Of a stretch of 64,000 nucleotides of DNA, positions 1 through 64,000 are shown one piece after another. The stretch spans positions 1 to 64,000 of the forward strand of contig JAFZPM010000014.1 in the NCBI GenBank assembly GCA_017550335.1. Direction: 5' to 3'. The translations under genes were made by a program, and so were the position numbers. The DNA is from Paludibacteraceae bacterium (GTDB lineage Bacteria > Bacteroidota > Bacteroidia > Bacteroidales > Paludibacteraceae). Under the pieces are notes generated by a model that was not told the origin of the DNA, searched no databases, and saw only the letters and a list, made by a program, of their open reading frames with translations. Positions within the stretch are counted from its first letter, which is position 1; the number at the start of each line of letters is the position of its first letter.

Positions 1-510
1 GTCATCACACGTACGGGCGAGTGCGACCTCGACACCGGGAAGGAATTCTGGGACAGAGTTCGCAAATTTTTCATATCTTTGCCCATGTTCAGGTTCGACC
101 GCACCAACATCACGGTCAAGAACATCTGGATCAGTTTCTTTAAAAACCTCGGTGATATGGAAAACATTGACCCATCGGTATACGAGCGAGCGGACGAGGG
201 GCTGCTCAGGCTGATTGAGAAGGCGAAGGTGTCCGCCCTCTCCGAGGAGGAGTACGACCAATACGAGGCCAGCATGAAATACCTCGAGGACGAGATCGAC
301 ATGGAACAGCATGGGTACGAGAGAGGCATGGAAGAGGGACTGAGAAAAGGAACCGAGCAAGGACTGATGCAAGGACTGAAGCAGGGAAAACTCGAAGGTG
401 AGAAAACCGCCAACCTGCGCAATGCGAAGAAAATGAGACAGAAAGGCTTGGATGTGGATGACATCGCGGAGATAACAGGACTATCCCTAGAAGATATAGA
501 AAAGCTGTAG
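1..510 (+). CDS. Rpn family PD-(D/E)XK nuclease / putative transposase, C-terminal part (5' end outside window)
   Basis: The reading frame is open from base 1 and ends at TAG 508-510, so this is the 3' end of a longer gene. Visible residues match the C-terminal part of Rpn (recombination-promoting nuclease, PDDEXK_2) proteins: an ITVKNIWISFFKNLG-like helix, an EYDQYEASMKYLEDE helix, then a charged Gly/Gln/Glu coiled-coil stretch and a short tail ending in a TGLSLEDIEKL-type helix. The catalytic nuclease core lies upstream and cannot be checked. Family knowledge: Rpn proteins are DNA endonucleases, and some carry an internal start that produces a C-terminal antagonist. A -7-like TATCTTTG lies at 74-81, inside the gene, just before the ATG at 85. 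Family assignment is fairly sure; activity is not testable here. Confidence 0.75.
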   Translation, partial: VITRTGECDLDTGKEFWDRVRKFFISLPMFRFDRTNITVKNIWISFFKNLGDMENIDPSVYERADEGLLRLIEKAKVSALSEEEYDQYEASMKYLEDEIDMEQHGYERGMEEGLRKGTEQGLMQGLKQGKLEGEKTANLRNAKKMRQKGLDVDDIAEITGLSLEDIEKL

Positions 511-870
511 TATGTTCAGGTTCGACCGCACCAACATCACGGTCAAAAACATCTGGATCAGTTTCTTTAAAAACCTCGGCAATATGGAAAACATTGACCC
601 ATCGGTATACGAGCGAGCGGACGAGGGTCTGCTCAGGCTGATAGAGAAGGCGAAGGTATCCGCCCTCTCCGAGGAGGAGTACGACCAGTACAAGGCCAGC
701 ATGAAATACCTCGAGGACGAGATCGACATGGAACAGCATGGATATGAGAGAGGCATGGAAGAGGGACTGAGAAAGGGAACCGAACAGGGAATGGAGCAAG
801 GAATGATGCAAGGACTGAAGCAGGGAAAGCTCGAAGGAGAGAAAACCGTCAACCTACGCAATGCGAAGAA
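85..870 (+). repeat. Tandem partial gene duplication (unit about 350 bp, offset 427 bp)
   Basis: Bases 85-431 and 512-870 are near-identical direct repeats with a few substitutions and one 12-bp insertion in the second copy. The left boundary coincides with an in-frame ATG in both copies. The right boundary coincides with divergence of the two protein tails. About 80 bp of unrelated tail separates the copies. Confidence 0.9.
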
Positions 871-994
871 CCTCAAAACGTTAGGCGTGGACATCCATAC
901 GATTGCCCAAGCAACAGGTCTGTCTGTTAAAGAAATCGAGGAATTACAAACGCTTTTCTCGAGGCAGGACAAGACCCTCATAGAGAGAGACTAA
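512..994 (+). CDS. Free-standing partial tandem copy of the Rpn C-terminal region
   Basis: This 160-residue ORF starts one base after the upstream stop. It repeats the upstream protein from its internal Met (base 85) almost residue for residue, with a four-residue EQGM insertion in the Gly/Gln/Glu coiled coil. After GEKTVNLRNAKN the tail diverges from copy one (LKTLGVDIHTIAQATGLS and onward, against MRQKGLDVDDIAEITGLS) but keeps the TGLS.E-I-L pattern. It has no nuclease core, so it cannot be an enzyme by itself. It is either an inert duplication product or a separately made C-terminal domain, comparable to the small internal-start products of rpn genes. Its 3' end overlaps the convergent glycosyltransferase gene by about 50 bp. 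Expression is unproven. Confidence 0.55.
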   Translation: MFRFDRTNITVKNIWISFFKNLGNMENIDPSVYERADEGLLRLIEKAKVSALSEEEYDQYKASMKYLEDEIDMEQHGYERGMEEGLRKGTEQGMEQGMMQGLKQGKLEGEKTVNLRNAKNLKTLGVDIHTIAQATGLSVKEIEELQTLFSRQDKTLIERD

Positions 995-2119
995 GAAAGA
1001 ACCCACCGCATCATATCCATAACAAGATGCTTTCTCTCGAATATACGAGACGTTGAAACTGTCATAATGGTCTATCATCCAATCCATTCTATCGCAAAGC
1101 GCCTCCTCATCGCCCGGATGGACCAAACATCCTGATTCGACGTCCACCATTTCAGGGACCCCCCCCACATCGGTAGATATGACTGGCGTACCCGTCGCCA
1201 AAGCTTCGGAAATGACCACCGGAGCATTCTCGGTGTTAGAGAAAAGCACAAAAACATCCGTCTCGGCAAAGCAACGGCACACCTCAGTCGGGGGCAGTTC
1301 GCCAAGGAAAGAGAGAAGGTCGTCAGGAAGGCAAAGCTCCTTCGCATAATTTCTAGCCATCTCATAATCAGGCCCGACCCCCACCATCGTCATCGAGAAG
1401 TCAGTCCGTTTCTCCGACAAGCGTTTCACCGCCCGCAAGATGCCACAGACATTCTTATCAGGCTCGCTAAAACAAGAGACATGCAGGAACCTGAATCTAT
1501 CTCCCCGGGCAAGCGGATGTTTCTCCGCTGTGAAAAAGAAATCGTCCACCACATTATGCACCACACGGTAATGGTCATTTCTCAACCCATGTCGGCGCAT
1601 CGCATCCGCCAGATGTTCAGTTACAGGAAGCATACACGAAGCGTTCCTCACCACCAGTTCGCTCACCCGTTTGCGGACGAACCCCTTGTATTCATTTTTG
1701 GAGGGAAGATACCTAGACCAATGCTCAACGACAACATAAGGAATGTCCCATCTCTTCTGCAACAAATAGGAAAGCACACCGCAACGGGTCAACACATTCG
1801 CCTGAGTAACATCAGGTCTTCCGAACCTTTCCTCAACCAAAGCGTACCCCTTAATGAAAGCCCGGAAGAAACCGAAAGCCTTGGTCAACTGCCGCAAGAC
1901 AGGGAATTTGGAGAAAGGATAATAGACATACAACTCACGAACACCATTGGTCACCTGATCCACCACCTCATAATTTTCCACCTTCTCATCAGCAAACAAA
2001 TACAACACACAAACATTGCAATACCGGGAGACAGCCTCCGCATGTTTACGGACAAACAACCCCAACATCGCATCGTAGCGATGAGGATACCAAGGAGAAA
2101 GATAAAGGACCTTCAGCAT
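944..2119 (-). CDS. Glycosyltransferase family 4 protein
   Basis: A GT-B fold glycosyltransferase of about 391 residues, transferring a sugar from a nucleotide donor to a surface glycan or glycolipid. The start is placed at the Met of MLKVLYLSPWYPHRYD, which opens the N-terminal Rossmann domain (LYLSPWYP, then an acceptor-side GLFVRKHAEAV segment). The earlier in-frame Met adds 17 residues unlike the family. The C-terminal donor-binding domain shows FLHVSCFSEPDKNV, FLGELPPTEV and the EX7E-type ENAPVVISEALATGTPVI followed by DVGGVPEMV, typical of GT4. It stands alone, between a DUF5606 gene and the convergent Rpn copy, which it overlaps at its 3' end. No other glycan genes adjoin it, so substrate cannot be inferred. 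Confidence 0.88.
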   Translation of the reverse strand: MLKVLYLSPWYPHRYDAMLGLFVRKHAEAVSRYCNVCVLYLFADEKVENYEVVDQVTNGVRELYVYYPFSKFPVLRQLTKAFGFFRAFIKGYALVEERFGRPDVTQANVLTRCGVLSYLLQKRWDIPYVVVEHWSRYLPSKNEYKGFVRKRVSELVVRNASCMLPVTEHLADAMRRHGLRNDHYRVVHNVVDDFFFTAEKHPLARGDRFRFLHVSCFSEPDKNVCGILRAVKRLSEKRTDFSMTMVGVGPDYEMARNYAKELCLPDDLLSFLGELPPTEVCRCFAETDVFVLFSNTENAPVVISEALATGTPVISTDVGGVPEMVDVESGCLVHPGDEEALCDRMDWMIDHYDSFNVSYIREKASCYGYDAVGSFLVSLYEGLVLPREKRL

Positions 2120-2245
2120 AACAGAGACTTCAATATCAAAAAGGGGGAGAAGAAAACTCCACTCCCCCAATTATCCTATTCTAAAAGAGGATTAAGTAAA
2201 GGCTACAGCCCCTCCGCACTCAAATGCGGCATCTCCTCACAAAAA

Positions 2246-2674
2246 TCATTTAGCGTCGTCCGATGGAGCATCCGCACTCTTCTTCTCCTCGAAGTCATCA
2301 CGTCCGCTCTCGATCAGGATATTATACCAAGTGATCAGTTTTTTGATATCGGAAGAATAAACCCTATCACGGGCGAAGTTAGGCAATACTGATGCCAAAT
2401 ACTCGGCAAGTTGTTTGCCGTCTGCCTTTTTCGGGTCAAAGGAAACGGTCTTTCCACCTTCCTTCTCCTTCATTGACCTCAGCACATCCACCAAAGGAAC
2501 TTCTCCTTCTTCCGTGTATATAGCGATATCACCAAGCGAAAGAATCTTCTCATGCGTGTATGCAGGAACACGTTTCTTCTCCGTGAGAGACTCTAAAATC
2601 AACATGTTCTTTCCCTGAGAAACCAACTCAAACAAACCCGGTTTCCCGGAAATCGACAAAATTCTCTTCAACAT
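2246..2674 (-). CDS. DUF5606 domain-containing protein
   Basis: A 142-residue soluble protein matching the DUF5606 family, which is confined to Bacteroidota and has no assigned function. The N-terminus MLKRILSISGKPGLFELV and the following LILESLTEKKRVPAY segment form a small beta domain. A helical half ends in DIKKLITWYNILIES, and an acidic low-complexity tail follows. There is no signal peptide. It is divergent from bamD across about 160 bp and codirectional with the glycosyltransferase gene, about 125 bp away. Confidence 0.85.
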   Translation of the reverse strand: MLKRILSISGKPGLFELVSQGKNMLILESLTEKKRVPAYTHEKILSLGDIAIYTEEGEVPLVDVLRSMKEKEGGKTVSFDPKKADGKQLAEYLASVLPNFARDRVYSSDIKKLITWYNILIESGRDDFEEKKSADAPSDDAK

Positions 2675-2832
2675 AATTTTCTATACAAATAAGCGTTTAT
2701 ACTATTAGTGTTAAACTTATACCAAATTCAGACGCAAAAGAAATAAAAACATTTTATTTAAAATAGTTAAAAATGGATGTTTTTCTTTTATCTTTTGAAC
2801 GTTTTTACCTATTTTCGCGGATTAGATTTAAG

Positions 2833-3663
2833 ATGGAAAGGACAATTAGACATATTGCATTAATAATCACCGCCTTGGGTCTCTTCTCCTGCGGAGGATA
2901 CAACAAAGTGATCAAGAGTACGGACAACGACTTCAAGTACGAGAAGGCGATGGAGTACTACGAGAAGGGGGAATATTACAAAGCCCACTCCGTTTTGGAG
3001 ACCGTCGGTTCCGCCTTCAGGGGCACGGAGAAGGGAGAGAATGTGATATACACCATAGCGATGTCCCATTACAAGAACAAGGATTACGAGACGGCAAAGA
3101 GCTACTTCGCATCCTACGGACGCAGCTATCCTCAAGGCAAACATGCGGAGGAGTGCAAACTGCTCGTCGGCGTATGCCTCTACAAGGTATCGCCGGAAAT
3201 CAAGCTCGACCAAACGAGCACCTCGGAAGCGATAGATGAGTTGCTCGAGTTCACCCAACTATACCCGAAAAGCGAAAAGCTTCCGGAAGCGCTGAAATAC
3301 TTGGAGGAACTGCAGGAGAAGCTAGCCGAGAAGGAGTACCTCAATGCGAAGTTGTACTACAACCTCGGGGACTACATGGGCAACAACTACCAATCGGCCG
3401 TGGTCACCGCCACAAACGCACTGAAGCACTACCCTGAAACGAAGCGGAAAGAAGATCTATACTTCCTCATCCTCAATGCGAAATACATGCAGGCAGAGAA
3501 GAGTGTGGAAAAGAAGATGGAAGACCGCTACAGGGACACCATCGACGAATACTTCAACTACATCGGGGAATTCCCTGATGGCAAGCATCGCAAAGAGGCG
3601 GACAAGATCCACGAAAAAGCGAAGAAGTTCATCGACCATCTAGAAGCGAAAAGAACAAATTAA
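2833..3663 (+). CDS. bamD: Outer membrane protein assembly factor BamD (lipoprotein)
   Basis: A 276-residue tetratricopeptide lipoprotein that acts with BamA at the periplasmic face of the outer membrane to insert beta-barrel proteins. The start at 2833 gives a lipoprotein signal peptide (MERTIRHIALIITALGLFSC, lipobox LFSCG); an upstream ATG at 2773 would spoil it. TPR helices follow: YEKAMEYYEKGEYYKA, IYTIAMSHYKNKDYETAKSY, SEAIDELLEFTQLYPKSE, LYYNLGDYMGNNYQSAV and a last TPR near residue 240, as in bacteroidal BamD/YfiO. TATTTTCG at 2810-2817, one base off the Bacteroidota -7 consensus, is a plausible promoter. rpoZ follows after 15 bp, an order common in Bacteroidota. Confidence 0.92.
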   Translation: MERTIRHIALIITALGLFSCGGYNKVIKSTDNDFKYEKAMEYYEKGEYYKAHSVLETVGSAFRGTEKGENVIYTIAMSHYKNKDYETAKSYFASYGRSYPQGKHAEECKLLVGVCLYKVSPEIKLDQTSTSEAIDELLEFTQLYPKSEKLPEALKYLEELQEKLAEKEYLNAKLYYNLGDYMGNNYQSAVVTATNALKHYPETKRKEDLYFLILNAKYMQAEKSVEKKMEDRYRDTIDEYFNYIGEFPDGKHRKEADKIHEKAKKFIDHLEAKRTN

Positions 3664-3678
3664 AAACATATATAAATC

Positions 3679-4011
3679 ATGGACTACAAAAAAGTAACAG
3701 CTCCGCTTAACACCATCACGAGAGACATGAACCAGCTTTGCGCTGACACAGGAAATGTCTATGAGACGGTGAACATCATCGCTCGTCGCGCCAACCAAAT
3801 CGCCGTGGAGATGAAGTCGGAATTGGACAAGAAATTACAAGAGTTCGCCTCCTTCAACGACAACCTGGAGGAAGTGTTCGAGAACCGTGAACAAATCGAA
3901 ATCTCCCGTTTCTACGAGAAACTCCCGAAGCCAACCCTGATCGCGGCGCAAGAGTACGTGGACGGCAAAATCTTCTGGAAGAACCCTTCCAAAGAGAAGA
4001 TGAAATATTAA
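3679..4011 (+). CDS. rpoZ: DNA-directed RNA polymerase subunit omega
   Basis: A 110-residue protein of the Bacteroidota-type omega (Rpb6-like) family that helps assemble and stabilise RNA polymerase by binding beta-prime. Visible are MDYKKVTAPLNTITRDMNQL, the conserved TGNVYETVNIIARRANQIAVEM helix region (omega/Rpb6 core) and a C-terminal extension with LPKPTLIAAQEYVDGKIFW, which is characteristic of this phylum. It is transcribed with bamD and closed by a terminator-like hairpin at 4052-4080. Confidence 0.88.
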   Translation: MDYKKVTAPLNTITRDMNQLCADTGNVYETVNIIARRANQIAVEMKSELDKKLQEFASFNDNLEEVFENREQIEISRFYEKLPKPTLIAAQEYVDGKIFWKNPSKEKMKY

Positions 4012-4051
4012 AAAAACACGCTTCCCTTCCTTGGGAGCGAAACACCACAGA

Positions 4052-4080
4052 GGGGCATGTCATTCGGCATACCCCTTTTT
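4052..4080 (+). terminator. Intrinsic terminator after rpoZ
   Basis: Stem GGGG(C)ATG at 4052-4059 pairs with CAT(A)CCCC at 4068-4075, with one mismatch and an 8-nt loop, and runs straight into TTTTT. It ends the bamD-rpoZ unit and overlaps the leader of the next gene. Confidence 0.6.
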
Positions 4081-4093
4081 ATTTCAAGGGAAA

Positions 4094-4366
4094 ATGGATT
4101 TAAAGATACTGCTCATCTATTTCGTGGCGATCAACATCATCACCTTCATCGCCTACGCGAGGGACAAACGCCTTGCGAAAAAGCCCAACGCAAGACGTAT
4201 ACCCGAGAAGACCCTGCTTCTCCTCGCAGCCATCGGAGGCTCCATCGGCGCACTCATCGCCATGTACACACTCCGACACAAAACCCTCCACAAGAAATTC
4301 TTCCTCGGAGTCCCCGCCATCCTAATCATCCAAATCGCCATCATCCTCTATCTACACCTAAAATAA
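4094..4366 (+). CDS. DUF1294 family small integral membrane protein
   Basis: A 90-residue protein starting at MDLKILLIYFVAINIITF; the longer frame from 4031 has no family-like N-terminus. It has a first transmembrane helix, the conserved YARDKRLAKKPNARRIPEK loop, then LLLLAAIGGSIGALIAMYTL, the HKTLHKKFFLGVPAI motif and a final helix. This is the DUF1294 pattern: three or four membrane segments around an Arg/Lys-rich cytoplasmic loop. Function is unknown. It sits between the rpoZ terminator and tRNA-Pro. Confidence 0.85.
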   Translation: MDLKILLIYFVAINIITFIAYARDKRLAKKPNARRIPEKTLLLLAAIGGSIGALIAMYTLRHKTLHKKFFLGVPAILIIQIAIILYLHLK

Positions 4367-4430
4367 GCCACTGATACTCAACAATAAAGAAAAAATATCG
4401 CTCCAAAGAGAAAAAAAGTGGACGAAAAAG

Positions 4431-4461
4431 TTTGCAGACACACGAAAAGGTAGTACATTTG
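4431..4461 (+). promoter_or_regulatory. Bacteroidota housekeeping promoter for tRNA-Pro
   Basis: TTTG at 4431-4434, a 19-bp spacer, then TACATTTG at 4454-4461. This is an exact match to the TTTG / TAnnTTTG consensus of the Bacteroides primary sigma factor. The tRNA begins 16 bp after the -7 element. Confidence 0.85.
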
Positions 4462-4476
4462 CACCGCATTTGAGAA

Positions 4477-4551
4477 CGAGGTGTAGCGCAGTCCGGTTAG
4501 CGCATCTGGTTTGGGACCAGAGGGTCGGGGGTTCGAATCCCTTCACCTCGA
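4477..4551 (+). tRNA. tRNA-Pro (anticodon TGG)
   Basis: The acceptor stem CGAGGTG (4477-4483) pairs perfectly with CACCTCG (4544-4550), with discriminator A at 4551. The D arm has AGTCCGGTTAGCGC, the anticodon arm is TCTGG-TTTGGGA-CCAGA giving anticodon TGG, and the T arm has GGGTTCGAATCCC. CCA is not encoded. A consensus promoter lies upstream and a terminator downstream, so it is a single-gene transcript. Confidence 0.97.
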
Positions 4552-4560
4552 CTGATGCGA

Positions 4561-4589
4561 GGAAGTGGCGTAAGTTACTTCCTTTTTTT
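4561..4589 (+). terminator. Intrinsic terminator after tRNA-Pro
   Basis: GGAAGTGGC (4561-4569), a GTAA loop and GTTACTTCC (4574-4582) form a 9-bp stem with two G-U pairs, followed by seven T (4583-4589). Confidence 0.85.
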
Positions 4590-4673
4590 GTTTAATCCAT
4601 GGGGGACGGAAGAGATTGGGGCTTCCAAGACCCGTTGTTCTACCCTGCCCCTCCGAATTAACCTTTGCACGAC

Positions 4674-5324
4674 ATGAGTCATTTAATCGCTCCTTCTGTC
4701 CTTTCAGCGGACTTCTCCAACCTACGCGCGGACGTGGAGATGGTGAACAACAGCCAGGCGGATTGGTTCCACCTCGACGTGATGGACGGCGTGTTCGTAC
4801 CGAACATCTCCTTCGGAATGCCCATCACCGCAGCCATCCACAAATATGCGAAGAAACCATTGGATGTCCACCTGATGATCGTGGAACCGGACAAGTTCAT
4901 CGACGAATTCCACAAGTTGGGAGCGGAAGTGCTGAACGTGCATTACGAAGCCTGCACCCACCTACACCGATCCATCCAACGGATCAAGGCGACAGGCATG
5001 AAAGCGGGAGTGACCCTCAATCCACACACACCCGTATCGGTTCTCGAAGAGATCATCGCCGACGTGGACATCGCCATGCTCATGTCCGTCAATCCAGGCT
5101 TCGGTGGCCAGAAATTCATCGAGAACACCATCGACAAGACACAACGTCTGAAAGAGTTGATTCTCAAACGCAACTCGAAAGCCCTGATCGAAATCGACGG
5201 AGGTGTCAACTACGAGACGGGAGCCCGGCTGCTCAAAGCTGGCGCGGATGTACTCGTGGCAGGCAGTTTCGTGTTCGGTGCGGAGAACCCGACCGAGACG
5301 ATCGCCAAACTGAAAGCGCTTTAA
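4674..5324 (+). CDS. rpe: Ribulose-phosphate 3-epimerase
   Basis: A 216-residue TIM-barrel enzyme interconverting ribulose 5-phosphate and xylulose 5-phosphate in the pentose phosphate pathway (cytosol). The start ATG at 4674 gives MSHLIAPSVLSADFSNL, the canonical N-terminus. Metal and catalytic motifs are all present: FHLDVMDGVFVPN (His and Asp ligands), KPLDVHLMIVEP (His), MSVNPGFGGQKFIE (phosphate loop) and ALIEIDGGV (catalytic Asp). Full family length. It begins about 85 bp after the tRNA terminator and is followed 62 bp later by the comEC-like gene. Confidence 0.96.
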   Translation: MSHLIAPSVLSADFSNLRADVEMVNNSQADWFHLDVMDGVFVPNISFGMPITAAIHKYAKKPLDVHLMIVEPDKFIDEFHKLGAEVLNVHYEACTHLHRSIQRIKATGMKAGVTLNPHTPVSVLEEIIADVDIAMLMSVNPGFGGQKFIENTIDKTQRLKELILKRNSKALIEIDGGVNYETGARLLKAGADVLVAGSFVFGAENPTETIAKLKAL

Positions 5325-5386
5325 TTCACAGGTGCCATAGGTCATAGGCTTATGGCATCCCATTATAAACCTGTTTTTCTTTGCAT

Positions 5387-6949
5387 ATGGAGACAATATA
5401 CCGTTTGCCATTCCTCCGCATTTGCCTATTCCTCATCACAGGAATCCTTTTCGGCATCACATGTCCGGATGTCCACCTCCCTGTTTGGCTACCCCTTCCC
5501 GCCATTCTTCCCCTCATCGGAACGTTTTTCATTCCTCCCAAGCTGCAATACAAGCTACGGTGGGTGGCCGGAGCGTCGCTTTTCATCCTCCTCTTCACGG
5601 TCGGAGCCATACGTACGCAAGAGACCACGCCTGTCTATTGGGAAGCAAACGAGGAAGAGACATCCTATGTGATCGGAGAGGTAGAGGGCACCCCACAAAG
5701 GAAGAGAGCCACTTACGGGGTCACCCTACGTCTATTCGGGGAAGGCATTCCACCGAAGTCCAAGGCGATGGCCTACATCGCACAAGACTCCGCCTCCGGC
5801 ACGTTGGTGGAAGGGGATATCCTGCTCTTCCCCACCCACCTCGCCATAGGCAAGGAAGAGGCATCCGAGTACGAGGCATACCTGCGCCGCTCAGGCTACT
5901 CGATGAGCTTCTACATTCCCAAGGGGAAATGGAGGAAAGCAGGGAATGCGGAGCGGTTCTCCCTAAGCAAGAAAGCGAGGGAAGCCCGGCAATGGGCGGA
6001 GGAGAGATATCTATCGAACGGACTGCAAGGGGAGGAACTCGCCATCGCCTGCGCCCTGACATTAGGCGACAAGAGCCAGCTCGACAGGGAACTGAGGAGC
6101 AGTTACTCCGCAACCGGTGCCAGCCATGTGCTTGCCGTCAGCGGATTGCACGTGGGCATCATCTACCTCGTCATCGTCAGCCTACTCAGCATACCCTTCA
6201 GGGGAGACAAGCTCAAATGGCTACGGATCACACTCGCCATCACCGCCCTATGGGCTTATGCGTTCGTGGCAGGACTATCCGCCTCGGTGGTACGGGCATC
6301 CGTCATGTTCTCGCTCGTCTCGGTGGGGGAACTACTGGGGAGGAGGTCGCTCACCATCAACACCGTATTCGCCTCCGCCTTCATCATGTTGCTGTACGAG
6401 CCAAGGTATCTCACCGACGTGGGGTTCCAACTCAGCTACACCGCAGTGCTCGCCATCCTGTTGTTTCAAGGGAGCGTCTACAAAAGCATACAAGTGCGTC
6501 CATTCCTGCTCGACAAGGCATGGTCACTCACCTCCGTCTCCATCGCCGCCCAGCTCGGCACCATGCCCGTCATGCTTTACCACTTCCATCAATTCAGCAA
6601 CTGCTTCTGGCTATCGGGTCTCATCGTCATACCAGCGGCCACCCTGCTCATATACGGATGCGCGTTATCGCTTCTAACCACTCCGCTCCCAGCCGTCTCG
6701 GAGGCGATAGGCGGATTGATGTCCCGCCTCATCGGAGGGATGAACGCCAGCATACGATGGTTGGAGGGATTACCCCACTCCAACGTGACAAACATCGGGT
6801 TCGACGGCATGGATGTCCTGCTACTCTACGCCCTGCTCGCCTCGTTGCTCGCCGTCATGCAGGATCGTTCCTTCCGCCGTATCTGCGTCATGCTATCCCT
6901 ACTCCTCACATACACCTGTTACTCGACACTGACAAAGGCTATGATATGA
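5387..6949 (+). CDS. ComEC/Rec2-type competence membrane protein, short form
   Basis: A polytopic inner-membrane protein of 520 residues. N-terminal membrane helices (LRICLFLITGILFGI) precede an extracytoplasmic OB-like DUF4131 region, then the Competence domain with its hallmark SHVLAVSGLHVGIIYLVI near residue 245 and many further helices. Family members form the channel that takes single-stranded DNA into the cytoplasm. The C-terminal metallo-beta-lactamase-like nuclease domain of Bacillus ComEC is absent: the protein stops after the last membrane helices, as in many short Bacteroidota homologues. Start chosen at METIYRLPFLR; a TTG two codons upstream is less likely. Confidence 0.9.
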   Translation: METIYRLPFLRICLFLITGILFGITCPDVHLPVWLPLPAILPLIGTFFIPPKLQYKLRWVAGASLFILLFTVGAIRTQETTPVYWEANEEETSYVIGEVEGTPQRKRATYGVTLRLFGEGIPPKSKAMAYIAQDSASGTLVEGDILLFPTHLAIGKEEASEYEAYLRRSGYSMSFYIPKGKWRKAGNAERFSLSKKAREARQWAEERYLSNGLQGEELAIACALTLGDKSQLDRELRSSYSATGASHVLAVSGLHVGIIYLVIVSLLSIPFRGDKLKWLRITLAITALWAYAFVAGLSASVVRASVMFSLVSVGELLGRRSLTINTVFASAFIMLLYEPRYLTDVGFQLSYTAVLAILLFQGSVYKSIQVRPFLLDKAWSLTSVSIAAQLGTMPVMLYHFHQFSNCFWLSGLIVIPAATLLIYGCALSLLTTPLPAVSEAIGGLMSRLIGGMNASIRWLEGLPHSNVTNIGFDGMDVLLLYALLASLLAVMQDRSFRRICVMLSLLLTYTCYSTLTKAMI

Positions 6950-7107
6950 TTTTACAACAAATTACAAATCAGTGTATTACGATTTGCAAAAATGAATATC
7001 GGAGAATTAACACAAAAAGCCACACATAAGAATTCAATCGGTCCTCCGTTATAAGGGAAATGCCAAACTTTTTTTGTACCTTAGCGACGTCTTTAACGAA
7101 GAGGTTT

Positions 7108-8160
7108 ATGATTACGAAAATTATTGACGAAGACCTGATACAAGAGGCGAAATCCCTGATAGAGGACGCCGAAAACATAGTCATCACGACGCACGTCTCC
7201 CCGGACGGAGACGCGATAGGATCTTCATTAGCCCTTTGCAATTTCCTAAAGACAATCGGCAAGGAGGCATATGTGGTTGTCCCGAACGATCTTCCCGGTT
7301 TCCTGAAATGGATGTCGGGCGCATCGGATATCATCGTCTACGAGAAGAAGAAGAACATGGCGGATGCCCTGATCGAGAAGGCCGACCTGATTTGCGCATT
7401 GGACTTCAACGTCCTGAAACGCATCGAGAACGTGGGCATCAGTGTTGCGGACTCAGCCGCCAAGAAGTTGATGCTCGACCACCATCTGAACCCGGGGAAC
7501 TTCGCCAACGTGGTGATTTCCTACCCTCAGTTCGCCTCCACCTCCGAGATGGTGTTCCGCCTCATCTGCAGGATGGGCTACTTCACCGAGATGACGAAGG
7601 AGTGCGCCGAGTGCATCTACACCGGTATGATGACCGACACGGGTGGCTTCACCTACAACTCCAACAACTCGGAGGTCTACATCATCATCTCCGAGCTCAT
7701 CAAGAAGGGCATCGACAAGGACGCCATCTACGACAAAGTGTACAACAACTATTCGGAGAGCAGGTACCGCCTCATGGGCTACATGCTCTACGAGAAGATG
7801 AAGATATACCCGGAATACGGGGCGGCCATGATATCGCTCACAAGCGAGGAGCTCTCCAAATACGACTTCAAGAAAGGCGACACGGAGGGATTCGTCAACA
7901 TGCCGCTCTCCATCAAGGGAGTGATCTTCTCCGCCTTCTTCAAGGAGGAAGGGGGTAAGATAAAATGTTCGTTCCGTTCCCAAGGGGATGTGGCCGTTAA
8001 CACATTCGCCGAGAAATACTTCAACGGAGGCGGTCACAAGAACGCTTCCGGCGGGGAATCCTACCAGACCATGCAGGAGACCGTCGCCAAGTTCGAGGAA
8101 AACCTCCCGTCCCTCAAAGAGGAGATAGACGCGGAACTTAAGAGACGCACCAATGGCTAA
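7108..8160 (+). CDS. DHH family phosphoesterase (NrnA-like oligoribonuclease / pAp phosphatase)
   Basis: A cytosolic two-domain phosphoesterase of about 350 residues. The DHH domain carries VTTHVSPDGDAIGSS (metal-binding DxD) and LMLDHHLNPGNF (the DHH signature). The C-terminal DHHA1 domain has the substrate-binding FNGGGHKNASGG. NrnA-type enzymes degrade nano-RNAs and/or 3'-phosphoadenosine 5'-phosphate; cyclic dinucleotide phosphodiesterases share the fold, so the exact substrate is open. The start is set at MITKIIDEDLIQEA. A -7-like TACCTTAG lies about 25 bp upstream. It begins a tightly packed plus-strand run that ends with rseP, and overlaps the next gene by 8 bp. Confidence 0.9.
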   Translation: MITKIIDEDLIQEAKSLIEDAENIVITTHVSPDGDAIGSSLALCNFLKTIGKEAYVVVPNDLPGFLKWMSGASDIIVYEKKKNMADALIEKADLICALDFNVLKRIENVGISVADSAAKKLMLDHHLNPGNFANVVISYPQFASTSEMVFRLICRMGYFTEMTKECAECIYTGMMTDTGGFTYNSNNSEVYIIISELIKKGIDKDAIYDKVYNNYSESRYRLMGYMLYEKMKIYPEYGAAMISLTSEELSKYDFKKGDTEGFVNMPLSIKGVIFSAFFKEEGGKIKCSFRSQGDVAVNTFAEKYFNGGGHKNASGGESYQTMQETVAKFEENLPSLKEEIDAELKRRTNG

Positions 8161-8695
8161 ATTCGCGATCCACATAACCGGCATGCTGCTCATCCTCCTC
8201 GCCGCCTGCGGGAAGGAACAGGTTCAGATACCCGTGAACAAGAATCAGCAGGAGGACATCCGCGAGGACTTCATGGAGATGAACAAACAATTCGTCGAAT
8301 TGGAGGAGGCGGAGATCAACCATTACATCGACTCCACGAAGATGGAGATGGGCAGATGCATCTCAGGGCTCCGTTACCACATCATCGAAAAGGGGGAAGG
8401 AGACTCCATCGTCGAAAGCGACAAGGTGACGTTCCAATACACGATAGCCCCATTGGGCGGCGAACCCTGCGAGAACCTGACCGACGTGGTCAAGACCGTC
8501 ACCATAGGGCATACCGACATCGAAAAGGGCATCCGGGAAGCCATCCCTTTATTACGGGTTTCCGGCAAGGGCGAATTCATCGTCCCATCCATGCTGGGGT
8601 ACGGCGTCATCGGGAAAGGCAGATGCATCAACAGTTGGACTCCCCTCTTCATGAAGCTATCCATCATCGAGGTCGAGAGAGCCAATAAAAACTGA
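8153..8695 (+). CDS. FKBP-type peptidyl-prolyl isomerase-like lipoprotein
   Basis: A 180-residue lipoprotein with signal peptide IHITGMLLILLAAC and the lipidation Cys near residue 19. A helical spacer (EDIREDFMEMNKQFVELEEAEINHY) is followed by an FKBP-like fold: SGLRYHIIEKGEGDSI, KVTFQYTIAPLGGEP, IEKGIREAIPLLRVSGKGEFIVPS and LGYGVIG. The pattern resembles bacteroidal FKBP lipoproteins such as GldI. Isomerase activity is not assured because several aromatic pocket residues are not obvious. It overlaps the phosphoesterase gene by 8 bp and precedes a second FKBP-like lipoprotein, so the two may work on envelope protein folding together. Confidence 0.8.
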   Translation: MAKFAIHITGMLLILLAACGKEQVQIPVNKNQQEDIREDFMEMNKQFVELEEAEINHYIDSTKMEMGRCISGLRYHIIEKGEGDSIVESDKVTFQYTIAPLGGEPCENLTDVVKTVTIGHTDIEKGIREAIPLLRVSGKGEFIVPSMLGYGVIGKGRCINSWTPLFMKLSIIEVERANKN

Positions 8696-8725
8696 TTATT
8701 AACCAAACAACAATAAAAGCATAAA

Positions 8726-9328
8726 ATGATTCCAAATCGCTTTAAAACCGGGCTTGTCACACTCTCCGCCGCACTCGCGATCACGCTATCAAGTTGCGGA
8801 GATGCCATGACATACTCGGACTACCAAGAGAAAGAAGAGGATGCAATCGAAGGATTCATCAAATCTAAAAATATATCCGTGGCGGGCAGCATGCCAGAGA
8901 CCGACGGCGAATGGCTCAACGGAGACGGGAAAGAGATCTACTATCTCTATCCATCAGGGAAAGCCAAGGGTCTGTACTATCACCAGATCAAGTTGGGAGA
9001 AGGTGATTTGGTTCCGCAGGACAACTGGATCGCTTACGTACGCTACGTGGGCTACTCCCTGGAGAACGGCAACATGATATACAACTGCACCGCGCAATAT
9101 GCGCCCGACCCGCAATGCTTCAGGCTCAACTCCAAAGCTTACGAAGCGACATTCGGCATAGGATTCCAACAAGCGGTGAAGAACATGCGCGTGGGAGGAA
9201 AGTGCAGAGCGATCATACCTTTCGACATCGGCAACTCGAATAACGTCACGATCAAAGGGAACTCCACATCCGATGCAGGGGATTACCGCACGATGTACTA
9301 CGAAATCGAGCTGGTTGGCTTAGAGTAA
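8726..9328 (+). CDS. DUF4827 family FKBP-like lipoprotein
   Basis: A 200-residue lipoprotein: FKTGLVTLSAALAITLSSC is a typical signal peptide with lipobox. YSDYQEKEEDAIEGFIKSKNI and KGLYYHQIKLGEGDLVP follow, then an FKBP-like core (FGIGFQQAVKNMRVGGKCRAIIPFDIG). This matches DUF4827, a Bacteroidota family related to FKBP isomerases. It lies 30 bp after another FKBP-like lipoprotein and 10 bp before an rRNA/tRNA methylase gene in the same run. Likely a periplasmic-side, outer-membrane-anchored folding factor; function not proven. Confidence 0.82.
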   Translation: MIPNRFKTGLVTLSAALAITLSSCGDAMTYSDYQEKEEDAIEGFIKSKNISVAGSMPETDGEWLNGDGKEIYYLYPSGKAKGLYYHQIKLGEGDLVPQDNWIAYVRYVGYSLENGNMIYNCTAQYAPDPQCFRLNSKAYEATFGIGFQQAVKNMRVGGKCRAIIPFDIGNSNNVTIKGNSTSDAGDYRTMYYEIELVGLE

Positions 9329-9338
9329 CGAAGAGGGA

Positions 9339-10094
9339 ATGGCACTGAGTAAGAACAAGATACGAGCAATCAACGCCCTCTCGAAGAAAAAAGAGAGGGA
9401 TGAATCGGGGCTCTTCCTCGCGGAAGGAGGCAAAATAGTGTCCGACCTGCTACCGATTTTCCATTGCCGCACCTTGGTCTGCACAAACTCATTCATGGAC
9501 GAGCATCCCCTCACGAAGGCGGAAGAGACCATACTCGCCGAGAAAGAGGAGATCGCCAAAGCCTCGTTGCTACAGTCACCGCCCTCTGCCCTGGCGGTTT
9601 TCGAGAAACCACACTACGCCATAGACAATGGGAGAATAGCGAAGCAACTCACATTGGCGCTGGACACCATACAAGACCCGGGCAACCTGGGTACCATCAT
9701 CCGTGTGGCGGATTGGTTCGGCATCGAGGACATCATCTGCTCACAGGAAACGGCGGATGTCTACAACCCCAAAGTGGTGCAAGCCACGATGGGCGCCATC
9801 GCCCGGGTACGGGTACACTACACGGAGCTGGAGGAATTCCTGCGGGAAAACAAGGAGGTGCCAACCTACGGAACATTCCTCGACGGAGAAAACATATACG
9901 AGCAAGAGCTCTCATCCAATGGCATCATCGTGATGGGGAACGAGGGGAACGGCATATCGGAGAGGATATCCAGGCTCATCAGAAATAGGCTATTCATCCC
10001 TAACTACCCCACGGGCAGAGCCACTTCGGAGTCCCTCAACGTAGCCATGGCTACTGGCATCGTATGTTCAGAATTTAGAAGAAGAGTATTGTAA
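9339..10094 (+). CDS. SpoU/TrmH family RNA 2'-O-methyltransferase
   Basis: A 251-residue enzyme of the SPOUT superfamily that methylates a ribose 2'-OH in rRNA or tRNA using S-adenosylmethionine. An N-terminal substrate-binding domain (MALSKNKIRAINALSKKKER, ESGLFLAEGGKIV) precedes the knotted catalytic domain with three motifs: DPGNLGTIIRVADWFG, IVMGNEGNGISE and SLNVAMATGIV. Full length. The target nucleotide cannot be read from sequence. It lies 10 bp after the DUF4827 gene and is separated by 2 bp from the next ORF, indicating one transcript. Confidence 0.9.
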   Translation: MALSKNKIRAINALSKKKERDESGLFLAEGGKIVSDLLPIFHCRTLVCTNSFMDEHPLTKAEETILAEKEEIAKASLLQSPPSALAVFEKPHYAIDNGRIAKQLTLALDTIQDPGNLGTIIRVADWFGIEDIICSQETADVYNPKVVQATMGAIARVRVHYTELEEFLRENKEVPTYGTFLDGENIYEQELSSNGIIVMGNEGNGISERISRLIRNRLFIPNYPTGRATSESLNVAMATGIVCSEFRRRVL

Positions 10095-10096
10095 TC

Positions 10097-10951
10097 ATGG
10101 AGAATAAGTTAGATAATTTCTTAAAGAAGATTCGTTTCAAATACAAGATTTCCATCTTGAACGAGAACACGTTGGAAGAGGTGTTCCACATCCGGCTGTC
10201 GAAAGGAACAGTGGTCGGAGCAAGCTTCCTCATCGCCATCGTCTACTTCTTCCTCATCGCCTTCCTGATCATCAAGACACCGCTCCGAGGGTTCCTCCCA
10301 GGATACACGGAAAACATCAACCTCAGACGACAACTGATGCAAGACGCCCTCGTCGTGGACTCCCTCTCCGAGCAGCTGAACCTGCAGATACAATACATGG
10401 AGGGACTCAGGGCCGTCATGTCCGGCAAAGTGTTACTGGACTCCGCCTCAACGACGCAATCGCTGAGCAACATCACCTCGGACAAGATTTCTCTGGAGCC
10501 GTCCGAAAGGGAAATCGCCTACCGTGACTCCTTCGAAGCCAGCGAGTTGGAGAACCTCAATTCCATCAGCTCCACCTCGGAGGAGGTCGAAACGACCTAT
10601 CTGATGTGCTCTCCTGCCAAAGGCCGCGTGATCGACACGTTCAACATACGGAAAAGAGTTTACGGAACGACCATCGTGGCGGTGCAGAACTCCAGCGTAC
10701 TCTCCGTTTTGGATGGTATCGTCATCTCATCCGACTACTCCTTCCACAATCTGTACGTATTGTGCATCCAACATGCGGACAACATCGTGACGGTATATAA
10801 AACCCGTCAACCATTCATAAAACAAAAAGGAACGAAAGTGCATGCGGGAGAAATCCTGACCACCTTCCGGAACGGTACGGACTCCTACTTCGAGTTCGAG
10901 CTTTGGAAGGATGGCGTGGCAGTGAACCCGCTGACTTACATATCATTCTAA
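10097..10951 (+). CDS. Membrane-anchored LytM/M23-like protein lacking the zinc-site residues
   Basis: A 284-residue protein with one transmembrane helix near residues 36-56 (ASFLIAIVYFFLIAFLIIK), a coiled-coil segment (NINLRRQLMQDALVVDSLSEQ) and a C-terminal LytM-like beta domain (CSPAKGRVIDTFNIRKR to VAVNPLTYISF). In active M23 peptidases this domain carries HxxxD, a YxHL-type His and HxH. Here the corresponding places read VYGTTIVAV, TVYKTR and SYFEFE, so all recognised ligands are absent. It is therefore probably not a peptidase but a regulator or scaffold acting on peptidoglycan hydrolases, as EnvC and NlpD do elsewhere. It is co-oriented with dxr and rseP, 16 bp upstream of dxr. Confidence 0.85.
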   Translation: MENKLDNFLKKIRFKYKISILNENTLEEVFHIRLSKGTVVGASFLIAIVYFFLIAFLIIKTPLRGFLPGYTENINLRRQLMQDALVVDSLSEQLNLQIQYMEGLRAVMSGKVLLDSASTTQSLSNITSDKISLEPSEREIAYRDSFEASELENLNSISSTSEEVETTYLMCSPAKGRVIDTFNIRKRVYGTTIVAVQNSSVLSVLDGIVISSDYSFHNLYVLCIQHADNIVTVYKTRQPFIKQKGTKVHAGEILTTFRNGTDSYFEFELWKDGVAVNPLTYISF

Positions 10952-10967
10952 CGAAAGGATATTCATC

Positions 10968-12125
10968 ATGAAGAAACAGATAGCTGTATTAGGTTCCACT
11001 GGCTCCATCGGCACCCAAGCGTTGGAGGTCATCGAGGAGCAGTCCGACCTTTTTGAGGTCTATGCCTTGACAGCGAACAACAGCGACGAATTGCTCATCC
11101 AACAGGCGAGGAAATTCAAGCCGGAAGTGGTGGTCATCGCCAACGAAGCGAAATACCAGGGTGTGAAAGAGGCATTGTCCGACCTGCCCATCAAGGTGTT
11201 CGCCGGTGCGCAATCCATCGCGGACGTGGCGGCCATGGGTCCCATCGACATCGTGCTGACCGCCATGGTAGGATATTCAGGACTGCAGCCGACCATCTCT
11301 GCCCTCAAGGCGGGGAAGACCATCGCCTTGGCGAACAAGGAGACCATGGTCGTGGCGGGCGAACTGGTGTGCGACCTCGCCATCAAGAACAGATGCCCTA
11401 TCCTGCCGGTCGACTCCGAGCACTCCGCCATCTTCCAATGCCTGGTGGGCGAGACCAGTCCAATCGAGCGCATCATACTGACCGCCTCGGGTGGTCCGTT
11501 CAGAGGCAAGGACAGGAAATTCCTGGAGACCGTCACCGCCAAGGATGCCCTGAAGCACCCGAACTGGAGCATGGGAGCCAAGATCACGATAGACTCCGCC
11601 TCCATGATGAACAAAGGATTCGAGGTCATCGAGGCGAAATGGCTCTTCAGCGTGAAGCCTGAACAGATCGTGCCGGTGGTGCACCCGCAATCGATCATCC
11701 ACTCCATGGTGCAGTTCCAGGATGGATCCGTCAAAGCGCAGATGGGCTTGCCGGACATGAAGTTGCCTATCCAATACGCCTTCGGGTTCCCGAACCGTCT
11801 CAAGAACGATTTCAAGCGGTTGGACTTCTTCGAGTGCAAGGACCTCACCTTCGAGAAACCGGACATGGAGGTGTTCCGCAACCTCGCCTTCGCCTTCGAC
11901 GCGATGGACAAGGGCGGCAACATGCCTTGCATCCTGAACGCCGCCAATGAGGTGGCAGTGGCTGAATTCCTCAAGGGGGAGATCGGCTTCCTCGAGATGT
12001 CCGACGTCATCGAGAAGACCATGCAAACCGCCTCATTCACCAAACAGACGTCCTACGAAGTCTATGTGGAGAGCGACAAGGAGGCACGTCGCATCGCCGC
12101 AGAACTATCCGCAAAACTAAAATAA
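10968..12125 (+). CDS. dxr: 1-deoxy-D-xylulose-5-phosphate reductoisomerase
   Basis: A 385-residue cytosolic enzyme converting 1-deoxy-D-xylulose 5-phosphate to 2-C-methylerythritol 4-phosphate with NADPH, the committed step of the MEP isoprenoid pathway. Visible: the NADPH loop VLGSTGSIGTQALEVI, the metal-binding LPVDSEHSAIFQCL (Asp and Glu ligands), the ASGGPFRG flexible-loop region, HPNWSMGAKITIDSASMMNKG and HPQSIIHSMVQF. Full family length. It is placed between the LytM-like gene and rseP, with 10 bp to rseP; dxr-rseP adjacency is common in bacteria. Confidence 0.97.
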   Translation: MKKQIAVLGSTGSIGTQALEVIEEQSDLFEVYALTANNSDELLIQQARKFKPEVVVIANEAKYQGVKEALSDLPIKVFAGAQSIADVAAMGPIDIVLTAMVGYSGLQPTISALKAGKTIALANKETMVVAGELVCDLAIKNRCPILPVDSEHSAIFQCLVGETSPIERIILTASGGPFRGKDRKFLETVTAKDALKHPNWSMGAKITIDSASMMNKGFEVIEAKWLFSVKPEQIVPVVHPQSIIHSMVQFQDGSVKAQMGLPDMKLPIQYAFGFPNRLKNDFKRLDFFECKDLTFEKPDMEVFRNLAFAFDAMDKGGNMPCILNAANEVAVAEFLKGEIGFLEMSDVIEKTMQTASFTKQTSYEVYVESDKEARRIAAELSAKLK

Positions 12126-12135
12126 ACGAACACGC

Positions 12136-13452
12136 ATGCAACTATTAGTCACCATACTACAACTTCTCCTATCCCTTGCCATTCTGGTGGTTATCCACGA
12201 GTTCGGGCACTTCCTATTCGCCCGTCTATTCAAGATTCGGGTAGAAAAATTCTATATTTTCTTAAACCCATGGTTCTCCCTGTTCAAATACAAGCCGAAG
12301 AACAGTGACACGACCTTCGGTATCGGGTGGCTTCCCTTGGGCGGATATGTGAAGATAGCGGGCATGATCGATGAATCCATGGACACGGAGCAGATGAAAC
12401 GCCCCGTGCAGGACTGGGAGTTTCGATCCAAACCGGCTTGGCAGAGATTCCTTGTGATGATAGCGGGTGTGACCTTCAATTTCATATTGGCCATCATCAT
12501 CTACTCCGCCATCTCCTTCCATTACGGGGATAAATACATCGCCATACAAGACGTCAAGACGGGTATGGAGTTCAGTCCGGCTGCCCAAAAAGCGGGGTTC
12601 CAGGATGGTGATATCCTGCTTCGTGCGGACGATATTCCTTTGGAGTCGTATGACGAGGATGCGTTCAGGGCCATCATCAATGCGGAACAGGTTGCTGTCC
12701 TGCGGGATGGAAAGGAGATCAGCCTCAACATGCCGGACGACCTCATGCAGCAAATCCTGCAAGGGAAGAGGGGTTTCGCAAGCTACAGGATCCCCTTCGT
12801 GGTGGATTCCGTCATCGCAGGCTCACGTGCGGAGATGGCAGGTCTCAAGGCGAAAGATAGCATCATCTCCGTCGGAGACTCCGCCACAGCCTACATGGCG
12901 CATTGCATCGACGTCTTCGCGGAGCATAAGAACCTCAACCTGGACATCACGGTCATGCGAGCGGGCGTTCCAGTCCAATTGCAGATTACCCCCGACCACG
13001 AAGGAAAGATTGGGGTCTATATGAAAAGAATAACCGATTTCTACCCTGTCAGGACCAAGAAATACTCGTTTTGGGAATCCATACCCAACGGTATCCAAAG
13101 GGGTGTGAAAAAATTCACAGGCTATGCGAGCGACATGAAATATGTCTTCTCCAAAGAGGGTGCGCAAAGCATGGGTGGATTCATCTCCATCGGTAGATTA
13201 TTCCCTTACCCTTTCAATGCGGAGATTTTCTGGGAGATGACCGCCTATATCTCCGTCATCCTTGCCTTCATGAACCTCCTGCCTATCCCTGGGTTGGACG
13301 GCGGACACATCATATTTGTCCTCTACGAAATGATCACGAGAAGAAAGCCTAGTCAGAAGATCCTCATCCGGGCACAAATGATAGGCATGATTCTTCTATT
13401 CATGTTGATTACCTTCGCCAATATGAACGACGTCTTCAGGCTATTCAATTGA
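12136..13452 (+). CDS. rseP: Site-2 intramembrane zinc metalloprotease RseP
   Basis: A 438-residue inner-membrane protease that performs the second, intramembrane cut in regulated proteolysis of anti-sigma factors and other single-span proteins. The HEFGH zinc motif is at residues 21-25 in the first membrane helix. Periplasmic PDZ domain sequence (MEFSPAAQKAGFQDGDILLRAD, SRAEMAGLKAKDSIISVGD) lies in the middle. The second active-site segment MNLLPIPGLDGGHI and a final helix are near the C-terminus. It is the last gene of the plus-strand run from 7108 and overlaps the 3' end of the convergent CBS-domain gene by 12 bp. Confidence 0.95.
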   Translation: MQLLVTILQLLLSLAILVVIHEFGHFLFARLFKIRVEKFYIFLNPWFSLFKYKPKNSDTTFGIGWLPLGGYVKIAGMIDESMDTEQMKRPVQDWEFRSKPAWQRFLVMIAGVTFNFILAIIIYSAISFHYGDKYIAIQDVKTGMEFSPAAQKAGFQDGDILLRADDIPLESYDEDAFRAIINAEQVAVLRDGKEISLNMPDDLMQQILQGKRGFASYRIPFVVDSVIAGSRAEMAGLKAKDSIISVGDSATAYMAHCIDVFAEHKNLNLDITVMRAGVPVQLQITPDHEGKIGVYMKRITDFYPVRTKKYSFWESIPNGIQRGVKKFTGYASDMKYVFSKEGAQSMGGFISIGRLFPYPFNAEIFWEMTAYISVILAFMNLLPIPGLDGGHIIFVLYEMITRRKPSQKILIRAQMIGMILLFMLITFANMNDVFRLFN

Positions 13453-14520
13453 TCCGCCTTCAGAGTCGACAGCCGTATCATCCTCCACATCGGCCACATC
13501 CAAGTGCTTGGCGCGTTTCGCCCAAAGTGCCTTGGCGAAGGCTTGCATGTCGGTTTGGGCATCGCTCTCGTCCGTGATCTCCAAGCCTAGGATCGTCTCC
13601 ACGACATCCTCCATCGTCACGATACCCTCCATGCCTCCATGCTCGTCAATGACCAAGGCGATGTGCTCCTTGCGCGTCACCAAGAGGTCGTAGAACTTAG
13701 GCAAAGAGGTGTTCTCGTAACAAACCATGATGTCACGTTTGATGGATTTAAGCTTGATCTTTTTCTTGCCGTTCGCCAGGTTCATCAGGATATCCGTCTT
13801 CAGCACAAAACCTGTGATGTCATCGATATCCTCCGTGTAAACAGGTATTCTGGAATAACACAGATAACGTCTTTTCCTGAAAAACTCCTCCAAGGTCATA
13901 TCCTCCTGCGCCGCCAAGACCACTGTTCGAGGGGTCATGATGGAATGCACCTTGACCGTCTCCATCTTCACCAAGTTATTGATGATTTTGCTCTCGTTCT
14001 TCATGAAGACACCTTCCCGCTCACCGATCTTCGTGAGCGCCGCCACCTCCTCACGGCTCACCGTCTGCGGCTGTTTCTTCGCAATCAGCTTCGTCAGCAA
14101 ACGGGAGGCCACCACCAACGGGAAGCACAAGTAATAGACACCTTTGATCAGATAGGCGACCGGCACACACAGTTTCCTCCAATAATTGGAACCGATGGTC
14201 TTAGGGATGATCTCCGAGAAGACCAGCACCAGCACCGTCAGCACGGCGGAGACAAAACCCAGGAGTTCACTACCCAACACCTCCGCCGCCTGCGCACCCA
14301 CGATGGAGGCGCCCGCCGTGTTGGCGATCGTGTTCAGGGAGAGGATAGCCGCGATGGAATTCTCTATGTTATACTTCAAATCCTTCAACAGACGGACTCC
14401 CTTCGCATCCTCCAACGATTCGATGTACGAGGAGGTGGTGGAATAGAGCACAGACTCCATCAGGGAGCAAAGGAAAGAGATGCTCAGCGTCGCGATAAGG
14501 TATATGATCAGTAGCGTCAT
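13441..14520 (-). CDS. CNNM/CBS-domain membrane protein (hemolysin / CorC-CorB-like family)
   Basis: A 359-residue protein with the N-terminal CNNM transmembrane domain (LIATLSISFLCSLMESVLYS, IVGAQAAEVLG, VFSEIIPKTIG) in residues 1-145. Two CBS domains follow (VHSIMTPRTVVLAAQE, and YDLLVTRKEHIALVIDEHGGMEGIVTMEDVVETILG). Related proteins are Mg2+ or cobalt efflux and tolerance transporters gated by nucleotide binding at the CBS pair. The usual C-terminal CorC_HlyC transporter-associated domain is missing; the chain ends in an acidic tail soon after CBS2. Convergent overlap with rseP; upstream neighbour is the DUF2027-Smr gene 11 bp away. Confidence 0.88.
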   Translation of the reverse strand: MTLLIIYLIATLSISFLCSLMESVLYSTTSSYIESLEDAKGVRLLKDLKYNIENSIAAILSLNTIANTAGASIVGAQAAEVLGSELLGFVSAVLTVLVLVFSEIIPKTIGSNYWRKLCVPVAYLIKGVYYLCFPLVVASRLLTKLIAKKQPQTVSREEVAALTKIGEREGVFMKNESKIINNLVKMETVKVHSIMTPRTVVLAAQEDMTLEEFFRKRRYLCYSRIPVYTEDIDDITGFVLKTDILMNLANGKKKIKLKSIKRDIMVCYENTSLPKFYDLLVTRKEHIALVIDEHGGMEGIVTMEDVVETILGLEITDESDAQTDMQAFAKALWAKRAKHLDVADVEDDTAVDSEGGSIE

Positions 14521-14531
14521 AAGGTAAGTCT

Positions 14532-15593
14532 CTATTTAATTGTCACCATGGTCGCACCATACCCGTACTCGAGGAAGGAAGCGTCCTGCACGTAGCAAGA
14601 GGCATACTTCTTCTTCAGCTGCTGGAGGATCTCCTTGCGGAGCACCCCGTCGCCCTTGCCATGGATAAAGACGATCTTCTGGCCCTTCTGCTTCGCGTAT
14701 TGCCCCATCACCTCATTGAACTTATCCAACTGGTACTGGAGCATGTCACCATTGTTCATGCCCGTCGTGTTGTCCAGCAACTGGTTGATATGCAGGTCTA
14801 TTTCCACGACATCCTGCTTCGGCTTACTGGAGACGGAGACCTTGGCGGGGAACTTCGTCTCCTTGCTCTTCAGCACCTCGGAGAAGGACTCCGCCGTCAT
14901 TTCACGCTCCACCATGCCATCGTTCTTCACGATTGGGAAGAGCAATGCGTCCTCGTCGAAATAATCGTTCTCGACGAAGCTATGCAGCTTATAGAACTTC
15001 ACAGGGTTCACCTTCACCTGCACGTCGAACGCAGGTTTGCCCTTGTAGGCCTTCTTCTGCTTGAAAGGCATCAACTGCACACGCAGGATCTCCAGGTCAT
15101 TGAGTTGATCCTTGTTGACCTCCTCCAGCAGGAGTTTCGTGTTCGGCTGGATGAAGCCTGCGGAGCGGGAGATGAACATCGAACCGTTTCCGTTCGCCAC
15201 GTTATAGCCCAGGTAATAATTACTATCGTTAATTAAATAGCAGTCGTAATTCGTCACGGAGAGACGTTTGACGTCATGAGGAAGGTAGGCGAGAAAAACA
15301 TTCAGGGTCTCCCCCTCCTGCGTCTCCGCCCCCGGCTCGTACTCGTCGTCGTCATCCTCCTCGGCAGGCTCCGGCTTGAGGTTCTCTATCTTATCAGGCA
15401 CAGGGCGCACCTCCTCCGACTTGCTCTCCTTGCAGTCGGCGGCGGCATCCACCACGACACACTCACGTGCCAGCGTAGGCACATCGAAGCCGTCCTCGTC
15501 GGTCACCAGGACCATCTCACGGCTCACAATCTTACTAACCACACCGCCACCCGTAGCGTTCAGGAAGCGGACTCTATCTCCAACCTTCACCAT
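14532..15593 (-). CDS. DUF2027 domain-containing protein with C-terminal Smr domain
   Basis: A 353-residue protein: N-terminal DUF2027 module (MVKVGDRVRFLNATGGGVVSKI), an acidic linker near residues 55-95, a DUF2027 central domain (LNVFLAYLPHDVKRL to VSVSSKP), then a C-terminal Smr domain with EIDLHINQLLDN and IVFIHGKGDGVLRKEI. Smr domains bind and often nick branched DNA or act on RNA; the IHGKGDG loop is the conserved core. This architecture is specific to Bacteroidota. The cellular role is not established. Transcribed with the CBS-domain gene downstream and only 7 bp from the NifX-like gene upstream. Confidence 0.88.
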   Translation of the reverse strand: MVKVGDRVRFLNATGGGVVSKIVSREMVLVTDEDGFDVPTLARECVVVDAAADCKESKSEEVRPVPDKIENLKPEPAEEDDDDEYEPGAETQEGETLNVFLAYLPHDVKRLSVTNYDCYLINDSNYYLGYNVANGNGSMFISRSAGFIQPNTKLLLEEVNKDQLNDLEILRVQLMPFKQKKAYKGKPAFDVQVKVNPVKFYKLHSFVENDYFDEDALLFPIVKNDGMVEREMTAESFSEVLKSKETKFPAKVSVSSKPKQDVVEIDLHINQLLDNTTGMNNGDMLQYQLDKFNEVMGQYAKQKGQKIVFIHGKGDGVLRKEILQQLKKKYASCYVQDASFLEYGYGATMVTIK

Positions 15594-15600
15594 GTCTCAA

Positions 15601-15999
15601 TTATTTTTTCTCAGGGACCACGTATGAAAACTTCAGGTTGTCCGACCCATGGCAATCATGATGGTCGCACGTCTCTTGGGAGTCCGACAACTTGCCCGCC
15701 AGATGTTGCGCCAGCACGTCGTCCACCTTTCCGTGGCACCCTCTGACCACCTCGATCTGCTGTTCCGACAGCTTGCGGAAGGCGCCCTCGCCCATATTGC
15801 CCGCCAGCATCAGGGTCACACCCATTTCACGCAACAGGCTAGCGATGTTGGACTTGCAACCACAACCCTGCGGCGAATCGAGGCGTTCCTGAATCACCAC
15901 TTTGTTATCATCGTTCAAATGATAGATCGTATAGTATGCACAATGTCCGAAATGGTCGTCCACCATGCCGTCCCTCGTGGGTATCGCGATGAGTTTCAT
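15601..15999 (-). CDS. NifB/NifX family (dinitrogenase iron-molybdenum cofactor domain) protein
   Basis: A 132-residue single-domain protein. MKLIAIPTRDGMVDDHFGHCAYYTIYHL is the typical start of the Nitro_FeMo-Co fold, and MGVTLMLAGNMGEGAFRKLSEQQIEVVRGCHG is the second half with the Gly-rich turn. The tail is His/Cys-rich (SQETCDHHDCHG). Such orphan proteins bind iron-sulfur or metal clusters; no nitrogenase genes are near, so a nitrogen-fixation role is not implied. First gene of a three-gene minus-strand unit with the Smr and CBS proteins. Confidence 0.85.
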   Translation of the reverse strand: MKLIAIPTRDGMVDDHFGHCAYYTIYHLNDDNKVVIQERLDSPQGCGCKSNIASLLREMGVTLMLAGNMGEGAFRKLSEQQIEVVRGCHGKVDDVLAQHLAGKLSDSQETCDHHDCHGSDNLKFSYVVPEKK

Positions 16000-16129
16000 A
16001 CGTGTAATTATCCGTTAAACACTAAAATAATATGTTCCCGCATTCGGCGGGAGACTTTTGCAAAGATAACAAAATATAAGCGATGTGGAGGTCAGGGGGA
16101 GGGCAAAAAAAGGAGGAGGAGTGGGAGAT

Positions 16130-16325
16130 TAGAAGTTAAAAGTTAAGAATTAAGAAACGTCAGTTCGACGAAGTCAATTAAGAGTTGATTATAGCCTTTT
16201 CTAACGAACTGCGCCTCCCCAAGCCCCAACGGGGCGACATCCTCCAGGCAGGGGTGTAAACCCCTGTATGAAAGATAGTGGTGCAGGAGGGAACCCCAAG
16301 GGGGTGACACATGGAGAGTTGCATA
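16130..16325. repeat. Dispersed intergenic repeat with GC-rich hairpins
   Basis: In the 476-bp gap before the C10 peptidase gene. It begins with AATTAAG-type runs, then the 27-nt core GAAACGTCAG...GTCAATTA at 16154-16180 that recurs at 46689, 46824 and (inverted) 55710. Inverted repeats follow: GCCCCAACGGGGC near 16223, CAGGGGTGTAAACCCCTG near 16243 and CCCCAAGGGG near 16295. A minus-strand ORF across this stretch is judged spurious. Confidence 0.75.
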
Positions 16326-16388
16326 TTAAATAATATATAATCGTAGATATTTTTCTGATTTGTGTATTTACGTGTCAAAAAAAATATT

Positions 16389-16396
16389 ATATCTTT
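16389..16396 (+). promoter_or_regulatory. Bacteroidota -7 promoter element for the C10 peptidase operon
   Basis: TATCTTTG, an exact TAnnTTTG match, 79 bp before the ATG at 16476. No TTTG at the ideal 19-21 bp distance is seen. The intervening leader is AT-rich. Confidence 0.6.
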
Positions 16397-16475
16397 GCGC
16401 AAATTATCATTTAAAACAAGAATAAAGACAATAAGTATTGAAGATTTGTTAAATTAAAAACTATAAATAAAAAAA

Positions 16476-18359
16476 ATGACTACTAAAGTTTTATTGCTAA
16501 TCTTATTGCTTTGCCCGTTCTGTTTAGTCGAAGCAGAACCAGTCGATTATAACGACGCACAAAAGGTTGCCTGTAATTTCATGAAAAGGTCCTTTGGCAA
16601 GACCGACGCAGTAGCGGATGTCGTAACATTCGACACGCTTGGCATTACAGCTATGTATGCATTCAATTTTAAAGACGGAGGCTATGTCTTGACATCAGGA
16701 AGCAAAAAATCAGACCCCATCCTTGCATATTCGGAGACTGGCAGATTTCTTCCGGAGGATAGTATTGACAACGAAAACCTATTGGATTTTCTGATCAAGT
16801 GTAAACGTGAAGTTATCTATAGAGAAGAGAATCCGTTAAGAAGTCTTAGCACAGAATCTCTCCAGAAATGGGAGTCTTGGATGACAGAAGAATATTATCC
16901 CCCCATCTACGATCCAAGAGATTTCGTGAATGAAGTCCCCGACTTGCTTTACGACCCAGTTGTTGGGGCTGCAGTGGAATGGAAACAGGAGAAATGCGAA
17001 GGTGAAGTGACAGATAAAAATACAGGAACAAATAATAATCCTCTCGGTATTTCCTATAATATTATGATGCCTTCGGTTAATGGATGTGAACATGCAGTTG
17101 CAGGGTGTGTTCCCACCGCCTTGGCGCAAGTGCTTTGGAAATGGAAATGGCCAAATTCCGTCACATATACATACAAAGACGAATTATACGAAAGCAAATA
17201 CACTTGGGATTCGATGCCTCCTATACTGGATGTGCATTCATCTGTCAGGAACATGAACGAAGTATCCACTCTACTAAGAGATTGCGGATATATGCTTGAC
17301 GCAGATTATGGTTGTGGGGGCACATCCGCATACAGTGAACATATTTACTCAAAAATAGTGAAGCCTGGGCTTATTGGCTATAATGCTTACAGAAACATTT
17401 ACACACAGGAATACTCGAGAATATTAAATAGGAGCGAATCTGACACATACCCTATGGCTGAATGGATAAGCTTAGTAATTACAGAATTAATCGCAGGAAG
17501 ACCGGTAATTATCGGAAATCTTAGTCATTGCTATATTATAAGCGGCTTTCAAAAAAGAGAGGACGGTTATTATTTATATGTTAATTACGGATGGGGGATA
17601 AATCGCAATAGTGGCTATTACAATCTTGATTTCACAACAAAATCAGTCGTTACCGACTCCATGCAAACCGCCATAATAGGTTTTTCACCCAAAAAAGGGA
17701 ATGAAAACCACGAGCATGATATACATGCGACGTGCACACGATCAACAATCGGGAAAGCGGGAAAACTTTCATTCTATGTGGAAAATGCGAATTCATACAT
17801 ACTGAAGATCAAGTATATGGAAAAAACCGCCCGCAAATGGTCAATAATTAGAGGAGTTTACACAAATTGCGAATATATGGAAGGCCTAAAAGAAAACCTT
17901 CTTGACCGAACATCTGGAAATATCTTTGAAGACGGAGTGGTTGATGTCTGGTATAGTGAAAACACCAAACTTGAAAACGAGTACACTACGGAATGCGAGG
18001 TGTTTTCTGCACCTACAATGTACAACATCACATTTATGAACAATTATGGTCAAGTTGTAACCTATGAGGGCACATTCGAACCAGAAGAGGATGTACCTAC
18101 CTCTGTTGGAGATGAATTGGCAATAGATGCGGTCCTGATATACCCCAATCCATCAACAGGGATATTCAGCATCCATTCTCCACAAAATAACATCAATAAG
18201 ATTACCGTACACAATGTTTTTGGGACTATGGTAAAAGAGGTTGAGACAACAGGAAAGTCATCGATTAAATTAGACTTGTCTGATTGTCCAACAGGTTGTT
18301 ATTATGTCGCCATTAACACAGATAATTCAAGAATCGTTAAACCAATCATAAAAAAATAA
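16476..18359 (+). CDS. Secreted C10 family cysteine peptidase (streptopain-like) with T9SS-type C-terminal domain
   Basis: A 627-residue secreted protease. The signal peptide (VLLLILLLCPFCLVEA) is followed by a Spi-like propeptide (YNDAQKVACNFMKRSF, YVLTSGSKKSDPILAYSETG) to about residue 150. The mature C10 domain has the nucleophile in HAVAGCVPTALAQVL (Cys211) and the general base in NLSHCYIISGF (His351). YVNYGWG and a beta region follow. The last 80 residues (IYPNPSTGIFSIHS to SRIVKPIIKK) form a T9SS type A sorting domain, so it is probably exported across the outer membrane by type IX secretion. The family includes SpeB, interpain and Bacteroides Bfp enzymes. Visibly AT-richer than neighbours. 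The next gene starts after one base. Confidence 0.93.
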   Translation: MTTKVLLLILLLCPFCLVEAEPVDYNDAQKVACNFMKRSFGKTDAVADVVTFDTLGITAMYAFNFKDGGYVLTSGSKKSDPILAYSETGRFLPEDSIDNENLLDFLIKCKREVIYREENPLRSLSTESLQKWESWMTEEYYPPIYDPRDFVNEVPDLLYDPVVGAAVEWKQEKCEGEVTDKNTGTNNNPLGISYNIMMPSVNGCEHAVAGCVPTALAQVLWKWKWPNSVTYTYKDELYESKYTWDSMPPILDVHSSVRNMNEVSTLLRDCGYMLDADYGCGGTSAYSEHIYSKIVKPGLIGYNAYRNIYTQEYSRILNRSESDTYPMAEWISLVITELIAGRPVIIGNLSHCYIISGFQKREDGYYLYVNYGWGINRNSGYYNLDFTTKSVVTDSMQTAIIGFSPKKGNENHEHDIHATCTRSTIGKAGKLSFYVENANSYILKIKYMEKTARKWSIIRGVYTNCEYMEGLKENLLDRTSGNIFEDGVVDVWYSENTKLENEYTTECEVFSAPTMYNITFMNNYGQVVTYEGTFEPEEDVPTSVGDELAIDAVLIYPNPSTGIFSIHSPQNNINKITVHNVFGTMVKEVETTGKSSIKLDLSDCPTGCYYVAINTDNSRIVKPIIKK

Positions 18360-18360
18360 C

Positions 18361-19353
18361 ATGAGACACTTCCTTCTATACTTATCACTGATGATATCAT
18401 CGGCATCCTTCGCATTTGAAAGCGCAGACTCGGCCTTGGACTTTGTTTATGAATATGCTTCGGACACTCTTTGGGGGATTAAACTGACAGACCACACCTA
18501 CATGTATCATGTTGGCACGATGAAACATGATGTCGACACTATTATTAACTGCAGGGACGTTTACGAAAACAGTGAATCTGTTGGACTTGTATCAGATACA
18601 TTTGTCGTACCACAGGAACATTACGTTTTTTTCATCACACCACCTGACAACTTTATTTTCGAAGGGAAATCCCCATGCGTATCATATATATTTTTGTCTA
18701 AGAAAGATTCATCCTACACTGTAATAGATACGATTGGAGATCCCGAATGTTTCATGGAATGGGATACAGTGAGGGCGGACGGAAGATTAACGAAAAAACA
18801 AGCGATAGAGGACATATCACACCGTATCAATTACTACACGCAAGCGAATCCCCAAATATATGATGTATATCTTATTGAGGACACTACGAATTTTAGCGCT
18901 ATTGACAACGTGGATCGTTTAAGATATATATATGAAGACTTGGACAAAGCGTGGAACTTCATCATTGACACTCATGAAGATACGTGCTTGCACGTCGTCT
19001 ATTGGAGGGACAGGAAAGGCTATTTTGTGATAGGTTCCATGATAGCCGCACCATTTTACACGCAAACTGATCTTTCATCAATCGATGGATTCACAAAAGT
19101 AATCAGCAAAAGTGTTGACGGAGTAAGAGATATCAAATCCGAACTATATGTTTCCATCCATCCTAATCCTGCATCGGATGCTGTTTATGTAAGCATTGAC
19201 GGGTGCTCGCTTTCCCTCTTCGCTAATGATGGGAAATTGCAGAAGTGCGCTGTCGGCAACGTCATGTCAATAAGGGAATTGCAGCCCGGATTGTATTTCC
19301 TGAAAATAACAAAGGACGGGAAGTCGGCGATAAGGAAAATAATCAAAGAATAA
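18361..19353 (+). CDS. Secreted protein of unknown function with T9SS-type C-terminal domain, partner of C10 peptidase
   Basis: A 330-residue protein with a signal peptide (HFLLYLSLMISSASFA) and no recognised catalytic domain. The middle is rich in Asp, Tyr and beta-prone segments. The last 75 residues (SIHPNPASDAVYVSIDG to KSAIRKIIKE) repeat the PNP-type T9SS sorting signature of the upstream protease. The ATG follows the protease stop by one base, so the two are almost certainly cotranscribed. In other organisms C10 peptidase genes are followed by propeptide-like inhibitors. This protein is larger and not evidently similar to them, so an inhibitor, adaptor or substrate role is only inference. 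Confidence 0.75.
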   Translation: MRHFLLYLSLMISSASFAFESADSALDFVYEYASDTLWGIKLTDHTYMYHVGTMKHDVDTIINCRDVYENSESVGLVSDTFVVPQEHYVFFITPPDNFIFEGKSPCVSYIFLSKKDSSYTVIDTIGDPECFMEWDTVRADGRLTKKQAIEDISHRINYYTQANPQIYDVYLIEDTTNFSAIDNVDRLRYIYEDLDKAWNFIIDTHEDTCLHVVYWRDRKGYFVIGSMIAAPFYTQTDLSSIDGFTKVISKSVDGVRDIKSELYVSIHPNPASDAVYVSIDGCSLSLFANDGKLQKCAVGNVMSIRELQPGLYFLKITKDGKSAIRKIIKE

Positions 19354-19365
19354 ACAAGGAAAGAG

Positions 19366-19414
19366 TAATTCTTAATTCTTAACTCCTAACTCTTAATTCA
19401 AATAATTACCTTTG
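19366..19414 (+). promoter_or_regulatory. AATTCTTAA-type repeat run and queA promoter
   Basis: Bases 19366-19400 are a run of near-repeats of TAATTCTTAACTC, the same simple intergenic sequence seen elsewhere in the window. It is followed by TACCTTTG at 19407-19414, an exact TAnnTTTG -7 element 22 bp before the queA ATG. Confidence 0.6.
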
Positions 19415-19435
19415 CGGAGAATTAAAGAAGAAGAC

Positions 19436-20665
19436 ATGAAGACTCCGCAGAACATTGCCATAGAAGATTTCAGCTACGATCTTCCCGACGAACGGATCGC
19501 AAAATTCCCTTTGGAGAAGAGGGACGAATCGAAGCTATTGCTCTATCGGGACGGGGACATCTCCCACTCGACGTTCAAGAACATCTCCCAATACCTCAAC
19601 GAGGGGGATTTGCTGGTCTGCAACAACACCCGCGTCATCCAAGCCCGCCTCCTCTTCCACAAGGAGACCGGCGCCCGTATCGAGGTCTTCTGCCTGGAGC
19701 CGGTACACCCCCACGACTACGTGCTCACCTTCCAAGCCATAGGCGAGTGCGTGTGGAAATGCATGATCGGCAACGCCAGCAAGTGGAAGGCGGGCACCAT
19801 CCTGGAACGTGACGTGACGGTGAACGGTAAGGAGGTGATCCTCAAGGCGGAGAAACTGGAGGCGGAGGGAAACGCCTACCACGTGCGCTTCTTCTGGGAC
19901 GAGCCAAGCACCAACTTCGCGGATATACTGGACGCTTTCGGCGTATTGCCTATTCCGCCCTACCTGCATCGGGAGACGGTGGACCGCGACAAGGTGACCT
20001 ACCAGACCGTCTACTCGAAGATCAAGGGATCCGTGGCGGCGCCTACGGCCGGACTCCACTTCACACCCGAGGTGTTCGAGTCGCTCCGCAAGAAAAACAT
20101 CAGCTGCGAGGAGGTGACGCTCCATGTGGGAGCCGGCACCTTCCAACCGGTCAAATCGGCCACCATAGGCGACCATGAGATGCACTCCGAATGGATATGC
20201 GTCCGCCGTAGCGTCATCGAGAAGATACGCGAGGCGGGCAAGGTCGTGGCGGTCGGCACCACCTCCGTCCGCACGTTGGAGAGCCTCTACTACATCGGCT
20301 GCCAGCTGGCGGAGAACATGGAGCTGCCGGAGGACGAACTCAAGGTGACGCAATGGATGCCCTACGAGAGCGGTTACACGCTCTCCACGGAAGAGTCGCT
20401 GGACGCCATCCTCCGATACATGGAGAAGCATGAGCTGGAAAGCATCAGTGCGGACACTCAAATCATCATCGTGCCAGGCTACCAATTCCACCTGGTGAAG
20501 GCCATCATCACCAATTTCCACCAACCGCAGAGCACCCTGCTGCTGCTCATCTCCGCCTTCGTGGGCGACGATTGGAGGAAGATGTACGACTATGCCATGA
20601 AGAATGATTTCAGGTTCTTGAGCTATGGGGACAGCTCGTTGCTAATTAAGAATTTTGAATTTTGA
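19436..20665 (+). CDS. queA: S-adenosylmethionine:tRNA ribosyltransferase-isomerase QueA
   Basis: A 409-residue enzyme that transfers the ribosyl of AdoMet to 7-aminomethyl-7-deazaguanine in tRNA to make epoxyqueuosine. Start at MKTPQNIAIEDFSYDLPDERIA; the in-frame TTG at 19412 lies inside the -7 promoter element. Signatures: LLVCNNTRVIQARL, YQTVYSKIKGSVAAPTAGLHF, LHVGAGTFQPVKS, VVAVGTTSVRTLESL, ITNFHQPQSTLLLLISAFVG and FRFLSYGDSSLL. The final residues IKNFEF and the stop codon come from the AATTAAGAATTTTGA repeat that abuts the gene, so the C-terminus looks lengthened or replaced by repeat sequence. Confidence 0.95.
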   Translation: MKTPQNIAIEDFSYDLPDERIAKFPLEKRDESKLLLYRDGDISHSTFKNISQYLNEGDLLVCNNTRVIQARLLFHKETGARIEVFCLEPVHPHDYVLTFQAIGECVWKCMIGNASKWKAGTILERDVTVNGKEVILKAEKLEAEGNAYHVRFFWDEPSTNFADILDAFGVLPIPPYLHRETVDRDKVTYQTVYSKIKGSVAAPTAGLHFTPEVFESLRKKNISCEEVTLHVGAGTFQPVKSATIGDHEMHSEWICVRRSVIEKIREAGKVVAVGTTSVRTLESLYYIGCQLAENMELPEDELKVTQWMPYESGYTLSTEESLDAILRYMEKHELESISADTQIIIVPGYQFHLVKAIITNFHQPQSTLLLLISAFVGDDWRKMYDYAMKNDFRFLSYGDSSLLIKNFEF

Positions 20666-20761
20666 ATTAAGAATTGGGGGGATGCGCATCTCTACATGAT
20701 ACGCACAATCTACGGCCTGCAAGGCCAACTCTTTACCTAGCCCAGGGCAACACCCCGGGTT
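20644..20761. repeat. Dispersed intergenic repeat at queA 3' end
   Basis: An AATTAAGAATTTTGAATTTTGAA-type run overlapping the queA stop leads to a GATGCGCATCTCTACATGAT stretch and then the hairpin CCCAGGGCAACACCCCGGG near 20740-20758. The same order of elements appears twice at 46.7-46.9 kb. It probably serves as a terminator or spacer between queA and the convergent gene. Confidence 0.7.
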
Positions 20762-22663
20762 TTAATTGTTATACGGACGAACCTGCTTCACATAGAGTTG
20801 GCGAGTCTCCCCGTCCAATTTAAACTCCACATCCACCGCGAACATTTCATACAAGACATTGAGACGTAAGTGCTCATAGAAAAAGTCATGGATCAGATCC
20901 AACTGCTCCGCCAACAGATTGATCTCCTCGATGTTCATGGTCAGTTCTCCATCCGTCAGATTGGACTGTGTGATAATATCAATAGGGTATTTGCCCGCAT
21001 ACAACTCATCATACCGCTGAGGCACACAGATGAACTGGTCGCAAACGATACCCGGCGACGGCGCCACCACATTTTCGTTCCCCACCTGCGCATTCACCGT
21101 AAAACCTGGGTAATCCTGCCGGTAGAGATTCTTCGTCACAGCCACCCCATTCACCTGCTCCGAAGGGAAGGCACGATGGGCCAAGACACCCATGAAGACG
21201 CTGCTTTGGTCGATACGGTAGTAGCAACGCTCCTTGTAGGCCGCGTACGACCAAAGGCTCGCCCAAACACGCTTCACCGCCCGCTCCATCGTCTTGCTTG
21301 AACTGCCAATGACCGCAGACTGCGAATCATACAGACCTGCACCTGAGAACCATGCGGCATCCTCCGCATTGGTGGAGGAACGGAACCGCAACTTCTCAAA
21401 TGCACACCCCTCCACCTGACGGTCGAGCGACTTCACCAAGAAGGAGTCCATCGGATAGGAGACGATCACGGCACGTATCTTCTTCAACCACTCCGACACC
21501 TTTTGTTCCTCCCAAGAACCACCCTCGGCTATGAGCGTGTCGATCAAACCCTGCGCTCCCGAAAGAAGCGCATGCTGGTAGTAGAAATAGAAAGGGATCG
21601 CAAAGGCACACTCCGGCACCTTAAACCGAGAGACCTCCTCCCTGCTAAGTTGGCTGAGGAGAGAGAAATTACAGGCTTTATGCCCTATATAACGATAGGC
21701 GTTTTTACCCAACGAATCGAGTTGGACCAAATGATTCACCGACAGGTCATATCCCAACGATAGCGCTTTCTTGCGCCTCTTCGGTTGCTTCAATTCCTCT
21801 ATCTCCTTCAGACGGAACGTGTCCGAGGTCACCTCGAAATGGACCAGCTTGCCATCATAACTACGCAAGAGATCGTTTTGGAACGCATCCTTCAAGGCCG
21901 CCACAGGGATCTTCCGGTTCTGACCCAATATGGACAAATGGCTCAACGGGGTCTGGAACTCCGCCACGATAACCCCCGCCACCTGCGGCAACACAAGCGG
22001 AGAGCGCGGCAACACGACCACATCCGTTGGCTCTATCTTTCCCCACATAGAATCAAGGTCCGGGACGAAACGCAACCTACCGTCACAGCTCTTCGGACTG
22101 ACGGCCTGGTAAGACAAGGTGCCATAAACCTCCGACGGAGACAACAAAGGGACCTTTCCCTCCAGCTGCGCACGCATCTTCGAGAGATGGCCACTACTAA
22201 GCATCAGCTTCAAGTTCGTCCCCCAACAGGATGAGCGGGAGACCTCCTTCCACAACAACAGCACCTGATCAATCGTGAGAACATCCGCCTCAGAGAACTC
22301 CAAGGCGTAGACATCCAACGTTTTATAGTAATTCACATTGGCCAGCAGATATTTACGATTAGGGTGCTGGGAATAATTGTATTCGTTGAATTGTGACAAG
22401 TCCGTGGCAGCATTCAGCTGATCCACACAAAAGTCGTAATGGAAGGTGTAGTACCTATTATTCAAGAAATATAGGCTTTGCCCCTTTATCACATAGAAGA
22501 CCTTCACAGCACTGACCTGGCCATACTTCCCCACCAACGGAAGGCCGGAGAAGGCATCGAACGCAGACTTATCCTTTATATCGTACGAATATTTCGCACC
22601 TAAAGCATTGATTGCGAACGACAAAGAGAGGATCAATATCGTCAACGACCTTGTGCATGCCAT
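20762..22663 (-). CDS. Exported PEP/pyruvate-binding domain protein (pyruvate phosphate dikinase-like)
   Basis: About 633 residues. The N-terminus (TRSLTILILSLSFAINALGA) is a clear signal peptide. The start is chosen at the second Met, which has GGAGAAG 4 bp upstream; an alternative Met lies 18 bp further 5' (22681). A PEP-utiliser swivelling segment (VVVLPRSPLVLP, VIVAEFQTPLSHLSILGQN, with the phospho-His position of SH present) precedes a PPDK N-terminal ATP-grasp region (KLRFRSSTNAEDAAWFSGAG, RAVKRVWASLWSYAAYKER, LYVKQVRP). ATP-dependent enzymes of this type are normally cytoplasmic, so export is unusual. Related exported proteins occur in Bacteroidota but their reaction is unknown. Convergent with queA; the chromate transporter genes lie upstream. 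Confidence 0.82.
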   Translation of the reverse strand: MACTRSLTILILSLSFAINALGAKYSYDIKDKSAFDAFSGLPLVGKYGQVSAVKVFYVIKGQSLYFLNNRYYTFHYDFCVDQLNAATDLSQFNEYNYSQHPNRKYLLANVNYYKTLDVYALEFSEADVLTIDQVLLLWKEVSRSSCWGTNLKLMLSSGHLSKMRAQLEGKVPLLSPSEVYGTLSYQAVSPKSCDGRLRFVPDLDSMWGKIEPTDVVVLPRSPLVLPQVAGVIVAEFQTPLSHLSILGQNRKIPVAALKDAFQNDLLRSYDGKLVHFEVTSDTFRLKEIEELKQPKRRKKALSLGYDLSVNHLVQLDSLGKNAYRYIGHKACNFSLLSQLSREEVSRFKVPECAFAIPFYFYYQHALLSGAQGLIDTLIAEGGSWEEQKVSEWLKKIRAVIVSYPMDSFLVKSLDRQVEGCAFEKLRFRSSTNAEDAAWFSGAGLYDSQSAVIGSSSKTMERAVKRVWASLWSYAAYKERCYYRIDQSSVFMGVLAHRAFPSEQVNGVAVTKNLYRQDYPGFTVNAQVGNENVVAPSPGIVCDQFICVPQRYDELYAGKYPIDIITQSNLTDGELTMNIEEINLLAEQLDLIHDFFYEHLRLNVLYEMFAVDVEFKLDGETRQLYVKQVRPYNN

Positions 22664-22703
22664 GATTCTTCTCCTTTCCATATATTCCCTGATTTAAAAT
22701 ATT

Positions 22704-23249
22704 CTACATGAACAATGCCCCCACCACGCCCGCGGCGACAATCAGCCACATCGGGTTCACCTTAAAGCGATAGAGCGCCACGAAGGAGGCCACAAAGATG
22801 AGCACGGAGAGGTTACGGTCCGGCCATCCGAAATCGCAGAAGTTCTCCCTGTTCATCAGCAACATAGCCGCCGCCAGGATGAGTCCACCCAAGACAGGAC
22901 GCAACCCGGACAACACATATTGCACATACCTGTTCTCCTTGTTCTTCATCAGGAAACGCACCACGAAATACATCATCAGGAACGACGGGAGGCACAAGGC
23001 GATCGTCGCCACCACCGCACCCGGCAGTCCCGCCACCGCATAACCCACGTAGGTGGCCGTGTTGATGGAGACAGGTCCTGGCGTCATCTGGGAAATCGCC
23101 AGCATATCGGAGAACTCACCGAGCGTAGCCCATGCGTAGTGGTCCACCACCTCGAACTGAATCAGGGAGAGCATCGCATAACCGCCGCCGAAGCCCAGCA
23201 TGCCGATCTTAAAGAAGACATAAAACAACTTCAACAGAACCATACTCAC
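22704..23249 (-). CDS. Chromate transporter, second half-size subunit
   Basis: A 181-residue integral membrane protein, one CHR domain. FKIGMLGFGGGYAMLSLIQFEVV and the ISQMTPGPVSINTATYVGY loop are the family signatures; five or six hydrophobic segments follow. Half-size CHR proteins work as heteromeric pairs to move chromate or, more generally, sulfate-like anions across the inner membrane. Its ATG overlaps the stop of the upstream paralogue by 4 bp (ATGA), so translation is coupled. Confidence 0.93.
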   Translation of the reverse strand: MSMVLLKLFYVFFKIGMLGFGGGYAMLSLIQFEVVDHYAWATLGEFSDMLAISQMTPGPVSINTATYVGYAVAGLPGAVVATIALCLPSFLMMYFVVRFLMKNKENRYVQYVLSGLRPVLGGLILAAAMLLMNRENFCDFGWPDRNLSVLIFVASFVALYRFKVNPMWLIVAAGVVGALFM

Positions 23250-23797
23250 CTCCCCTCCATTTTCTTACTGAAATATATTCCATAGAGCAAAGCTGACACG
23301 GCCACCACCACGATGATCAGTATCGGAGAGACCTTGAAGAAGCCTATCAGAGCGGCGGAAACCAGCGGGATGGGCAACATCTTCCACCCCTTGCAATTGT
23401 TCCGTATCAGGTTCACGGCCGGTGCGAGGATGAGCGCCACCACACAAGGACGGATGCCTCGGAAGATACGCTCGACCAGCTCGTTGTCCTTCACTTCGGC
23501 AAAGAACATGGCGATCAACAGGATCGCAATGAACGAAGGCAACGCGGCCCCCACGGAAGCGCACAACGCACCCCGTTTTCCCCGCAGCTTATACCCCACA
23601 TAGAGAGCAGTATTGATGGCGAAGACACCAGGCAACGTCTGCACCACCGCTATCATATCCCAAAACTCTTCCTTATCGATATAGCCCTTCTTCGTCACGA
23701 TGGAGCGCTCCACCATCGCCAGCATCGCATAGCCGCCCCCTAACGTGAACGCGCCGATCTGCAAGAATATCGAAAACAAATCCCTTAATGGTACCAT
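23246..23797 (-). CDS. Chromate transporter, first half-size subunit
   Basis: A 183-residue CHR domain protein. The start is placed at MVPLRDLFSIFLQIGAFTLGGGYAML; the longer frame upstream runs through the promoter. Signatures: TLGGGYAMLAMVERSIV and VVQTLPGVFAINTALYVGY, where the usual PGP is PGV. Pairs with the downstream half-size subunit through a 4-bp overlap. A -7 element TATCTTTG lies on the minus strand at 23817-23824, 20 bp upstream of the ATG. Confidence 0.92.
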   Translation of the reverse strand: MVPLRDLFSIFLQIGAFTLGGGYAMLAMVERSIVTKKGYIDKEEFWDMIAVVQTLPGVFAINTALYVGYKLRGKRGALCASVGAALPSFIAILLIAMFFAEVKDNELVERIFRGIRPCVVALILAPAVNLIRNNCKGWKMLPIPLVSAALIGFFKVSPILIIVVVAVSALLYGIYFSKKMEGR

Positions 23798-23816
23798 AGC
23801 CGAAATATAAACACCA

Positions 23817-23824
23817 CAAAGATA
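23817..23824 (-). promoter_or_regulatory. -7 promoter element for the chromate transporter pair
   Basis: The minus-strand sequence TATCTTTG matches TAnnTTTG exactly and sits 20 bp upstream of the first CHR gene. Confidence 0.6.
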
Positions 23825-24181
23825 CAAAAAAAGGAGGTGCGGCACGTACCCATACCACACCTCTACAGAATCAAAAAACAAACAAACTTCCCTCAAGCGA
23901 TTTTTCAGGGCAATTTTTCAAACGACACCGACTGTTTTTCAATAGAGCCCGAGTTATCCCCTTTCCTGAGAGAGGGGATCAGACCCGGCACTGGTTATCA
24001 TGAAAAAAACTTAAATAATTACAGTGTTATGTTTGTACATATTATCAACTCTTCATCGAGTACAAAAATAGCGCGTACCGCCATCATCATGCAGGAAAAT
24101 CGAATCAACCCATATGATAATCGTGGCAAACCGGATGATTTATGGGTCGGAAGTATTAGTTTCGCGTATGAATCATAAAAA
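23825..24181. other. Intergenic region between divergent chromate transporter and trmO
   Basis: About 360 bp. It holds an imperfect GC-rich inverted stretch near 23955-23980 (CCCCTTTCCTGAGAGAGGGG) and a plus-strand -7 match TATGTTTG at 24028-24035 that could drive trmO. An open frame from 24029 encodes about 49 residues without recognisable features and is not called as a gene. Confidence 0.5.
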
Positions 24182-24874
24182 ATGAGCAGGATGGAGACCA
24201 CAACACTCAAAGTCATCGCGCGCATCCATGGCGACCTCCCCACCAAGTTCGGCATCCCCAGGCAGAGCGGGTTGGTGGAGAGTCTACAGGCGAAGATCAT
24301 CTTCGAGCCGGAGTTCAGGCAAGCGGAATCGCTCCGTGGCTTGGAGGATTTCTCCCACATCTGGCTCATCTGGGGATTCTCCGAAAACATAAGGGAGAAC
24401 TGGTCGCCGACCGTCCGCCCTCCCCGACTCGGGGGCAACACCCGCATGGGCGTCTTCGCCACCCGATCATCCTTCCGTCCCAACGGGCTAGGCCTCTCCT
24501 GCGTGAAGCTGGAGAAGATCGCGCACGACAAGGAGCAGGGTGATATACTGGTTGTCTCGGGGGCGGACCTCATGGACGGCACCCCCATCTACGACATCAA
24601 GCCCTACATCCCTGTCGACTGCCACCCGGAGGCCAGCAAGGGATTCACCTCACAAAACGCAGACTACACGCTTGAAGTGAACATCCCCGGAAATCTACTT
24701 AGCATCATCCCGCCCAAGAAGAGGGAGACACTGCGGGACATCATCGCGCAAGACCCCCGTCCCGCCTACCACGACGACGAGGAACGCACCTACGGATTCC
24801 CCTTCGCCGGCTATGAGGTGAAATTTAAAGTACAAGGCAAAATAGCCACCGTGACGCACATCGAGAAAAAATAA
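24182..24874 (+). CDS. trmO: tRNA (N6-threonylcarbamoyladenosine37-N6)-methyltransferase TrmO
   Basis: A 230-residue enzyme of the TsaA/YaeB-like family that methylates t6A37 in ANN-decoding tRNAs with AdoMet. A beta-barrel catalytic domain shows GIPRQSGLVESLQAKIIFEP, LEDFSHIWLIWGFSEN, RPPRLGGNTRMGVFATRSSFRPNG and GADLMDGTPIYDIKPYIP. The C-terminal small domain includes IAQDPRPAYHDDEERTYGF and FAGYEVKFKV. Full length. An internal Met three codons later is an equal start candidate. It stands alone before the heat-shock gene. Confidence 0.93.
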   Translation: MSRMETTTLKVIARIHGDLPTKFGIPRQSGLVESLQAKIIFEPEFRQAESLRGLEDFSHIWLIWGFSENIRENWSPTVRPPRLGGNTRMGVFATRSSFRPNGLGLSCVKLEKIAHDKEQGDILVVSGADLMDGTPIYDIKPYIPVDCHPEASKGFTSQNADYTLEVNIPGNLLSIIPPKKRETLRDIIAQDPRPAYHDDEERTYGFPFAGYEVKFKVQGKIATVTHIEKK

Positions 24875-24930
24875 CACCCCAAAATTTTCCGTGCCAAACC
24901 CTTCCATCGTCCTCCCACGACGGAATGTGC

Positions 24931-24970
24931 CAAATTGTCCATCTTTTAGACTTAAAAAGTGGACATTTTG
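24931..24970 (+). promoter_or_regulatory. Inverted repeat upstream of hsp20, candidate activator site
   Basis: Arms at 24931-24947 and 24954-24970 match in 14 of 17 positions around a 6-bp centre. The dyad lies 50-85 bp before the sigma-54-like -24 element, the usual place for an enhancer-binding protein. A separate 9-bp hairpin (TTCCATCGT / ACGACGGAA, 24902-24925) lies just upstream. Confidence 0.5.
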
Positions 24971-25014
24971 TCTACTTAATGACTGATTGTCAGTTAGTTA
25001 ATTAAAAAATAGCC

Positions 25015-25030
25015 TTGGCACGCTTATTGA
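25015..25030 (+). promoter_or_regulatory. Sigma-54 (RpoN) -24/-12 promoter for hsp20
   Basis: TTGGCACGCTTATTGA fits the TGGCAC-N5-TTGC consensus except A for C at the last position of the -12 box, with correct spacing. It would start transcription near 25042, about 64 nt before the hsp20 ATG. No TAnnTTTG element is seen here. Confidence 0.6.
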
Positions 25031-25105
25031 ACTATGGATAGTGAACCCGCCGATGAAGCGGGGGCAAAAAATGATTTAAATGTTTACTTAAAATCGGAGG
25101 TTACT

Positions 25106-25579
25106 ATGTTACCACTAGTAAGAAATTCAAGAAAGAACGCCAACTCGGGCAGCTGGCTTCCTTCCATTTTTGAAGACTTCTTCAATGATGAATTTATGGG
25201 TGTTCCTGCTGTCAAGCAATTCGCCACTCCAGCAGTGAACATCAAGGAATCCGAAAAGGATTACGACATCCAGATCGCCGCACCGGGCATGACCAAAGAG
25301 GACTTTAAGATCAACATCAATGAGTACAACGAATTGGTCATCTCCTTGGAGAAGAAGGATGAGAAAAAGGACGAGAAGAAAGACGATGACAAGGAGAAGG
25401 GAACATGGATACGGAGAGAATTCTCCTACGCCTCCTACTCTCAGAGCTTCGTCATTCCTGAGAACGTCGATATCGATCAGATCGCCGCAAAGATGGAGAA
25501 TGGCGTGTTGAACATCACCTTGCCTAAGAAGGAGATCGTCGAGACGGCGCCTGCCACCAAACAGATAGAGATTCAATAA
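25106..25579 (+). CDS. Hsp20/alpha-crystallin family small heat-shock protein
   Basis: A 157-residue ATP-independent holdase that binds unfolding proteins in the cytosol. Start at MLPLVRNSRKN; the longer frame from 25034 would cover the transcription start predicted from the sigma-54 site. An N-terminal arm (SGSWLPSIFEDFFNDEF) precedes the alpha-crystallin domain (TPAVNIKESEKDYDIQIAAPGM to GVLNITLPKK). An unusual Lys/Asp/Glu run (KKDEKKDEKKDDDKEKG) sits in the loop before WIRREFSYASYSQSF, and the C-terminal oligomerisation tail follows. Monocistronic: a sigma-54-like promoter upstream and a strong terminator downstream. Confidence 0.94.
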   Translation: MLPLVRNSRKNANSGSWLPSIFEDFFNDEFMGVPAVKQFATPAVNIKESEKDYDIQIAAPGMTKEDFKININEYNELVISLEKKDEKKDEKKDDDKEKGTWIRREFSYASYSQSFVIPENVDIDQIAAKMENGVLNITLPKKEIVETAPATKQIEIQ

Positions 25580-25600
25580 ACCCCTGTCGAACAGAACGGG

Positions 25601-25634
25601 AGGATTGCTGGGCTACCGGCAATCCTCTTTTTTT
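25601..25634 (+). terminator. Intrinsic terminator after hsp20
   Basis: An 11-bp stem AGGATTGCTGG (25601-25611) / CCGGCAATCCT (25616-25626) with a GCTA loop and one T-G pair, followed by C and a run of T. Confidence 0.9.
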
Positions 25635-25674
25635 GTGCCTAGCCGAAGCGTATGTGCGATGGTTACATTTAGCG

Positions 25675-25714
25675 TATTTGTTTACTATTTAGATATTTAC
25701 GATTTACTATTTCA
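25675..25714. repeat. ATTTACTATTT-type simple intergenic repeat
   Basis: Near-repeats of TTTACTATTTAGATATTTACG, the same family as at 42571-42640 and 58270-58460. It marks the left border of the AT-rich island; 25640-25797 holds nothing else recognisable. Confidence 0.55.
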
Positions 25715-25797
25715 TGGGCGCAGGAGGCAAAGTTGACATCATGTTTTACCTAAATGAGTCTTTTTTGTAATAATATATATAATTTTTACACAAATAA

Positions 25798-25829
25798 TTT
25801 GCGTTCGGCATAAAATATATATACATTTG
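25798..25829 (+). promoter_or_regulatory. Consensus promoter for the AlbA_2 regulator gene
   Basis: TTTG at 25798-25801, a 20-bp AT-rich spacer and TACATTTG at 25822-25829 match the Bacteroidota primary promoter exactly. The coding start at 26092 lies about 255 nt beyond the expected start, leaving a long leader. Confidence 0.8.
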
Positions 25830-25879
25830 TCCACAAAAGAATGCACTACCCGTTTTATTTAGTAAAAACACCTGTTATT

Positions 25880-25987
25880 ATGGACAAACAAGCTAACAGA
25901 CAAGCAATTACCATTCAAAGAAGTAGAGTTGAAGGCAATGGTTACTCTCCAAGATGTGCGACGATTCTCGACACAGGGGATTTTTAG
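25880..25987 (+). CDS. Short upstream ORF (35 aa) in the leader of the AlbA_2 gene
   Basis: ATG 25880 to TAG 25985-25987 encodes a basic peptide starting MDKQANRQAITIQRS and ending ATILDTGDF. It is too short for any family call. It lies between a perfect promoter and the AlbA_2 protein gene and could be a leader peptide or a remnant of an older gene. The following 100 bp contains only fragments of open frame. Confidence 0.3.
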   Translation: MDKQANRQAITIQRSRVEGNGYSPRCATILDTGDF

Positions 25988-26091
25988 ATGTTTTTTCAAT
26001 CAACCTGAAATCCGCGAGAATTGGAATCGGAAGAAGCAGAAAACATCACAAGAGACTAACACACAGAATTATAATCCATTAGAAACCAAAA

Positions 26092-27465
26092 ATGATAGAA
26101 ACCAACCGTATAGAATTCAAGCTCAAATATACAGAAGAGCTAGACATAGAAAAGGAAGTAATCTCCTTCTTAAATTACCGAGAAGGAGGAATAATATACA
26201 TTGGCATTGACGACAACGGGCATCCGAAAGGAGTAGAAGACATTGACAGCGTAGTTCTAAAGATTAAAGACAGAATCCGCACAAATGTCTCACCTTCCCC
26301 CATGGGTTTATTTGATGTTTTGATTGAAAAAGTGGATGGAGTAGATGTGATTAAGATTTTTTTAGCATCTGGCACAGAAAAGCCATACTACAAAACGAAG
26401 TATGGAATGAGTACACGAGGATGTTATATGCGAGTCGGTACCGCATGCGAACCAATGCCTACAGCAATGATAGAAGACCTTTTCGCTCATAGAGTACGAA
26501 ACTCGCTAAGAAACATTCCTTCTCCTCGACAGAAACTGACCTTCCGTCAATTACAAATCTATTATGAATCAAAAGGAATGACACTGAACAATGCCTTCGA
26601 GCAAACACTGGACCTTTTGACAAGCACTGGGCAATACAACTATGTGGCATTCCTTTTGGCGGACGAAAACAATGTTTCGATAAAAGTCGCCAAATACTCG
26701 GGGACAGATCGAACCGATTTGATTTCCAACAACGAATACGGATATTGCAGTTTGCTTAAAGCGACCGATTTAGTTATAGACAAACTAAATACCGAAAATT
26801 ATGTGTTCAGTCGGAAAACAGAAAAATACAGGGAAGACAAACCACTGTGGGACAAATTAGCTGTTCGTGAGGCAGTCATAAACGCGATAGTTCACAACGA
26901 CTATACGAATGAAGTGCCACCAAAATTTGAAATCTTCGCCAATCGATTAGAAATAACCTCATACGGAACAATTCCAATGGGTTTAACAACAGACGAATTT
27001 TTCAGCGGTGTGAGCATACCACGGAACAAAGAGCTTATGCGAGTGTTCCGAGACGTGGAAATGGTGGAAGCTTTAGGGTCAGGTATGCCCGTCATATTGC
27101 GCGAATATGGTCATAAAGCATACGAGTTCATGTCTCACTTTATTCGTCTAACAATAACGGCAAACATGGGGAATGTCCACAAAAATGTCCACAAAAATGT
27201 CCATAAAAATGTCCACAAAAATGACCCTAAAAATGACCCTAAAAATGACCTCAAAAATGACCTCAAAAATGACCCTAAAAATGAAGTGCTAAAAAGACGT
27301 GAAGTTATTGTGAATCTGATAAAAACAAATAACAAATCGTCATATAGTGACATCGCAAGGAAATTAGGAGTCGCACCTGTAACCGTCAAACGTGAACTTG
27401 CAGAGATGCGCCATATTGTGCAACATGTTGGCCCGAAGCATGGTGGCCATTGGGAGTTTTTGTGA
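26092..27465 (+). CDS. AlbA_2 (Schlafen-like) ATP-binding protein with C-terminal helix-turn-helix
   Basis: A 457-residue protein. Residues 1-120 are an AlbA_2/Schlafen-type domain (MIETNRIEFKLKYTEELDIE, VISFLNYREGGIIYIGIDDNG, YYKTKYGMSTRGCYMRVGT). The middle has the RecG-like ATP-binding C-terminal module (LAVREAVINAIVHNDYTNEVP, VEMVEALGSGMPVILREYG). Nine tetrapeptide units (NVHK, then NDPK or NDLK) at about residues 361-396 form a hydrophilic linker to a winged HTH (NNKSSYSDIARKLGVAPVTVKREL). These proteins are annotated as putative transcriptional regulators and are frequent in defence islands; target and ATPase activity are unknown. AT-rich, with its own consensus promoter. Confidence 0.85.
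   Translation: MIETNRIEFKLKYTEELDIEKEVISFLNYREGGIIYIGIDDNGHPKGVEDIDSVVLKIKDRIRTNVSPSPMGLFDVLIEKVDGVDVIKIFLASGTEKPYYKTKYGMSTRGCYMRVGTACEPMPTAMIEDLFAHRVRNSLRNIPSPRQKLTFRQLQIYYESKGMTLNNAFEQTLDLLTSTGQYNYVAFLLADENNVSIKVAKYSGTDRTDLISNNEYGYCSLLKATDLVIDKLNTENYVFSRKTEKYREDKPLWDKLAVREAVINAIVHNDYTNEVPPKFEIFANRLEITSYGTIPMGLTTDEFFSGVSIPRNKELMRVFRDVEMVEALGSGMPVILREYGHKAYEFMSHFIRLTITANMGNVHKNVHKNVHKNVHKNDPKNDPKNDLKNDLKNDPKNEVLKRREVIVNLIKTNNKSSYSDIARKLGVAPVTVKRELAEMRHIVQHVGPKHGGHWEFL
27172..27279 (+). repeat. Nine 12-bp tandem repeats inside the AlbA_2 gene
   Basis: Four AATGTCCACAAA-type units (27172-27219) are followed by five AATGACCCTAAA or AATGACCTCAAA units (27220-27279). Each unit is 12 bp, so copy-number changes keep the frame and only alter linker length. 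Confidence 0.95.
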
Positions 27466-27494
27466 TATGCCATCCCCCCCGATAATCCATTCTA

Positions 27495-28010
27495 TCAATA
27501 ATCATCAACCCCAAAATCCGTTATGAGAAGCGGTGCGCCACCACTGATGGTATAATAGGCGGTAATCGCCTGACTTTCTTGCGGGGGTGTCTCGTCTGTT
27601 TCCTCATCTCCCCACGCATCATTTTCCCACCAAAGTGACACGACACCATTTTTGAAATTGATTTTCATGGAACTATCTGTAGGATAGAATGTATGTCTTC
27701 CACCAGCATAATATTCAGTTAGTTCATAATTACCATTTTGATATGAAAACTCGTAACCCCAAGTTCCATATTTTCCACATGTGTATTCCACAGAAAAAGT
27801 TTTCCCTGAGATCTCTACATCCTCACTAGAAGGGAAGTAAGAGCCTATATACAATGCTTCATAGTTATCGGAATGGAAACAAGCGTCATTCCTTATGTCT
27901 GTCTCAAAATAGCGTCCCTTGTTGAGGACCAACATAAACCCATTTTTTGTCCCATTAAGTAAGATTTCATCATCAACGGTCACAAGGCAAAAAACATTTA
28001 TGAAATACAT
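27495..28010 (-). CDS. Hypothetical protein, possibly 5'-truncated
   Basis: A 171-residue protein of unknown family. Beta-rich, with many aromatic and acidic residues: YEALYIGSYFPSSEDVEISGK, VEYTCGKYGTWGYEFSY, VVSLWWENDAWGDEETDE, and an acidic C-terminus ending DFGVDDY. No signal peptide or membrane helix is visible. Its first three codons lie inside the 72-bp promoter repeat at 28003-28074, so the present start may have been created by a rearrangement and the original N-terminus lost. It faces the AlbA_2 gene convergently. Confidence 0.5.
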   Translation of the reverse strand: MYFINVFCLVTVDDEILLNGTKNGFMLVLNKGRYFETDIRNDACFHSDNYEALYIGSYFPSSEDVEISGKTFSVEYTCGKYGTWGYEFSYQNGNYELTEYYAGGRHTFYPTDSSMKINFKNGVVSLWWENDAWGDEETDETPPQESQAITAYYTISGGAPLLITDFGVDDY

Positions 28011-28074
28011 AATCGAGCATTTCGTTTGTTGGCTCGCCCACTAAGTAGTTGACAAAAATGTTGTATATTTGCAT
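28003..28074 (+). repeat. 72-bp promoter-bearing direct repeat, copy A
   Basis: 67 of 72 bases are identical to copy B at 29180-29251. It contains GTTTGTTGGCTCGCCCACTA and ends with the -7 element TATATTTG (28064-28071) plus CAT. It is read toward the KilA-N remnant and KilA-N gene. Confidence 0.9.
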
Positions 28075-28176
28075 GAATAGTAAAAAAATTTGAATGAGAC
28101 AGGAATCATTCTCAAAAGGATATTTCCAATCATCTGTAATTTTATAATCTATGGAGACAATTAATACCTGAATAGT

Positions 28177-28284
28177 ATGGCAAAAAAGAGTATGATAACG
28201 ATAAAGGATGTGAATATCAGAATGATGACAGTCAATGGCATTGATTACATCTGTATTCTTCGATGTGCTGTACGAAGCGCATAA
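28177..28284 (+). pseudogene. Truncated KilA-N/Bro-N-like N-terminal remnant
   Basis: ATG 28177 encodes MAKKSMITIKDVNIRMMTVN then GIDYICI, followed by an unrelated stretch and TAA at 28282. The first 27 residues resemble the N-terminal strand region of the intact KilA-N protein just downstream (MAKIKVENTEITVVSVQNED then YISLTDM). The rest of the domain is missing, so this looks like the stub of a second KilA-N-type gene. Confidence 0.5.
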
Positions 28285-28353
28285 TAGAATCCGCCTATTG
28301 GGGGAAAACGGTATGAGCTACATAATCATAAGAAACTACCAAAATCAATATCT

Positions 28354-29154
28354 ATGGCAAAGATAAAAGTTGAAAATACAGAAATAACAGTCGTTAGCGT
28401 ACAAAACGAAGACTACATCTCCCTAACCGATATGGCACATAGCCAGATGCAAGAGCACATAGTATTCAGATGGATGAGTTTGAAGAGTACTATTGAATAT
28501 CTGGGTGAATGGGAGATGTTGTATAACCCCAATTTTAATTGTACCGAATTCGATACAATTAGGAATGCGGCAGGAAGCAACAACTTTGTTTTGTCTGTCA
28601 AGGCATGGATTGAGCGAACGGGCGCAATCGGCATTATAGCTAAAGCTGGACGTTATGGAGGCACATATGCGCACAGAGACATTGCTTATCACTTCGGCAT
28701 GTGGATAAGTCCGCGCTTCCAACTTTTACTCGTCAAGGAATATCAAAGGCTCAAAACTGACGAACAGAAGCAACTTACATGGACGGCCAAGCGTGAACTC
28801 TCGAAAATCAACTACCGCATCCATACCGATGCCATCAAGCGTCATCTGATTCCAGAAGAGGTGACTCCTGCGCAGTCGAGCACCATCTATGCCGAGGAAG
28901 CAGATGTCCTGAATGTGGCGATGTTCGGCATGACTGCCAAGCAATGGCGCGAGGCCAATCCCGACCTCAAAGGCAATATCCGAGACTATGCCACTATCAA
29001 CGAGCTTATCTGCCTCTCAAATATGGAAAACATCAACGCTGTGCTTATCAATGACGGAATACCTCAGGGCGAAAGGCTTATCAAGCTCAATCAGATAGCC
29101 ATACAGCAGATACAAGTGTTGGTGGATAATGAGAGTAGGAAGTTGTTAAAATAA
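28354..29154 (+). CDS. KilA-N domain-containing protein
   Basis: A 266-residue DNA-binding-type protein. KilA-N fold in residues 1-125: ITVVSVQNEDYISLTDMAHSQ, then a SLKSTIEYLGEWEMLYNPNF spacer, VKAWIERTGAIGIIAKAGRYGG and THR-like AHRDIAYHFGMWISPRFQLLLVKEYQRLK. The helical C-terminal part includes NVAMFGMTAKQWREANPDLK and IRDYATINELICLSNMENINA. KilA-N proteins occur in phages, large DNA viruses and bacterial accessory regions, often near restriction-modification or toxin systems; the role is not settled. Flanked by the two 72-bp promoter repeats, so the cassette may move or duplicate as a unit. Confidence 0.88.
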   Translation: MAKIKVENTEITVVSVQNEDYISLTDMAHSQMQEHIVFRWMSLKSTIEYLGEWEMLYNPNFNCTEFDTIRNAAGSNNFVLSVKAWIERTGAIGIIAKAGRYGGTYAHRDIAYHFGMWISPRFQLLLVKEYQRLKTDEQKQLTWTAKRELSKINYRIHTDAIKRHLIPEEVTPAQSSTIYAEEADVLNVAMFGMTAKQWREANPDLKGNIRDYATINELICLSNMENINAVLINDGIPQGERLIKLNQIAIQQIQVLVDNESRKLLK

Positions 29155-29179
29155 GCAGTTGATCATGTGGACATCAACA

Positions 29180-29251
29180 AAATACATCATCGAGCACTCC
29201 GTTTGTTGGCTTGCCCACTAAGTAGCTGACAAAAATGTTGTATATTTGCAT
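29180..29251 (+). repeat. 72-bp promoter-bearing direct repeat, copy B
   Basis: 93 percent identical to copy A. It carries TATATTTG at 29241-29248, so transcription toward mod would begin near 29254. That gives a leader of about 280 nt that includes the structured element at 29337-29482. Confidence 0.85.
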
Positions 29252-29336
29252 AGACAAAAAAACTAATTTGAAGAAAACAGAGATAGTAAAATATTAACAT
29301 ACTGAGCTTTACGCTCTTATTCTCGAAGTGATAAAA

Positions 29337-29482
29337 TCTGGTAAATTTTTTCAAGTAGCGAGGGTAAGCAAGCGAAAGGTTCACGCCTATGGTGTGAACC
29401 GTTTCGTGCTTATTAGCTACGTCGGTTTACCAGAGCCATTCACTTCTAATAAGCGTCAAAACGAACGGTTCATGCTTTTTTT
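29337..29482 (+). ncRNA. Structured leader RNA with alternative folds upstream of type III mod
   Basis: Fold 1 is nested: TCTGGTAAA (29337-29345) with TTTACCAGA (29426-29434), GTAGC (29355-29359) with GCTAC (29416-29420), TAAGCA (29365-29370) with TGCTTA (29407-29412), and GGTTCAC (29378-29384) with GTGAACC (29394-29400). Fold 2 reuses the 3' arm: GCTTATTAG (29408-29416) with CTAATAAGC (29446-29454), and TGAACCGTT (29395-29403) with AACGGTTCA (29464-29472). Fold 2 is followed shortly by seven T (29476-29482), like an intrinsic terminator. The two folds exclude each other, as in an attenuator or riboswitch. No known riboswitch core was recognised. Confidence 0.65.
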
Positions 29483-29533
29483 GTGCTTATATGGAATGTG
29501 GGCGAATAGCATAAATCTAAATGCGAATACATT

Positions 29534-31099
29534 ATGCCCACACTCAACTGGATAGGAAAGGAGTCGGTAATTAATCATCATCATGATGTACCATTCCGAA
29601 CGTTGGAACAAAAATATACGTTTGGAGAAGGAACCGACGGCAACAAAATCATACATGGCGATAACCTTGAAGCCCTAAAAGCCTTACTTCCCGAATATGA
29701 GGGGCGCATTAAGTGTATCTACATTGATCCTCCCTATAACACAGGTAATGAGAACTGGGTTTACAACGATAATGTGAACTCTCCTAAAATCCGCAAATGG
29801 TTGGGGCAAGTGGTTGGCAAAGAAGCAGAAGACCTCACTCGTCACGACAAGTGGCTCTGCATGATGTATCCTCGCTTGAAATTGCTACAAAGACTACTGA
29901 GCGACGACGGAGCAATCTTTATCTCCATCGACGATAATGAACAGGCGAATTTGAAGTTGATTTGTGATGAGATTTTTGGAGCAGGTAATTTTGTGGCAGA
30001 ATGTGTGTGGCAAAAAAAATATGGACCTGCCAATGATGCAAAATATCTTTCTAATACTCATGAATATATAGAATGTTTTGCAAAAGACATTACCCAATGG
30101 AAACCGTTTTTGATAGAAAGAAATGATGAACAATTATCTGCATATAAAAATCCAGATAATGATCCAAGAGGGTTATGGAGATTAAGTGATTTATCTGCAA
30201 GAACATATTCCGCAAACACAGATTACGAAATAGTTAGTCCTAAGGGTAAAGTATTTTTGCCGCCCAAAAGTCGCTCGTGGATTGTAACAAAAGAACGTTA
30301 TGAAGAATTATTTAAGGACAATAGGATTGCATTTGGAATTGATGGTAATGGAAGACCTATGCAAAAGAAATTTCTCACAGAAGTCAAACAAGGTATTACT
30401 CCTCAGACTTGGTGGGATAGAGAGTTCGCAAGTGATAATAAAATAGCACGTTATGAATTAAAAGAATTATTTCCTAATAATCCTTTTGACACACCCAAAC
30501 CCACCCAACTTATTAAACGTATTCTACAAATATCATCCTCCAAATCCTCCATCATCCTCGACTCCTTCGCAGGCTCTGGCACCACCGCCCACGCAGTCTT
30601 GAACCTCAACAAACAAGACGGAGGTGATCGCAAATTCATTCTTGTGGAGATGGAGGATTATGCCGAAAATATCACGGCGGAGCGTGTGCGGCGTGTGATA
30701 AAAGGGTATGGCGAAGACAAGAATGCTGTGGAAGGAACAGGTGGTTCCTTTTCCTTCTATGAATTGGGAGAACCTGTTTTCAACGAAGATGGGTATATGA
30801 ACGAGAAAATTGGAAGAGAAAAATTGTGCGAATACATCTGGTACACCGAAACCCGCACACCATACGCCACCGCCATACAACCGAACAAATACCTATTAGG
30901 CATACATCAAGACACATCGTATTATTTCTACTATGAACCTGAGAAAATAACCACGCTCAGCCACGATACGCTCAACATCATTAGCGAAAAAGCGGAAACA
31001 TACGTTGTTTACGCAGATCAATGCGTCATTGACAAAGAGTGGCTGTCAGCTCACAATATCATTTTCAAGAAAATTCCACGCGACATTAGTCGTTTTTAA
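29534..31099 (+). CDS. mod: Type III restriction-modification system DNA methyltransferase (Mod)
   Basis: A 521-residue beta-class site-specific methyltransferase, probably N6-adenine. Catalytic motif DPPYNTG is at residues 65-71 (after IHGDNLEALKALLPEY) and the AdoMet-binding motif FAGSGTT near residue 345 (SIILDSFAGSGTTAHAV). This is motif order IV then I, as in Mod proteins. The region between, about residues 145-325, holds the target recognition domain and is clearly AT-richer than both ends of the gene. The C-terminal part follows with YAENITAERVRRVI. In type III systems Mod recognises an asymmetric site, methylates one strand and complexes with Res. res starts 12 bp downstream. Leader as described at 29337. 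Confidence 0.92.
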   Translation: MPTLNWIGKESVINHHHDVPFRTLEQKYTFGEGTDGNKIIHGDNLEALKALLPEYEGRIKCIYIDPPYNTGNENWVYNDNVNSPKIRKWLGQVVGKEAEDLTRHDKWLCMMYPRLKLLQRLLSDDGAIFISIDDNEQANLKLICDEIFGAGNFVAECVWQKKYGPANDAKYLSNTHEYIECFAKDITQWKPFLIERNDEQLSAYKNPDNDPRGLWRLSDLSARTYSANTDYEIVSPKGKVFLPPKSRSWIVTKERYEELFKDNRIAFGIDGNGRPMQKKFLTEVKQGITPQTWWDREFASDNKIARYELKELFPNNPFDTPKPTQLIKRILQISSSKSSIILDSFAGSGTTAHAVLNLNKQDGGDRKFILVEMEDYAENITAERVRRVIKGYGEDKNAVEGTGGSFSFYELGEPVFNEDGYMNEKIGREKLCEYIWYTETRTPYATAIQPNKYLLGIHQDTSYYFYYEPEKITTLSHDTLNIISEKAETYVVYADQCVIDKEWLSAHNIIFKKIPRDISRF

Positions 31100-31111
31100 A
31101 ATTCTAAGCAC

Positions 31112-33859
31112 ATGGAACTAAAACAATATCAACAAGATACGCTCGATGATCTTGCAGCCTATATGAGACAAGTTTCTGAGGACCAAGATTTACGCAAGGC
31201 CTATGCTAATTTTTGGATAAAAAAGGGCATTGACATCTCAACCATCGACAATAACCGTTTCATCCATTCGTACGATAATAGTACGGTCCCTGGCATTCCG
31301 CGTGTCATGTTCAAAGTACCGACAGCAGGAGGAAAAACGTTCATTGCCTCAAATGCTTTGAAAGTCATTTTCGACCATCTCCCAGCAGAACAACCCAAGG
31401 TCGTAGCGTGGTTTGTGCCAAGTGACAGCATTCTGAAACAAACCTATAAGAACTTAAGCGACCCAGAGCATCCGTATCGTCAACGCATCAACACACATTT
31501 CAACAACCGTGTTGTGGTAGTCGACAAAGAAACAGCACTGGCAGGAACAGGCATTCAGCCCGGTCAAATACGGGAACAGTTGACCATTTTCGTATTGAGT
31601 GTACAATCATTCGCTGCCAATAACAAAGACGGCAGACGAGTATTTCGAGAGAACTCATCATTGGCCGATTACGCCAAAGCATTTGGGCATGGAGAACGAA
31701 TAGAAGGAGCAGATGAGACATCACTCATTCAAGCCATTGCACACCTAAACCCTGTGGTCATCATTGATGAGAGCCATAACTTCGAAGCGAAACTTCGCGT
31801 GGAAATGTTCCAACAAATCAATCCTAGTTTCATACTCGACCTCACTGCCACCCCACGAGAGAAAAGCAACATCATCAGTTTTGTGGATGCCAAGAAACTA
31901 AAAGACGCCAACATGGTGAAATTGCCCATTATTCTTTACAATCGGGACAATACAACCGATGTGCTTTTCAATGCCATTACACTACGAAACACACTTGAAA
32001 AACGAGCCGTGGAAATACGAAAAAAAGGCGGCCGTTACATCCGCCCAATCGTATTGGTTCAGGCACAACCTAAAAGCGACAAAGACAACGAAACATTCGA
32101 TAAAGTAAAGCAAAAATTAATTGATGCAGGCATTAACGAAGCATGGATAAAAATTAAGACCGCAGAAAAAGATGAGTTGAAGGGACTTGACCTAATGAGC
32201 GAAGAGTGTGAGGTGCGCTATATCATTACCGTCAATGCGTTGAAAGAGGGATGGGACTGTCCGTTTGCCTACATTTTGGCATCCCTTGCCAACAAGACTT
32301 CTCGTATTGATGTGGAACAGATAGTGGGACGTGTACTTCGATTACCCTATACTACCAAACACGCAGATGAATTTTTGAATCTTTCGTACGTTTTCACCTC
32401 GTCAAATAATTTCAGAGAGACGGTAGAATCAGTCATAAAAGGGTTGAACAATGCGGGCTTCTCATCGAAGGACACGCGTATAGTGGAAGCAGATGAGACA
32501 ATTCAAAATAGCCAACAACCCACTCCTGTATCAGTTGGAATTTTTGATAACAACGAAGAAGACAACAATGATGAAAAACAAGGCGAAGATAATCAGGACG
32601 AAAAAAGCACTACCAATGATGGTGGATTAGAAGAAACTGATGATAATGATTTCTCTGCTGATGATTTGAAGCATAAATTAGAAACAGAAGGAGAAAAAGA
32701 AGCATCAAAAAGTAATGACAATGAAGGAAACGATGATGCACAAGAATCCAAGGAGGGATCATCTATTTCAGAGGGAATATTGAAACAAGCACATGAAGCC
32801 AACGACAAATACGAGAAAGAAAACAAAGAAGACAATCACTCCAACATCCCTTCGGATATAAAAGACAAAGTAAAAATGTACACTATAAAAGAGGATTTCA
32901 AGGAAGTCGCAAATCAAATGATTTTGCCTGTCTTCATGAGGAAAGTGAATACATCTAACATTTTTAATCCCCAAGGTCATACCATTAAACTTACGAAAAC
33001 GATTTTGACAGAAGGCTTTGAATTGGAGAAGGCAGACAAAAACATTAATTTCACACGTACAGAAGAGGAAGCTGTAAGGATTGATTTGGAGAAACGTGGG
33101 GAAGGGGAATATGTGCCAAAGCAATATAAAATGAATAGTGAACAAATATCGGCTCTAAGAGAAATGTTTGTAGGGTATGAGATAGAAGGTAAACGTAATC
33201 AATTGATAGGAAAGATTGCTAAACGTCTGCACTTTGACGAGGTGAACGAGCCACACATCAGTAATTATATCCGTGATGTACTAAAAGATAAAAACGATGA
33301 GGAACTAATGGACTTGTTTGATAACGACCTGCTTACAGAACGTGCTTTCAAACAAAAAATAGACTCTCTTGTAGCTGATTACCAACAAAAAAACTTCAAA
33401 ACGTTGCTGGACAAGGGACAGATTGTCTGTGAAGAGATATATCAATTACCTAAAAGTATTATAGCGGGGAATCCAGTTACAGGATTATCGAAAGGACTCT
33501 ATTTGGAGGAAGATGGTGATATCAACAACTTCGAATACAGTGTAATAGCAGCTGTAGCCAATCTCGAAAATGTGCTTTTCTGGCATCGTAACCCTGAGCG
33601 TGGCGAAGGATTCTGCATTAACGGATTCTTAAATCATTATCCTGATTTTATTATACACACCCAAAACGATCATATTATTTTACTTGAAACAAAAGGAGAC
33701 GACCGAGATAATAGTGATAGTCGGAGGAAATTGGAATTAGGTAAATTTTGGGCAAACAAGGCAGGTGACAAATATCGCTACTTCATGGTATTCGACAAAA
33801 GAGAATTAGACGGAGCCTATACCAAGGAGAAATTCTTAGAGATTTTGCGAGAATTGTAG
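31112..33859 (+). CDS. res: Type III restriction-modification system helicase/endonuclease subunit (Res)
   Basis: A 915-residue superfamily 2 helicase-nuclease. Walker A PTAGGKT is at residues 70-76, the DESH box near residue 219, motif III DLTATPRE near 251, and helicase C-terminal motifs NALKEGWDCPFAYI and QIVGRVLRLPY near 375-415. The PD-(D/E)XK nuclease is at the C-terminus: PD at 844-845 and ETK at 859-861. An acidic, Asn/Asp/Glu/Lys-rich low-complexity segment around residues 475-590 separates motor and C-terminal parts, which is longer than expected for a linker. All catalytic motifs are intact, so the system is probably active. Cotranscribed with mod (12-bp gap). Confidence 0.93.
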   Translation: MELKQYQQDTLDDLAAYMRQVSEDQDLRKAYANFWIKKGIDISTIDNNRFIHSYDNSTVPGIPRVMFKVPTAGGKTFIASNALKVIFDHLPAEQPKVVAWFVPSDSILKQTYKNLSDPEHPYRQRINTHFNNRVVVVDKETALAGTGIQPGQIREQLTIFVLSVQSFAANNKDGRRVFRENSSLADYAKAFGHGERIEGADETSLIQAIAHLNPVVIIDESHNFEAKLRVEMFQQINPSFILDLTATPREKSNIISFVDAKKLKDANMVKLPIILYNRDNTTDVLFNAITLRNTLEKRAVEIRKKGGRYIRPIVLVQAQPKSDKDNETFDKVKQKLIDAGINEAWIKIKTAEKDELKGLDLMSEECEVRYIITVNALKEGWDCPFAYILASLANKTSRIDVEQIVGRVLRLPYTTKHADEFLNLSYVFTSSNNFRETVESVIKGLNNAGFSSKDTRIVEADETIQNSQQPTPVSVGIFDNNEEDNNDEKQGEDNQDEKSTTNDGGLEETDDNDFSADDLKHKLETEGEKEASKSNDNEGNDDAQESKEGSSISEGILKQAHEANDKYEKENKEDNHSNIPSDIKDKVKMYTIKEDFKEVANQMILPVFMRKVNTSNIFNPQGHTIKLTKTILTEGFELEKADKNINFTRTEEEAVRIDLEKRGEGEYVPKQYKMNSEQISALREMFVGYEIEGKRNQLIGKIAKRLHFDEVNEPHISNYIRDVLKDKNDEELMDLFDNDLLTERAFKQKIDSLVADYQQKNFKTLLDKGQIVCEEIYQLPKSIIAGNPVTGLSKGLYLEEDGDINNFEYSVIAAVANLENVLFWHRNPERGEGFCINGFLNHYPDFIIHTQNDHIILLETKGDDRDNSDSRRKLELGKFWANKAGDKYRYFMVFDKRELDGAYTKEKFLEILREL

Positions 33860-33873
33860 GATATAAGATTTTG

Positions 33874-34038
33874 ATGTCGTACCGTAGACGATGTGCACAA
33901 CGTCTCAACGACCGGACCAACCCCTTTGGAAAGATTGTTTTTCACGAATATGATATCACGCAAAGGGCCCCAACCGTCATCCTCGATGCGATTGGAGCCC
34001 CACAATTATTCTATAACAAGTCAAGGTTCAAACATTAG
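33874..34038 (+). CDS. Doubtful small ORF after res (54 aa)
   Basis: ATG 33874 to TAG 34036-34038. Basic N-terminus MSYRRRCAQRLNDR; no family recognised. Base composition returns here to that of the chromosomal genes, so it may be a remnant at the island border. It overlaps the 3' end of the convergent gene by 4 bp. Could be chance. Confidence 0.2.
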   Translation: MSYRRRCAQRLNDRTNPFGKIVFHEYDITQRAPTVILDAIGAPQLFYNKSRFKH

Positions 34039-34673
34039 AAATTAAATTGGAAACCGACGGAACCAATAGGGAGCTCCGACTTGTATTTACTGTTCCCGAA
34101 GCAATGTCTTCCTCCGTTATACTCCGCCTTCACACCAAAATGCTTAGAGAACATCCACTTCGCACCCAAATAATGTCCGAACAAAATGCCCAGTCCATTA
34201 TCCAAAGACATCTGGTTCCCTTCATGATCCGTCGTCTTATGGCTGTAATACGAGACACCGGCCTGAAGTCCGAAATAGACATCCAAATTCTTCACAAACT
34301 CCCAGTGGAAGGCACTGCGCAAAGTCGCTGGCATCACCCACGACGTTATGTTCCCCGTTTGCCAATTCGTGCTTAATGGATTTTCAGGATCAACCAAATA
34401 GGATATCTTCGATTCATCACGTCCATAACCGATGTAGAAACCTAAATCGATGGCACCATTGTCGCCGAACTTATTCGTATGACAGAAACCATCCTTCAAA
34501 CCTATCATTCCATCCAAGGAGATGATAGGCATACTCCCCTCGAAACGGGGGAAACCTGACATGACACCCAAGGAGAATTTACCCGCATTGGCGAACTGAA
34601 TCTTCTCCACATCCGATGCACTTGCACACATAACCGTGAACATAGTCGCGATAAGCAACAAAATCTTTCTCAT
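34035..34673 (-). CDS. Small outer-membrane beta-barrel-type protein, paralogue of 41.1 kb gene
   Basis: A 212-residue exported protein. Start at MRKILLLIATMFTVMCASAS (signal peptide); upstream in-frame codons cross the promoter. The mature part is rich in alternating aromatic and Gly strands: EKIQFANAGKFSLGVMSGFP, DGFCHTNKFGDNGAIDLGFY, FHWEFVKNLDVYFGLQAGVSYY, GAKWMFSKHFGVKAEY and a terminal GSVGFQFNF with C-terminal Phe, all typical of small outer-membrane barrels. It shares many positions with the protein at 41090 (EKIQFAN, GDNGAIDLG, WEFVKNLDV, GAKWMF). Function unknown. A -7 element lies at 34728-34735. Confidence 0.75.
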   Translation of the reverse strand: MRKILLLIATMFTVMCASASDVEKIQFANAGKFSLGVMSGFPRFEGSMPIISLDGMIGLKDGFCHTNKFGDNGAIDLGFYIGYGRDESKISYLVDPENPLSTNWQTGNITSWVMPATLRSAFHWEFVKNLDVYFGLQAGVSYYSHKTTDHEGNQMSLDNGLGILFGHYLGAKWMFSKHFGVKAEYNGGRHCFGNSKYKSELPIGSVGFQFNF

Positions 34674-34727
34674 TTTCACTTGCAATAAATAATTACTAAT
34701 ATGATTAAATAACTCATTTACGGTATG

Positions 34728-34735
34728 CAAATATA
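34728..34735 (-). promoter_or_regulatory. -7 promoter element for the barrel protein gene
   Basis: Minus-strand TATATTTG, an exact TAnnTTTG match, 55 bp upstream of the ATG at 34673. The paralogue at 41.1 kb has the same octamer about 50 bp upstream. The remaining 34736-34911 is AT-rich and shows no gene. Confidence 0.6.
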
Positions 34736-34911
34736 GAGGCACACCCCTAGATAAAACCATTATTTTGGGGAACAAATACGACCTAAAAGTTAACTGATGT
34801 TTACAAAACAGGTTAATTAATGTATAGATTAAATTATATTAGTTAAAAGAGAACGGGAAATGGCTTATATGCAAACAAAGATTAATTATTTTATAAATAT
34901 CCAAACAGAAA

Positions 34912-37413
34912 TCACACCTTTTTCTTCACCCCTCTCGTCGCCTCGGCCTCCAACGGATTCTCCGGCCAATAATGTTTCGGGTAACGCCTACGGAGCTCCT
35001 TACGCACCTCGAAATAGGCATTGTTCCAGAAGCTACGGAGGTCCTGCGTCAGCTGCACCGGCTTGAAGCCCGGGGAAAGCAGCTCCATCAGCACAGGTCG
35101 GCGGCCATCGTCCACACGGGGCGTGTCGGTCAGTCCGAAGCACTCCTGCAACCTCACGGAAAGGACGGGGTACTCCGCTCCCTGACGATAGTCCAGCCGT
35201 ATCTTGCTGCCCGTAGGCACCACGGCATGGGTCGGCGCCAGACGATCCACCTCCTGCTGTTGCTCATAGGTCAGCAACGACCACAGGGCGGATGACAAAT
35301 CTATCTTCTTCATCTCGGCGGCGGTGGTCATCAGCCGTCCATTATCGTCCAAATAGAAAGGTAACCACTCCTCGGCACGGGCCAGCACAGCCTCAACGCC
35401 TAAGTCCGGCAGCTCCAGCTCGGGATGCCACGACGAGACGCACTGCACCCTTCTTTGCAGGCGTTCCACCTCCTCCGAGAAATCGAACATGCTCAAGCCC
35501 TCCTTCACCGCCGCCCCGCAAATCGTCTTGACGAGCAGGGAACGGTCCACATTGCGCAAGGGTTGCGCCGACACGAGCAGAGCCCCGACACGCCGCTCCT
35601 CCTGGGCGACCACGCCCCCGCGCTTCGCATCCCACGAGACAACCTCCCTGCGGGTCGTCAGATGAGGAACCTCCTCTATCGCCAACGGGGAGGCGAGGAA
35701 GATCCTGCCCGACGCCACGTTGACCGAGGCGACCGCCAGCCAAGCGCACGAGGAGAGGGCATCCTCCCGAGTGAGGAAGACATCGTCACCGCTCGCCATG
35801 CGGAACCTGCCACAATCGTCCAAGGCGAAAGCGATACGTTCCGGGTAGGCCGTCGCAATAAGGCGACCCACCTCCTTCGGGTCCGGCGCCTCGTTGTCCT
35901 CCTTCACATGAAGGAAAGCACGGTACTCCTTCGCCACCTGAGCGACACGTCCCCAACGTCCCAAGGCACCTCTGCCGCGCGCCGTGCGCAGCATCACCAG
36001 GCGGGTATTGATATCCACATCATGCTCCTCGTCCGACAGCAGGTCACGCTCCTCGACCACCGCGGCGATGTCCGCCGCCAGCGCCCGGAGCGCATTCGTC
36101 TCGCCCAGCAACAACATCCTCGACACGCGAGGGTGGCAAGGCAAATCAGCCATCCGCCTTCCCAGCTCGGTGATCCTACCATCCGCATCGACCGCACCCA
36201 ATAGACGGAGGAGGCGGGAAGCCTGAGAGACACTAAAGGAAGGAGGCGGGGTAAGCCACGGCAGACGCATGACGTCACTCTCTCCCCACGCCGCCACATC
36301 GAGCATCGTAGGGGCAAAGTCCGCCTGCAGGATCTCCGGGGAACGGTTCTCCTCCATGCGATGGTCCGTCGCGAGCGTCCACAAACGATAGCAGACACCC
36401 GGTGCGACACGTCCAGCACGTCCAGCGCGCTGCGCCGCCACATCTCGGGTGACACGCACCGTGGCAAGCCTGCTCAGTCCGTTTCGTTGGTCATAAAGCA
36501 TCGTCCTGCCCCACCCTGAATCGACCACGGCACGGACGCCCTCGATCGTCAGGGAGGTCTCCGCGATGGAGGTCGCGAGGACCACCTTGCGTCTTCCCTC
36601 CGGGCTTGGCAGGACCGCACGACGTTGCTCGGCGGAAGAGAGCAATCCATAGAGCGGGCAGATCTCCGCATCCGGCAAAAAAGCCAGGAGCGACTCACGG
36701 CAACGCAACACCTCCGCCTGTCCCGGCAGGAAAGCGAGGATATCACCCTGCGTCTTCCCGTAGGCCACACGGACCGCATGCGCCACCTGTTCCGCCACAT
36801 GCGCCGCATCAGACTCCTCCCCGTAGAGGATCTCGACAGGGAAGAGACGTCCCTCCGCCTTCACCACGGGAGCGTCCAAGGCCGAAGAAAGAGAATCTAC
36901 ATCGATCGTGGCGGACATCAAGACGATGCGCAGGTCAGGGCGCAGGATCTGCTGCGTCTCACGTGTGAAAGCCAAGGCCACATCCGATGCCAAGCTACGT
37001 TCATGGAACTCATCGAAGAGCACGACGGAGACCCCTTCAAGGCCAGGGTCATTGACCAACATACGGGAAAGAATACCCTCCGTGATGACCTCGATACGGG
37101 TTTGGGCGGAGACCTTCGTCTCGAAGCGCACCCGATACCCGACCGTCTCGCCCACCCGCTCATGCAACAGATCCGCCATGCGTTCGGCGATCTGTTTGGC
37201 GGCCAAGCGGCGCGGCTCCAGCATCAGGACCTTCCCCTCGCAAGGCAGGTCGAACAGGATGGTCAGAGGCAATAAGGTAGACTTACCCGCACCAGGAGGC
37301 GCGGTCACGATCAGGCGGTTACCCTCCCTCAGACGGTCATTCACCTCACCCGCGATGGCGAAAGCAGGCAAACGCTTCGCCTCAACCATATCGTATGGAA
37401 CATTTTGATTCAT
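34912..37413 (-). CDS. hrpB: ATP-dependent helicase HrpB
   Basis: An 833-residue DEAH-box superfamily 2 helicase. Walker A PPGAGKST near residue 40, motif Ia EPRRLAAKQIAERMA, DEFHER box near 134, SATID motif III, helicase C motifs ATSIAETSLTIEGV and QRAGRAGRVAPGVCYRL, then the HA2 region and the HrpB-specific C-terminal domain (LELLSPG-like MELLSPGFKPVQLTQDLRSFW, RYPKHYWPENP). Full length. The cellular role of HrpB remains unclear; it is thought to act on RNA. Gene is 47 bp downstream of the PBP gene on the same strand. Confidence 0.95.
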   Translation of the reverse strand: MNQNVPYDMVEAKRLPAFAIAGEVNDRLREGNRLIVTAPPGAGKSTLLPLTILFDLPCEGKVLMLEPRRLAAKQIAERMADLLHERVGETVGYRVRFETKVSAQTRIEVITEGILSRMLVNDPGLEGVSVVLFDEFHERSLASDVALAFTRETQQILRPDLRIVLMSATIDVDSLSSALDAPVVKAEGRLFPVEILYGEESDAAHVAEQVAHAVRVAYGKTQGDILAFLPGQAEVLRCRESLLAFLPDAEICPLYGLLSSAEQRRAVLPSPEGRRKVVLATSIAETSLTIEGVRAVVDSGWGRTMLYDQRNGLSRLATVRVTRDVAAQRAGRAGRVAPGVCYRLWTLATDHRMEENRSPEILQADFAPTMLDVAAWGESDVMRLPWLTPPPSFSVSQASRLLRLLGAVDADGRITELGRRMADLPCHPRVSRMLLLGETNALRALAADIAAVVEERDLLSDEEHDVDINTRLVMLRTARGRGALGRWGRVAQVAKEYRAFLHVKEDNEAPDPKEVGRLIATAYPERIAFALDDCGRFRMASGDDVFLTREDALSSCAWLAVASVNVASGRIFLASPLAIEEVPHLTTRREVVSWDAKRGGVVAQEERRVGALLVSAQPLRNVDRSLLVKTICGAAVKEGLSMFDFSEEVERLQRRVQCVSSWHPELELPDLGVEAVLARAEEWLPFYLDDNGRLMTTAAEMKKIDLSSALWSLLTYEQQQEVDRLAPTHAVVPTGSKIRLDYRQGAEYPVLSVRLQECFGLTDTPRVDDGRRPVLMELLSPGFKPVQLTQDLRSFWNNAYFEVRKELRRRYPKHYWPENPLEAEATRGVKKKV

Positions 37414-37460
37414 CGTATCACAATTGCCACGAGGATTCTGGCTTCACCGGGAAGGGGAGA

Positions 37461-40400
37461 TCACCTACGGCGACGCTCCCGACGCTTCTCACGGCGCTCA
37501 CGGCGGAGTTCCCTGCGCGATTTACGCACCTTCGTACTATCACCCACATTGTCGGAGTCATCCCTGCCGAACAAGCGCTTGAAGAATCCCCTCACAGCAG
37601 ACTCCGTCGTGTCCGCCTGGACTTCCGGCTCTATTGGTTTGCAATTAAATTCCTTTCTGATCTTACACTTCGGAGCACCGAACCGTGCCCGGTACTGAGA
37701 GGAGAGCACATTGTCGTTCAGCACCTTCTCCAGGAAGAGACCCACGATCGGCAAGGCGGCGCGGCTTCCCTGTCCCAAGTCACCGTTGCGGAAGTGGATG
37801 CTACGGTACTCGCCGCCCACCCAAGTACCCGTCACGAGGTTAGGCGTGATGTTCATGTACCAAGCGTCCGAATAGTTGGCGGAGGTACCCGTCTTACCAC
37901 CGAAGTCCGTACCCTTATGGATCTTATACTTATACAAGCCCTGCGAAGTACCCCGCTCGTCCCGCAAGCCCTCCTGCAACATATCGCGCATCAGGAAGGC
38001 CGTCTCCTCGTCCAGCACACGTTCCTTCTTCACCTTGGAGCGGTAGATCACCTTACCATCCTTGTCCTCGATGCGGGAAACTAAGATCGGTTTATGGAGC
38101 ATACCCCCGTCCGCGATCACCGAGTAGGCGGTCGCCAGTTCGATGAGGGAGACATCCTCCGTACCCAAGCAGAGGGAAGGAATCGGACGGACAGGGCTCT
38201 CGATACCCATGAGGTGGGCCGTCTGGACGATCTTCTCCGGGGTGACCTGTTTCGCCACCTGCACCGCCACGCTATTGACCGAGCGGGCCAGAGCCGTCTT
38301 CAGCGTCATCGGTTCGTTCGAGAAGACACCGCTGGCGTTCTGTGGCGTCCACAGCTTCATCTCGCCATCCTCCTCCGTCATCCAAGAGACGGCGCTATCG
38401 ACCTTCGTGTCGCAACTGCACATGCCCTGACGCAAGGCCTCCGTGTAAACGAAGAGCTTAAACGTGGAGCCCGGCTGGCGTTTCGCCGTCACCTTATCGT
38501 ACTGCCAATAGTAGAAATCGACGTCGCCCACCCAAGCCTTCACAGCGCCTGTGTGCGGGTCCATAGCGATGAAACCACAGTGCAGGAACTTCAGGATGTG
38601 CGCCAAGGAGTCGCGGGTGCTCATCACCGTATCCGTGATGCCCCGTTTGTAATCGAAGATACGCATCTTATGAGGCTTGCGTAGTTCCTGGTCGATAACG
38701 ATACCATCACCCTTGTATTTCTTGTACAAAGCCTTATAGGTCGAGGTCTTCTTCAGCATATCATCGATGAAGCCCACGATCTCATGTTGTTTCTGGTCGC
38801 GCCAAGGATTCTCCTTGCCCCAGTGCTTGTTGAACTGTTTCTGCAGTTCGCCCATCTGTTTGGCGACGCAAGCCTCCGCATAGTGTTGCATCCGGGAGTT
38901 GACCGTCGTGTAGATCTTCAGTCCGTCGTGGTAGAGGTTGACGTTATTCTCCTCGCACCAGCCCTGCAACTCATTGTAGACCGCCTCACGGAAGTAGTGC
39001 GCATAGCCGCTCAGGATATCCTCCTTGTAGATGTTCAGACCCAGATCCGTCGCGCAAAGGGAGTCGCACTGGGCCGCGTTCATCGCGCCGGCGTCCGCCA
39101 GCAGATGGAGGATAAGGTTCCGCCTCTTCTTGTTGTTCTCCGGGTTCTTGATCGGGTTATAGTAGGTATTCGCCTTCAGGATGCCGATGATGCAAGCGGA
39201 CTGCTCATAGGTGAGTTTGTCCGGCGTCGTGTTGAAGTAGGTCTTCGCCGCCGACTTGATACCGAAGGTGTTATTACCGAACGTCACCGTATTGAGGTAC
39301 ATCGTGATGATCTCCTTCTTCGTGTAATGCTTCTCGATGCGCACCGCCCCGATGCACTCCTTCACCTTGACGATCGCCGTCTTCAATCCAGGTACGTTGC
39401 ACAGCCTACCCTTCGTATATTCCGAGCGCATCTTGAAGAGGTTCTTCACCAACTGTTGCGTGATGGTGCTGGCGCCACGGGCGTGGCCTCGCACAGCATC
39501 CTTCGCGGCGGAGAACATGCCATGGTAATCGATGCCATGGTGTTCGTAGAAGCGTTGGTCCTCCGTGCAAACCAATGTCTCGATCAGTTCAGGGGAGAGT
39601 TCCTCATAGGTGACAGAGGAGCGGTTCTCCACGAAGAACTTGCCCAGTAGGTCATTGTCCTCGCTATAGATTTCCGAAGCCTCCATCTGGATAGGGTTCT
39701 TCAGTTGCCCCATCGTAGGCGAAGCGCCGAAAAGGCCGAACGTGTTCGCATCCACGCAGTAACAGAAAAGGACAAGCGTGAGCGGAATCGCCACGATGAC
39801 CGAAGCGAAGAACAAGAGCAAGCGTTTCTTCCAAGAACGCTTCTTTTTCCCCCTTCCCCTCTTTCTCTTTTCCTCCTTAAAGGCAGGTTCAGGCTTCTCC
39901 TTTTCAGGAGCGGGCATCTCCTCCACCGTCTCCTCCTGTGATTCTTCAGGAGTCTTCTCCGAATCCTCCTCGGCATTCTTCTCCGTCATCACCTGCTCCA
40001 CCACCTCTTCGCGCATCACCTCAGGAGAGGCATCCGACTTAGGGGATTCATCATCCACCACCGTTTTGTCGTCAGGGGTGAATCGCCACACCTTGTCCGT
40101 CTCCTCCTGGGATATGCCATTGTTTGGGATAGACTTGGAGATGTTCTTCTCATAGAACTTCTTCGCCCATGCGGCAAACAGGCCCGCCTTCACGACCAGC
40201 CATGCCCATGCGGCGGAGCATTTAGGCTTAGAAGCGTCATAAGCGTTTCTCGCCTTATCCTTTGCCTTTTGCACCTTCTCCGGAATATTTTTTTCGGCGA
40301 GGAACTTCTGGGTGGAAGCCTCCGCCTCGACCGTTTTCCCCTTCACCAAAGTCCACGTCTCTTGGGTTTTCTTCCAAGCCTTCGCACCCCATTGGCACGC

Positions 40401-40634
40401 TTTCCCACGGAACACGCGCGTCTTCTCCAGCATGCCCGCATACCAGCAGGAGGCCTTTTCACGGCACTTCCCCACCTTTTCCGGGATATTTTTCTCTTTC
40501 AGATAACGGGTGGCGGAATCGATCCATTCAGAGGACTTCGCACGGAACGAAGCCCATGCCTTCCTCAGCTTTTCCGACGCCAACTTCCCGTAACGGATTG
40601 CGGTCTCCCGCAACTTCTGAAGCAATTCAGTCAT
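37461..40634 (-). CDS. Class A penicillin-binding protein (PBP1A-like) with long repeat-bearing N-terminal extension
   Basis: A 1057-residue bifunctional peptidoglycan synthase. The glycosyltransferase GT51 domain follows the single membrane helix (RLLLFFASVIVAIPLTLVLF, near residue 285): EDQRFYEHHGIDYHGMF and GASTITQQLVKNLF. The transpeptidase domain has RQPGSTFKLF (SxxK), ARSVNSVAVQ (SxN) and GGKTGTSA (KTG). The first 270 or so residues are cytoplasmic and unusual: basic helical segments with repeated KEKNIPEKV and AEKNIPEKV units and EKNISKSI, then an acidic Glu/Pro stretch and a KKRKRG-like basic patch. The C-terminus is an Arg-rich tail. Its own promoter is at 40796-40826. Confidence 0.93.
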   Translation of the reverse strand: MTELLQKLRETAIRYGKLASEKLRKAWASFRAKSSEWIDSATRYLKEKNIPEKVGKCREKASCWYAGMLEKTRVFRGKACQWGAKAWKKTQETWTLVKGKTVEAEASTQKFLAEKNIPEKVQKAKDKARNAYDASKPKCSAAWAWLVVKAGLFAAWAKKFYEKNISKSIPNNGISQEETDKVWRFTPDDKTVVDDESPKSDASPEVMREEVVEQVMTEKNAEEDSEKTPEESQEETVEEMPAPEKEKPEPAFKEEKRKRGRGKKKRSWKKRLLLFFASVIVAIPLTLVLFCYCVDANTFGLFGASPTMGQLKNPIQMEASEIYSEDNDLLGKFFVENRSSVTYEELSPELIETLVCTEDQRFYEHHGIDYHGMFSAAKDAVRGHARGASTITQQLVKNLFKMRSEYTKGRLCNVPGLKTAIVKVKECIGAVRIEKHYTKKEIITMYLNTVTFGNNTFGIKSAAKTYFNTTPDKLTYEQSACIIGILKANTYYNPIKNPENNKKRRNLILHLLADAGAMNAAQCDSLCATDLGLNIYKEDILSGYAHYFREAVYNELQGWCEENNVNLYHDGLKIYTTVNSRMQHYAEACVAKQMGELQKQFNKHWGKENPWRDQKQHEIVGFIDDMLKKTSTYKALYKKYKGDGIVIDQELRKPHKMRIFDYKRGITDTVMSTRDSLAHILKFLHCGFIAMDPHTGAVKAWVGDVDFYYWQYDKVTAKRQPGSTFKLFVYTEALRQGMCSCDTKVDSAVSWMTEEDGEMKLWTPQNASGVFSNEPMTLKTALARSVNSVAVQVAKQVTPEKIVQTAHLMGIESPVRPIPSLCLGTEDVSLIELATAYSVIADGGMLHKPILVSRIEDKDGKVIYRSKVKKERVLDEETAFLMRDMLQEGLRDERGTSQGLYKYKIHKGTDFGGKTGTSANYSDAWYMNITPNLVTGTWVGGEYRSIHFRNGDLGQGSRAALPIVGLFLEKVLNDNVLSSQYRARFGAPKCKIRKEFNCKPIEPEVQADTTESAVRGFFKRLFGRDDSDNVGDSTKVRKSRRELRRERREKRRERRRR

Positions 40635-40795
40635 TTGTTTTCAAAATATTTAAATATTCGATACACCACATCGTGGTTGATCCTCAAAAAATGGCACACA
40701 ACCTTCCTCGGTGAGAGTCCAATCGTCAACCACATCAATGTTTCACACACATCAGTCCGAAGGGCGCGCCACACGCCACGAACGACAATCGTCCA

Positions 40796-40826
40796 CAAAG
40801 GTATTAAAAATCAGCACACACACAAA
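40796..40826 (-). promoter_or_regulatory. Consensus promoter for the PBP gene
   Basis: On the minus strand, TTTG (40823-40826), a 19-bp spacer and TACCTTTG (40796-40803) match the Bacteroidota consensus exactly. The resulting leader is about 150 nt. The rest of 40827-41033 shows no gene. Confidence 0.8.
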
Positions 40827-41033
40827 CTAAGCCAATCTTTCGTCACCCCATGGTTCCACAGCGGTTTCATTCATCCCGTCGGACATTCACAACCGTTTAC
40901 GATTCAATCATTTACGATTCACCACCCCATAAGCGCAGAAAGCCAAACCATCTTCCGACCCGTCTATATGGGGGATCCGGTTCCAAAACATAAAACGGTC
41001 TGTCTCAATTGTTTTTTATCGGCAAAAATTGCT

Positions 41034-41041
41034 TATATTTG
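41034..41041 (+). promoter_or_regulatory. -7 promoter element for the second barrel protein
   Basis: TATATTTG, exact TAnnTTTG, 49 bp before the ATG at 41090. Same octamer and similar spacing as its paralogue's promoter at 34.7 kb. Confidence 0.6.
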
Positions 41042-41089
41042 CGTGATTTTACTAAGTTATTTGAAACATCAGTAGATATATAACTTAAA

Positions 41090-41677
41090 ATGATGAAGAA
41101 AATTGTACTCCTTATCGTTTCTTTGCTCACGATCGCCTCTGCAAGTGCGACAAAGGTAGAGAAAATCCAATTCGCCAACCGGGGAGACTTCTCCCTAGGC
41201 GTCATGGCAGGCAAGCCCCGCTACACGATGAATCTGACGATGCCCTACATCTCCGTGGATGCGATGTGGGGATTGGCGGACGGATTCTGCCACACCCAAA
41301 CGTTCGGAGACAACGGGGCCATCGACTTGGGCGCATACGTCGCCTTCCGCCATCACGAGGATAGTTGGGAGGTCTCCTCATGGATGTTACCGATCGCCGC
41401 ACGCGGAGGGTTCAACTGGGAATTCGTGAAAAATCTGGATGTCTTCGTAGGCCTCAACGTAGGCTGCGAGATATACCATGCGGAAATAGACTACATGGAC
41501 AATTATTACGAAGACAAAACAAACATCTTCACCAAGAGAGACCCTATATTCGGCATGTACGGAGGAGCCAAATGGATGTTCACCAAGCTCATTGGCGTAA
41601 AAGCGCAGTACTCGACCGATTGGTTGAGGATGAGGAGCCTTCCGACCGTCTCCGCAGGTCTTCAGTTGAACTTCTAA
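41090..41677 (+). CDS. Small outer-membrane beta-barrel-type protein, paralogue of 34.0 kb gene
   Basis: A 195-residue exported protein with signal peptide MMKKIVLLIVSLLTIASASA. The mature part matches the 34.0 kb protein along its length: EKIQFANRGDFSLGVMAGKP, DGFCHTQTFGDNGAIDLGAY, FNWEFVKNLDVFVGLNVGCE, GAKWMFTKLIGVKAQYS, ending VSAGLQLNF with the C-terminal Phe common to barrel proteins. No function is known for either. The two genes flank hrpB and the PBP gene on opposite strands. A perfect terminator follows. Confidence 0.75.
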   Translation: MMKKIVLLIVSLLTIASASATKVEKIQFANRGDFSLGVMAGKPRYTMNLTMPYISVDAMWGLADGFCHTQTFGDNGAIDLGAYVAFRHHEDSWEVSSWMLPIAARGGFNWEFVKNLDVFVGLNVGCEIYHAEIDYMDNYYEDKTNIFTKRDPIFGMYGGAKWMFTKLIGVKAQYSTDWLRMRSLPTVSAGLQLNF

Positions 41678-41727
41678 AGGAGAAAAAACAGGAGGTGGTT
41701 CCATCCATAAACCTGATCCGGGAACAC

Positions 41728-41761
41728 GAAAAAAAGGAACGTCTTCACGTTCCTTTTTTCG
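41728..41761 (+). terminator. Bidirectional intrinsic terminator
   Basis: A perfect 12-bp stem AAAAAGGAACGT (41731-41742) / ACGTTCCTTTTT (41747-41758) with a CTTC loop. A- and T-runs on either side let it serve both the barrel gene and the convergent membrane protein gene. Confidence 0.92.
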
Positions 41762-41852
41762 TAGGCGCACCACACTCTCCGAAAGAGGCGATCCCTCTTT
41801 TTCGAAGGAAGAATACGGGTACTGCGCTTATATATGTTCAACAGACAAAGGA

Positions 41853-42470
41853 CTAATCCTCTATCTCGATCATCTTACCCTTCACCAGCCATGCCACACC
41901 GAACAGGATCAGCAAGATAGCCTCGACAATCATCGTGGCATAGCGAGGAACGAGGTGGAAGACCTTCACCAAGAGGAAACATACCAGACAAACGACCATG
42001 CTCCATCCGCAGATACGGAAGATACGGTTCTTCTTCCTGCTATTCCCCTTCGTGAATTGCACCAGGATATTCACGCTGAAGAGAGCGAACAAGACAGAAG
42101 CGGCGATCGTGTGAATGACATGGCTAGTGGCCGGCATCAGTTGGAAAAAACCAATCGGAGTATCCTGTGGCAGGAATGATGTGTTGCAAGGGAAAAGGAT
42201 CACAAACAAGGCGCACACGCCCGAGGCGAAATTGATGATACGGTCTCCCCTATCATACCCCTTATAGGTCATCAGGAAGATGGCCGTGCAACTCAACATC
42301 ATCGTAAGGACAGGCGTCAGATGATAGGTTGCGCTCAAGCTATACCACCACTCGTCCGGACGATCCGAGATCATCCAACCACCCGTCAAACACATCAAAG
42401 GCAAAAAGAGTCCTAACCAACCAATCACCTTACGTTGTGTCAGATAAGACAATTCAACTACTTCACTCAT
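41853..42470 (-). CDS. Multi-pass membrane protein of unknown function
   Basis: A 205-residue protein with about six transmembrane helices. Start at MSEVVELSYLTQRKVIGWLG; the extended frame has no family-like N-terminus. The ISDRPDEWWYSLSATYHLTPV and MTYKGYDRGDRIINFASGVCALFVILFPC segments resemble a widespread bacterial membrane family (SISA-YY and YRGYD-D patterns, DUF998-like), but I cannot name it with certainty. It is convergent with the barrel gene and divergent from the epimerase operon. The gap 42471-42754 contains simple ATTTACTATT repeats. Confidence 0.65.
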   Translation of the reverse strand: MSEVVELSYLTQRKVIGWLGLFLPLMCLTGGWMISDRPDEWWYSLSATYHLTPVLTMMLSCTAIFLMTYKGYDRGDRIINFASGVCALFVILFPCNTSFLPQDTPIGFFQLMPATSHVIHTIAASVLFALFSVNILVQFTKGNSRKKNRIFRICGWSMVVCLVCFLLVKVFHLVPRYATMIVEAILLILFGVAWLVKGKMIEIED

Positions 42471-42570
42471 AAGTACCTGTAATAAATTATTAAACAAAAA
42501 TAAGAGAACACCGTAGCCTCCCACTGAAAAAAGGCTCACGAATCTCCACAAATATAAGAAATAAATCAAA

Positions 42571-42640
42571 GTTATTTACTATTTTACTATTTACAATTTA
42601 CTGTTATTGACTATTTGACTATTTACGATTTACTATTTGG
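42571..42640. repeat. ATTTACTATTTG-type simple intergenic repeat
   Basis: About six near-repeats of TTTACTATTTGACTATTTACG, the same sequence family as at 25675 and 58270. No coding potential. Confidence 0.65.
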
Positions 42641-42754
42641 GAGGTGTGGGGTGAGGAACTGGGCTATATTTCGGCACGTACAAATGGAATATCCATGGCA
42701 GGGAATCGCATGTCCAACATTTCTCAAAATCTTCTGAAAAAACCCTCAAAAAAG

Positions 42755-42785
42755 TTGGAAACAAGGCACGAACACAATAAATTTG
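42755..42785 (+). promoter_or_regulatory. Promoter for the epimerase / ATP-grasp operon
   Basis: TTGG (42755-42758, one base off TTTG), a 19-bp spacer and TAAATTTG (42778-42785, exact -7). It lies 92 bp before the epimerase ATG; a short GACG-GTT-CGTC hairpin follows in the leader. Confidence 0.65.
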
Positions 42786-42876
42786 CGAAACGGACGGTTC
42801 GTCACGCACTTTTTCCGTGATTCACCTGATAATTAAGAACATATCTGTAGTAAGGAGAAAAAAGAGCAGAAAAAAC

Positions 42877-43884
42877 ATGGGAAAGAACGTCATCGTACTA
42901 GGTGCCACCGGACATTTGGGCACTAACATAGCAGTCCATTTGAAGAGAATCGGATACAACGTCGTCGCGGTCGGCCGACGCAAGAGCGACAACGGGTTCT
43001 TCGCCAAGCTAGGCATGGAATACATCTCCGCGGACATCTGCAAGAAGGAGGATTTCGACAAGTTGCCACAGAAGGACATCTATGCGGTGCTCAACTTCGC
43101 GGGAGCGCTTCCCGCCTCCATGGAGGGCTACCACCCCGAGCAATACCTCTCCTCCATCGTGCAAGGCACACTGAACGTGTTGGACTACACTTTGAAGGTG
43201 GGTGCGGACCGTATCGTCTTCCCGCAAACCCTCTTTGACGTCAGCTACCTCTTCGGCAGCAAGACCCCGATTCCGGCGGATGCGGAGCGGAAAGCCCCAT
43301 TGACAGGCGACCATGCCATCTATGTCATCGCCAAGAACGCGGCCGTCGAGATGATAGAGCACTACCATGCCAAGTTCGGGCTCAAACGCTTCATCCTGAG
43401 GCTTTCAAGGGTATACATGTATGACCCGAACCCTTACACCTTCACCAACGGGGAGAAGACGCTCATCTCGGACCGATTCTTCATCTACCAAGCGATGAAA
43501 GGCGAGGAGTTACAGATTTGGGGAGACCCGGACCGCCTCTTGGAGACATGCTGCATGAAGGATTTCCTGCAGATTGTGGAGAAAACGCTCACGGCCAACG
43601 TCGAGGGCGGCATCTACAACATAGGAAGCGGCGGCAGCACCCTGGACGAACGCGTCAAAGCCATCGCGGAGGTCTTCAATCCGAAGGGCAAACACTCCAA
43701 CATCATCTATTGCCCCGAGAAACGGAGTTCCCTGCAGTTCGTCCTGGACATCACAAAGACAAAAAACGAATTGGGCTACACCCCGCGCTACACATGGAAA
43801 GAGTATCTGCTGGACTTCAAGAAAGAGATGGAGGAGCAACCGTTCGGCGAGCTGTGGGGGTATGAATCTGATTATATTAAATAA
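42877..43884 (+). CDS. NAD-dependent epimerase/dehydratase (extended SDR)
   Basis: A 335-residue sugar-nucleotide-type oxidoreductase. Start at MGKNVIVLGATGHLGTNIAV, which carries the GxxGxxG dinucleotide-binding motif. AVLNFAGALPA follows strand 4 and the catalytic YVIAK (YxxxK) is present at about residue 157. LSRVYMYDPNPYTF and GIYNIGSGGSTLDERVKAIAEVF are typical of UDP/GDP-sugar epimerases. First gene of a four-gene operon with two ATP-grasp enzymes and a lipoprotein, so its product is probably a modified sugar or small acid used by those ligases. Substrate unknown. Confidence 0.87.
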   Translation: MGKNVIVLGATGHLGTNIAVHLKRIGYNVVAVGRRKSDNGFFAKLGMEYISADICKKEDFDKLPQKDIYAVLNFAGALPASMEGYHPEQYLSSIVQGTLNVLDYTLKVGADRIVFPQTLFDVSYLFGSKTPIPADAERKAPLTGDHAIYVIAKNAAVEMIEHYHAKFGLKRFILRLSRVYMYDPNPYTFTNGEKTLISDRFFIYQAMKGEELQIWGDPDRLLETCCMKDFLQIVEKTLTANVEGGIYNIGSGGSTLDERVKAIAEVFNPKGKHSNIIYCPEKRSSLQFVLDITKTKNELGYTPRYTWKEYLLDFKKEMEEQPFGELWGYESDYIK

Positions 43885-43893
43885 AAACATATC

Positions 43894-44991
43894 ATGACAT
43901 TAAAAGAAAAAATCCGTTTCAAGCTATTGGGTTCCAAGGCTTTCGGAAAGAAGATCATCAAAGCGAACAGAGACTACTACCTCTCTTTCAAGTCAATGAG
44001 ATGGGGAGGAGAACTCACCTTCGGAGAAGAAATCGAACATGTATTCGGCATTTTCCTGACCGACAAGGAAAAGGCGGACGAGAAACTCAAAGAGGAGATG
44101 CGGATAGACATGGTTTGGTGCTATTACCGATTCGGGGCAGTGCCAAGGGAATATTTTCTCATGGATTTCCCACACTCCGACGACAAGAAGCGCGCCACCT
44201 ACCTCACCACGCGCCACAAGGACAATGTCATGACAAAGAAAGTGGGTCGGGGAGAGAACTGGTACCTCATGGAGAACAAGAACAACTTCTACGACCGTTT
44301 CGGGCAATTCTTCAAACGTGACGTCATCAAGTTCAACGAGGCTGTCACGAGGGAAGCATTCGCCGAATTCTGCAAGAAGCACGACTCCTTCATCTGCAAA
44401 CCCATCTCCGGGCAATGCGGGAAGGGCGTGGAGATACTACGCATGGCCGACTACGACAACGACCCCGACAAGGCGTTCGACCATCTGAAAGAGAGGGGGC
44501 AATACATCGTGGAGGAGCTGATCCAGCAAGACGAGAGCACCAAGCAGTTCAACCCAAGTTCCGTCAACACGGTACGTCTCCCAGCCTTCATGAACAAGAC
44601 CGGGTTCCACATCATGCGCCCCGTATTCCGCACAGGACGCGCAGGGTCCGTGGTGGACAACGCAGGTAACGGAGGCATCTTCTCCGTCATCGACGAGAAG
44701 ACGGGCGTCTGCAGGACGAAAGGTTACGACGAGTTCGGAGGCATCTTCGAAAGGCATCCGGACAGCGGCGCCAAGTACGAAGGTTTTCAGATACCAGACT
44801 GGGACAAACTACTCAAATTCGCCGAGGAAGTGCACAGCACCATACCTTTCTACCCATTCGTGGGTTGGGACTTCGCCTACACCGCCGACAAGGAGTGGGT
44901 GCTGGTGGAAGGCAACTGGGGGCAGATCGTATGTGAATACGCGGAAAGAGAAGGCGTGAAGAAGATGTTCGACGATTTCTTCGACGATTAA
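43894..44991 (+). CDS. Sugar-transfer associated ATP-grasp protein
   Basis: A 365-residue protein of the ATPgrasp_ST type. The helical N-terminal part (IRFKLLGSKAFGKKIIKANRD) precedes the ATP-grasp fold: FCKKHDSFICKPISGQCGKG (nucleotide Lys and Gly loop), YIVEELIQQDES, SVNTVRLPAFMN, and the Mg-binding end FVGWDFAYTADKEWVLVEGNWG. Family members are found in polysaccharide clusters and are thought to ligate amino acids or similar groups to sugars; none in this exact context is known to me. 10 bp after the epimerase gene and 32 bp before a second ATP-grasp gene. Confidence 0.85.
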   Translation: MTLKEKIRFKLLGSKAFGKKIIKANRDYYLSFKSMRWGGELTFGEEIEHVFGIFLTDKEKADEKLKEEMRIDMVWCYYRFGAVPREYFLMDFPHSDDKKRATYLTTRHKDNVMTKKVGRGENWYLMENKNNFYDRFGQFFKRDVIKFNEAVTREAFAEFCKKHDSFICKPISGQCGKGVEILRMADYDNDPDKAFDHLKERGQYIVEELIQQDESTKQFNPSSVNTVRLPAFMNKTGFHIMRPVFRTGRAGSVVDNAGNGGIFSVIDEKTGVCRTKGYDEFGGIFERHPDSGAKYEGFQIPDWDKLLKFAEEVHSTIPFYPFVGWDFAYTADKEWVLVEGNWGQIVCEYAEREGVKKMFDDFFDD

Positions 44992-45022
44992 TAACAGACA
45001 AATACATAAAAAACGATACGAA

Positions 45023-46114
45023 ATGAAATTAGCAATCATAGGAGCCTCGACAGGGCAACTCCCACTCACGCTGAAGGCGAAAGAGTTGGGTCATACAGTA
45101 ATCAGCTTCGCATGGGAGAATGGCGCAGTCTGCAAAGAATACGTGGACAAGTTCTATCCGATATCCATCCTCGAGAAGGACAAAATCGCAGAAGTATGTA
45201 GGCAAGAAGGGGTACAGGGAGTCGTCTCCAACGCCTCCGACCTCACCTCCGAAATCGCGACCTACGTGGCGTCCAAACTCGGGCTCAACGCGAACGACTA
45301 CGAGAAGTTCCAAGCCCTCAGAGACAAGGCGAGGGTCCGCGAACTGACCAACGGGATCCCCAACCTATGCCAGGTGCCAAGCTACTTGTACAAAGAGGGG
45401 ATAAAGGTGGACTTCCCTTGCATCGTGAAGCCGACCGTAGGTTCCGCAAAGAAGGGGGTATCCTTCGTGAACGACGAGAAAGAGCTGAAAGAGGCCGTCT
45501 CCTATGCGGCAGGAGATGACACAGTCATCATGATCGAGAAGTTCGTGGGCACACGTGAATTCTCCGTGGAATCCATCTCCTACAAGGGTAAGCACTACAT
45601 CATCCAGATGACGGACAAAGAGAACGACGGAGCACCTCATTTCGTCGAATTGTCCCACCACCAACCAGCAGACTTGAAAGAGTCGATCAAATCCAAGCTC
45701 CGCCAAATCGTCCCGGAAATCCTCACCCGCGTGGGGCTCACCAACGGTGCCTCCCACATCGAGATGAAAATAGATGACAACGACAACATCTACATGATAG
45801 AGATGAACCCAAGAGGCGGCGGAGACCAATTCTCCACCCTCATCTGGGAAAGTGTCGGATACGATTACCTCAAGGGCATGATAGACGTGGCGCTGGGCAC
45901 GTTCGAGGAGCCGAAGCTCTCCCACAAGAGCTACTCCGGCATCTATTTCCTCTGCAAACAACGGGAGAACAGGCTGAAGTATTTCCTCGAGAAACAACCA
46001 TGGGAAGTGAGACGCTCCTATGTGCCAGGCACGGAACTGACCTACGCCGTCGACAACTACACCCGAAACGGTTATATCATCTACAAAGCAGACAAGAAGA
46101 TCGTCATCGACTGA
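45023..46114 (+). CDS. ATP-grasp carboxylate-amine ligase-like protein
   Basis: A 363-residue ligase with an N-terminal PreATP Rossmann-like domain (MKLAIIGASTGQLPLTLKAK, GVVSNASDLTSEIATYVASKLGL). The ATP-grasp core has FPCIVKPTVGSAKKGVSFVND, IMIEKFVGTREFSVESISY, and the metal-binding IYMIEMNPRGGGDQFSTLI. The extra C-terminal domain (GIYFLCKQRENRLKYF) resembles the carbamoyl-phosphate-synthase-like and D-Ala-D-Ala-like amide ligases. It should join a carboxylate to an amine using ATP; substrates are unknown. Third gene of the epimerase operon. Confidence 0.87.
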   Translation: MKLAIIGASTGQLPLTLKAKELGHTVISFAWENGAVCKEYVDKFYPISILEKDKIAEVCRQEGVQGVVSNASDLTSEIATYVASKLGLNANDYEKFQALRDKARVRELTNGIPNLCQVPSYLYKEGIKVDFPCIVKPTVGSAKKGVSFVNDEKELKEAVSYAAGDDTVIMIEKFVGTREFSVESISYKGKHYIIQMTDKENDGAPHFVELSHHQPADLKESIKSKLRQIVPEILTRVGLTNGASHIEMKIDDNDNIYMIEMNPRGGGDQFSTLIWESVGYDYLKGMIDVALGTFEEPKLSHKSYSGIYFLCKQRENRLKYFLEKQPWEVRRSYVPGTELTYAVDNYTRNGYIIYKADKKIVID

Positions 46115-46150
46115 TACAGGAAAGATACGAACACTTAAACGGACAAGAAG

Positions 46151-46681
46151 ATGGGAAAGAAACAGTTCATATTGTTTTTCACCATAGCTGGTGCCATGAC
46201 GATCTACAGTTGTTGCGGGAAGAGCAAAAAAAGCGAGCCTGCGATTCTGCCAGCCGCTGTGGTCCTTACCCCTCCAGACACATCTCAGGAGGCGGTAATG
46301 ACGGACACGCTCCTCTTCGCCAACATCTACTACCAACGGAAGGGCGGTGGTAACATCGGCTACGAAATACTCCCAGGGAAGGATAGTACCCTCTTCCACG
46401 TGAGAGAGCTCAGGTTCCGCCCCGCAGACACCACCTTCTCCTTGCCCAATAGCCAGCTCGACTCCAGCGCCATCGCCACGATGGATAGCCTGCTGAAGGG
46501 GAAACTCAGTCCGGGCGAACCGGACACCACCCCCAAGAAGGGACCGTTCATGATGACCGGCACCTGGAGCCATGCCTTCCTCTCCCACTCCGACAGTGTC
46601 AGAACCCCTATACACGACAAAAGAATCATAGAAAAGATCGCCACGACGGAAGAGGCCGTCAGGAACAAAATAGGGAATTAA
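46151..46681 (+). CDS. Putative lipoprotein of unknown function
   Basis: A 176-residue protein with signal peptide MGKKQFILFFTIAGAMTIYS followed by CCGKSKK, giving a lipidation Cys at 21 or 22. The rest is Pro/Ser/Thr-rich at first (PAAVVLTPPDTSQEAVM), then NIYYQRKGGGNIGYEILPG and a stretch with alternating polar residues. No family recognised. It follows the ATP-grasp ligase by 36 bp and is presumably cotranscribed. Its stop codon TAA lies in the AATTAAG motif of the adjoining repeat. Confidence 0.65.
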   Translation: MGKKQFILFFTIAGAMTIYSCCGKSKKSEPAILPAAVVLTPPDTSQEAVMTDTLLFANIYYQRKGGGNIGYEILPGKDSTLFHVRELRFRPADTTFSLPNSQLDSSAIATMDSLLKGKLSPGEPDTTPKKGPFMMTGTWSHAFLSHSDSVRTPIHDKRIIEKIATTEEAVRNKIGN

Positions 46682-46938
46682 GAATTTTGAAACGTCAGTT
46701 CGGCGAAGTCAATTATGAATTTGGGGAAGTGCATCTCTGCACGATGCGCCCCCCCAGCCCTGAAAGGGCGAAACATATATAGCCCAGGGAAACGCCCTGG
46801 GCTAATTATGAATTTTGAAATTTGAAACGTCAGTTCGACGAAGTCAATTATGAATTTGGGGAAGTGCGTCTCTGCACGATGTGCGCGCCCCAGCCCTGAA
46901 AGGGCGAAACATATATAGCCCAGGGAAACGCCCTGGGG
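46676..46938. repeat. Two tandem copies of the dispersed intergenic repeat
   Basis: Each copy is about 130 bp: an AATT-AAGAATTTTGAA run, the GAAACGTCAG...GTCAATTA core (46689-46715 and 46824-46850), TGAATTTGGGGAAGTGC, TCTCTGCACGATG, the hairpin GCCCTGAAAGGGC, ACATATATAG, and the hairpin CCCAGGGAAACGCCCTGGG. It lies between convergent genes and may act as a terminator on both strands. Confidence 0.85.
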
Positions 46939-46980
46939 AACATCACCCCATGACATTGAAACAAATTATGTTGATGCGCC

Positions 46981-49900
46981 TTAGCGCACCAACACGATTG
47001 ATGATCCACCATTCGTCCGGACCACATAGAGACCCTTAGACGGAACGCTCAACGCACGCACCTCGCCATTGGAATAGTTGGACGTCAGATTTCTACCCGC
47101 AGCATCATAGAGGGAGACCTCTCCCTTCGCACCGCGCACGTGGATGGTGAGACCGTCAGTCCATACGGTGAGGCCATCTGCCAAAACATGATCCACGGTG
47201 GTGAGGATATCCGAAACGAGCGCCCAACCATCCGGCACATAATCATCCCCGACGTTCTGCGCAAGGCTGGCAGGACTGATGACCTTACCTTCAGGAGCGA
47301 CCCCGTGGAGCCAATCCTCCGTTCCGTCCGTCCAGTCGGTGAACGACACGCTCACCTCGGAGAGGTTCTCGCAATCATAGAACATACCCTCATAACTACC
47401 CTCCTCGAGTGTAGTGGCCGGCAATGCGGAGGTTGACGTCAGGCTCGTACACCCGCGGAACATATCCTTGTAGCAGTATGCCTTCAGCTCCGTAGCGCTC
47501 AAATCAGGCATTTTCGTGAGCCCTGCGCAGTTTTCGAAGAGGTTGGCGAAGCAATACTCGTTCGGGATGGCTGCAGCCCCTCCTGTCTCGTCTATCAGGC
47601 TCATCACGCTTCCGCTCGCAGAGGCGGTGCCCTCAATATCAAACTGGATGCGTTGCGTCTCGGTGGAGAATCCGGACGGGTTATTACCCTTGAACAGGAT
47701 CTTATCCCCCTTCTTCGCCAAGATGATAGGCGTGCCAGGTTCCATCTCCGTCCACGTCTCGCCGCCGTCCGTCGAATACTTCAGGTCAACACCCGTAGAA
47801 GGGAGGTTCCTTCTCATAACCGGTCTCTTCTCACCCTCCACAGAGGCAACGGCGGACTCATCCGAGAGTTGCGGATAAGGGGCAGGCTGGATGTCACCGC
47901 CGCCCGCTTCACCTTCCGTGACCGCGACGCTGACGTTATCCTCCTCAGCCGTGAATGTCAGATAGTTAGGCTCTTCCTCGATATATTTCACCGTCCAACC
48001 ACTAGGTATCCTGCTCGTTCCATATTCGAGAGGCAGGCCTTTCGGGCAGATGAAGGTGCCGGTAGAGGCTACATCTCTGAGGTACGAATCAGAGAACGGA
48101 TTTCCATCCGCAGTCTGCCATTGATCAAAAGAGACACGGACTTCTATCAGATCACTACAACCATCGAACATGTTGGAATAGCAGCCTTCAGCCAATTCCG
48201 TTGCGGGCAACGTCGCACTACGTACGTAAAAACACTCCCAAAACATGAATGAATAACAACCTTTAGCCAACTTTGTGGCAGGTAATTCAGGAATCTGTGT
48301 GAAAGTCAAACACTCATCGAACATATATGCATAACAACTATCAGCCAAGGTGGTGGCGGGCAATGCCGGGGCCTGCTCCAAATTCACGCAACCAGAGAAC
48401 ATGTGGTCATAACAGCTTTTAGCCAAATTCATGGCAGGCAATTCCGGAGCTTGACGGAGATCGCCACATGAGCGGAACATCTGATTATAACAACGTTCAG
48501 CCAACGTCGTGGCAGGCAATTCAGGACCTCGCGCCAAACCACTACCCGCGAACATACGCTCATAACACCCTTTCGCCAACGTCATGGCAGGCAGTGCCGA
48601 AGCATAATCCAGCCCTTCACAACCTAAAAACATCCTTGAATAGCAGCCCTCAGCCAACTCTGTGGCTGGTAATTCCGGGGCCTGTGTAAGCATATAGCAA
48701 ATCTCAAACATAGACGAATAGCAACCCACAGCCAACTCTGTGGCAGGCAATGCCGGAGCGACATTCATGTCTTCGCACCCCTCGAACATGGAGGCATAAC
48801 AACTATCAGCCATTGTCGTGGCGGGTAATACCGGGGCATAATCCGCATATTCGCAACCTTTGAACATGGCCTTGTAACAACTCTCCTTCAAGGTGGTGGC
48901 AGGCAATTCAGGGAATCGCCTCAGCGCCTTGCAACCCTCGAACAACCGGCAGAAGCAATGTCCATTAGGGATAACGGTGGACATGCCTTTTCCATCCAAC
49001 AAACTCATCACACTACCGCTGGCCGCTATCTTTCCGGTCATCGAGAAGTTCGAATAGCTGCTCCAAGACTGAGAGAAGCCATTAGGGTTATTTCCCCGCA
49101 ACAAGGCTTCGTCGCCACGGTCCATAAGAACCGGTTCCCCTGGGGCGAGCGTACTCCAAGTATATCCCCCATCCATGGAGTATTCGACATGAGGGGTATT
49201 GCCATTGTTATTCACCAACTGGAACGAGGAGCCATCCACATCGGAGGTGAAAGAGAGGTAGTTGACCCCAGCCACAGTTGTGTCATCGGAATATTTCACC
49301 GTCCAACCCTCTGGTATCCTGCTCGCACCATATTCGAGCGGCAGACCTTTCGGGCAGATGAAGGTGCCGGTACTGTTCACATCAAGGAGGTACGAATTAG
49401 AGAACGGCTTTCCATCCGCCTTAGTCTCCCATTGGTCAAAAGAGACACTGACTTTCGACAGTCCCTCACACCCATCGAACATGGAGGTATAGCAACCCTC
49501 AGCCAACTCCGCGGCGGGCAACGTCACACTACGTATGGAACCACATTCAAAAAACATGGAAGCATAACAGCCTTTAGCCAACTTTGTGGCAGGTAATTCA
49601 GGAACTCGAGCGAGAGCCAAACACTCATCGAACATGTTCGCATAACAACTATCGGCCAAGGTGGTGGCGGGCAATGCCGGAATCCACTCCAAATTCGCGC
49701 AACTGGAGAACATGTGGCTATAACAGCCTAACGCCAAATTCATGGCAGGCAATTCAGGGGCTTGATAGAGGAGGTCACATGAGCTGAACATATATTTATA
49801 ACAATATTCAGCCATCGTTGTGGCAGGCAATTCCGGCGCTTGACTCAAAGGTGCGCCCGCGAACATACCCTCGTAACATCCCTTCGCCAAGGTCATGGCA

Positions 49901-51783
49901 GGCAGCGCAGGAGGCATTCTCAGATTACTACCTGCAAACATCCTTGAATAGCAACCCTCAGCCATTGTCGTGGCCGGCAATTCCGGGGCCCGAGGAAGAC
50001 TAGTGCAACCCATAAACATATGCGAATAGCAACCCACAGCCAACTCTGTGGCGGGCAATGATGGGATGCTCTTCATGTCTTCGCACCCACTGAACATGTA
50101 TGCATAACAACTATCAGCCAATGTCGTGGCCGGCAATTCCGGTGCTTGGAGCATATATTCGCAATCTTTGAACATGGCCATGTAGCAACTCTCCTTCAAG
50201 GTAGTGGCAGGCAATTCAGGGGCTTTTGACAAGGCTTTGCAACCCTCGAACAATCGACAGAAGCAATGTCCGTTAGGGATTTCCGTGGAAAGGCCATCCA
50301 CGTCAATCAGGCTCATCACACTACCGCTGGCCGCTATTTTCCCATTCATGATGAAGCTCGAATATGAGGTGTAAGACTGAGAAAGACCCGCCGGATTATT
50401 TCCACTCAACATCGCCCTGTCCCCTTTCTTCGGCAAGAAAACCGTGTCACCATACATCAAAGCGGCCCACGACTCTCCGCCATCCAAGGAATACCGGATA
50501 TTCGGGAATCTCTCCATATAGTGGTGCTCTATCATGAAGGATGAGCCATCCTCCTCGGCCGTGAAGGTGAGGTAGTTGGCGGTGGTGTCGATCCCCTCAT
50601 TGTATTTCACCACCCATTTGTAAGGAATATCAGAAGGGAAGGTGTCTTTGGCAAGTTCCCTCGGGCAATAGAATGTACCCGGCCAGGCGACAGCCGACAA
50701 CCAATAAGTATAGCACACATACTCCCACGAAGTGAAGTGTACCTTGATTTCGGAGAGACTTGTACAACTATTGAGCATGAACGTGTAACATCCCTTCACC
50801 AACTCCGTGGCGGGCAGTTCAGGCGCCTTCTTCAGGTTGTAGCAATCCGAGAACATATTGTAGTAACACTGCTGCGCCAGTTTCTTCGCAGGCAATTCGG
50901 GCGCGATCTCCAAGGATATGCAATAATCGAACATGCTATAGTAGCACATGTAGGCCATCTCGGTCGCAGGCAGTTCGGGCGCATACATCAGACTATCACA
51001 GTGGGAGAACATACAGAGATAGCAGCTATCCACCACCGCCGTGGCTGGAAGTGCGGGGGCTTGCGCCAAACCGATGCAATAGGCGAACATATTCGCATAG
51101 CAGCTCTCGGCCAACGCAGTGGAAGGCAATTCAGGGGCCTGTTTCAAACTATAGCATCCGAGGAACATGGAATTATAGCATCCCCTGACCAACTTATTGA
51201 CCGGCAACTGTGGCGCTTCCACTAAAATGCGGCAACAAGCGAACATGCCATCATAGCAATATTCCTTCAACTCCGTGGCGGGCAGTTCGGGCGCCTTCTT
51301 CAGATTGGTGCAGAAATAAAACATGAAATAATAGCAACTATCCGTCAACTGCGTGGCAGGTAGTTCGGGCGCCTGTATTAAACCTTCACAATGGTCGAAC
51401 AAGTGTCCGAAACAGTTTCTGTTAGGGATGGTAAGGCTTTCACCCTCACCATCTATTAGGCTCATCACACTTCCGCCAGCCGCGATCTTTCCCGTCATCG
51501 TGAATTGCGTATAACTCAATAATCCGGAGGAGAACCCCTCAGGATTGTTCCCCTTCAGCAACGCCTTGTCACCTTTCTTCGCCAAGGCGATCGAATCACC
51601 TTCCGCCAGGACGGTCCACGTCGCCCCATCGTCCAACGAGTATTGGACATCAGGATCGTTATACGTGTTTTTTATTCCAAACGTAGACCCATCCTCCGCA
51701 GCTGTGAAGGTGAGGTAGTTGGCCGCACTCGCCACGCAGGCGGCGCATAGCATCATCATGAAAGTGACAATTATTTTTCTCAT
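46981..51783 (-). CDS. Giant secreted Cys-containing LRR-like repeat surface protein (1600 aa)
   Basis: Signal peptide MRKIIVTFMMMLCAACVASA is followed by four modules. Each opens with a beta segment (NYLTFTAAEDGSTF, VQYSLDDGATW, KGDKALLKGNN, GKIAAGGSVMSLID) and then carries 26-residue repeats of form CYxxMFxxCxxLxxAPxLPATxL. I count 9, 11, 11 and 3 repeats, about 34 in all, and each module ends in a SFxxW and GTFICPKxLP cap. Module borders lie near 50582, 49262 and 47965. The last 65 residues (TVWTDGLTIHVRGAKGEVSLYD to GGSSIVLVR) look like a T9SS-type sorting tail. The repeats resemble BspA-like leucine-rich repeats; adhesion is plausible but unproven. Tandem with two shorter paralogues. Confidence 0.8.
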   Translation of the reverse strand: MRKIIVTFMMMLCAACVASAANYLTFTAAEDGSTFGIKNTYNDPDVQYSLDDGATWTVLAEGDSIALAKKGDKALLKGNNPEGFSSGLLSYTQFTMTGKIAAGGSVMSLIDGEGESLTIPNRNCFGHLFDHCEGLIQAPELPATQLTDSCYYFMFYFCTNLKKAPELPATELKEYCYDGMFACCRILVEAPQLPVNKLVRGCYNSMFLGCYSLKQAPELPSTALAESCYANMFAYCIGLAQAPALPATAVVDSCYLCMFSHCDSLMYAPELPATEMAYMCYYSMFDYCISLEIAPELPAKKLAQQCYYNMFSDCYNLKKAPELPATELVKGCYTFMLNSCTSLSEIKVHFTSWEYVCYTYWLSAVAWPGTFYCPRELAKDTFPSDIPYKWVVKYNEGIDTTANYLTFTAEEDGSSFMIEHHYMERFPNIRYSLDGGESWAALMYGDTVFLPKKGDRAMLSGNNPAGLSQSYTSYSSFIMNGKIAASGSVMSLIDVDGLSTEIPNGHCFCRLFEGCKALSKAPELPATTLKESCYMAMFKDCEYMLQAPELPATTLADSCYAYMFSGCEDMKSIPSLPATELAVGCYSHMFMGCTSLPRAPELPATTMAEGCYSRMFAGSNLRMPPALPAMTLAKGCYEGMFAGAPLSQAPELPATTMAEYCYKYMFSSCDLLYQAPELPAMNLALGCYSHMFSSCANLEWIPALPATTLADSCYANMFDECLALARVPELPATKLAKGCYASMFFECGSIRSVTLPAAELAEGCYTSMFDGCEGLSKVSVSFDQWETKADGKPFSNSYLLDVNSTGTFICPKGLPLEYGASRIPEGWTVKYSDDTTVAGVNYLSFTSDVDGSSFQLVNNNGNTPHVEYSMDGGYTWSTLAPGEPVLMDRGDEALLRGNNPNGFSQSWSSYSNFSMTGKIAASGSVMSLLDGKGMSTVIPNGHCFCRLFEGCKALRRFPELPATTLKESCYKAMFKGCEYADYAPVLPATTMADSCYASMFEGCEDMNVAPALPATELAVGCYSSMFEICYMLTQAPELPATELAEGCYSRMFLGCEGLDYASALPAMTLAKGCYERMFAGSGLARGPELPATTLAERCYNQMFRSCGDLRQAPELPAMNLAKSCYDHMFSGCVNLEQAPALPATTLADSCYAYMFDECLTFTQIPELPATKLAKGCYSFMFWECFYVRSATLPATELAEGCYSNMFDGCSDLIEVRVSFDQWQTADGNPFSDSYLRDVASTGTFICPKGLPLEYGTSRIPSGWTVKYIEEEPNYLTFTAEEDNVSVAVTEGEAGGGDIQPAPYPQLSDESAVASVEGEKRPVMRRNLPSTGVDLKYSTDGGETWTEMEPGTPIILAKKGDKILFKGNNPSGFSTETQRIQFDIEGTASASGSVMSLIDETGGAAAIPNEYCFANLFENCAGLTKMPDLSATELKAYCYKDMFRGCTSLTSTSALPATTLEEGSYEGMFYDCENLSEVSVSFTDWTDGTEDWLHGVAPEGKVISPASLAQNVGDDYVPDGWALVSDILTTVDHVLADGLTVWTDGLTIHVRGAKGEVSLYDAAGRNLTSNYSNGEVRALSVPSKGLYVVRTNGGSSIVLVR

Positions 51784-51830
51784 AACTTAAAAATTTTATT
51801 CTACACCAACATTTCCCCGCCGGCGTAGCC

Positions 51831-53174
51831 TTAGCGCACCAGCACAACCGATGATCCGCCATTCGTGCGGACCACATAGGCGCCCTTGGACGGAACGCTC
51901 AACACGCACTCTTCGTCCGCAGCATTTGAGACCGCAACTATCCTACCCGACATGTCATAGAGGGAAACCTCCCCTTCCGCACCGCACACATGGACGGTTA
52001 AATCATCAGTCCATACAGTGACACCATCGGCCAAGGCTGAGCTTACGCCAGTACCTTCCTCTTCGATATATTCCACCGTCCACCCCTCCGGTATCTTGCT
52101 CACCCCATACTCAAGAGGCAAGTCTTTCGGGCAGATGAAGGTGCCGGTAGGGGCAACGTCCTTGACCCATTCAGAAGTGCAGTATCCGACATTCCAATCA
52201 TCAAATGAGACAAGGATTCTAGACAGGTTGGTGCAACCGTAGAACATGGCATCATAACATTCCATAGAGAATGTCGCGGCTGGTAATTCCGGCGCCTGCG
52301 TCAGACTGGTGCAACCTAAGAACATTGCACTATAACAAGCATAAGCCATTTTCGTGGCTGGCAATGCGGGAGCTTGCGTCAAGCTGGCGCAACCTTCGAA
52401 CATAGATTCATAACAACATTCAGTCAATGTCGTCGCTGGCAATTCCGGCGCCTGCGTCAGACTGGTGCATCCTAAGAACATACCATCATAACACAATCTA
52501 GACAACTCCGTCGCTGGCAGTTCTGGGGCTTGCGTCAGGCTAGTGCAACCTCTGAACATTCCTCCATAACACCTATAATCCAATGTCATGGCTGGCAATT
52601 CCGGCGCCTGCGTCAGACTGGTGCAACCCGAGAACATATTATCATAACAAGATTCATACATTGTCATGGCAGGCAATGCGGGCGCTTGTGTCAGTCCGGT
52701 GCAATCTTTGAACATACAATCATAACAATCTTCAGTCAATATCGTGGCTGGCAATGCGGGAGCTTGCGTCAGACTAGCGCAACCGGAGAATAAATAACGG
52801 AAGCAATAATTATTAGGGATTTCCGTGGAAAGGCCCACTCCATCAATTAGGCTCATCACACTACCGCTGGCGGCCACTTTGCCTGTCATCTTAAATGTTG
52901 AATATTTACCATAATTCTTTGAAAAGCCATGGGAGTTGTCTCCCTTCAACAAGGCCTTGTCACCCTTATGGGCTAATATGACCGTTTCACCTTCCGGTAA
53001 GGCGGTCCACGTCTCCCCTCCGTCCAATGAATACTGTACATCAGGATCATTATCCTTGTTCACAAATCCAAACGTAGACCCATCCTCCGCAGCAGTAAAG
53101 GTCAAGTAGTTAGCCGCACTCGCCACACAGGCGGCGCAAAGCATCATCATGAAAGCAGTAATTATTTTTCTCAT
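51831..53174 (-). CDS. Secreted LRR-like repeat surface protein, single-module paralogue (447 aa)
   Basis: Same plan as its neighbours with one module: signal peptide (MRKIITAFMMMLCAACVASA), beta segment with DVQYSLDGGETW and KGDKALLKGDN, eight CYxxMF repeats that are unusually uniform (GCTSLTQAPELPATTL recurs), a SFDDW and GTFICPKDLPLEYG cap, then the shared sorting-like tail from TVWTDDLTVHVCGAEG to GGSSVVLVR. Likely exported to the surface. The 47-bp gap to the 1600-aa gene and the 46-bp gap to the 717-aa gene are themselves nearly identical, which points to gene duplication. Confidence 0.8.
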   Translation of the reverse strand: MRKIITAFMMMLCAACVASAANYLTFTAAEDGSTFGFVNKDNDPDVQYSLDGGETWTALPEGETVILAHKGDKALLKGDNSHGFSKNYGKYSTFKMTGKVAASGSVMSLIDGVGLSTEIPNNYCFRYLFSGCASLTQAPALPATILTEDCYDCMFKDCTGLTQAPALPAMTMYESCYDNMFSGCTSLTQAPELPAMTLDYRCYGGMFRGCTSLTQAPELPATELSRLCYDGMFLGCTSLTQAPELPATTLTECCYESMFEGCASLTQAPALPATKMAYACYSAMFLGCTSLTQAPELPAATFSMECYDAMFYGCTNLSRILVSFDDWNVGYCTSEWVKDVAPTGTFICPKDLPLEYGVSKIPEGWTVEYIEEEGTGVSSALADGVTVWTDDLTVHVCGAEGEVSLYDMSGRIVAVSNAADEECVLSVPSKGAYVVRTNGGSSVVLVR

Positions 53175-53220
53175 AACTTAAAATTTTATTCCACACCAAT
53201 ATTTCCCCGCCGGCGCATCC

Positions 53221-55374
53221 TTAGCGCACCAGCACGGACCGCTCTCCTCCGCTCGTGCGGACCACATAGACGCCCTTGGACGGCACGCTCAACGCACGCT
53301 CCTCATCCGCGGAATTGGAGACAGCGACTCTCTTGCCCGACAGATCATAGAGGGAAACCTCCCCCTCCGCGCCACGGACGTAAACAGTGAGACCATCGCT
53401 CCATACGGTGATGCCATCGGCTAAGGTGGCACTTTCGCCAGTATCTTCATCAATATATTTCACCGTCCATCCTTCCGGTATTTTGTTGAGCCCATATTCA
53501 AGAGGCAATGCTTTCGGACAGATGAAGGTGCCGGTTGAGGCGACCATAGCGGTCCATGCACTAGTCGCATCACTCCACTGTTCAAAATTCACTTTGATTT
53601 CCGACAAGTTCTCGCTTCTATAAAACATCTCGCAATAACAATGATCCGCCAATGTAGTGGCAGATAACTCAGGAGCCCGGGTAAGACCAGGGCATAAAGC
53701 GAACATTCTTCTATAACAATGGTCAGCCAATGTCGTAGCAGGCAACTTTGGTGCCTGAGTGAGCTTACTACAACCTTGGAACATATAATAATAGCAACTT
53801 TTATACATTGTCATAGCAGGCAATTCCGGTGCCTGAAGAAGTTTGGAGCAGTTCTCGAACATGCTATAATAACAAAATTCAGCCAGTGTCGTAGCAGGCA
53901 ATTCAGGCGCTTGGGCAAGGCTCACACACCCTTTGAACATTTCCGAGTAACACGAACTAGCCATTGTCGTAGCAAGCAATTCAGGAGCTTTGGTAAGATT
54001 CTCACAACCAGAGAACAAACCTCTATAACAAGCATCATCCAAATCGGTCGCAGGCAATTTCGGCGCCTGGCTGAGGCCCGTGCAATTCGAGAACATGTAA
54101 TAATAAGCTCCACTACCCAATGTCAGCGCAGGCAATTCCGGAGCCTGAGTGAGGCTTGCACATTCAGAGAACAATTTGCAAAAGCAATATTCACCCGGGA
54201 CAACAGTACTATTCCCCTTATCATCAACAAGGCTCATCACACTTCCTCTCGCGGCGATCTTACCCGTCATCGTGAACTTTGTATACACATCGGTACTCTT
54301 CGAGATTCCATTAAAATTAGTTCCCCTAAGTATGGCCTTATCACCCACATTCACCAAGCTGACAGATTCACCAGCCTTCAGTTCTTCCCAAGACATACCC
54401 TCGTTCAAGGAATACAATATGTTAGGGTTATTCTCCCCAAAATTACTTATACCGAACGTGGATCCAGCCTCTTGCGCAGTGAAAGTCAGGTAGTTGGCGC
54501 CCTCGTCCTCGATATATTTCACAGCCCAACCCTTCGGGATTCGGCTCTCTCCATACTCAAGAGGCAATGATCTCGGGCAGATGAACGTGCCGGTAGTTTT
54601 AACGTCATAAAACCAGCCTTCGGTATTTGAGTCATACACATCATCTCTTATCAAATAAGAATCACCCCAAGCAGGGAAGTTCACCTTCACTTTCTCAAGA
54701 GACGTGCATTTCCCAAACATTGCCGAATAACATCCAATGAATTTAGAGTCATCGCCTCCATACTCATCAAAGAACTTTGTAGCTGGCAAATAAGGTGTTT
54801 CTTTCAGACTTGTACATCCATAGAACATCGCGGCGTAACATCCAGGATAGAGTTTTGTGGCCGGCAACTCGGGCGCTTCCCTCAGACTCGTACAGTTATA
54901 GAACATCATCTGATAACACTGATCCGCCAAATCTGTGGCAGGCAATTCCGGTGCCTGAGTGAGGCTTGTGCAACTAGCAAATAATTGATAGAAGCAACCG
55001 GGAACAGTGATACGTTTATGTGTGCCATCTCCATCAAGGAGGCTCATCACACTTCCGCTTGCCGCAATTTTACCGCTCATCACGAATGTCGAGTAATCAT
55101 ATCCCCCTTTATAAGCGAAACAAAACATGTCATTATTTCCCTTAAGCAGAGCCTTATCTCCCACGTTTTGCAGTGTAACACGTTCATCTTCCTTAAGCAC
55201 AGTCCATGTCTCCCCATTGTCAAGGGAGTATTGCACATCAGGATCATTGTCTTCGGAGTTGTAGATTCTGAACGTAGAACCAGCCTCTTCAGCCGTAAAT
55301 GTCAAATAATTAGCCGCGCTCGCCACACATACGGCGCATAGCATCATAATGAAAGCAGTAAATATTTTCTTCAT
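53221..55374 (-). CDS. Secreted LRR-like repeat surface protein, two-module paralogue (717 aa)
   Basis: First gene of the array in transcription order. Signal peptide MKKIFTAFIMMLCAVCVASA, then two modules. Module one has four CYxxMF-type repeats including an irregular one with an inserted KFFDEYGGDDSKFIG loop. Module two has eight. Each module ends in the GTFICPxxLPLEYG cap. The C-terminal tail (LTVYVRGAEGEVSLYDLSGK to GGERSVLVR) matches the other two. Two Cys per 26-residue repeat recur at fixed spacing. A -7 promoter element at 55547-55554 could drive all three genes through a 165-nt leader. Confidence 0.8.
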   Translation of the reverse strand: MKKIFTAFIMMLCAVCVASAANYLTFTAEEAGSTFRIYNSEDNDPDVQYSLDNGETWTVLKEDERVTLQNVGDKALLKGNNDMFCFAYKGGYDYSTFVMSGKIAASGSVMSLLDGDGTHKRITVPGCFYQLFASCTSLTQAPELPATDLADQCYQMMFYNCTSLREAPELPATKLYPGCYAAMFYGCTSLKETPYLPATKFFDEYGGDDSKFIGCYSAMFGKCTSLEKVKVNFPAWGDSYLIRDDVYDSNTEGWFYDVKTTGTFICPRSLPLEYGESRIPKGWAVKYIEDEGANYLTFTAQEAGSTFGISNFGENNPNILYSLNEGMSWEELKAGESVSLVNVGDKAILRGTNFNGISKSTDVYTKFTMTGKIAARGSVMSLVDDKGNSTVVPGEYCFCKLFSECASLTQAPELPALTLGSGAYYYMFSNCTGLSQAPKLPATDLDDACYRGLFSGCENLTKAPELLATTMASSCYSEMFKGCVSLAQAPELPATTLAEFCYYSMFENCSKLLQAPELPAMTMYKSCYYYMFQGCSKLTQAPKLPATTLADHCYRRMFALCPGLTRAPELSATTLADHCYCEMFYRSENLSEIKVNFEQWSDATSAWTAMVASTGTFICPKALPLEYGLNKIPEGWTVKYIDEDTGESATLADGITVWSDGLTVYVRGAEGEVSLYDLSGKRVAVSNSADEERALSVPSKGVYVVRTSGGERSVLVR

Positions 55375-55546
55375 AATAATAATATGTGAATTTTATATAA
55401 TCTCCTCTGATGCAGAGTCATAGCGATAAGACGATGACCCCAATACAATAAAACCAACTCACGTCCATTCACGTTTTTTAGTTTCCATAAATCCATATTT
55501 CCGACCATTGGTAGAGCCAAACACGGGAAAACATCTCTTAAAAAAG

Positions 55547-55554
55547 CAAAGTTA
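55547..55554 (-). promoter_or_regulatory. -7 promoter element for the LRR-like surface protein array
   Basis: Minus-strand TAACTTTG, exact TAnnTTTG, with a TTGC 22 bp upstream as a weak -33. It lies between two copies of CTTTTTTAAG-type sequence. The leader to the ATG at 55374 is about 165 nt and otherwise featureless; 55555-55700 shows no gene. Confidence 0.55.
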
Positions 55555-55702
55555 TCACAAATCCTTAAAAAAGCAAGGAGTGATTCACACATACACTCAT
55601 CCAGTTTATTATTTCTTATCTAATATCAACAATAATACGAGAGGCGATACCCAAAATAGCCCGATGACGAAACATCCGGATGCACATCCCCCCAATTCAA
55701 AT

Positions 55703-55768
55703 TTCAAAATTGACTTCGTCGAACTGACGTTTCATAATTCAAAATTCTTAATTCTTAATTCATAATTG
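55703..55768 (-). repeat. Inverted copy of the dispersed repeat core
   Basis: The 24-nt core lies on the minus strand at 55710-55733, followed by AATTC-AAAATTCTTAATTC runs that reach and include the stop codon of the PH-domain gene. Confidence 0.8.
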
Positions 55769-56128
55769 GCCCACGTGTGCCGCCAACAACATCTGCGCCG
55801 TCTCAAGACCCGACTCGCGGCCGAACTCGAAGGCAAAGGGTTTCTCCTTGCCGATCAAAAAAATCAGCAGCGTACATGGCTTCGCGAAGTTCGCCGTAAA
55901 GGTGAGGACGCTCCGGTACGGGACAGAGGCGAAGGCATTCTCCGACTTGATAAGCCCCTGCGATTCCATGAAGATCATTCGCTTGTCCGTGAACAACAGA
56001 CAATGATGGGAGACAGCGAAAGCCGTTTCCACCGTTTCACCCTCCAAAAGGACATGATCGAAATCATTTCTGATCTTCTTTCCGTCCACCTCACTCGCCT
56101 TGCCGAGTATAGAATCTATCAAACCCAT
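55760..56128 (-). CDS. Bacterial PH domain-containing protein
   Basis: A 122-residue cytosolic protein with the bPH fold: MGLIDSILGKASEVDGKKIR, HVLLEGETVETAFAVSHHCLLFTDKRMIFMESQG, SVPYRSVLTFTANF and a C-terminal helix (GLETAQMLLAAHV). The start MGLID is typical for the family; an upstream Met two codons earlier is also possible. Function unknown; such proteins are common stand-alone membrane- or protein-binding modules. The stop codon lies in the adjoining AATTATGAATT repeat. Confidence 0.85.
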   Translation of the reverse strand: MGLIDSILGKASEVDGKKIRNDFDHVLLEGETVETAFAVSHHCLLFTDKRMIFMESQGLIKSENAFASVPYRSVLTFTANFAKPCTLLIFLIGKEKPFAFEFGRESGLETAQMLLAAHVGQL

Positions 56129-56134
56129 ATTCAA

Positions 56135-57046
56135 TCAATTATCATTTAACATATTTATCTTATCGTCGAAAGAATCCTTGGCGCACAGCCAAGCGCCCAC
56201 CGCCATCAATGCGAGGCCGATCCAATAGGCATGGGGCGGTGTCTGCTGGAAGATCAGCAGCGAGAGGCCCGTTCCGATGAAGGGTGCGACCGCATAGTAG
56301 GCGCTCGTGCGGGCGGCGCCCAACGTCCGCTGCGCATAGATGTCGATGAAGACACTCAGTCCGTACGAGACGAGTCCGATGGCCATCGCCGCGAAGATGG
56401 GCCAGATGACTTCGATGGTCTCCCCGATGAGGAAACCGATCAGGAGCATGCCGACCCCCGAAAAGATACCCTTCATGAGGACGATCTGCATCGGGTCCTT
56501 CGAGGCGATCCGTCGGGTGCAGTTATTGTCCAAACCCCAGCAGAAAGCCGCCAAAATGACGTACAAGGAGCCGGAAGAGAACCGCAGGCTATCCATATCC
56601 TCGCAGGAGAGCACGCAGCAAGATAGCGTCACGAAGGCGATGCCCACCCAAAGCCGCTTGGAGATGCGTTCCTGGAAGAAGAGCCATGCGAGGATGGCGG
56701 TCGCCACGATCTCGAAATCGCTCAGCAGGGAAGCGTTTGCCGCCGTGGTCTTCTGCAAGCCCACCATGAGGCAGATCGGTCCCACGATATCCAAAACGAT
56801 CATCGCCAGGACGTAGGGCCACTCCTTATGGTCCAGTTTCTTCTCCACATTATCCGTGCCGTGGCGGCTCCTGAAGGAAGCGATCGCCAGCATACCCAAG
56901 CCAGAGCCCAGATAGAGGAAACCAGCCGTCAGAATAGGCGGGAGGTAGTCCAAGACAATCTTCGAGAAAGGAGCGTTCACCGCATAGAGCGTCGCACCCA
57001 GCAGAGCGAGTAAGATACCATATTGGCGTTTGGTCAACTTCAACAT
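56135..57046 (-). CDS. EamA/DMT family transporter
   Basis: A 303-residue inner-membrane protein with ten predicted helices in two EamA repeats: LALLGATLYAVNAPFSKIVLDYLPP opens the first, and LYVILAAFCWGLDNNCTRRIAS opens the second. It ends with WIGLALMAVGAWLCAKDSF. Members of the drug/metabolite transporter superfamily export amino acids, nucleosides or metabolites; the substrate here cannot be told. Start at MLKLTKRQYGILLALLG. Ends 6 bp before the PH-domain gene. Confidence 0.9.
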   Translation of the reverse strand: MLKLTKRQYGILLALLGATLYAVNAPFSKIVLDYLPPILTAGFLYLGSGLGMLAIASFRSRHGTDNVEKKLDHKEWPYVLAMIVLDIVGPICLMVGLQKTTAANASLLSDFEIVATAILAWLFFQERISKRLWVGIAFVTLSCCVLSCEDMDSLRFSSGSLYVILAAFCWGLDNNCTRRIASKDPMQIVLMKGIFSGVGMLLIGFLIGETIEVIWPIFAAMAIGLVSYGLSVFIDIYAQRTLGAARTSAYYAVAPFIGTGLSLLIFQQTPPHAYWIGLALMAVGAWLCAKDSFDDKINMLNDN

Positions 57047-57140
57047 AATCATCCGTTTTCACAAAGATAAAAAGATTCAGGGAAAAAGCAACGTGCGCAC
57101 CCGGTGAAACACGTGGCCTCCGCGCATCCGAGCCATCTGC

Positions 57141-58214
57141 TTACCGTTTTTTCTTCTTCAGCATCGACTCGCATTTATCCACTTTCCGGAGGAGGTCCTG
57201 CAGGTAAGTGCGGATCTCCCTAGCAGGTTTGGCGAGCACCGATGTCGTCACGGAATTCGTCTGCGCCACCGCATCGTTCAGTTCAGTTCTAAGCTCTACG
57301 ATCTTATTCTGCATCGAACGTTCCGCACCCGGGCTCACGAAGTTGAGGTCCACAATACGGTTATGCAGGTCGCTGATCTGATAGATAATCCGTTCATACT
57401 TATTCTGTTGTGCTTCCAACGTATACGCATCGATGGCGTGCTTCACATTCGCGGCATACGCCACCGCAAGTCTATTCTTGTCCCCATTGCGGACGATCCT
57501 ATCGTAGAGAGCCTTTTTCTGCTCGAGGGAATCCAACTGGAAGTAGGCCGTCAGCGAGTCCAGCCAGCTCACGTTCTCCTCGGCAGGCGGATTCATCGTA
57601 TCCCCGTTTGTCTGGTCCGACGAACCCTTCGCACCCAAACGCATCAACGGGTCGAAAGGAACATGGCTCTCCTTCAGGCTATCCGGAGAGACCATGAAAT
57701 ATTTGGGTTCCAAATGTTTACGGTAATCTCGGGGGTCCTCCGCATTGACAGATCCGCTGCCCCATGTCGGGTCGAACAAATAAGGGACGCTGTCGATGAC
57801 GCAGGCACACCACATATGACCTCCACTCAATCCTTTGATATTGATATTCGGGGTATAGCCCTCTATGGTGAACATGGGGATACCCATCCGATTGGAGACC
57901 TCGCAGAAGACGCTCGAGAAATTAGCGCACACGCCCCGCCTGTTCCGCAAGGTCCAATTAGCCAACCCTGTCATTTTATATTTAGTCTGTACATCCGAGG
58001 TGGAGAGATCATACACGACGTTTTCCGACAACCAATTCTGCAACGACCAAAGCATCTGGCGCGTGTCACGGCAGTTCTCCTTGATATACGTCGCCAGCGC
58101 ATCAACATCCCTCGAGGACTCTTTAGGGACACTGACGGGCTCGCCAAACTCCTCCGCCCTCATGGCGAAGCAGGAAAGCATCAGCAGGAATAATAAAATA
58201 GCACTTTTCTTCAT
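57141..58214 (-). CDS. Exported transglutaminase-like domain protein
   Basis: About 357 residues with signal peptide MKKSAILLFLLMLSCFAMRA. The transglutaminase-like cysteine protease fold shows the full triad: Cys96 in RRGVCANFSS, His133 in GGHMWCACVID, Asp148 in LFDPTWGSG. The C-terminal 150 residues are helical and predicted coiled coil (YFQLDSLEQKKALYDRIV, YERIIYQISDLHNRIVDL), ending in a Lys-rich tail. Periplasmic or surface; probably a protease or crosslinking enzyme of unknown target. Start placed at the signal-peptide Met, not the longer frame. Confidence 0.85.
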   Translation of the reverse strand: MKKSAILLFLLMLSCFAMRAEEFGEPVSVPKESSRDVDALATYIKENCRDTRQMLWSLQNWLSENVVYDLSTSDVQTKYKMTGLANWTLRNRRGVCANFSSVFCEVSNRMGIPMFTIEGYTPNINIKGLSGGHMWCACVIDSVPYLFDPTWGSGSVNAEDPRDYRKHLEPKYFMVSPDSLKESHVPFDPLMRLGAKGSSDQTNGDTMNPPAEENVSWLDSLTAYFQLDSLEQKKALYDRIVRNGDKNRLAVAYAANVKHAIDAYTLEAQQNKYERIIYQISDLHNRIVDLNFVSPGAERSMQNKIVELRTELNDAVAQTNSVTTSVLAKPAREIRTYLQDLLRKVDKCESMLKKKKR

Positions 58215-58269
58215 ATATTCTTCATTACGACATAGTCTATGACAAAGATAACAATAATCGCGAGACCGC

Positions 58270-58465
58270 AAAAAACAGTAAATTGTAAATAGTCAAATAG
58301 CAAATTACAAAACACCCCAACAGCCAATCGCTACCCCCAAAAATAGTAAATAGTAAATTGTAAATCGTCAAATAGTAAATCCCAGAGGGTAAATCACAAA
58401 ACCTCCCAACAGCCAATCGCCCCAAATAGTAAATCGTAAATCGTCAAATAGTAAATAACAAATTG
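58270..58465. repeat. Run of AGTAAATAGTAAATTG-type intergenic repeats
   Basis: Three blocks of AATAGTAAATCGTAAATCGTC-type sequence are separated by two copies of CCAACAGCCAATCGC. Noncoding, between the transglutaminase and pyrH genes. The same simple sequence occurs at 25675 and 42571 in the opposite orientation. Confidence 0.75.
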
Positions 58466-58488
58466 CGTCGCACGGAGAAATCACAAAA

Positions 58489-58512
58489 AAAGCGGAGATT
58501 CTTCCCCGCTTT
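58489..58512 (-). terminator. Intrinsic terminator after pyrH
   Basis: Read on the minus strand: AAAGCGG, a 10-nt loop, CCGCTTT and a T run. The 7-bp stem lies 23 bp past the pyrH stop. Confidence 0.75.
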
Positions 58513-58534
58513 AATAGTTTCGCCCAAAAACACA

Positions 58535-59245
58535 TCACGGATGCACGTAGGTACCGATGTTCTCACCTGCGATCACACGTTTCAGGTTGCCCGGCTTATC
58601 CATGTTGAAGACCACGATAGGGAGACCGTTGTCGCGGCACATCACCGTAGCGGAGAGGTCCATGACCTTCAGGTTGCGCACAAGGATCTCGTCGTAGGAG
58701 ATATCGTCGAACTTCGTGGCGGAAGGATCCTTCTCAGGGTCGGCGGTGTAGATACCGTCCACGCGCGTGCCCTTGAACATAGCATCCGCCTCGATCTCGA
58801 TGCCACGGAGGGAAGAGCCCGTATCGGTCGTGAAGTAAGGGCAACCCGTACCAGCGGCGAAGATCGTGATGTAGCCCGCATTGAGGAGTTCGAGGGCCTT
58901 ATCCTTGGTATAGAACTCACCGATAGGTTCCATGCGGATAGCGGTAAGGACCTTACACTTCGCGCCGGCGGCCGACAGAGCCGAGCAGAGGGCCAAGGCG
59001 TTGATCGTCGTGGCGAGCATACCCATCTGGTCACCCTTCACACGGTCGAAACCCTTTTGGGAGCCAGACAATCCACGGAAGATGTTACCACCGCCGATGA
59101 CGATGCCCAGTTGGACGCCCATGTCAGCTATTTCCTTGATTTGGGCGGCATATTCGCCCAGTCTATTCTCGTCGATACCATACCCTTTTTCGCCCATCAG
59201 CGACTCGCCGCTAAGCTTCAATAAGACTCTTTTAAACTTTGCCAT
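58535..59245 (-). CDS. pyrH: UMP kinase
   Basis: A 236-residue cytosolic amino-acid-kinase-fold enzyme phosphorylating UMP to UDP. Start at MAKFKRVLLKLSGESLMGEKG, the standard N-terminus; the frame extends 40 codons upstream through noncoding sequence. Signatures: IGIVIGGGNIFRG-like LGIVIGGGNIFRG, DQMGMLATTINALAL, FAAGTGCPYFTTDTGSSLRGIEI, KGTRVDGIYTADPEKDP and VVFNMDKPGNLKRVI. Full length. A -7-like TATCTTTA lies upstream, and terminators bracket the gene. Confidence 0.97.
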   Translation of the reverse strand: MAKFKRVLLKLSGESLMGEKGYGIDENRLGEYAAQIKEIADMGVQLGIVIGGGNIFRGLSGSQKGFDRVKGDQMGMLATTINALALCSALSAAGAKCKVLTAIRMEPIGEFYTKDKALELLNAGYITIFAAGTGCPYFTTDTGSSLRGIEIEADAMFKGTRVDGIYTADPEKDPSATKFDDISYDEILVRNLKVMDLSATVMCRDNGLPIVVFNMDKPGNLKRVIAGENIGTYVHP

Positions 59246-59354
59246 ATGAAAAGAATTTAGTTTGGAGGTGAGAACCCAAAGGCTCACCGAAATTTCACTA
59301 AAGATACAAAAAAAAGGAATAGGGAGGCAAGGAAGCGGTCCCCAAATTGAATAA

Positions 59355-59384
59355 AAAAGCCGCATCGGTTAGGATGCGGCTTTT
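59355..59384 (-). terminator. Intrinsic terminator of the ribosomal protein operon
   Basis: A perfect 12-bp stem: AAAAGCCGCATC (59355-59366), 6-nt loop, GATGCGGCTTTT (59373-59384), with flanking A and T runs. It lies 18 bp past the rplQ stop on the minus strand. Confidence 0.92.
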
Positions 59385-59401
59385 CATATACTGAAAAAAG
59401 A

Positions 59402-59899
59402 TTATTCAGCTTCTGTCGTAGCGACCTCAGTAGACTCAGCAGCAGGAGCTTCCACTGCAGGTTGAGCCTTCTTTCTGGAACGACGGGTCTTCGTAGCCTT
59501 CTTAGGAGTAGAATCCTTCAACATCTTCTCGTTGAAGTCGACCAACTCGATGAAGCACATCTCAGCGGCGTCGTTAGCGCGGAAACCAGTCTTGATGATA
59601 CGAGTGTAACCACCTGGGCGGTCAGCGATCTTCTCACCGATTACCTTGAACAACTCAGTGACAGCCTTCTTGTTTTGAAGGTAGCTGAAAACAACCCTGT
59701 AGTTGTTCATCAACTTAGCCTCGTCCTTATCCTTAGCCCTAGTCAACAATGGCTCGATGTACTTTCTCAACTCCTTAGCCTTAGCGGTAGTCGTCGTGAT
59801 TCTCTTGTGTTCGATCAAAGAGATGGCCAAGTTAGCCAACAGAGACTCTCTGTGTCCCTTTTGTCTACCAAGATGGTTGAATTTTTTATTATGTCTCAT
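59402..59899 (-). CDS. rplQ: 50S ribosomal protein L17
   Basis: A 165-residue ribosomal protein bL17. The N-terminal 115 residues are the conserved core ([71 protein letters not shown]). A Lys/Ala/Glu-rich low-complexity extension of about 45 residues, common in Bacteroidota, follows. Last gene of the spc/alpha operon, 5 bp after rpoA. Confidence 0.97.
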
Positions 59900-59904
59900 T
59901 TTAC

Positions 59905-60897
59905 TTATTCTTTATCCAATTTATACTTAGAAATATCCATACCGAACGAAAGGTTCAAAGTATCCAAGAGTTGGTCGAGCTCGGTCAAAGACTTCTTACC
60001 GAAGTTTCTGAACTTGAGTAAGTCGTTCTTGTTGAATACAACCAATTCGCCCAACGTCTCCACGTCAGCGGCCTTCAAGCAGTTAAGCGCGCGAACGGAA
60101 AGATCCATATCGACGAGCTTAGACTTAAGCAGTTGACGCATGTGGAGAACCTCCTCATCGAAGTCGTCATTCGAACCTTCATCCGTCGTGTCAAGAGAAA
60201 TCTTCTCGTCAGAGAACAAGAGGAAGTGCTGGATCAAAATCTTGGCAGCCTCTTTCAAGGCGTCCTTCGGATGGATGGAACCATCGGTATCGATTTCGAT
60301 CACGAGCTTCTCGAAGTCAGTTTTCTGTTCTACGCGGTAGTTTTCAACCGCATACTTGACATTACGGATAGGAGTATAGATAGAGTCAATCGCAATGACA
60401 CCGATCTCAGAACCAGGGATCTTGTTCTCGTCGGCAGGGACATAACCGCGGCCCTTACCGATCGTCAATTCGATGGTGAAGGAAGCGGAAGGATCCAAAC
60501 GACAGATGACAAAATCCTTGTTAAGAACGTCGAAACCAGTCAAACTCTTAGCTATATCACCAGCTTTGAACACCTCGGTGCCAGAGACGTTAATAGAGAC
60601 CTTCTCATTCTCAATCTCGCTCACTTTCTGTTTGAAACGTACTTGTTTCAGATTGAGGATGACGTTAGTGACATCTTCCATCACGCCTGGAATCACAGAG
60701 AATTCATGGTCGACACCATCGATCTTGATTGAAGTGATAGCGAAACCCTCCAATGAAGAAAGGAGAATGCGTCTAAGGGCATTACCGATGGTAATACCGT
60801 AACCAGGCTCAAGAGGACGGAATTCAAATTTCCCGTGGAAATTGTCCGCCTCCAACATAATAACCTTGTCAGGTTTTTGAAACGCTAATATAGCCAT
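59905..60897 (-). CDS. rpoA: DNA-directed RNA polymerase subunit alpha
   Basis: A 330-residue alpha subunit. N-terminal assembly domain: [43 protein letters not shown]. Acidic linker near residues 230-250, then the C-terminal domain that binds UP elements and activators ([40 protein letters not shown]). Located between rpsD (10-bp gap) and rplQ, the universal alpha-operon order. Confidence 0.98.
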
Positions 60898-60907
60898 GAA
60901 TCAATTA

Positions 60908-61513
60908 TTATTTAGAGTAAAGTTCGACGATCAATTGTTCTTTGATATTCTCAGGGATGTCCGCACGTTCCGGCAGGTGGAGGAACTTGCCCGCAGATGC
61001 AGGAGCGTCCCATTCCAACCAAGGATACTTGCTATGGTTGAAGCCTGACAAAGAATTTACGATCGTCTCCAAAGACTTGGATTTCTCGCGAACACCTACG
61101 ATTTGGCCTGGCTTAACGGAGAAAGAAGGGATGTTAACCACCTCACCGTCCACAACGATATGCTTGTGAGAAACCAACTGGCGCGCAGCCGCACGAGTCG
61201 GAGCGATTCCCAAACGGTAAACGATGTTATCGAGCCTAGCCTCGAGGAGTTGCAAGAGCACCTCACCCGTGATACCCTTAGAACGGTTTGCTGCCTCGAA
61301 GAGGTTGCGGAACTGTCTTTCGAGGACGCCGTAAGTGTATTTAGCCTTTTGCTTCTCAGCCAACTGGATACCATACTCAGATGACTTCTTTCTTCTGTTT
61401 ACGCCATGTTGTCCCGGTGGGAAGTTTCTCTTAGCCAAAATCTTGTCTGGACCGAAAATCGGTTCACCGAAACGACGCGCAATCTTAGTTTTTGGACCTA
61501 TGTATCTAGCCAT
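60908..61513 (-). CDS. rpsD: 30S ribosomal protein S4
   Basis: A 201-residue uS4, a primary 16S rRNA-binding protein. [21 protein letters not shown] opens the chain, and LPPGQHG-like [22 protein letters not shown] follows. The S4 RNA-binding domain is [38 protein letters not shown]. No zinc-binding Cys set. A 111-bp gap separates it from rpsK upstream. Confidence 0.98.
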
Positions 61514-61624
61514 TTTAATTACTGTTTATTTCCAAACCTTGAACCGTGCAGCCGCAATTGCAGAGAGGTTTAAAATGCAATTATCACAATGCGAGATTCG
61601 AAAGTTGTTATAATACTGTATTTT

Positions 61625-62014
61625 TTATACTCTACGTTTCTTAGGTGGTCGACAACCGTTGTGTGGTAGTGGTGTTACGTCGATAATCTCCGTCACCTCG
61701 ATACCTGCGCCATGCACAGTTCTGATCGCGGACTCACGGCCATTACCTGGACCCTTCACATAAGCCTTCACCTTTCTCAGACCGAGGTCGTAAGCTACCT
61801 TCGCGCAATCCTGCGCAGCCATTTGTGCAGCATACGGAGTGTTCTTCTTAGAACCCCTGAATCCCATCTTACCTGCTGAAGACCAAGCGATCACCTGGCC
61901 GTCAGAGTTCGCCAAAGACACGATGATGTTGTTGAAAGATGAGTGGACATGCAATTGTCCATTAGCGTCAACTTTTACTACTCTCTTTTTGGTTGCTACT
62001 GCTTTTTTTGCCAT
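61625..62014 (-). CDS. rpsK: 30S ribosomal protein S11
   Basis: A 129-residue uS11 of the small-subunit platform. Conserved segments: [63 protein letters not shown] and [18 protein letters not shown] at the C-terminus. Part of the rpsM-rpsK-rpsD series. Confidence 0.98.
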
Positions 62015-62046
62015 ATCTTTAATAATTAAATAGCGTTCGCTAACTA

Positions 62047-62427
62047 TTACTTAGTCGCCTTCTTCTTGTTTGCGACAGTTTTCTTCTTACCCTTACGAGT
62101 ACGAGCGTTATTCTTAGTGCTCTGACCACGCAAAGGCAATCCCAAACGATGACGGATACCACGATAGCAACCGATGTCCATCAATCGCTTGATGTTCAGC
62201 TGCACCTCAGAGCGGAGATCTCCCTCCACTTTGAATTGAGCACCAATAATCTCACGAATCTTGGAAGCCTGCTCGTCATTCCAGTCCTTTACCTTGATGT
62301 TCTTGTCAACACCAGCTTGTGCTAAGATTTTGTTCGCACTACTACGGCCTATACCATAGATATAGGTCAAACCGATTTCGCCCCTTTTGTTCTGTGGCAA
62401 ATCTACACCGACAATTCTTATAGCCAT
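62047..62427 (-). CDS. rpsM: 30S ribosomal protein S13
   Basis: A 126-residue uS13 that contacts the P-site tRNA and 50S bridge B1. Visible: [70 protein letters not shown] and a Lys-rich tail. Lies between rpmJ and rpsK. Confidence 0.98.
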
Positions 62428-62457
62428 AAACTAATTTTTTTGCAAAAGTATAAAAAA

Positions 62458-62574
62458 TTATCCTTGACGTTGTTTATACTTAGGATTTTTTTTGTTAATC
62501 ACATACAAACGCCCTTTTCTCCTCACGATTTTACACTCAGGAGTACGTTTTTTTAAAGAAGCTCTAACTTTCAT
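62458..62574 (-). CDS. rpmJ: 50S ribosomal protein L36
   Basis: A 38-residue bL36: [20 protein letters not shown] then [18 protein letters not shown] and stop at 62458. Of the zinc-ribbon residues only one Cys remains (PEC), so this is the C-minus form, which does not need zinc. Lies 16 bp after infA and 30 bp before rpsM, the usual place. Confidence 0.95.
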
Positions 62575-62590
62575 ATCTCAATTATTTATT

Positions 62591-62809
62591 CTATTTATAT
62601 CTAAAAGCAATTCGTCCCTTGGACAAATCATACGGAGACATTTCGACTCTGACCTTGTCACCCGGAAGGATTTTGATGTAGTGCATCCTCATCTTCCCGG
62701 AGATGTGGGCGGTAATCTCATGCCCATTCTCCAATTCCACCCGGAACATCGCGTTAGACAACGCCTCCACGATCGTTCCATCCTGTTCTATTGCAGCCTG
62801 TTTTGCCAT
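62591..62809 (-). CDS. infA: Translation initiation factor IF-1
   Basis: A 72-residue OB-fold protein that occupies the A site during initiation. [32 protein letters not shown] and [33 protein letters not shown] are the standard family sequence. Starts 4 bp after the map stop. Confidence 0.98.
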
Positions 62810-62813
62810 CCAA

Positions 62814-63596
62814 CTATAATGCGTTAGTACCTAATATTTGTTCGACATATTCAAAAGAAGAAAGAATATCGGGACTATCAGTACCTATCGCAACCGTATG
62901 CTCGTAATGAGCGGAAGGTAAACCATCGGCAGTACGCACTGTCCATCCATCCTTCTCCAAATAAACACCCCTCTTGCCCATGTTGATGATGGGCTCGATC
63001 GCGATCACAATGCCTTCCCTGAAGAGAAGGCCCCTTCTCGCGCGCCCATAATTCTGGACCAAAGGTTCTTCGTGCATCATTCTTCCGATCCCATGACCTG
63101 TCATCTCTCTCACGACCGAATATCCTTTCCCCTCGCAGTACTCCTGGATCGAATGACCCACATCTCCCAAACGGTTCCCCGACTTCGCCTTGCTGATTCC
63201 CAACAGGAGAGCCTCCTTGGTCGTCCGCAACAACTTTTTCACATCTTCGGAGACTTCGCCCACGCAGAACGTGTAGCAGGAGTCGCCATGGAAACCATTG
63301 ATCTGAGCTCCGCAATCCACGGAAACGACATCCCCCTCCTTCAACACATAATCGGAGGGTATCGCATGCACCACCTGGTCATTCACGGAAGTGCAGATCG
63401 AATTCGGATACCCCGCATATCCTAAGAAACTAGGGACCGCACCCTGCGAGCGGATGAAATCCTCTGCCAAAGCGTCCAACTGAAGAGTGGTGACTCCCGG
63501 CTTCACCGCCTTCGCGATTTCGCCCAACGTCATCGCAACAATCCTGTTGCTTATCCTCATCAGCTCTACATCCTCGGCAGTCTTAAGATATATCAT
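62814..63596 (-). CDS. map: Type I methionine aminopeptidase
   Basis: A 260-residue metalloenzyme removing the initiator Met from new proteins. The five metal ligands sit in the usual motifs: [21 protein letters not shown] (two Asp), [16 protein letters not shown] (His), [11 protein letters not shown] (Glu) and HYEHTVAI (Glu region). Full length. Between secY (6-bp gap) and infA. Confidence 0.97.
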
Positions 63597-63602
63597 AGAC
63601 CG

Positions 63603-64000
63603 TTAGTAAGCGGAAACGCTGGAACGACCCTTGAAATGGCCAGTTTCCAACAAATCGTCGTATCCGTTCATCTTCAAGTGGCTATTGATCTGCTGCAACG
63701 TGTCGAGCACCACACCCACGACGATCAACAAGGATGTACCCCCGAAGAACTGCGCGAACTGCGTGGTGACGCCGAATTGGCGCACGATGGCAGGCAAGAT
63801 GGCCAAGATAGCCAAGAAAATCGCACCCGGGAAAGTGATGCGGGACATAATCGTATCGATATACTCCGCAGTCTCCGTACCTGGCTTATGCTGAGGAATG
63901 AACGTATTGTTGCGCTTCATATCCTCCGCCATCTGCTTAGGATTGATGATGATCGCCACATAGAAGTATGTGAAGAGGATGATCAACGCAGCGAAGACCA
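63603..64000 (-). CDS. secY: Protein translocase subunit SecY, C-terminal part (5' end outside window)
   Basis: The frame is open to base 64000. Visible residues are the last 130 or so of SecY: FAALIILFTYFYVAIIINPK (a membrane helix), the loop MAEDMKRNNTFIPQHKPG, two further helices (FLAILAILPAIVRQFGV, FGGTSLLIVVGVVLDTLQQI) and the cytoplasmic tail SHLKMNGYDDLLETGHFKGR. SecY is the channel of the Sec translocon in the inner membrane. Last visible gene of the operon at the right edge. Confidence 0.97.
   Translation of the reverse strand, partial: VFAALIILFTYFYVAIIINPKQMAEDMKRNNTFIPQHKPGTETAEYIDTIMSRITFPGAIFLAILAILPAIVRQFGVTTQFAQFFGGTSLLIVVGVVLDTLQQINSHLKMNGYDDLLETGHFKGRSSVSAY

Follow-up and report, generated by a model that had tools for sequence, protein, structure and literature searches.

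Leader and genes at the locus

The window analysed here, a stretch of 64,000 nt, encodes a type III restriction-modification operon on its forward strand, in which mod (29534–31099), the gene for a type III DNA methyltransferase (PF01555, E 4.9e-43; PADLOC MTase_III, E 1e-219), is followed by res (31112–33859), the gene for the type III restriction subunit (PF04851 ResIII, E 1.4e-14). The core of the mod-res leader lies directly upstream of mod on the same strand (29304–29482), and the leader as a whole extends up to the mod start from the promoter match TATATTTG (29241–29248, + strand). This sequence matches TAnnTTTG, the −7 promoter motif of Bacteroidota, and the transcript likely starts at about 29252–29258. 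Against a median 5′ untranslated length of 32 nt in B. thetaiotaomicron (PMC7366714), the length of this leader, about 280 nt, is unusual.

From 5′ to 3′ on the + strand, the core begins with segment A (GAGCTTTACGCTCTTATTCTC, 29304–29324), which pairs with segment B and could alternatively form a 4-bp hairpin. It is followed by the 5′ strand of an outer helix E (29325–29331; 7 bp with 29440–29446), hairpin K1 (29333–29349), the 5′ strand of an inner helix I (29355–29359; partner 29416–29420), segment B (29360–29387), segment C (29391–29416) and hairpin K2 (29424–29437), where the loops of K1 and K2 are complementary to each other and both stems covary. The 3′ strand of helix E (29440–29446) is transcribed ahead of nearly all of segment D (29446–29475), the two having base 29446 in common, and D, the 3′ arm of the terminator, pairs with C and is directly followed by a run of seven T (29476–29482) ending 51 nt upstream of mod.

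By sequence, these segments overlap in their pairing: B is complementary to both A and C, and C to both B and D. In the first state, A:B and C:D form a terminator that is followed by the seven T; in the second, B:C forms a long rod together with outer helix E, inner helix I and a pairing between hairpins K1 and K2 (K). Because B and C each serve two partners, the terminator state and the rod are mutually exclusive, as the original prediction of a long hairpin or a terminator, but not both, had it. That prediction also placed four nested arm pairs of 9, 5, 6 and 7 bp within 29337–29434; nested arms were indeed present in this interval, but the minimum-energy fold of the rod gave helices of 11 bp (29337–29347/29424–29434), 5 bp (29355–29359/29416–29420), 7 bp (29363–29369/29408–29414), 6 bp (29372–29377/29402–29407) and 10 bp (29378–29387/29391–29400). 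The two 9-bp 3′ arms that it described ahead of the seven T, CTAATAAGC (29446–29454) and AACGGTTCA (29464–29472), were found to pair perfectly with the descending strand at 29408–29416 and 29395–29403, respectively, and it had missed the outer 7-bp helix E and the complementarity of segment A to B. Folding z-scores were −7.1 for 29337–29440 and −5.9 for 29256–29490, with none of 200 shuffles as good in either case. In the minimum-energy rod, K appeared as a plain helix continuing into the K1 and K2 stems; in such a model, the K1 and K2 hairpins may coexist with K or alternate with it.

Further upstream, a 92-nt direct repeat (27994–28085 and 29171–29262; 85% identical), one part of which is the promoter match TGTTGTATATTTGCAT, lies on both sides of a KilA-N gene (28354–29154; PF04383, E 2.2e-21). 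Upstream of the KilA-N gene is a gene (26092–27465) whose product has a Schlafen/AlbA_2 domain and, towards its C-terminus, a RecG-like match. The repeat pair recurs in another genome (G010), and a further genome (G004) carries the same leader and mod with no KilA-N gene in the 1.5 kb upstream. Elsewhere in the window, at 61549–61582 on the reverse strand, lies a ribosomal protein leader of the S4-Bacteroidia family (RF03139 in Rfam, at 43.2 bits).

Conservation of the two folds

We built a covariance model, R1, from 15 sequences on an RNAalifold consensus, which corresponded to A:B plus C:D, and used it to align 100 homologues (alignment A7). On A7, 94.2% of cells were paired in the terminator state (84.4% in shuffled and 41–49% in slid alignments), double changes were found in 48 of its 51 pairs, amounting to 442 cells against 113 in shuffles, and helices 1–3 of this state covaried. 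A7 is fitted to the terminator state and not to the rod; on it, 84.1% of rod cells were paired (71.2% shuffled, 34–43% slid) and 606 cells of the rod held double changes against 254 in shuffles. The number of rod pairs with any double change was not striking (34 against 30.5, with 22 of 500 shuffles reaching 34). All four Watson-Crick types were used by each of the seven pairs of helix E.

We then compared the duplex energy of each segment with its own partner and with partners swapped between elements. Among 36 elements below 75% identity, the z-scores of this partner-swap test were −10.5 for A:B, −9.5 for B:C, −14.4 for C:D, −20.5 for E, −19.9 for I and −12.5 for K; those of the whole-segment controls A:C, B:D, A:D, E5:I3 and I5:E3 ranged only from −1.8 to +0.9, and two half-segment control pairings gave +0.3. 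The result was similar with 51 elements, where an energy artefact compromised the plain test of E and a longer version of the E segment reached −24.4. In a tougher version, partners were exchanged only among the four nearest relatives of each of 82 elements. Helices E, I and K retained p < 1e-13, the own partner was better in 66 and worse in 15 of 82 elements for C:D (p = 1e-8), and the stems of K1 and K2 gave p = 2e-5 and 3e-8, respectively. The signal was weak for A:B (54 better and 27 worse, p = 0.012) and not significant for B:C (42 and 40, p = 0.17), and the self-hairpin of A gave none; of the controls, A:C did worse with its own partners than with exchanged ones (p = 0.012), and no significant difference was seen for the remaining three. 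Support for A:B and B:C therefore comes mainly from the wider comparison, because these segments vary little among close relatives.

Taken over homologous sequences, these comparisons firmly support the view that the predicted terminator and the rod-specific helices are conserved by compensatory change. Homologues conserving neither set of pairings would, on its own terms, have refuted the original prediction; what we found instead were compensatory changes in both folds. The accompanying signals were also widespread: a run of at least five T was present in 120 of 132 elements, and the promoter motif occurred within 150 nt upstream in 75 of the 130 homologues with enough flanking sequence (8.3% in shuffled flanks), about half of these 75 having it 60–80 nt before segment A.

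Distribution of the leader

A nucleotide search with positions 29160–29533 matched 18 of 61 genomes, including the window's own; in 12 of these the matches spanned most of the core, in the rest they were limited to the promoter region or to short stretches, and the core preceded differing genes in the matched genomes. R1 gave a single match in the window's own genome, apart from an opposite-strand match at E 0.08. Because the palindromic model also yields such mirror matches (L105 at E 2.3e-6, others at 2e-5 to 4e-5), which we ignored, counts that include weak R1 matches are upper estimates. Within the family, 163 of 300 genomes had an R1 match at E 1e-3 (an upper estimate). Within the order, the figure at E 1e-5 was 102 of 393, own genome included, and in a phylum-wide sample at E 1e-5 it was 15 of 296, where the own genome is one of the 15 and the weakest matches make the count an upper estimate. 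We read the best locus in 5 of the 14 other genomes from the phylum sample and found complementary K1 and K2 loops in all five and the T-run in four.

The names of the order and the phylum are taken from named records that hold near-identical loci. Of the pattern matches in named contigs, 29 of 31 were confirmed by R1, on contigs titled Paludibacteraceae, Salinivirgaceae, Bacteroidales or Bacteroidia, some of them from rumen and horse-gut isolates; the two matches that R1 did not confirm, L054 (Cytophagaceae) and L075 (Roseibium), were dropped. One Phocaeicola massiliensis record was matched when a diverged member served as the nucleotide query, and this species, too, carries the leader. No match to the window's leader was found by nucleotide search among phage and plasmid records, a scan of viral contigs with a C/D-core pattern found none, and the four matches of an A/B-core pattern scan of viral contigs were all rejected by R1. 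The putative leader is present in many Bacteroidales and in a few other Bacteroidota, ahead of many different accessory genes.

Genes behind the leader

For a survey of downstream genes, loci were chosen by match and genome spread, regardless of their genes, and reduced to 76 elements; in 68 of them, a same-strand first gene of 100 aa or more followed within 900 nt. DNA methyltransferase domains were found by Pfam in about 10 of these 68 first genes (N6_Mtase in 4, EcoRI_methylase in 3, N6_N4_Mtase in 3; the total assumes that these are ten distinct proteins). This is far above the two PF01555 genes of the window's own genome, which is the only background used. Other first genes, among the 25 best of 64 families, included those with BACON (3), CsgG (2) and Abi_2 (1), and many first genes, uncounted, resembled secreted proteins or lipoproteins by eye at their N-termini. 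Restriction genes behind the leader included a type I hsdM-hsdS pair (L072), an EcoRI-type methylase (L130) and a type IIG-like fusion (L108), and the leader also preceded GmrSD-HNH (L131) and a helicase-HNH protein (L065). In one locus (L034 6833–9580, G018), res behind the leader appears as two reading frames of about 336 and 561 codons. A radical SAM/SPASM gene follows the leader in L194, and in Phocaeicola massiliensis (L223, OY725981.1, 3999–6129) the genes behind the leader encode a helix-turn-helix protein, a protein of 109 aa and one that by eye resembles a radical SAM enzyme, possibly a modified-peptide operon.

We also approached the question from the protein side. Mod was found in 44 of 200 genomes at E 1e-40, and in 12 of 30 Mod loci an R1 match with E up to 2.1e-6 lay on the coding strand, no more than about 150 nt ahead of the gene. 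These 12 include the window, its near-identical copy in G004 and the R1 build sequences L228, L231 and L241, with four model sequences in all. Two further loci matched at 3e-5 and 4e-4, in the range where mirror matches occur, and 16 of the 30 had no match at E below 1e-3, two of these ending at a contig edge; one locus (L246, E 0.0012) was left out of the count. No leader was found at L232 and L234, which are among the ten best Mod loci with an intact 5′ flank. The four weakest of the 12 (L227, L229, L235 and L243; E 5.6e-7 to 2.1e-6) rest also on an independent descriptor, because mirror matches reach similar E-values. This descriptor holds no fixed sequence and consists of a B-C hairpin, a D complementary to C before a T-run, and at least 7 bp between the flanks. 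It recovered 85 of 132 known elements, and, run on 27 of the 30 Mod loci with the two contig-edge loci and L244 omitted, it matched 13 upstream regions against 0.025 expected in shuffles, including all four of the weak loci.

One of these 13, L238, has no R1 match, and a similar competing-hairpin layout was seen, by eye only, upstream of Mod in L237 and L240; these diverged leaders suggest a larger superfamily. Between the window and G004 (L027, L226), the leader is 99% identical and Mod just 77%. For G006, G007 and G064, the match to Mod is interrupted from about residues 190–200 to 309–315, and we infer that these breaks would fit an exchanged target-recognition domain.

The predicted leader thus recurs before restriction operons and is not confined to them. 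Its recurrence before type III mod, which the original prediction had named as a point of support, held in the 12 of 30 loci matched by R1 and the 13 of 27 matched by the descriptor. The further suggestion of a regulatory layer specific to type III systems, for which establishment and phage attack had been named as conceivable occasions, has to be given up as far as that specificity goes, because most of the members examined precede other genes, methyltransferases making up about 10 of the 68.

A predicted strand relay

We interpret the mod-res leader as a predicted transcription attenuator operating by strand relay, and we put the probability of this reading at roughly three in four; the leader family likely represents a new family of predicted transcription attenuators. 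As the transcript emerges, segment A would pair first with B. Segment C would then displace A to give the long B:C rod, which helix I and next helix E would close before D is made. If this hand-over failed, C would pair with D to form the terminator, and RNA polymerase would presumably stop at the T-run, ahead of mod. Since E would close the rod before D is made, read-through is predicted as the default, and termination would occur if A:B outlasted the making of C, through fast elongation or through a factor holding A:B.

The order of pairing was computed by staged folding, in which the expected pairs were obtained at successive transcript lengths for 100 homologues. A:B led in all 100 once B was complete; at the end of C, B:C led in 91% and A:B still in 9%; and at the T-run, B:C was ahead of C:D in 89%. 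The energies pointed the same way, with −68.4 kcal/mol for the rod and −59.8 kcal/mol for the terminator state in the window, and the rod more stable in 44 of 51 elements (mean −60.5 and −53.6 kcal/mol, respectively; the share of A:B in the energy of the terminating state was 8.5), where the loop-loop pairing K lies outside the energy model and the ON/OFF preference drawn from the energies is a prediction. Because the rod is usually more stable, the predicted 'off' state would require kinetics or a factor. Since the same device precedes many other accessory operons, the signal that moves it is probably a general one with no special tie to restriction.

Several other readings of the leader can be weighed against these data. 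A metabolite or ion riboswitch, in which the E-K1-I-K2 junction with its loop-loop pairing would form the pocket and a ligand would pick the rod or the terminator, seems unlikely to us. Several riboswitches combine junction arms, a loop-loop contact and a terminator, and the conservation of both folds would suit one here. However, in 36 divergent elements, inspected by eye in an alignment that is loose in the junction, the positions conserved at 85% or more nearly all pair in one state or the other and no conserved unpaired core was seen; across the same 36 elements, the K1 loop comes in 28 versions and the E5 strand in 36, and the downstream genes have no evident common pathway. No known riboswitch core had been recognised in the original prediction. 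Rfam 15 gave no gathering-level match on the leader and, below that level, only chance matches (E 3.1–4.1).

The structures might also form no switch at all, serving mRNA stability or yielding a small RNA from the terminated leader, with the overlap of the segments as a by-product. Long rods do protect 5′ ends, and terminated leaders can act as small RNAs. We nevertheless regard this reading as quite improbable: compensatory change maintains each of two folds that exclude one another, which a pure stability element would not need, and the first gene follows on the same strand at the distance given above in 68 of 76 elements.

A small helix-turn-helix protein encoded right after the T-run could act in trans as the switch on the leader or its promoter, and the autoregulator Aca2 is a helix-turn-helix precedent for RNA binding. 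A frame of this kind lies within 600 nt in 45 of 132 elements, according to a profile made from 27 of them, often starting within a few bases of the T-run; yet the window's own genome (G000) and G004, where the leader stands before mod, have no match to the profile, and a single-sequence search of G000 also found none, so that such a protein is very unlikely to be the trigger. Even less probable is antitermination in the style of UpxY or LoaP, with a dedicated NusG paralogue recognising the 5′ portion of the leader. Bacteroidales use UpxY on capsule leaders, and the window's own genome has three NusG-family matches, but none of these three loci has a leader match within 1.5 kb on either side, and only a single NusG match was found, where genome gaps could hide a paralogue, in the leader-rich genomes G018, G030, G061, G064 and G091 (3, 5, 9, 6 and 7 leader matches, respectively, at E up to 1e-3). 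Trp-type attenuation, in which a leader peptide would be translated through A and ribosome stalling would free B for C, is scarcely credible despite an A to D layout (1:2 and 3:4 versus 2:3) that is that of trp, given that ATG frames through A occur in 9 of 132 elements against 44.6 ± 5.3 expected from shuffled 70-nt flanks (79 of 132 against 88.3 ± 4.5 when GTG and TTG starts are added), that the length of A varies by single bases (18–23 nt, mostly 20 or 21), and that the window has no ATG from the likely transcription start to A. As a general trigger, a leader peptide, a dedicated NusG paralogue and an adjacent helix-turn-helix protein are all disfavoured.

For the strand relay, a wider proposal can be made only tentatively, and we consider the odds to be somewhat against it. 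A phylum-wide class of strand-relay switches might gate accessory operons of Bacteroidota, among them restriction systems, regulators and surface or secreted proteins, with no leader peptide, metabolite core or dedicated protein, by reading the speed or state of RNA polymerase, and defence genes would thus be coupled to transcription physiology. If the strand relay is real, bacteria that are common in animal guts and rumens would have a large RNA family that is absent from Rfam and for which both folds of a switch are visible in evolution. A single kind of leader control would then extend over restriction systems of type III, type I, EcoRI type and type IIG, and the way in which Bacteroidota adjust their restriction activity could be tested directly. 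Finding the trigger of the leader would moreover expose a general regulon, since the leader also precedes regulators and secreted proteins.

Comparison with known systems

The literature covered, with most subscription journals, preprints and supplements outside its scope, held no description of the leader or of RNA attenuation of Bacteroidota restriction genes. Structured RNAs of Bacteroidetes, including Bacteroidales-1, Bacteroides-1 and Bacteroid-trp, were found by comparative genomics (Weinberg 2010, PMC2864571); the text searched has no mention of kissing, antiterminator or restriction, and no Rfam family, theirs included where deposited, matched the leader. HMP2_1881 is a 108-bp candidate RNA of Bacteroidetes near radical SAM genes (Fremin and Bhatt 2021, PMC8040213). 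It resembles the present family, compared by description only, in that the P. massiliensis leader precedes a radical SAM-like gene, and for this reason it may be a fragment of the leader family; the family members are about 178 nt long with two folds, whereas sections 8 and 9 of that paper give no mechanism for HMP2_1881.

With the UpxY and LoaP systems, the first of which is also found in Bacteroidales, the leader family has in common the long untranslated leaders and the accessory operons behind them. It differs from them in its occurrence in genomes with a single NusG match and in a predicted bistable RNA in place of a recruitment hairpin. The purine and cobalamin riboswitches are similar in that hairpin loops pair at a junction and a choice is made between terminator and antiterminator, but no conserved unpaired core was seen in the loosely aligned junction of the mod leader family, its loops are variable, its downstream genes share no common pathway and it has no Rfam match.

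In its layout, the leader is like the trp leader of E. coli, which has four segments that pair as 1:2 and 3:4 or as 2:3, with a T-run after segment 4. In trp-type attenuators, 1:2 and 3:4 make the terminator and 2:3 the antiterminator. The mod leader family, unlike the trp leader, shows no sign of a leader peptide and stands before unrelated accessory genes, and its counterparts of segments 2 and 3 are built into a rod to which two additional helices and a pairing between loops belong.
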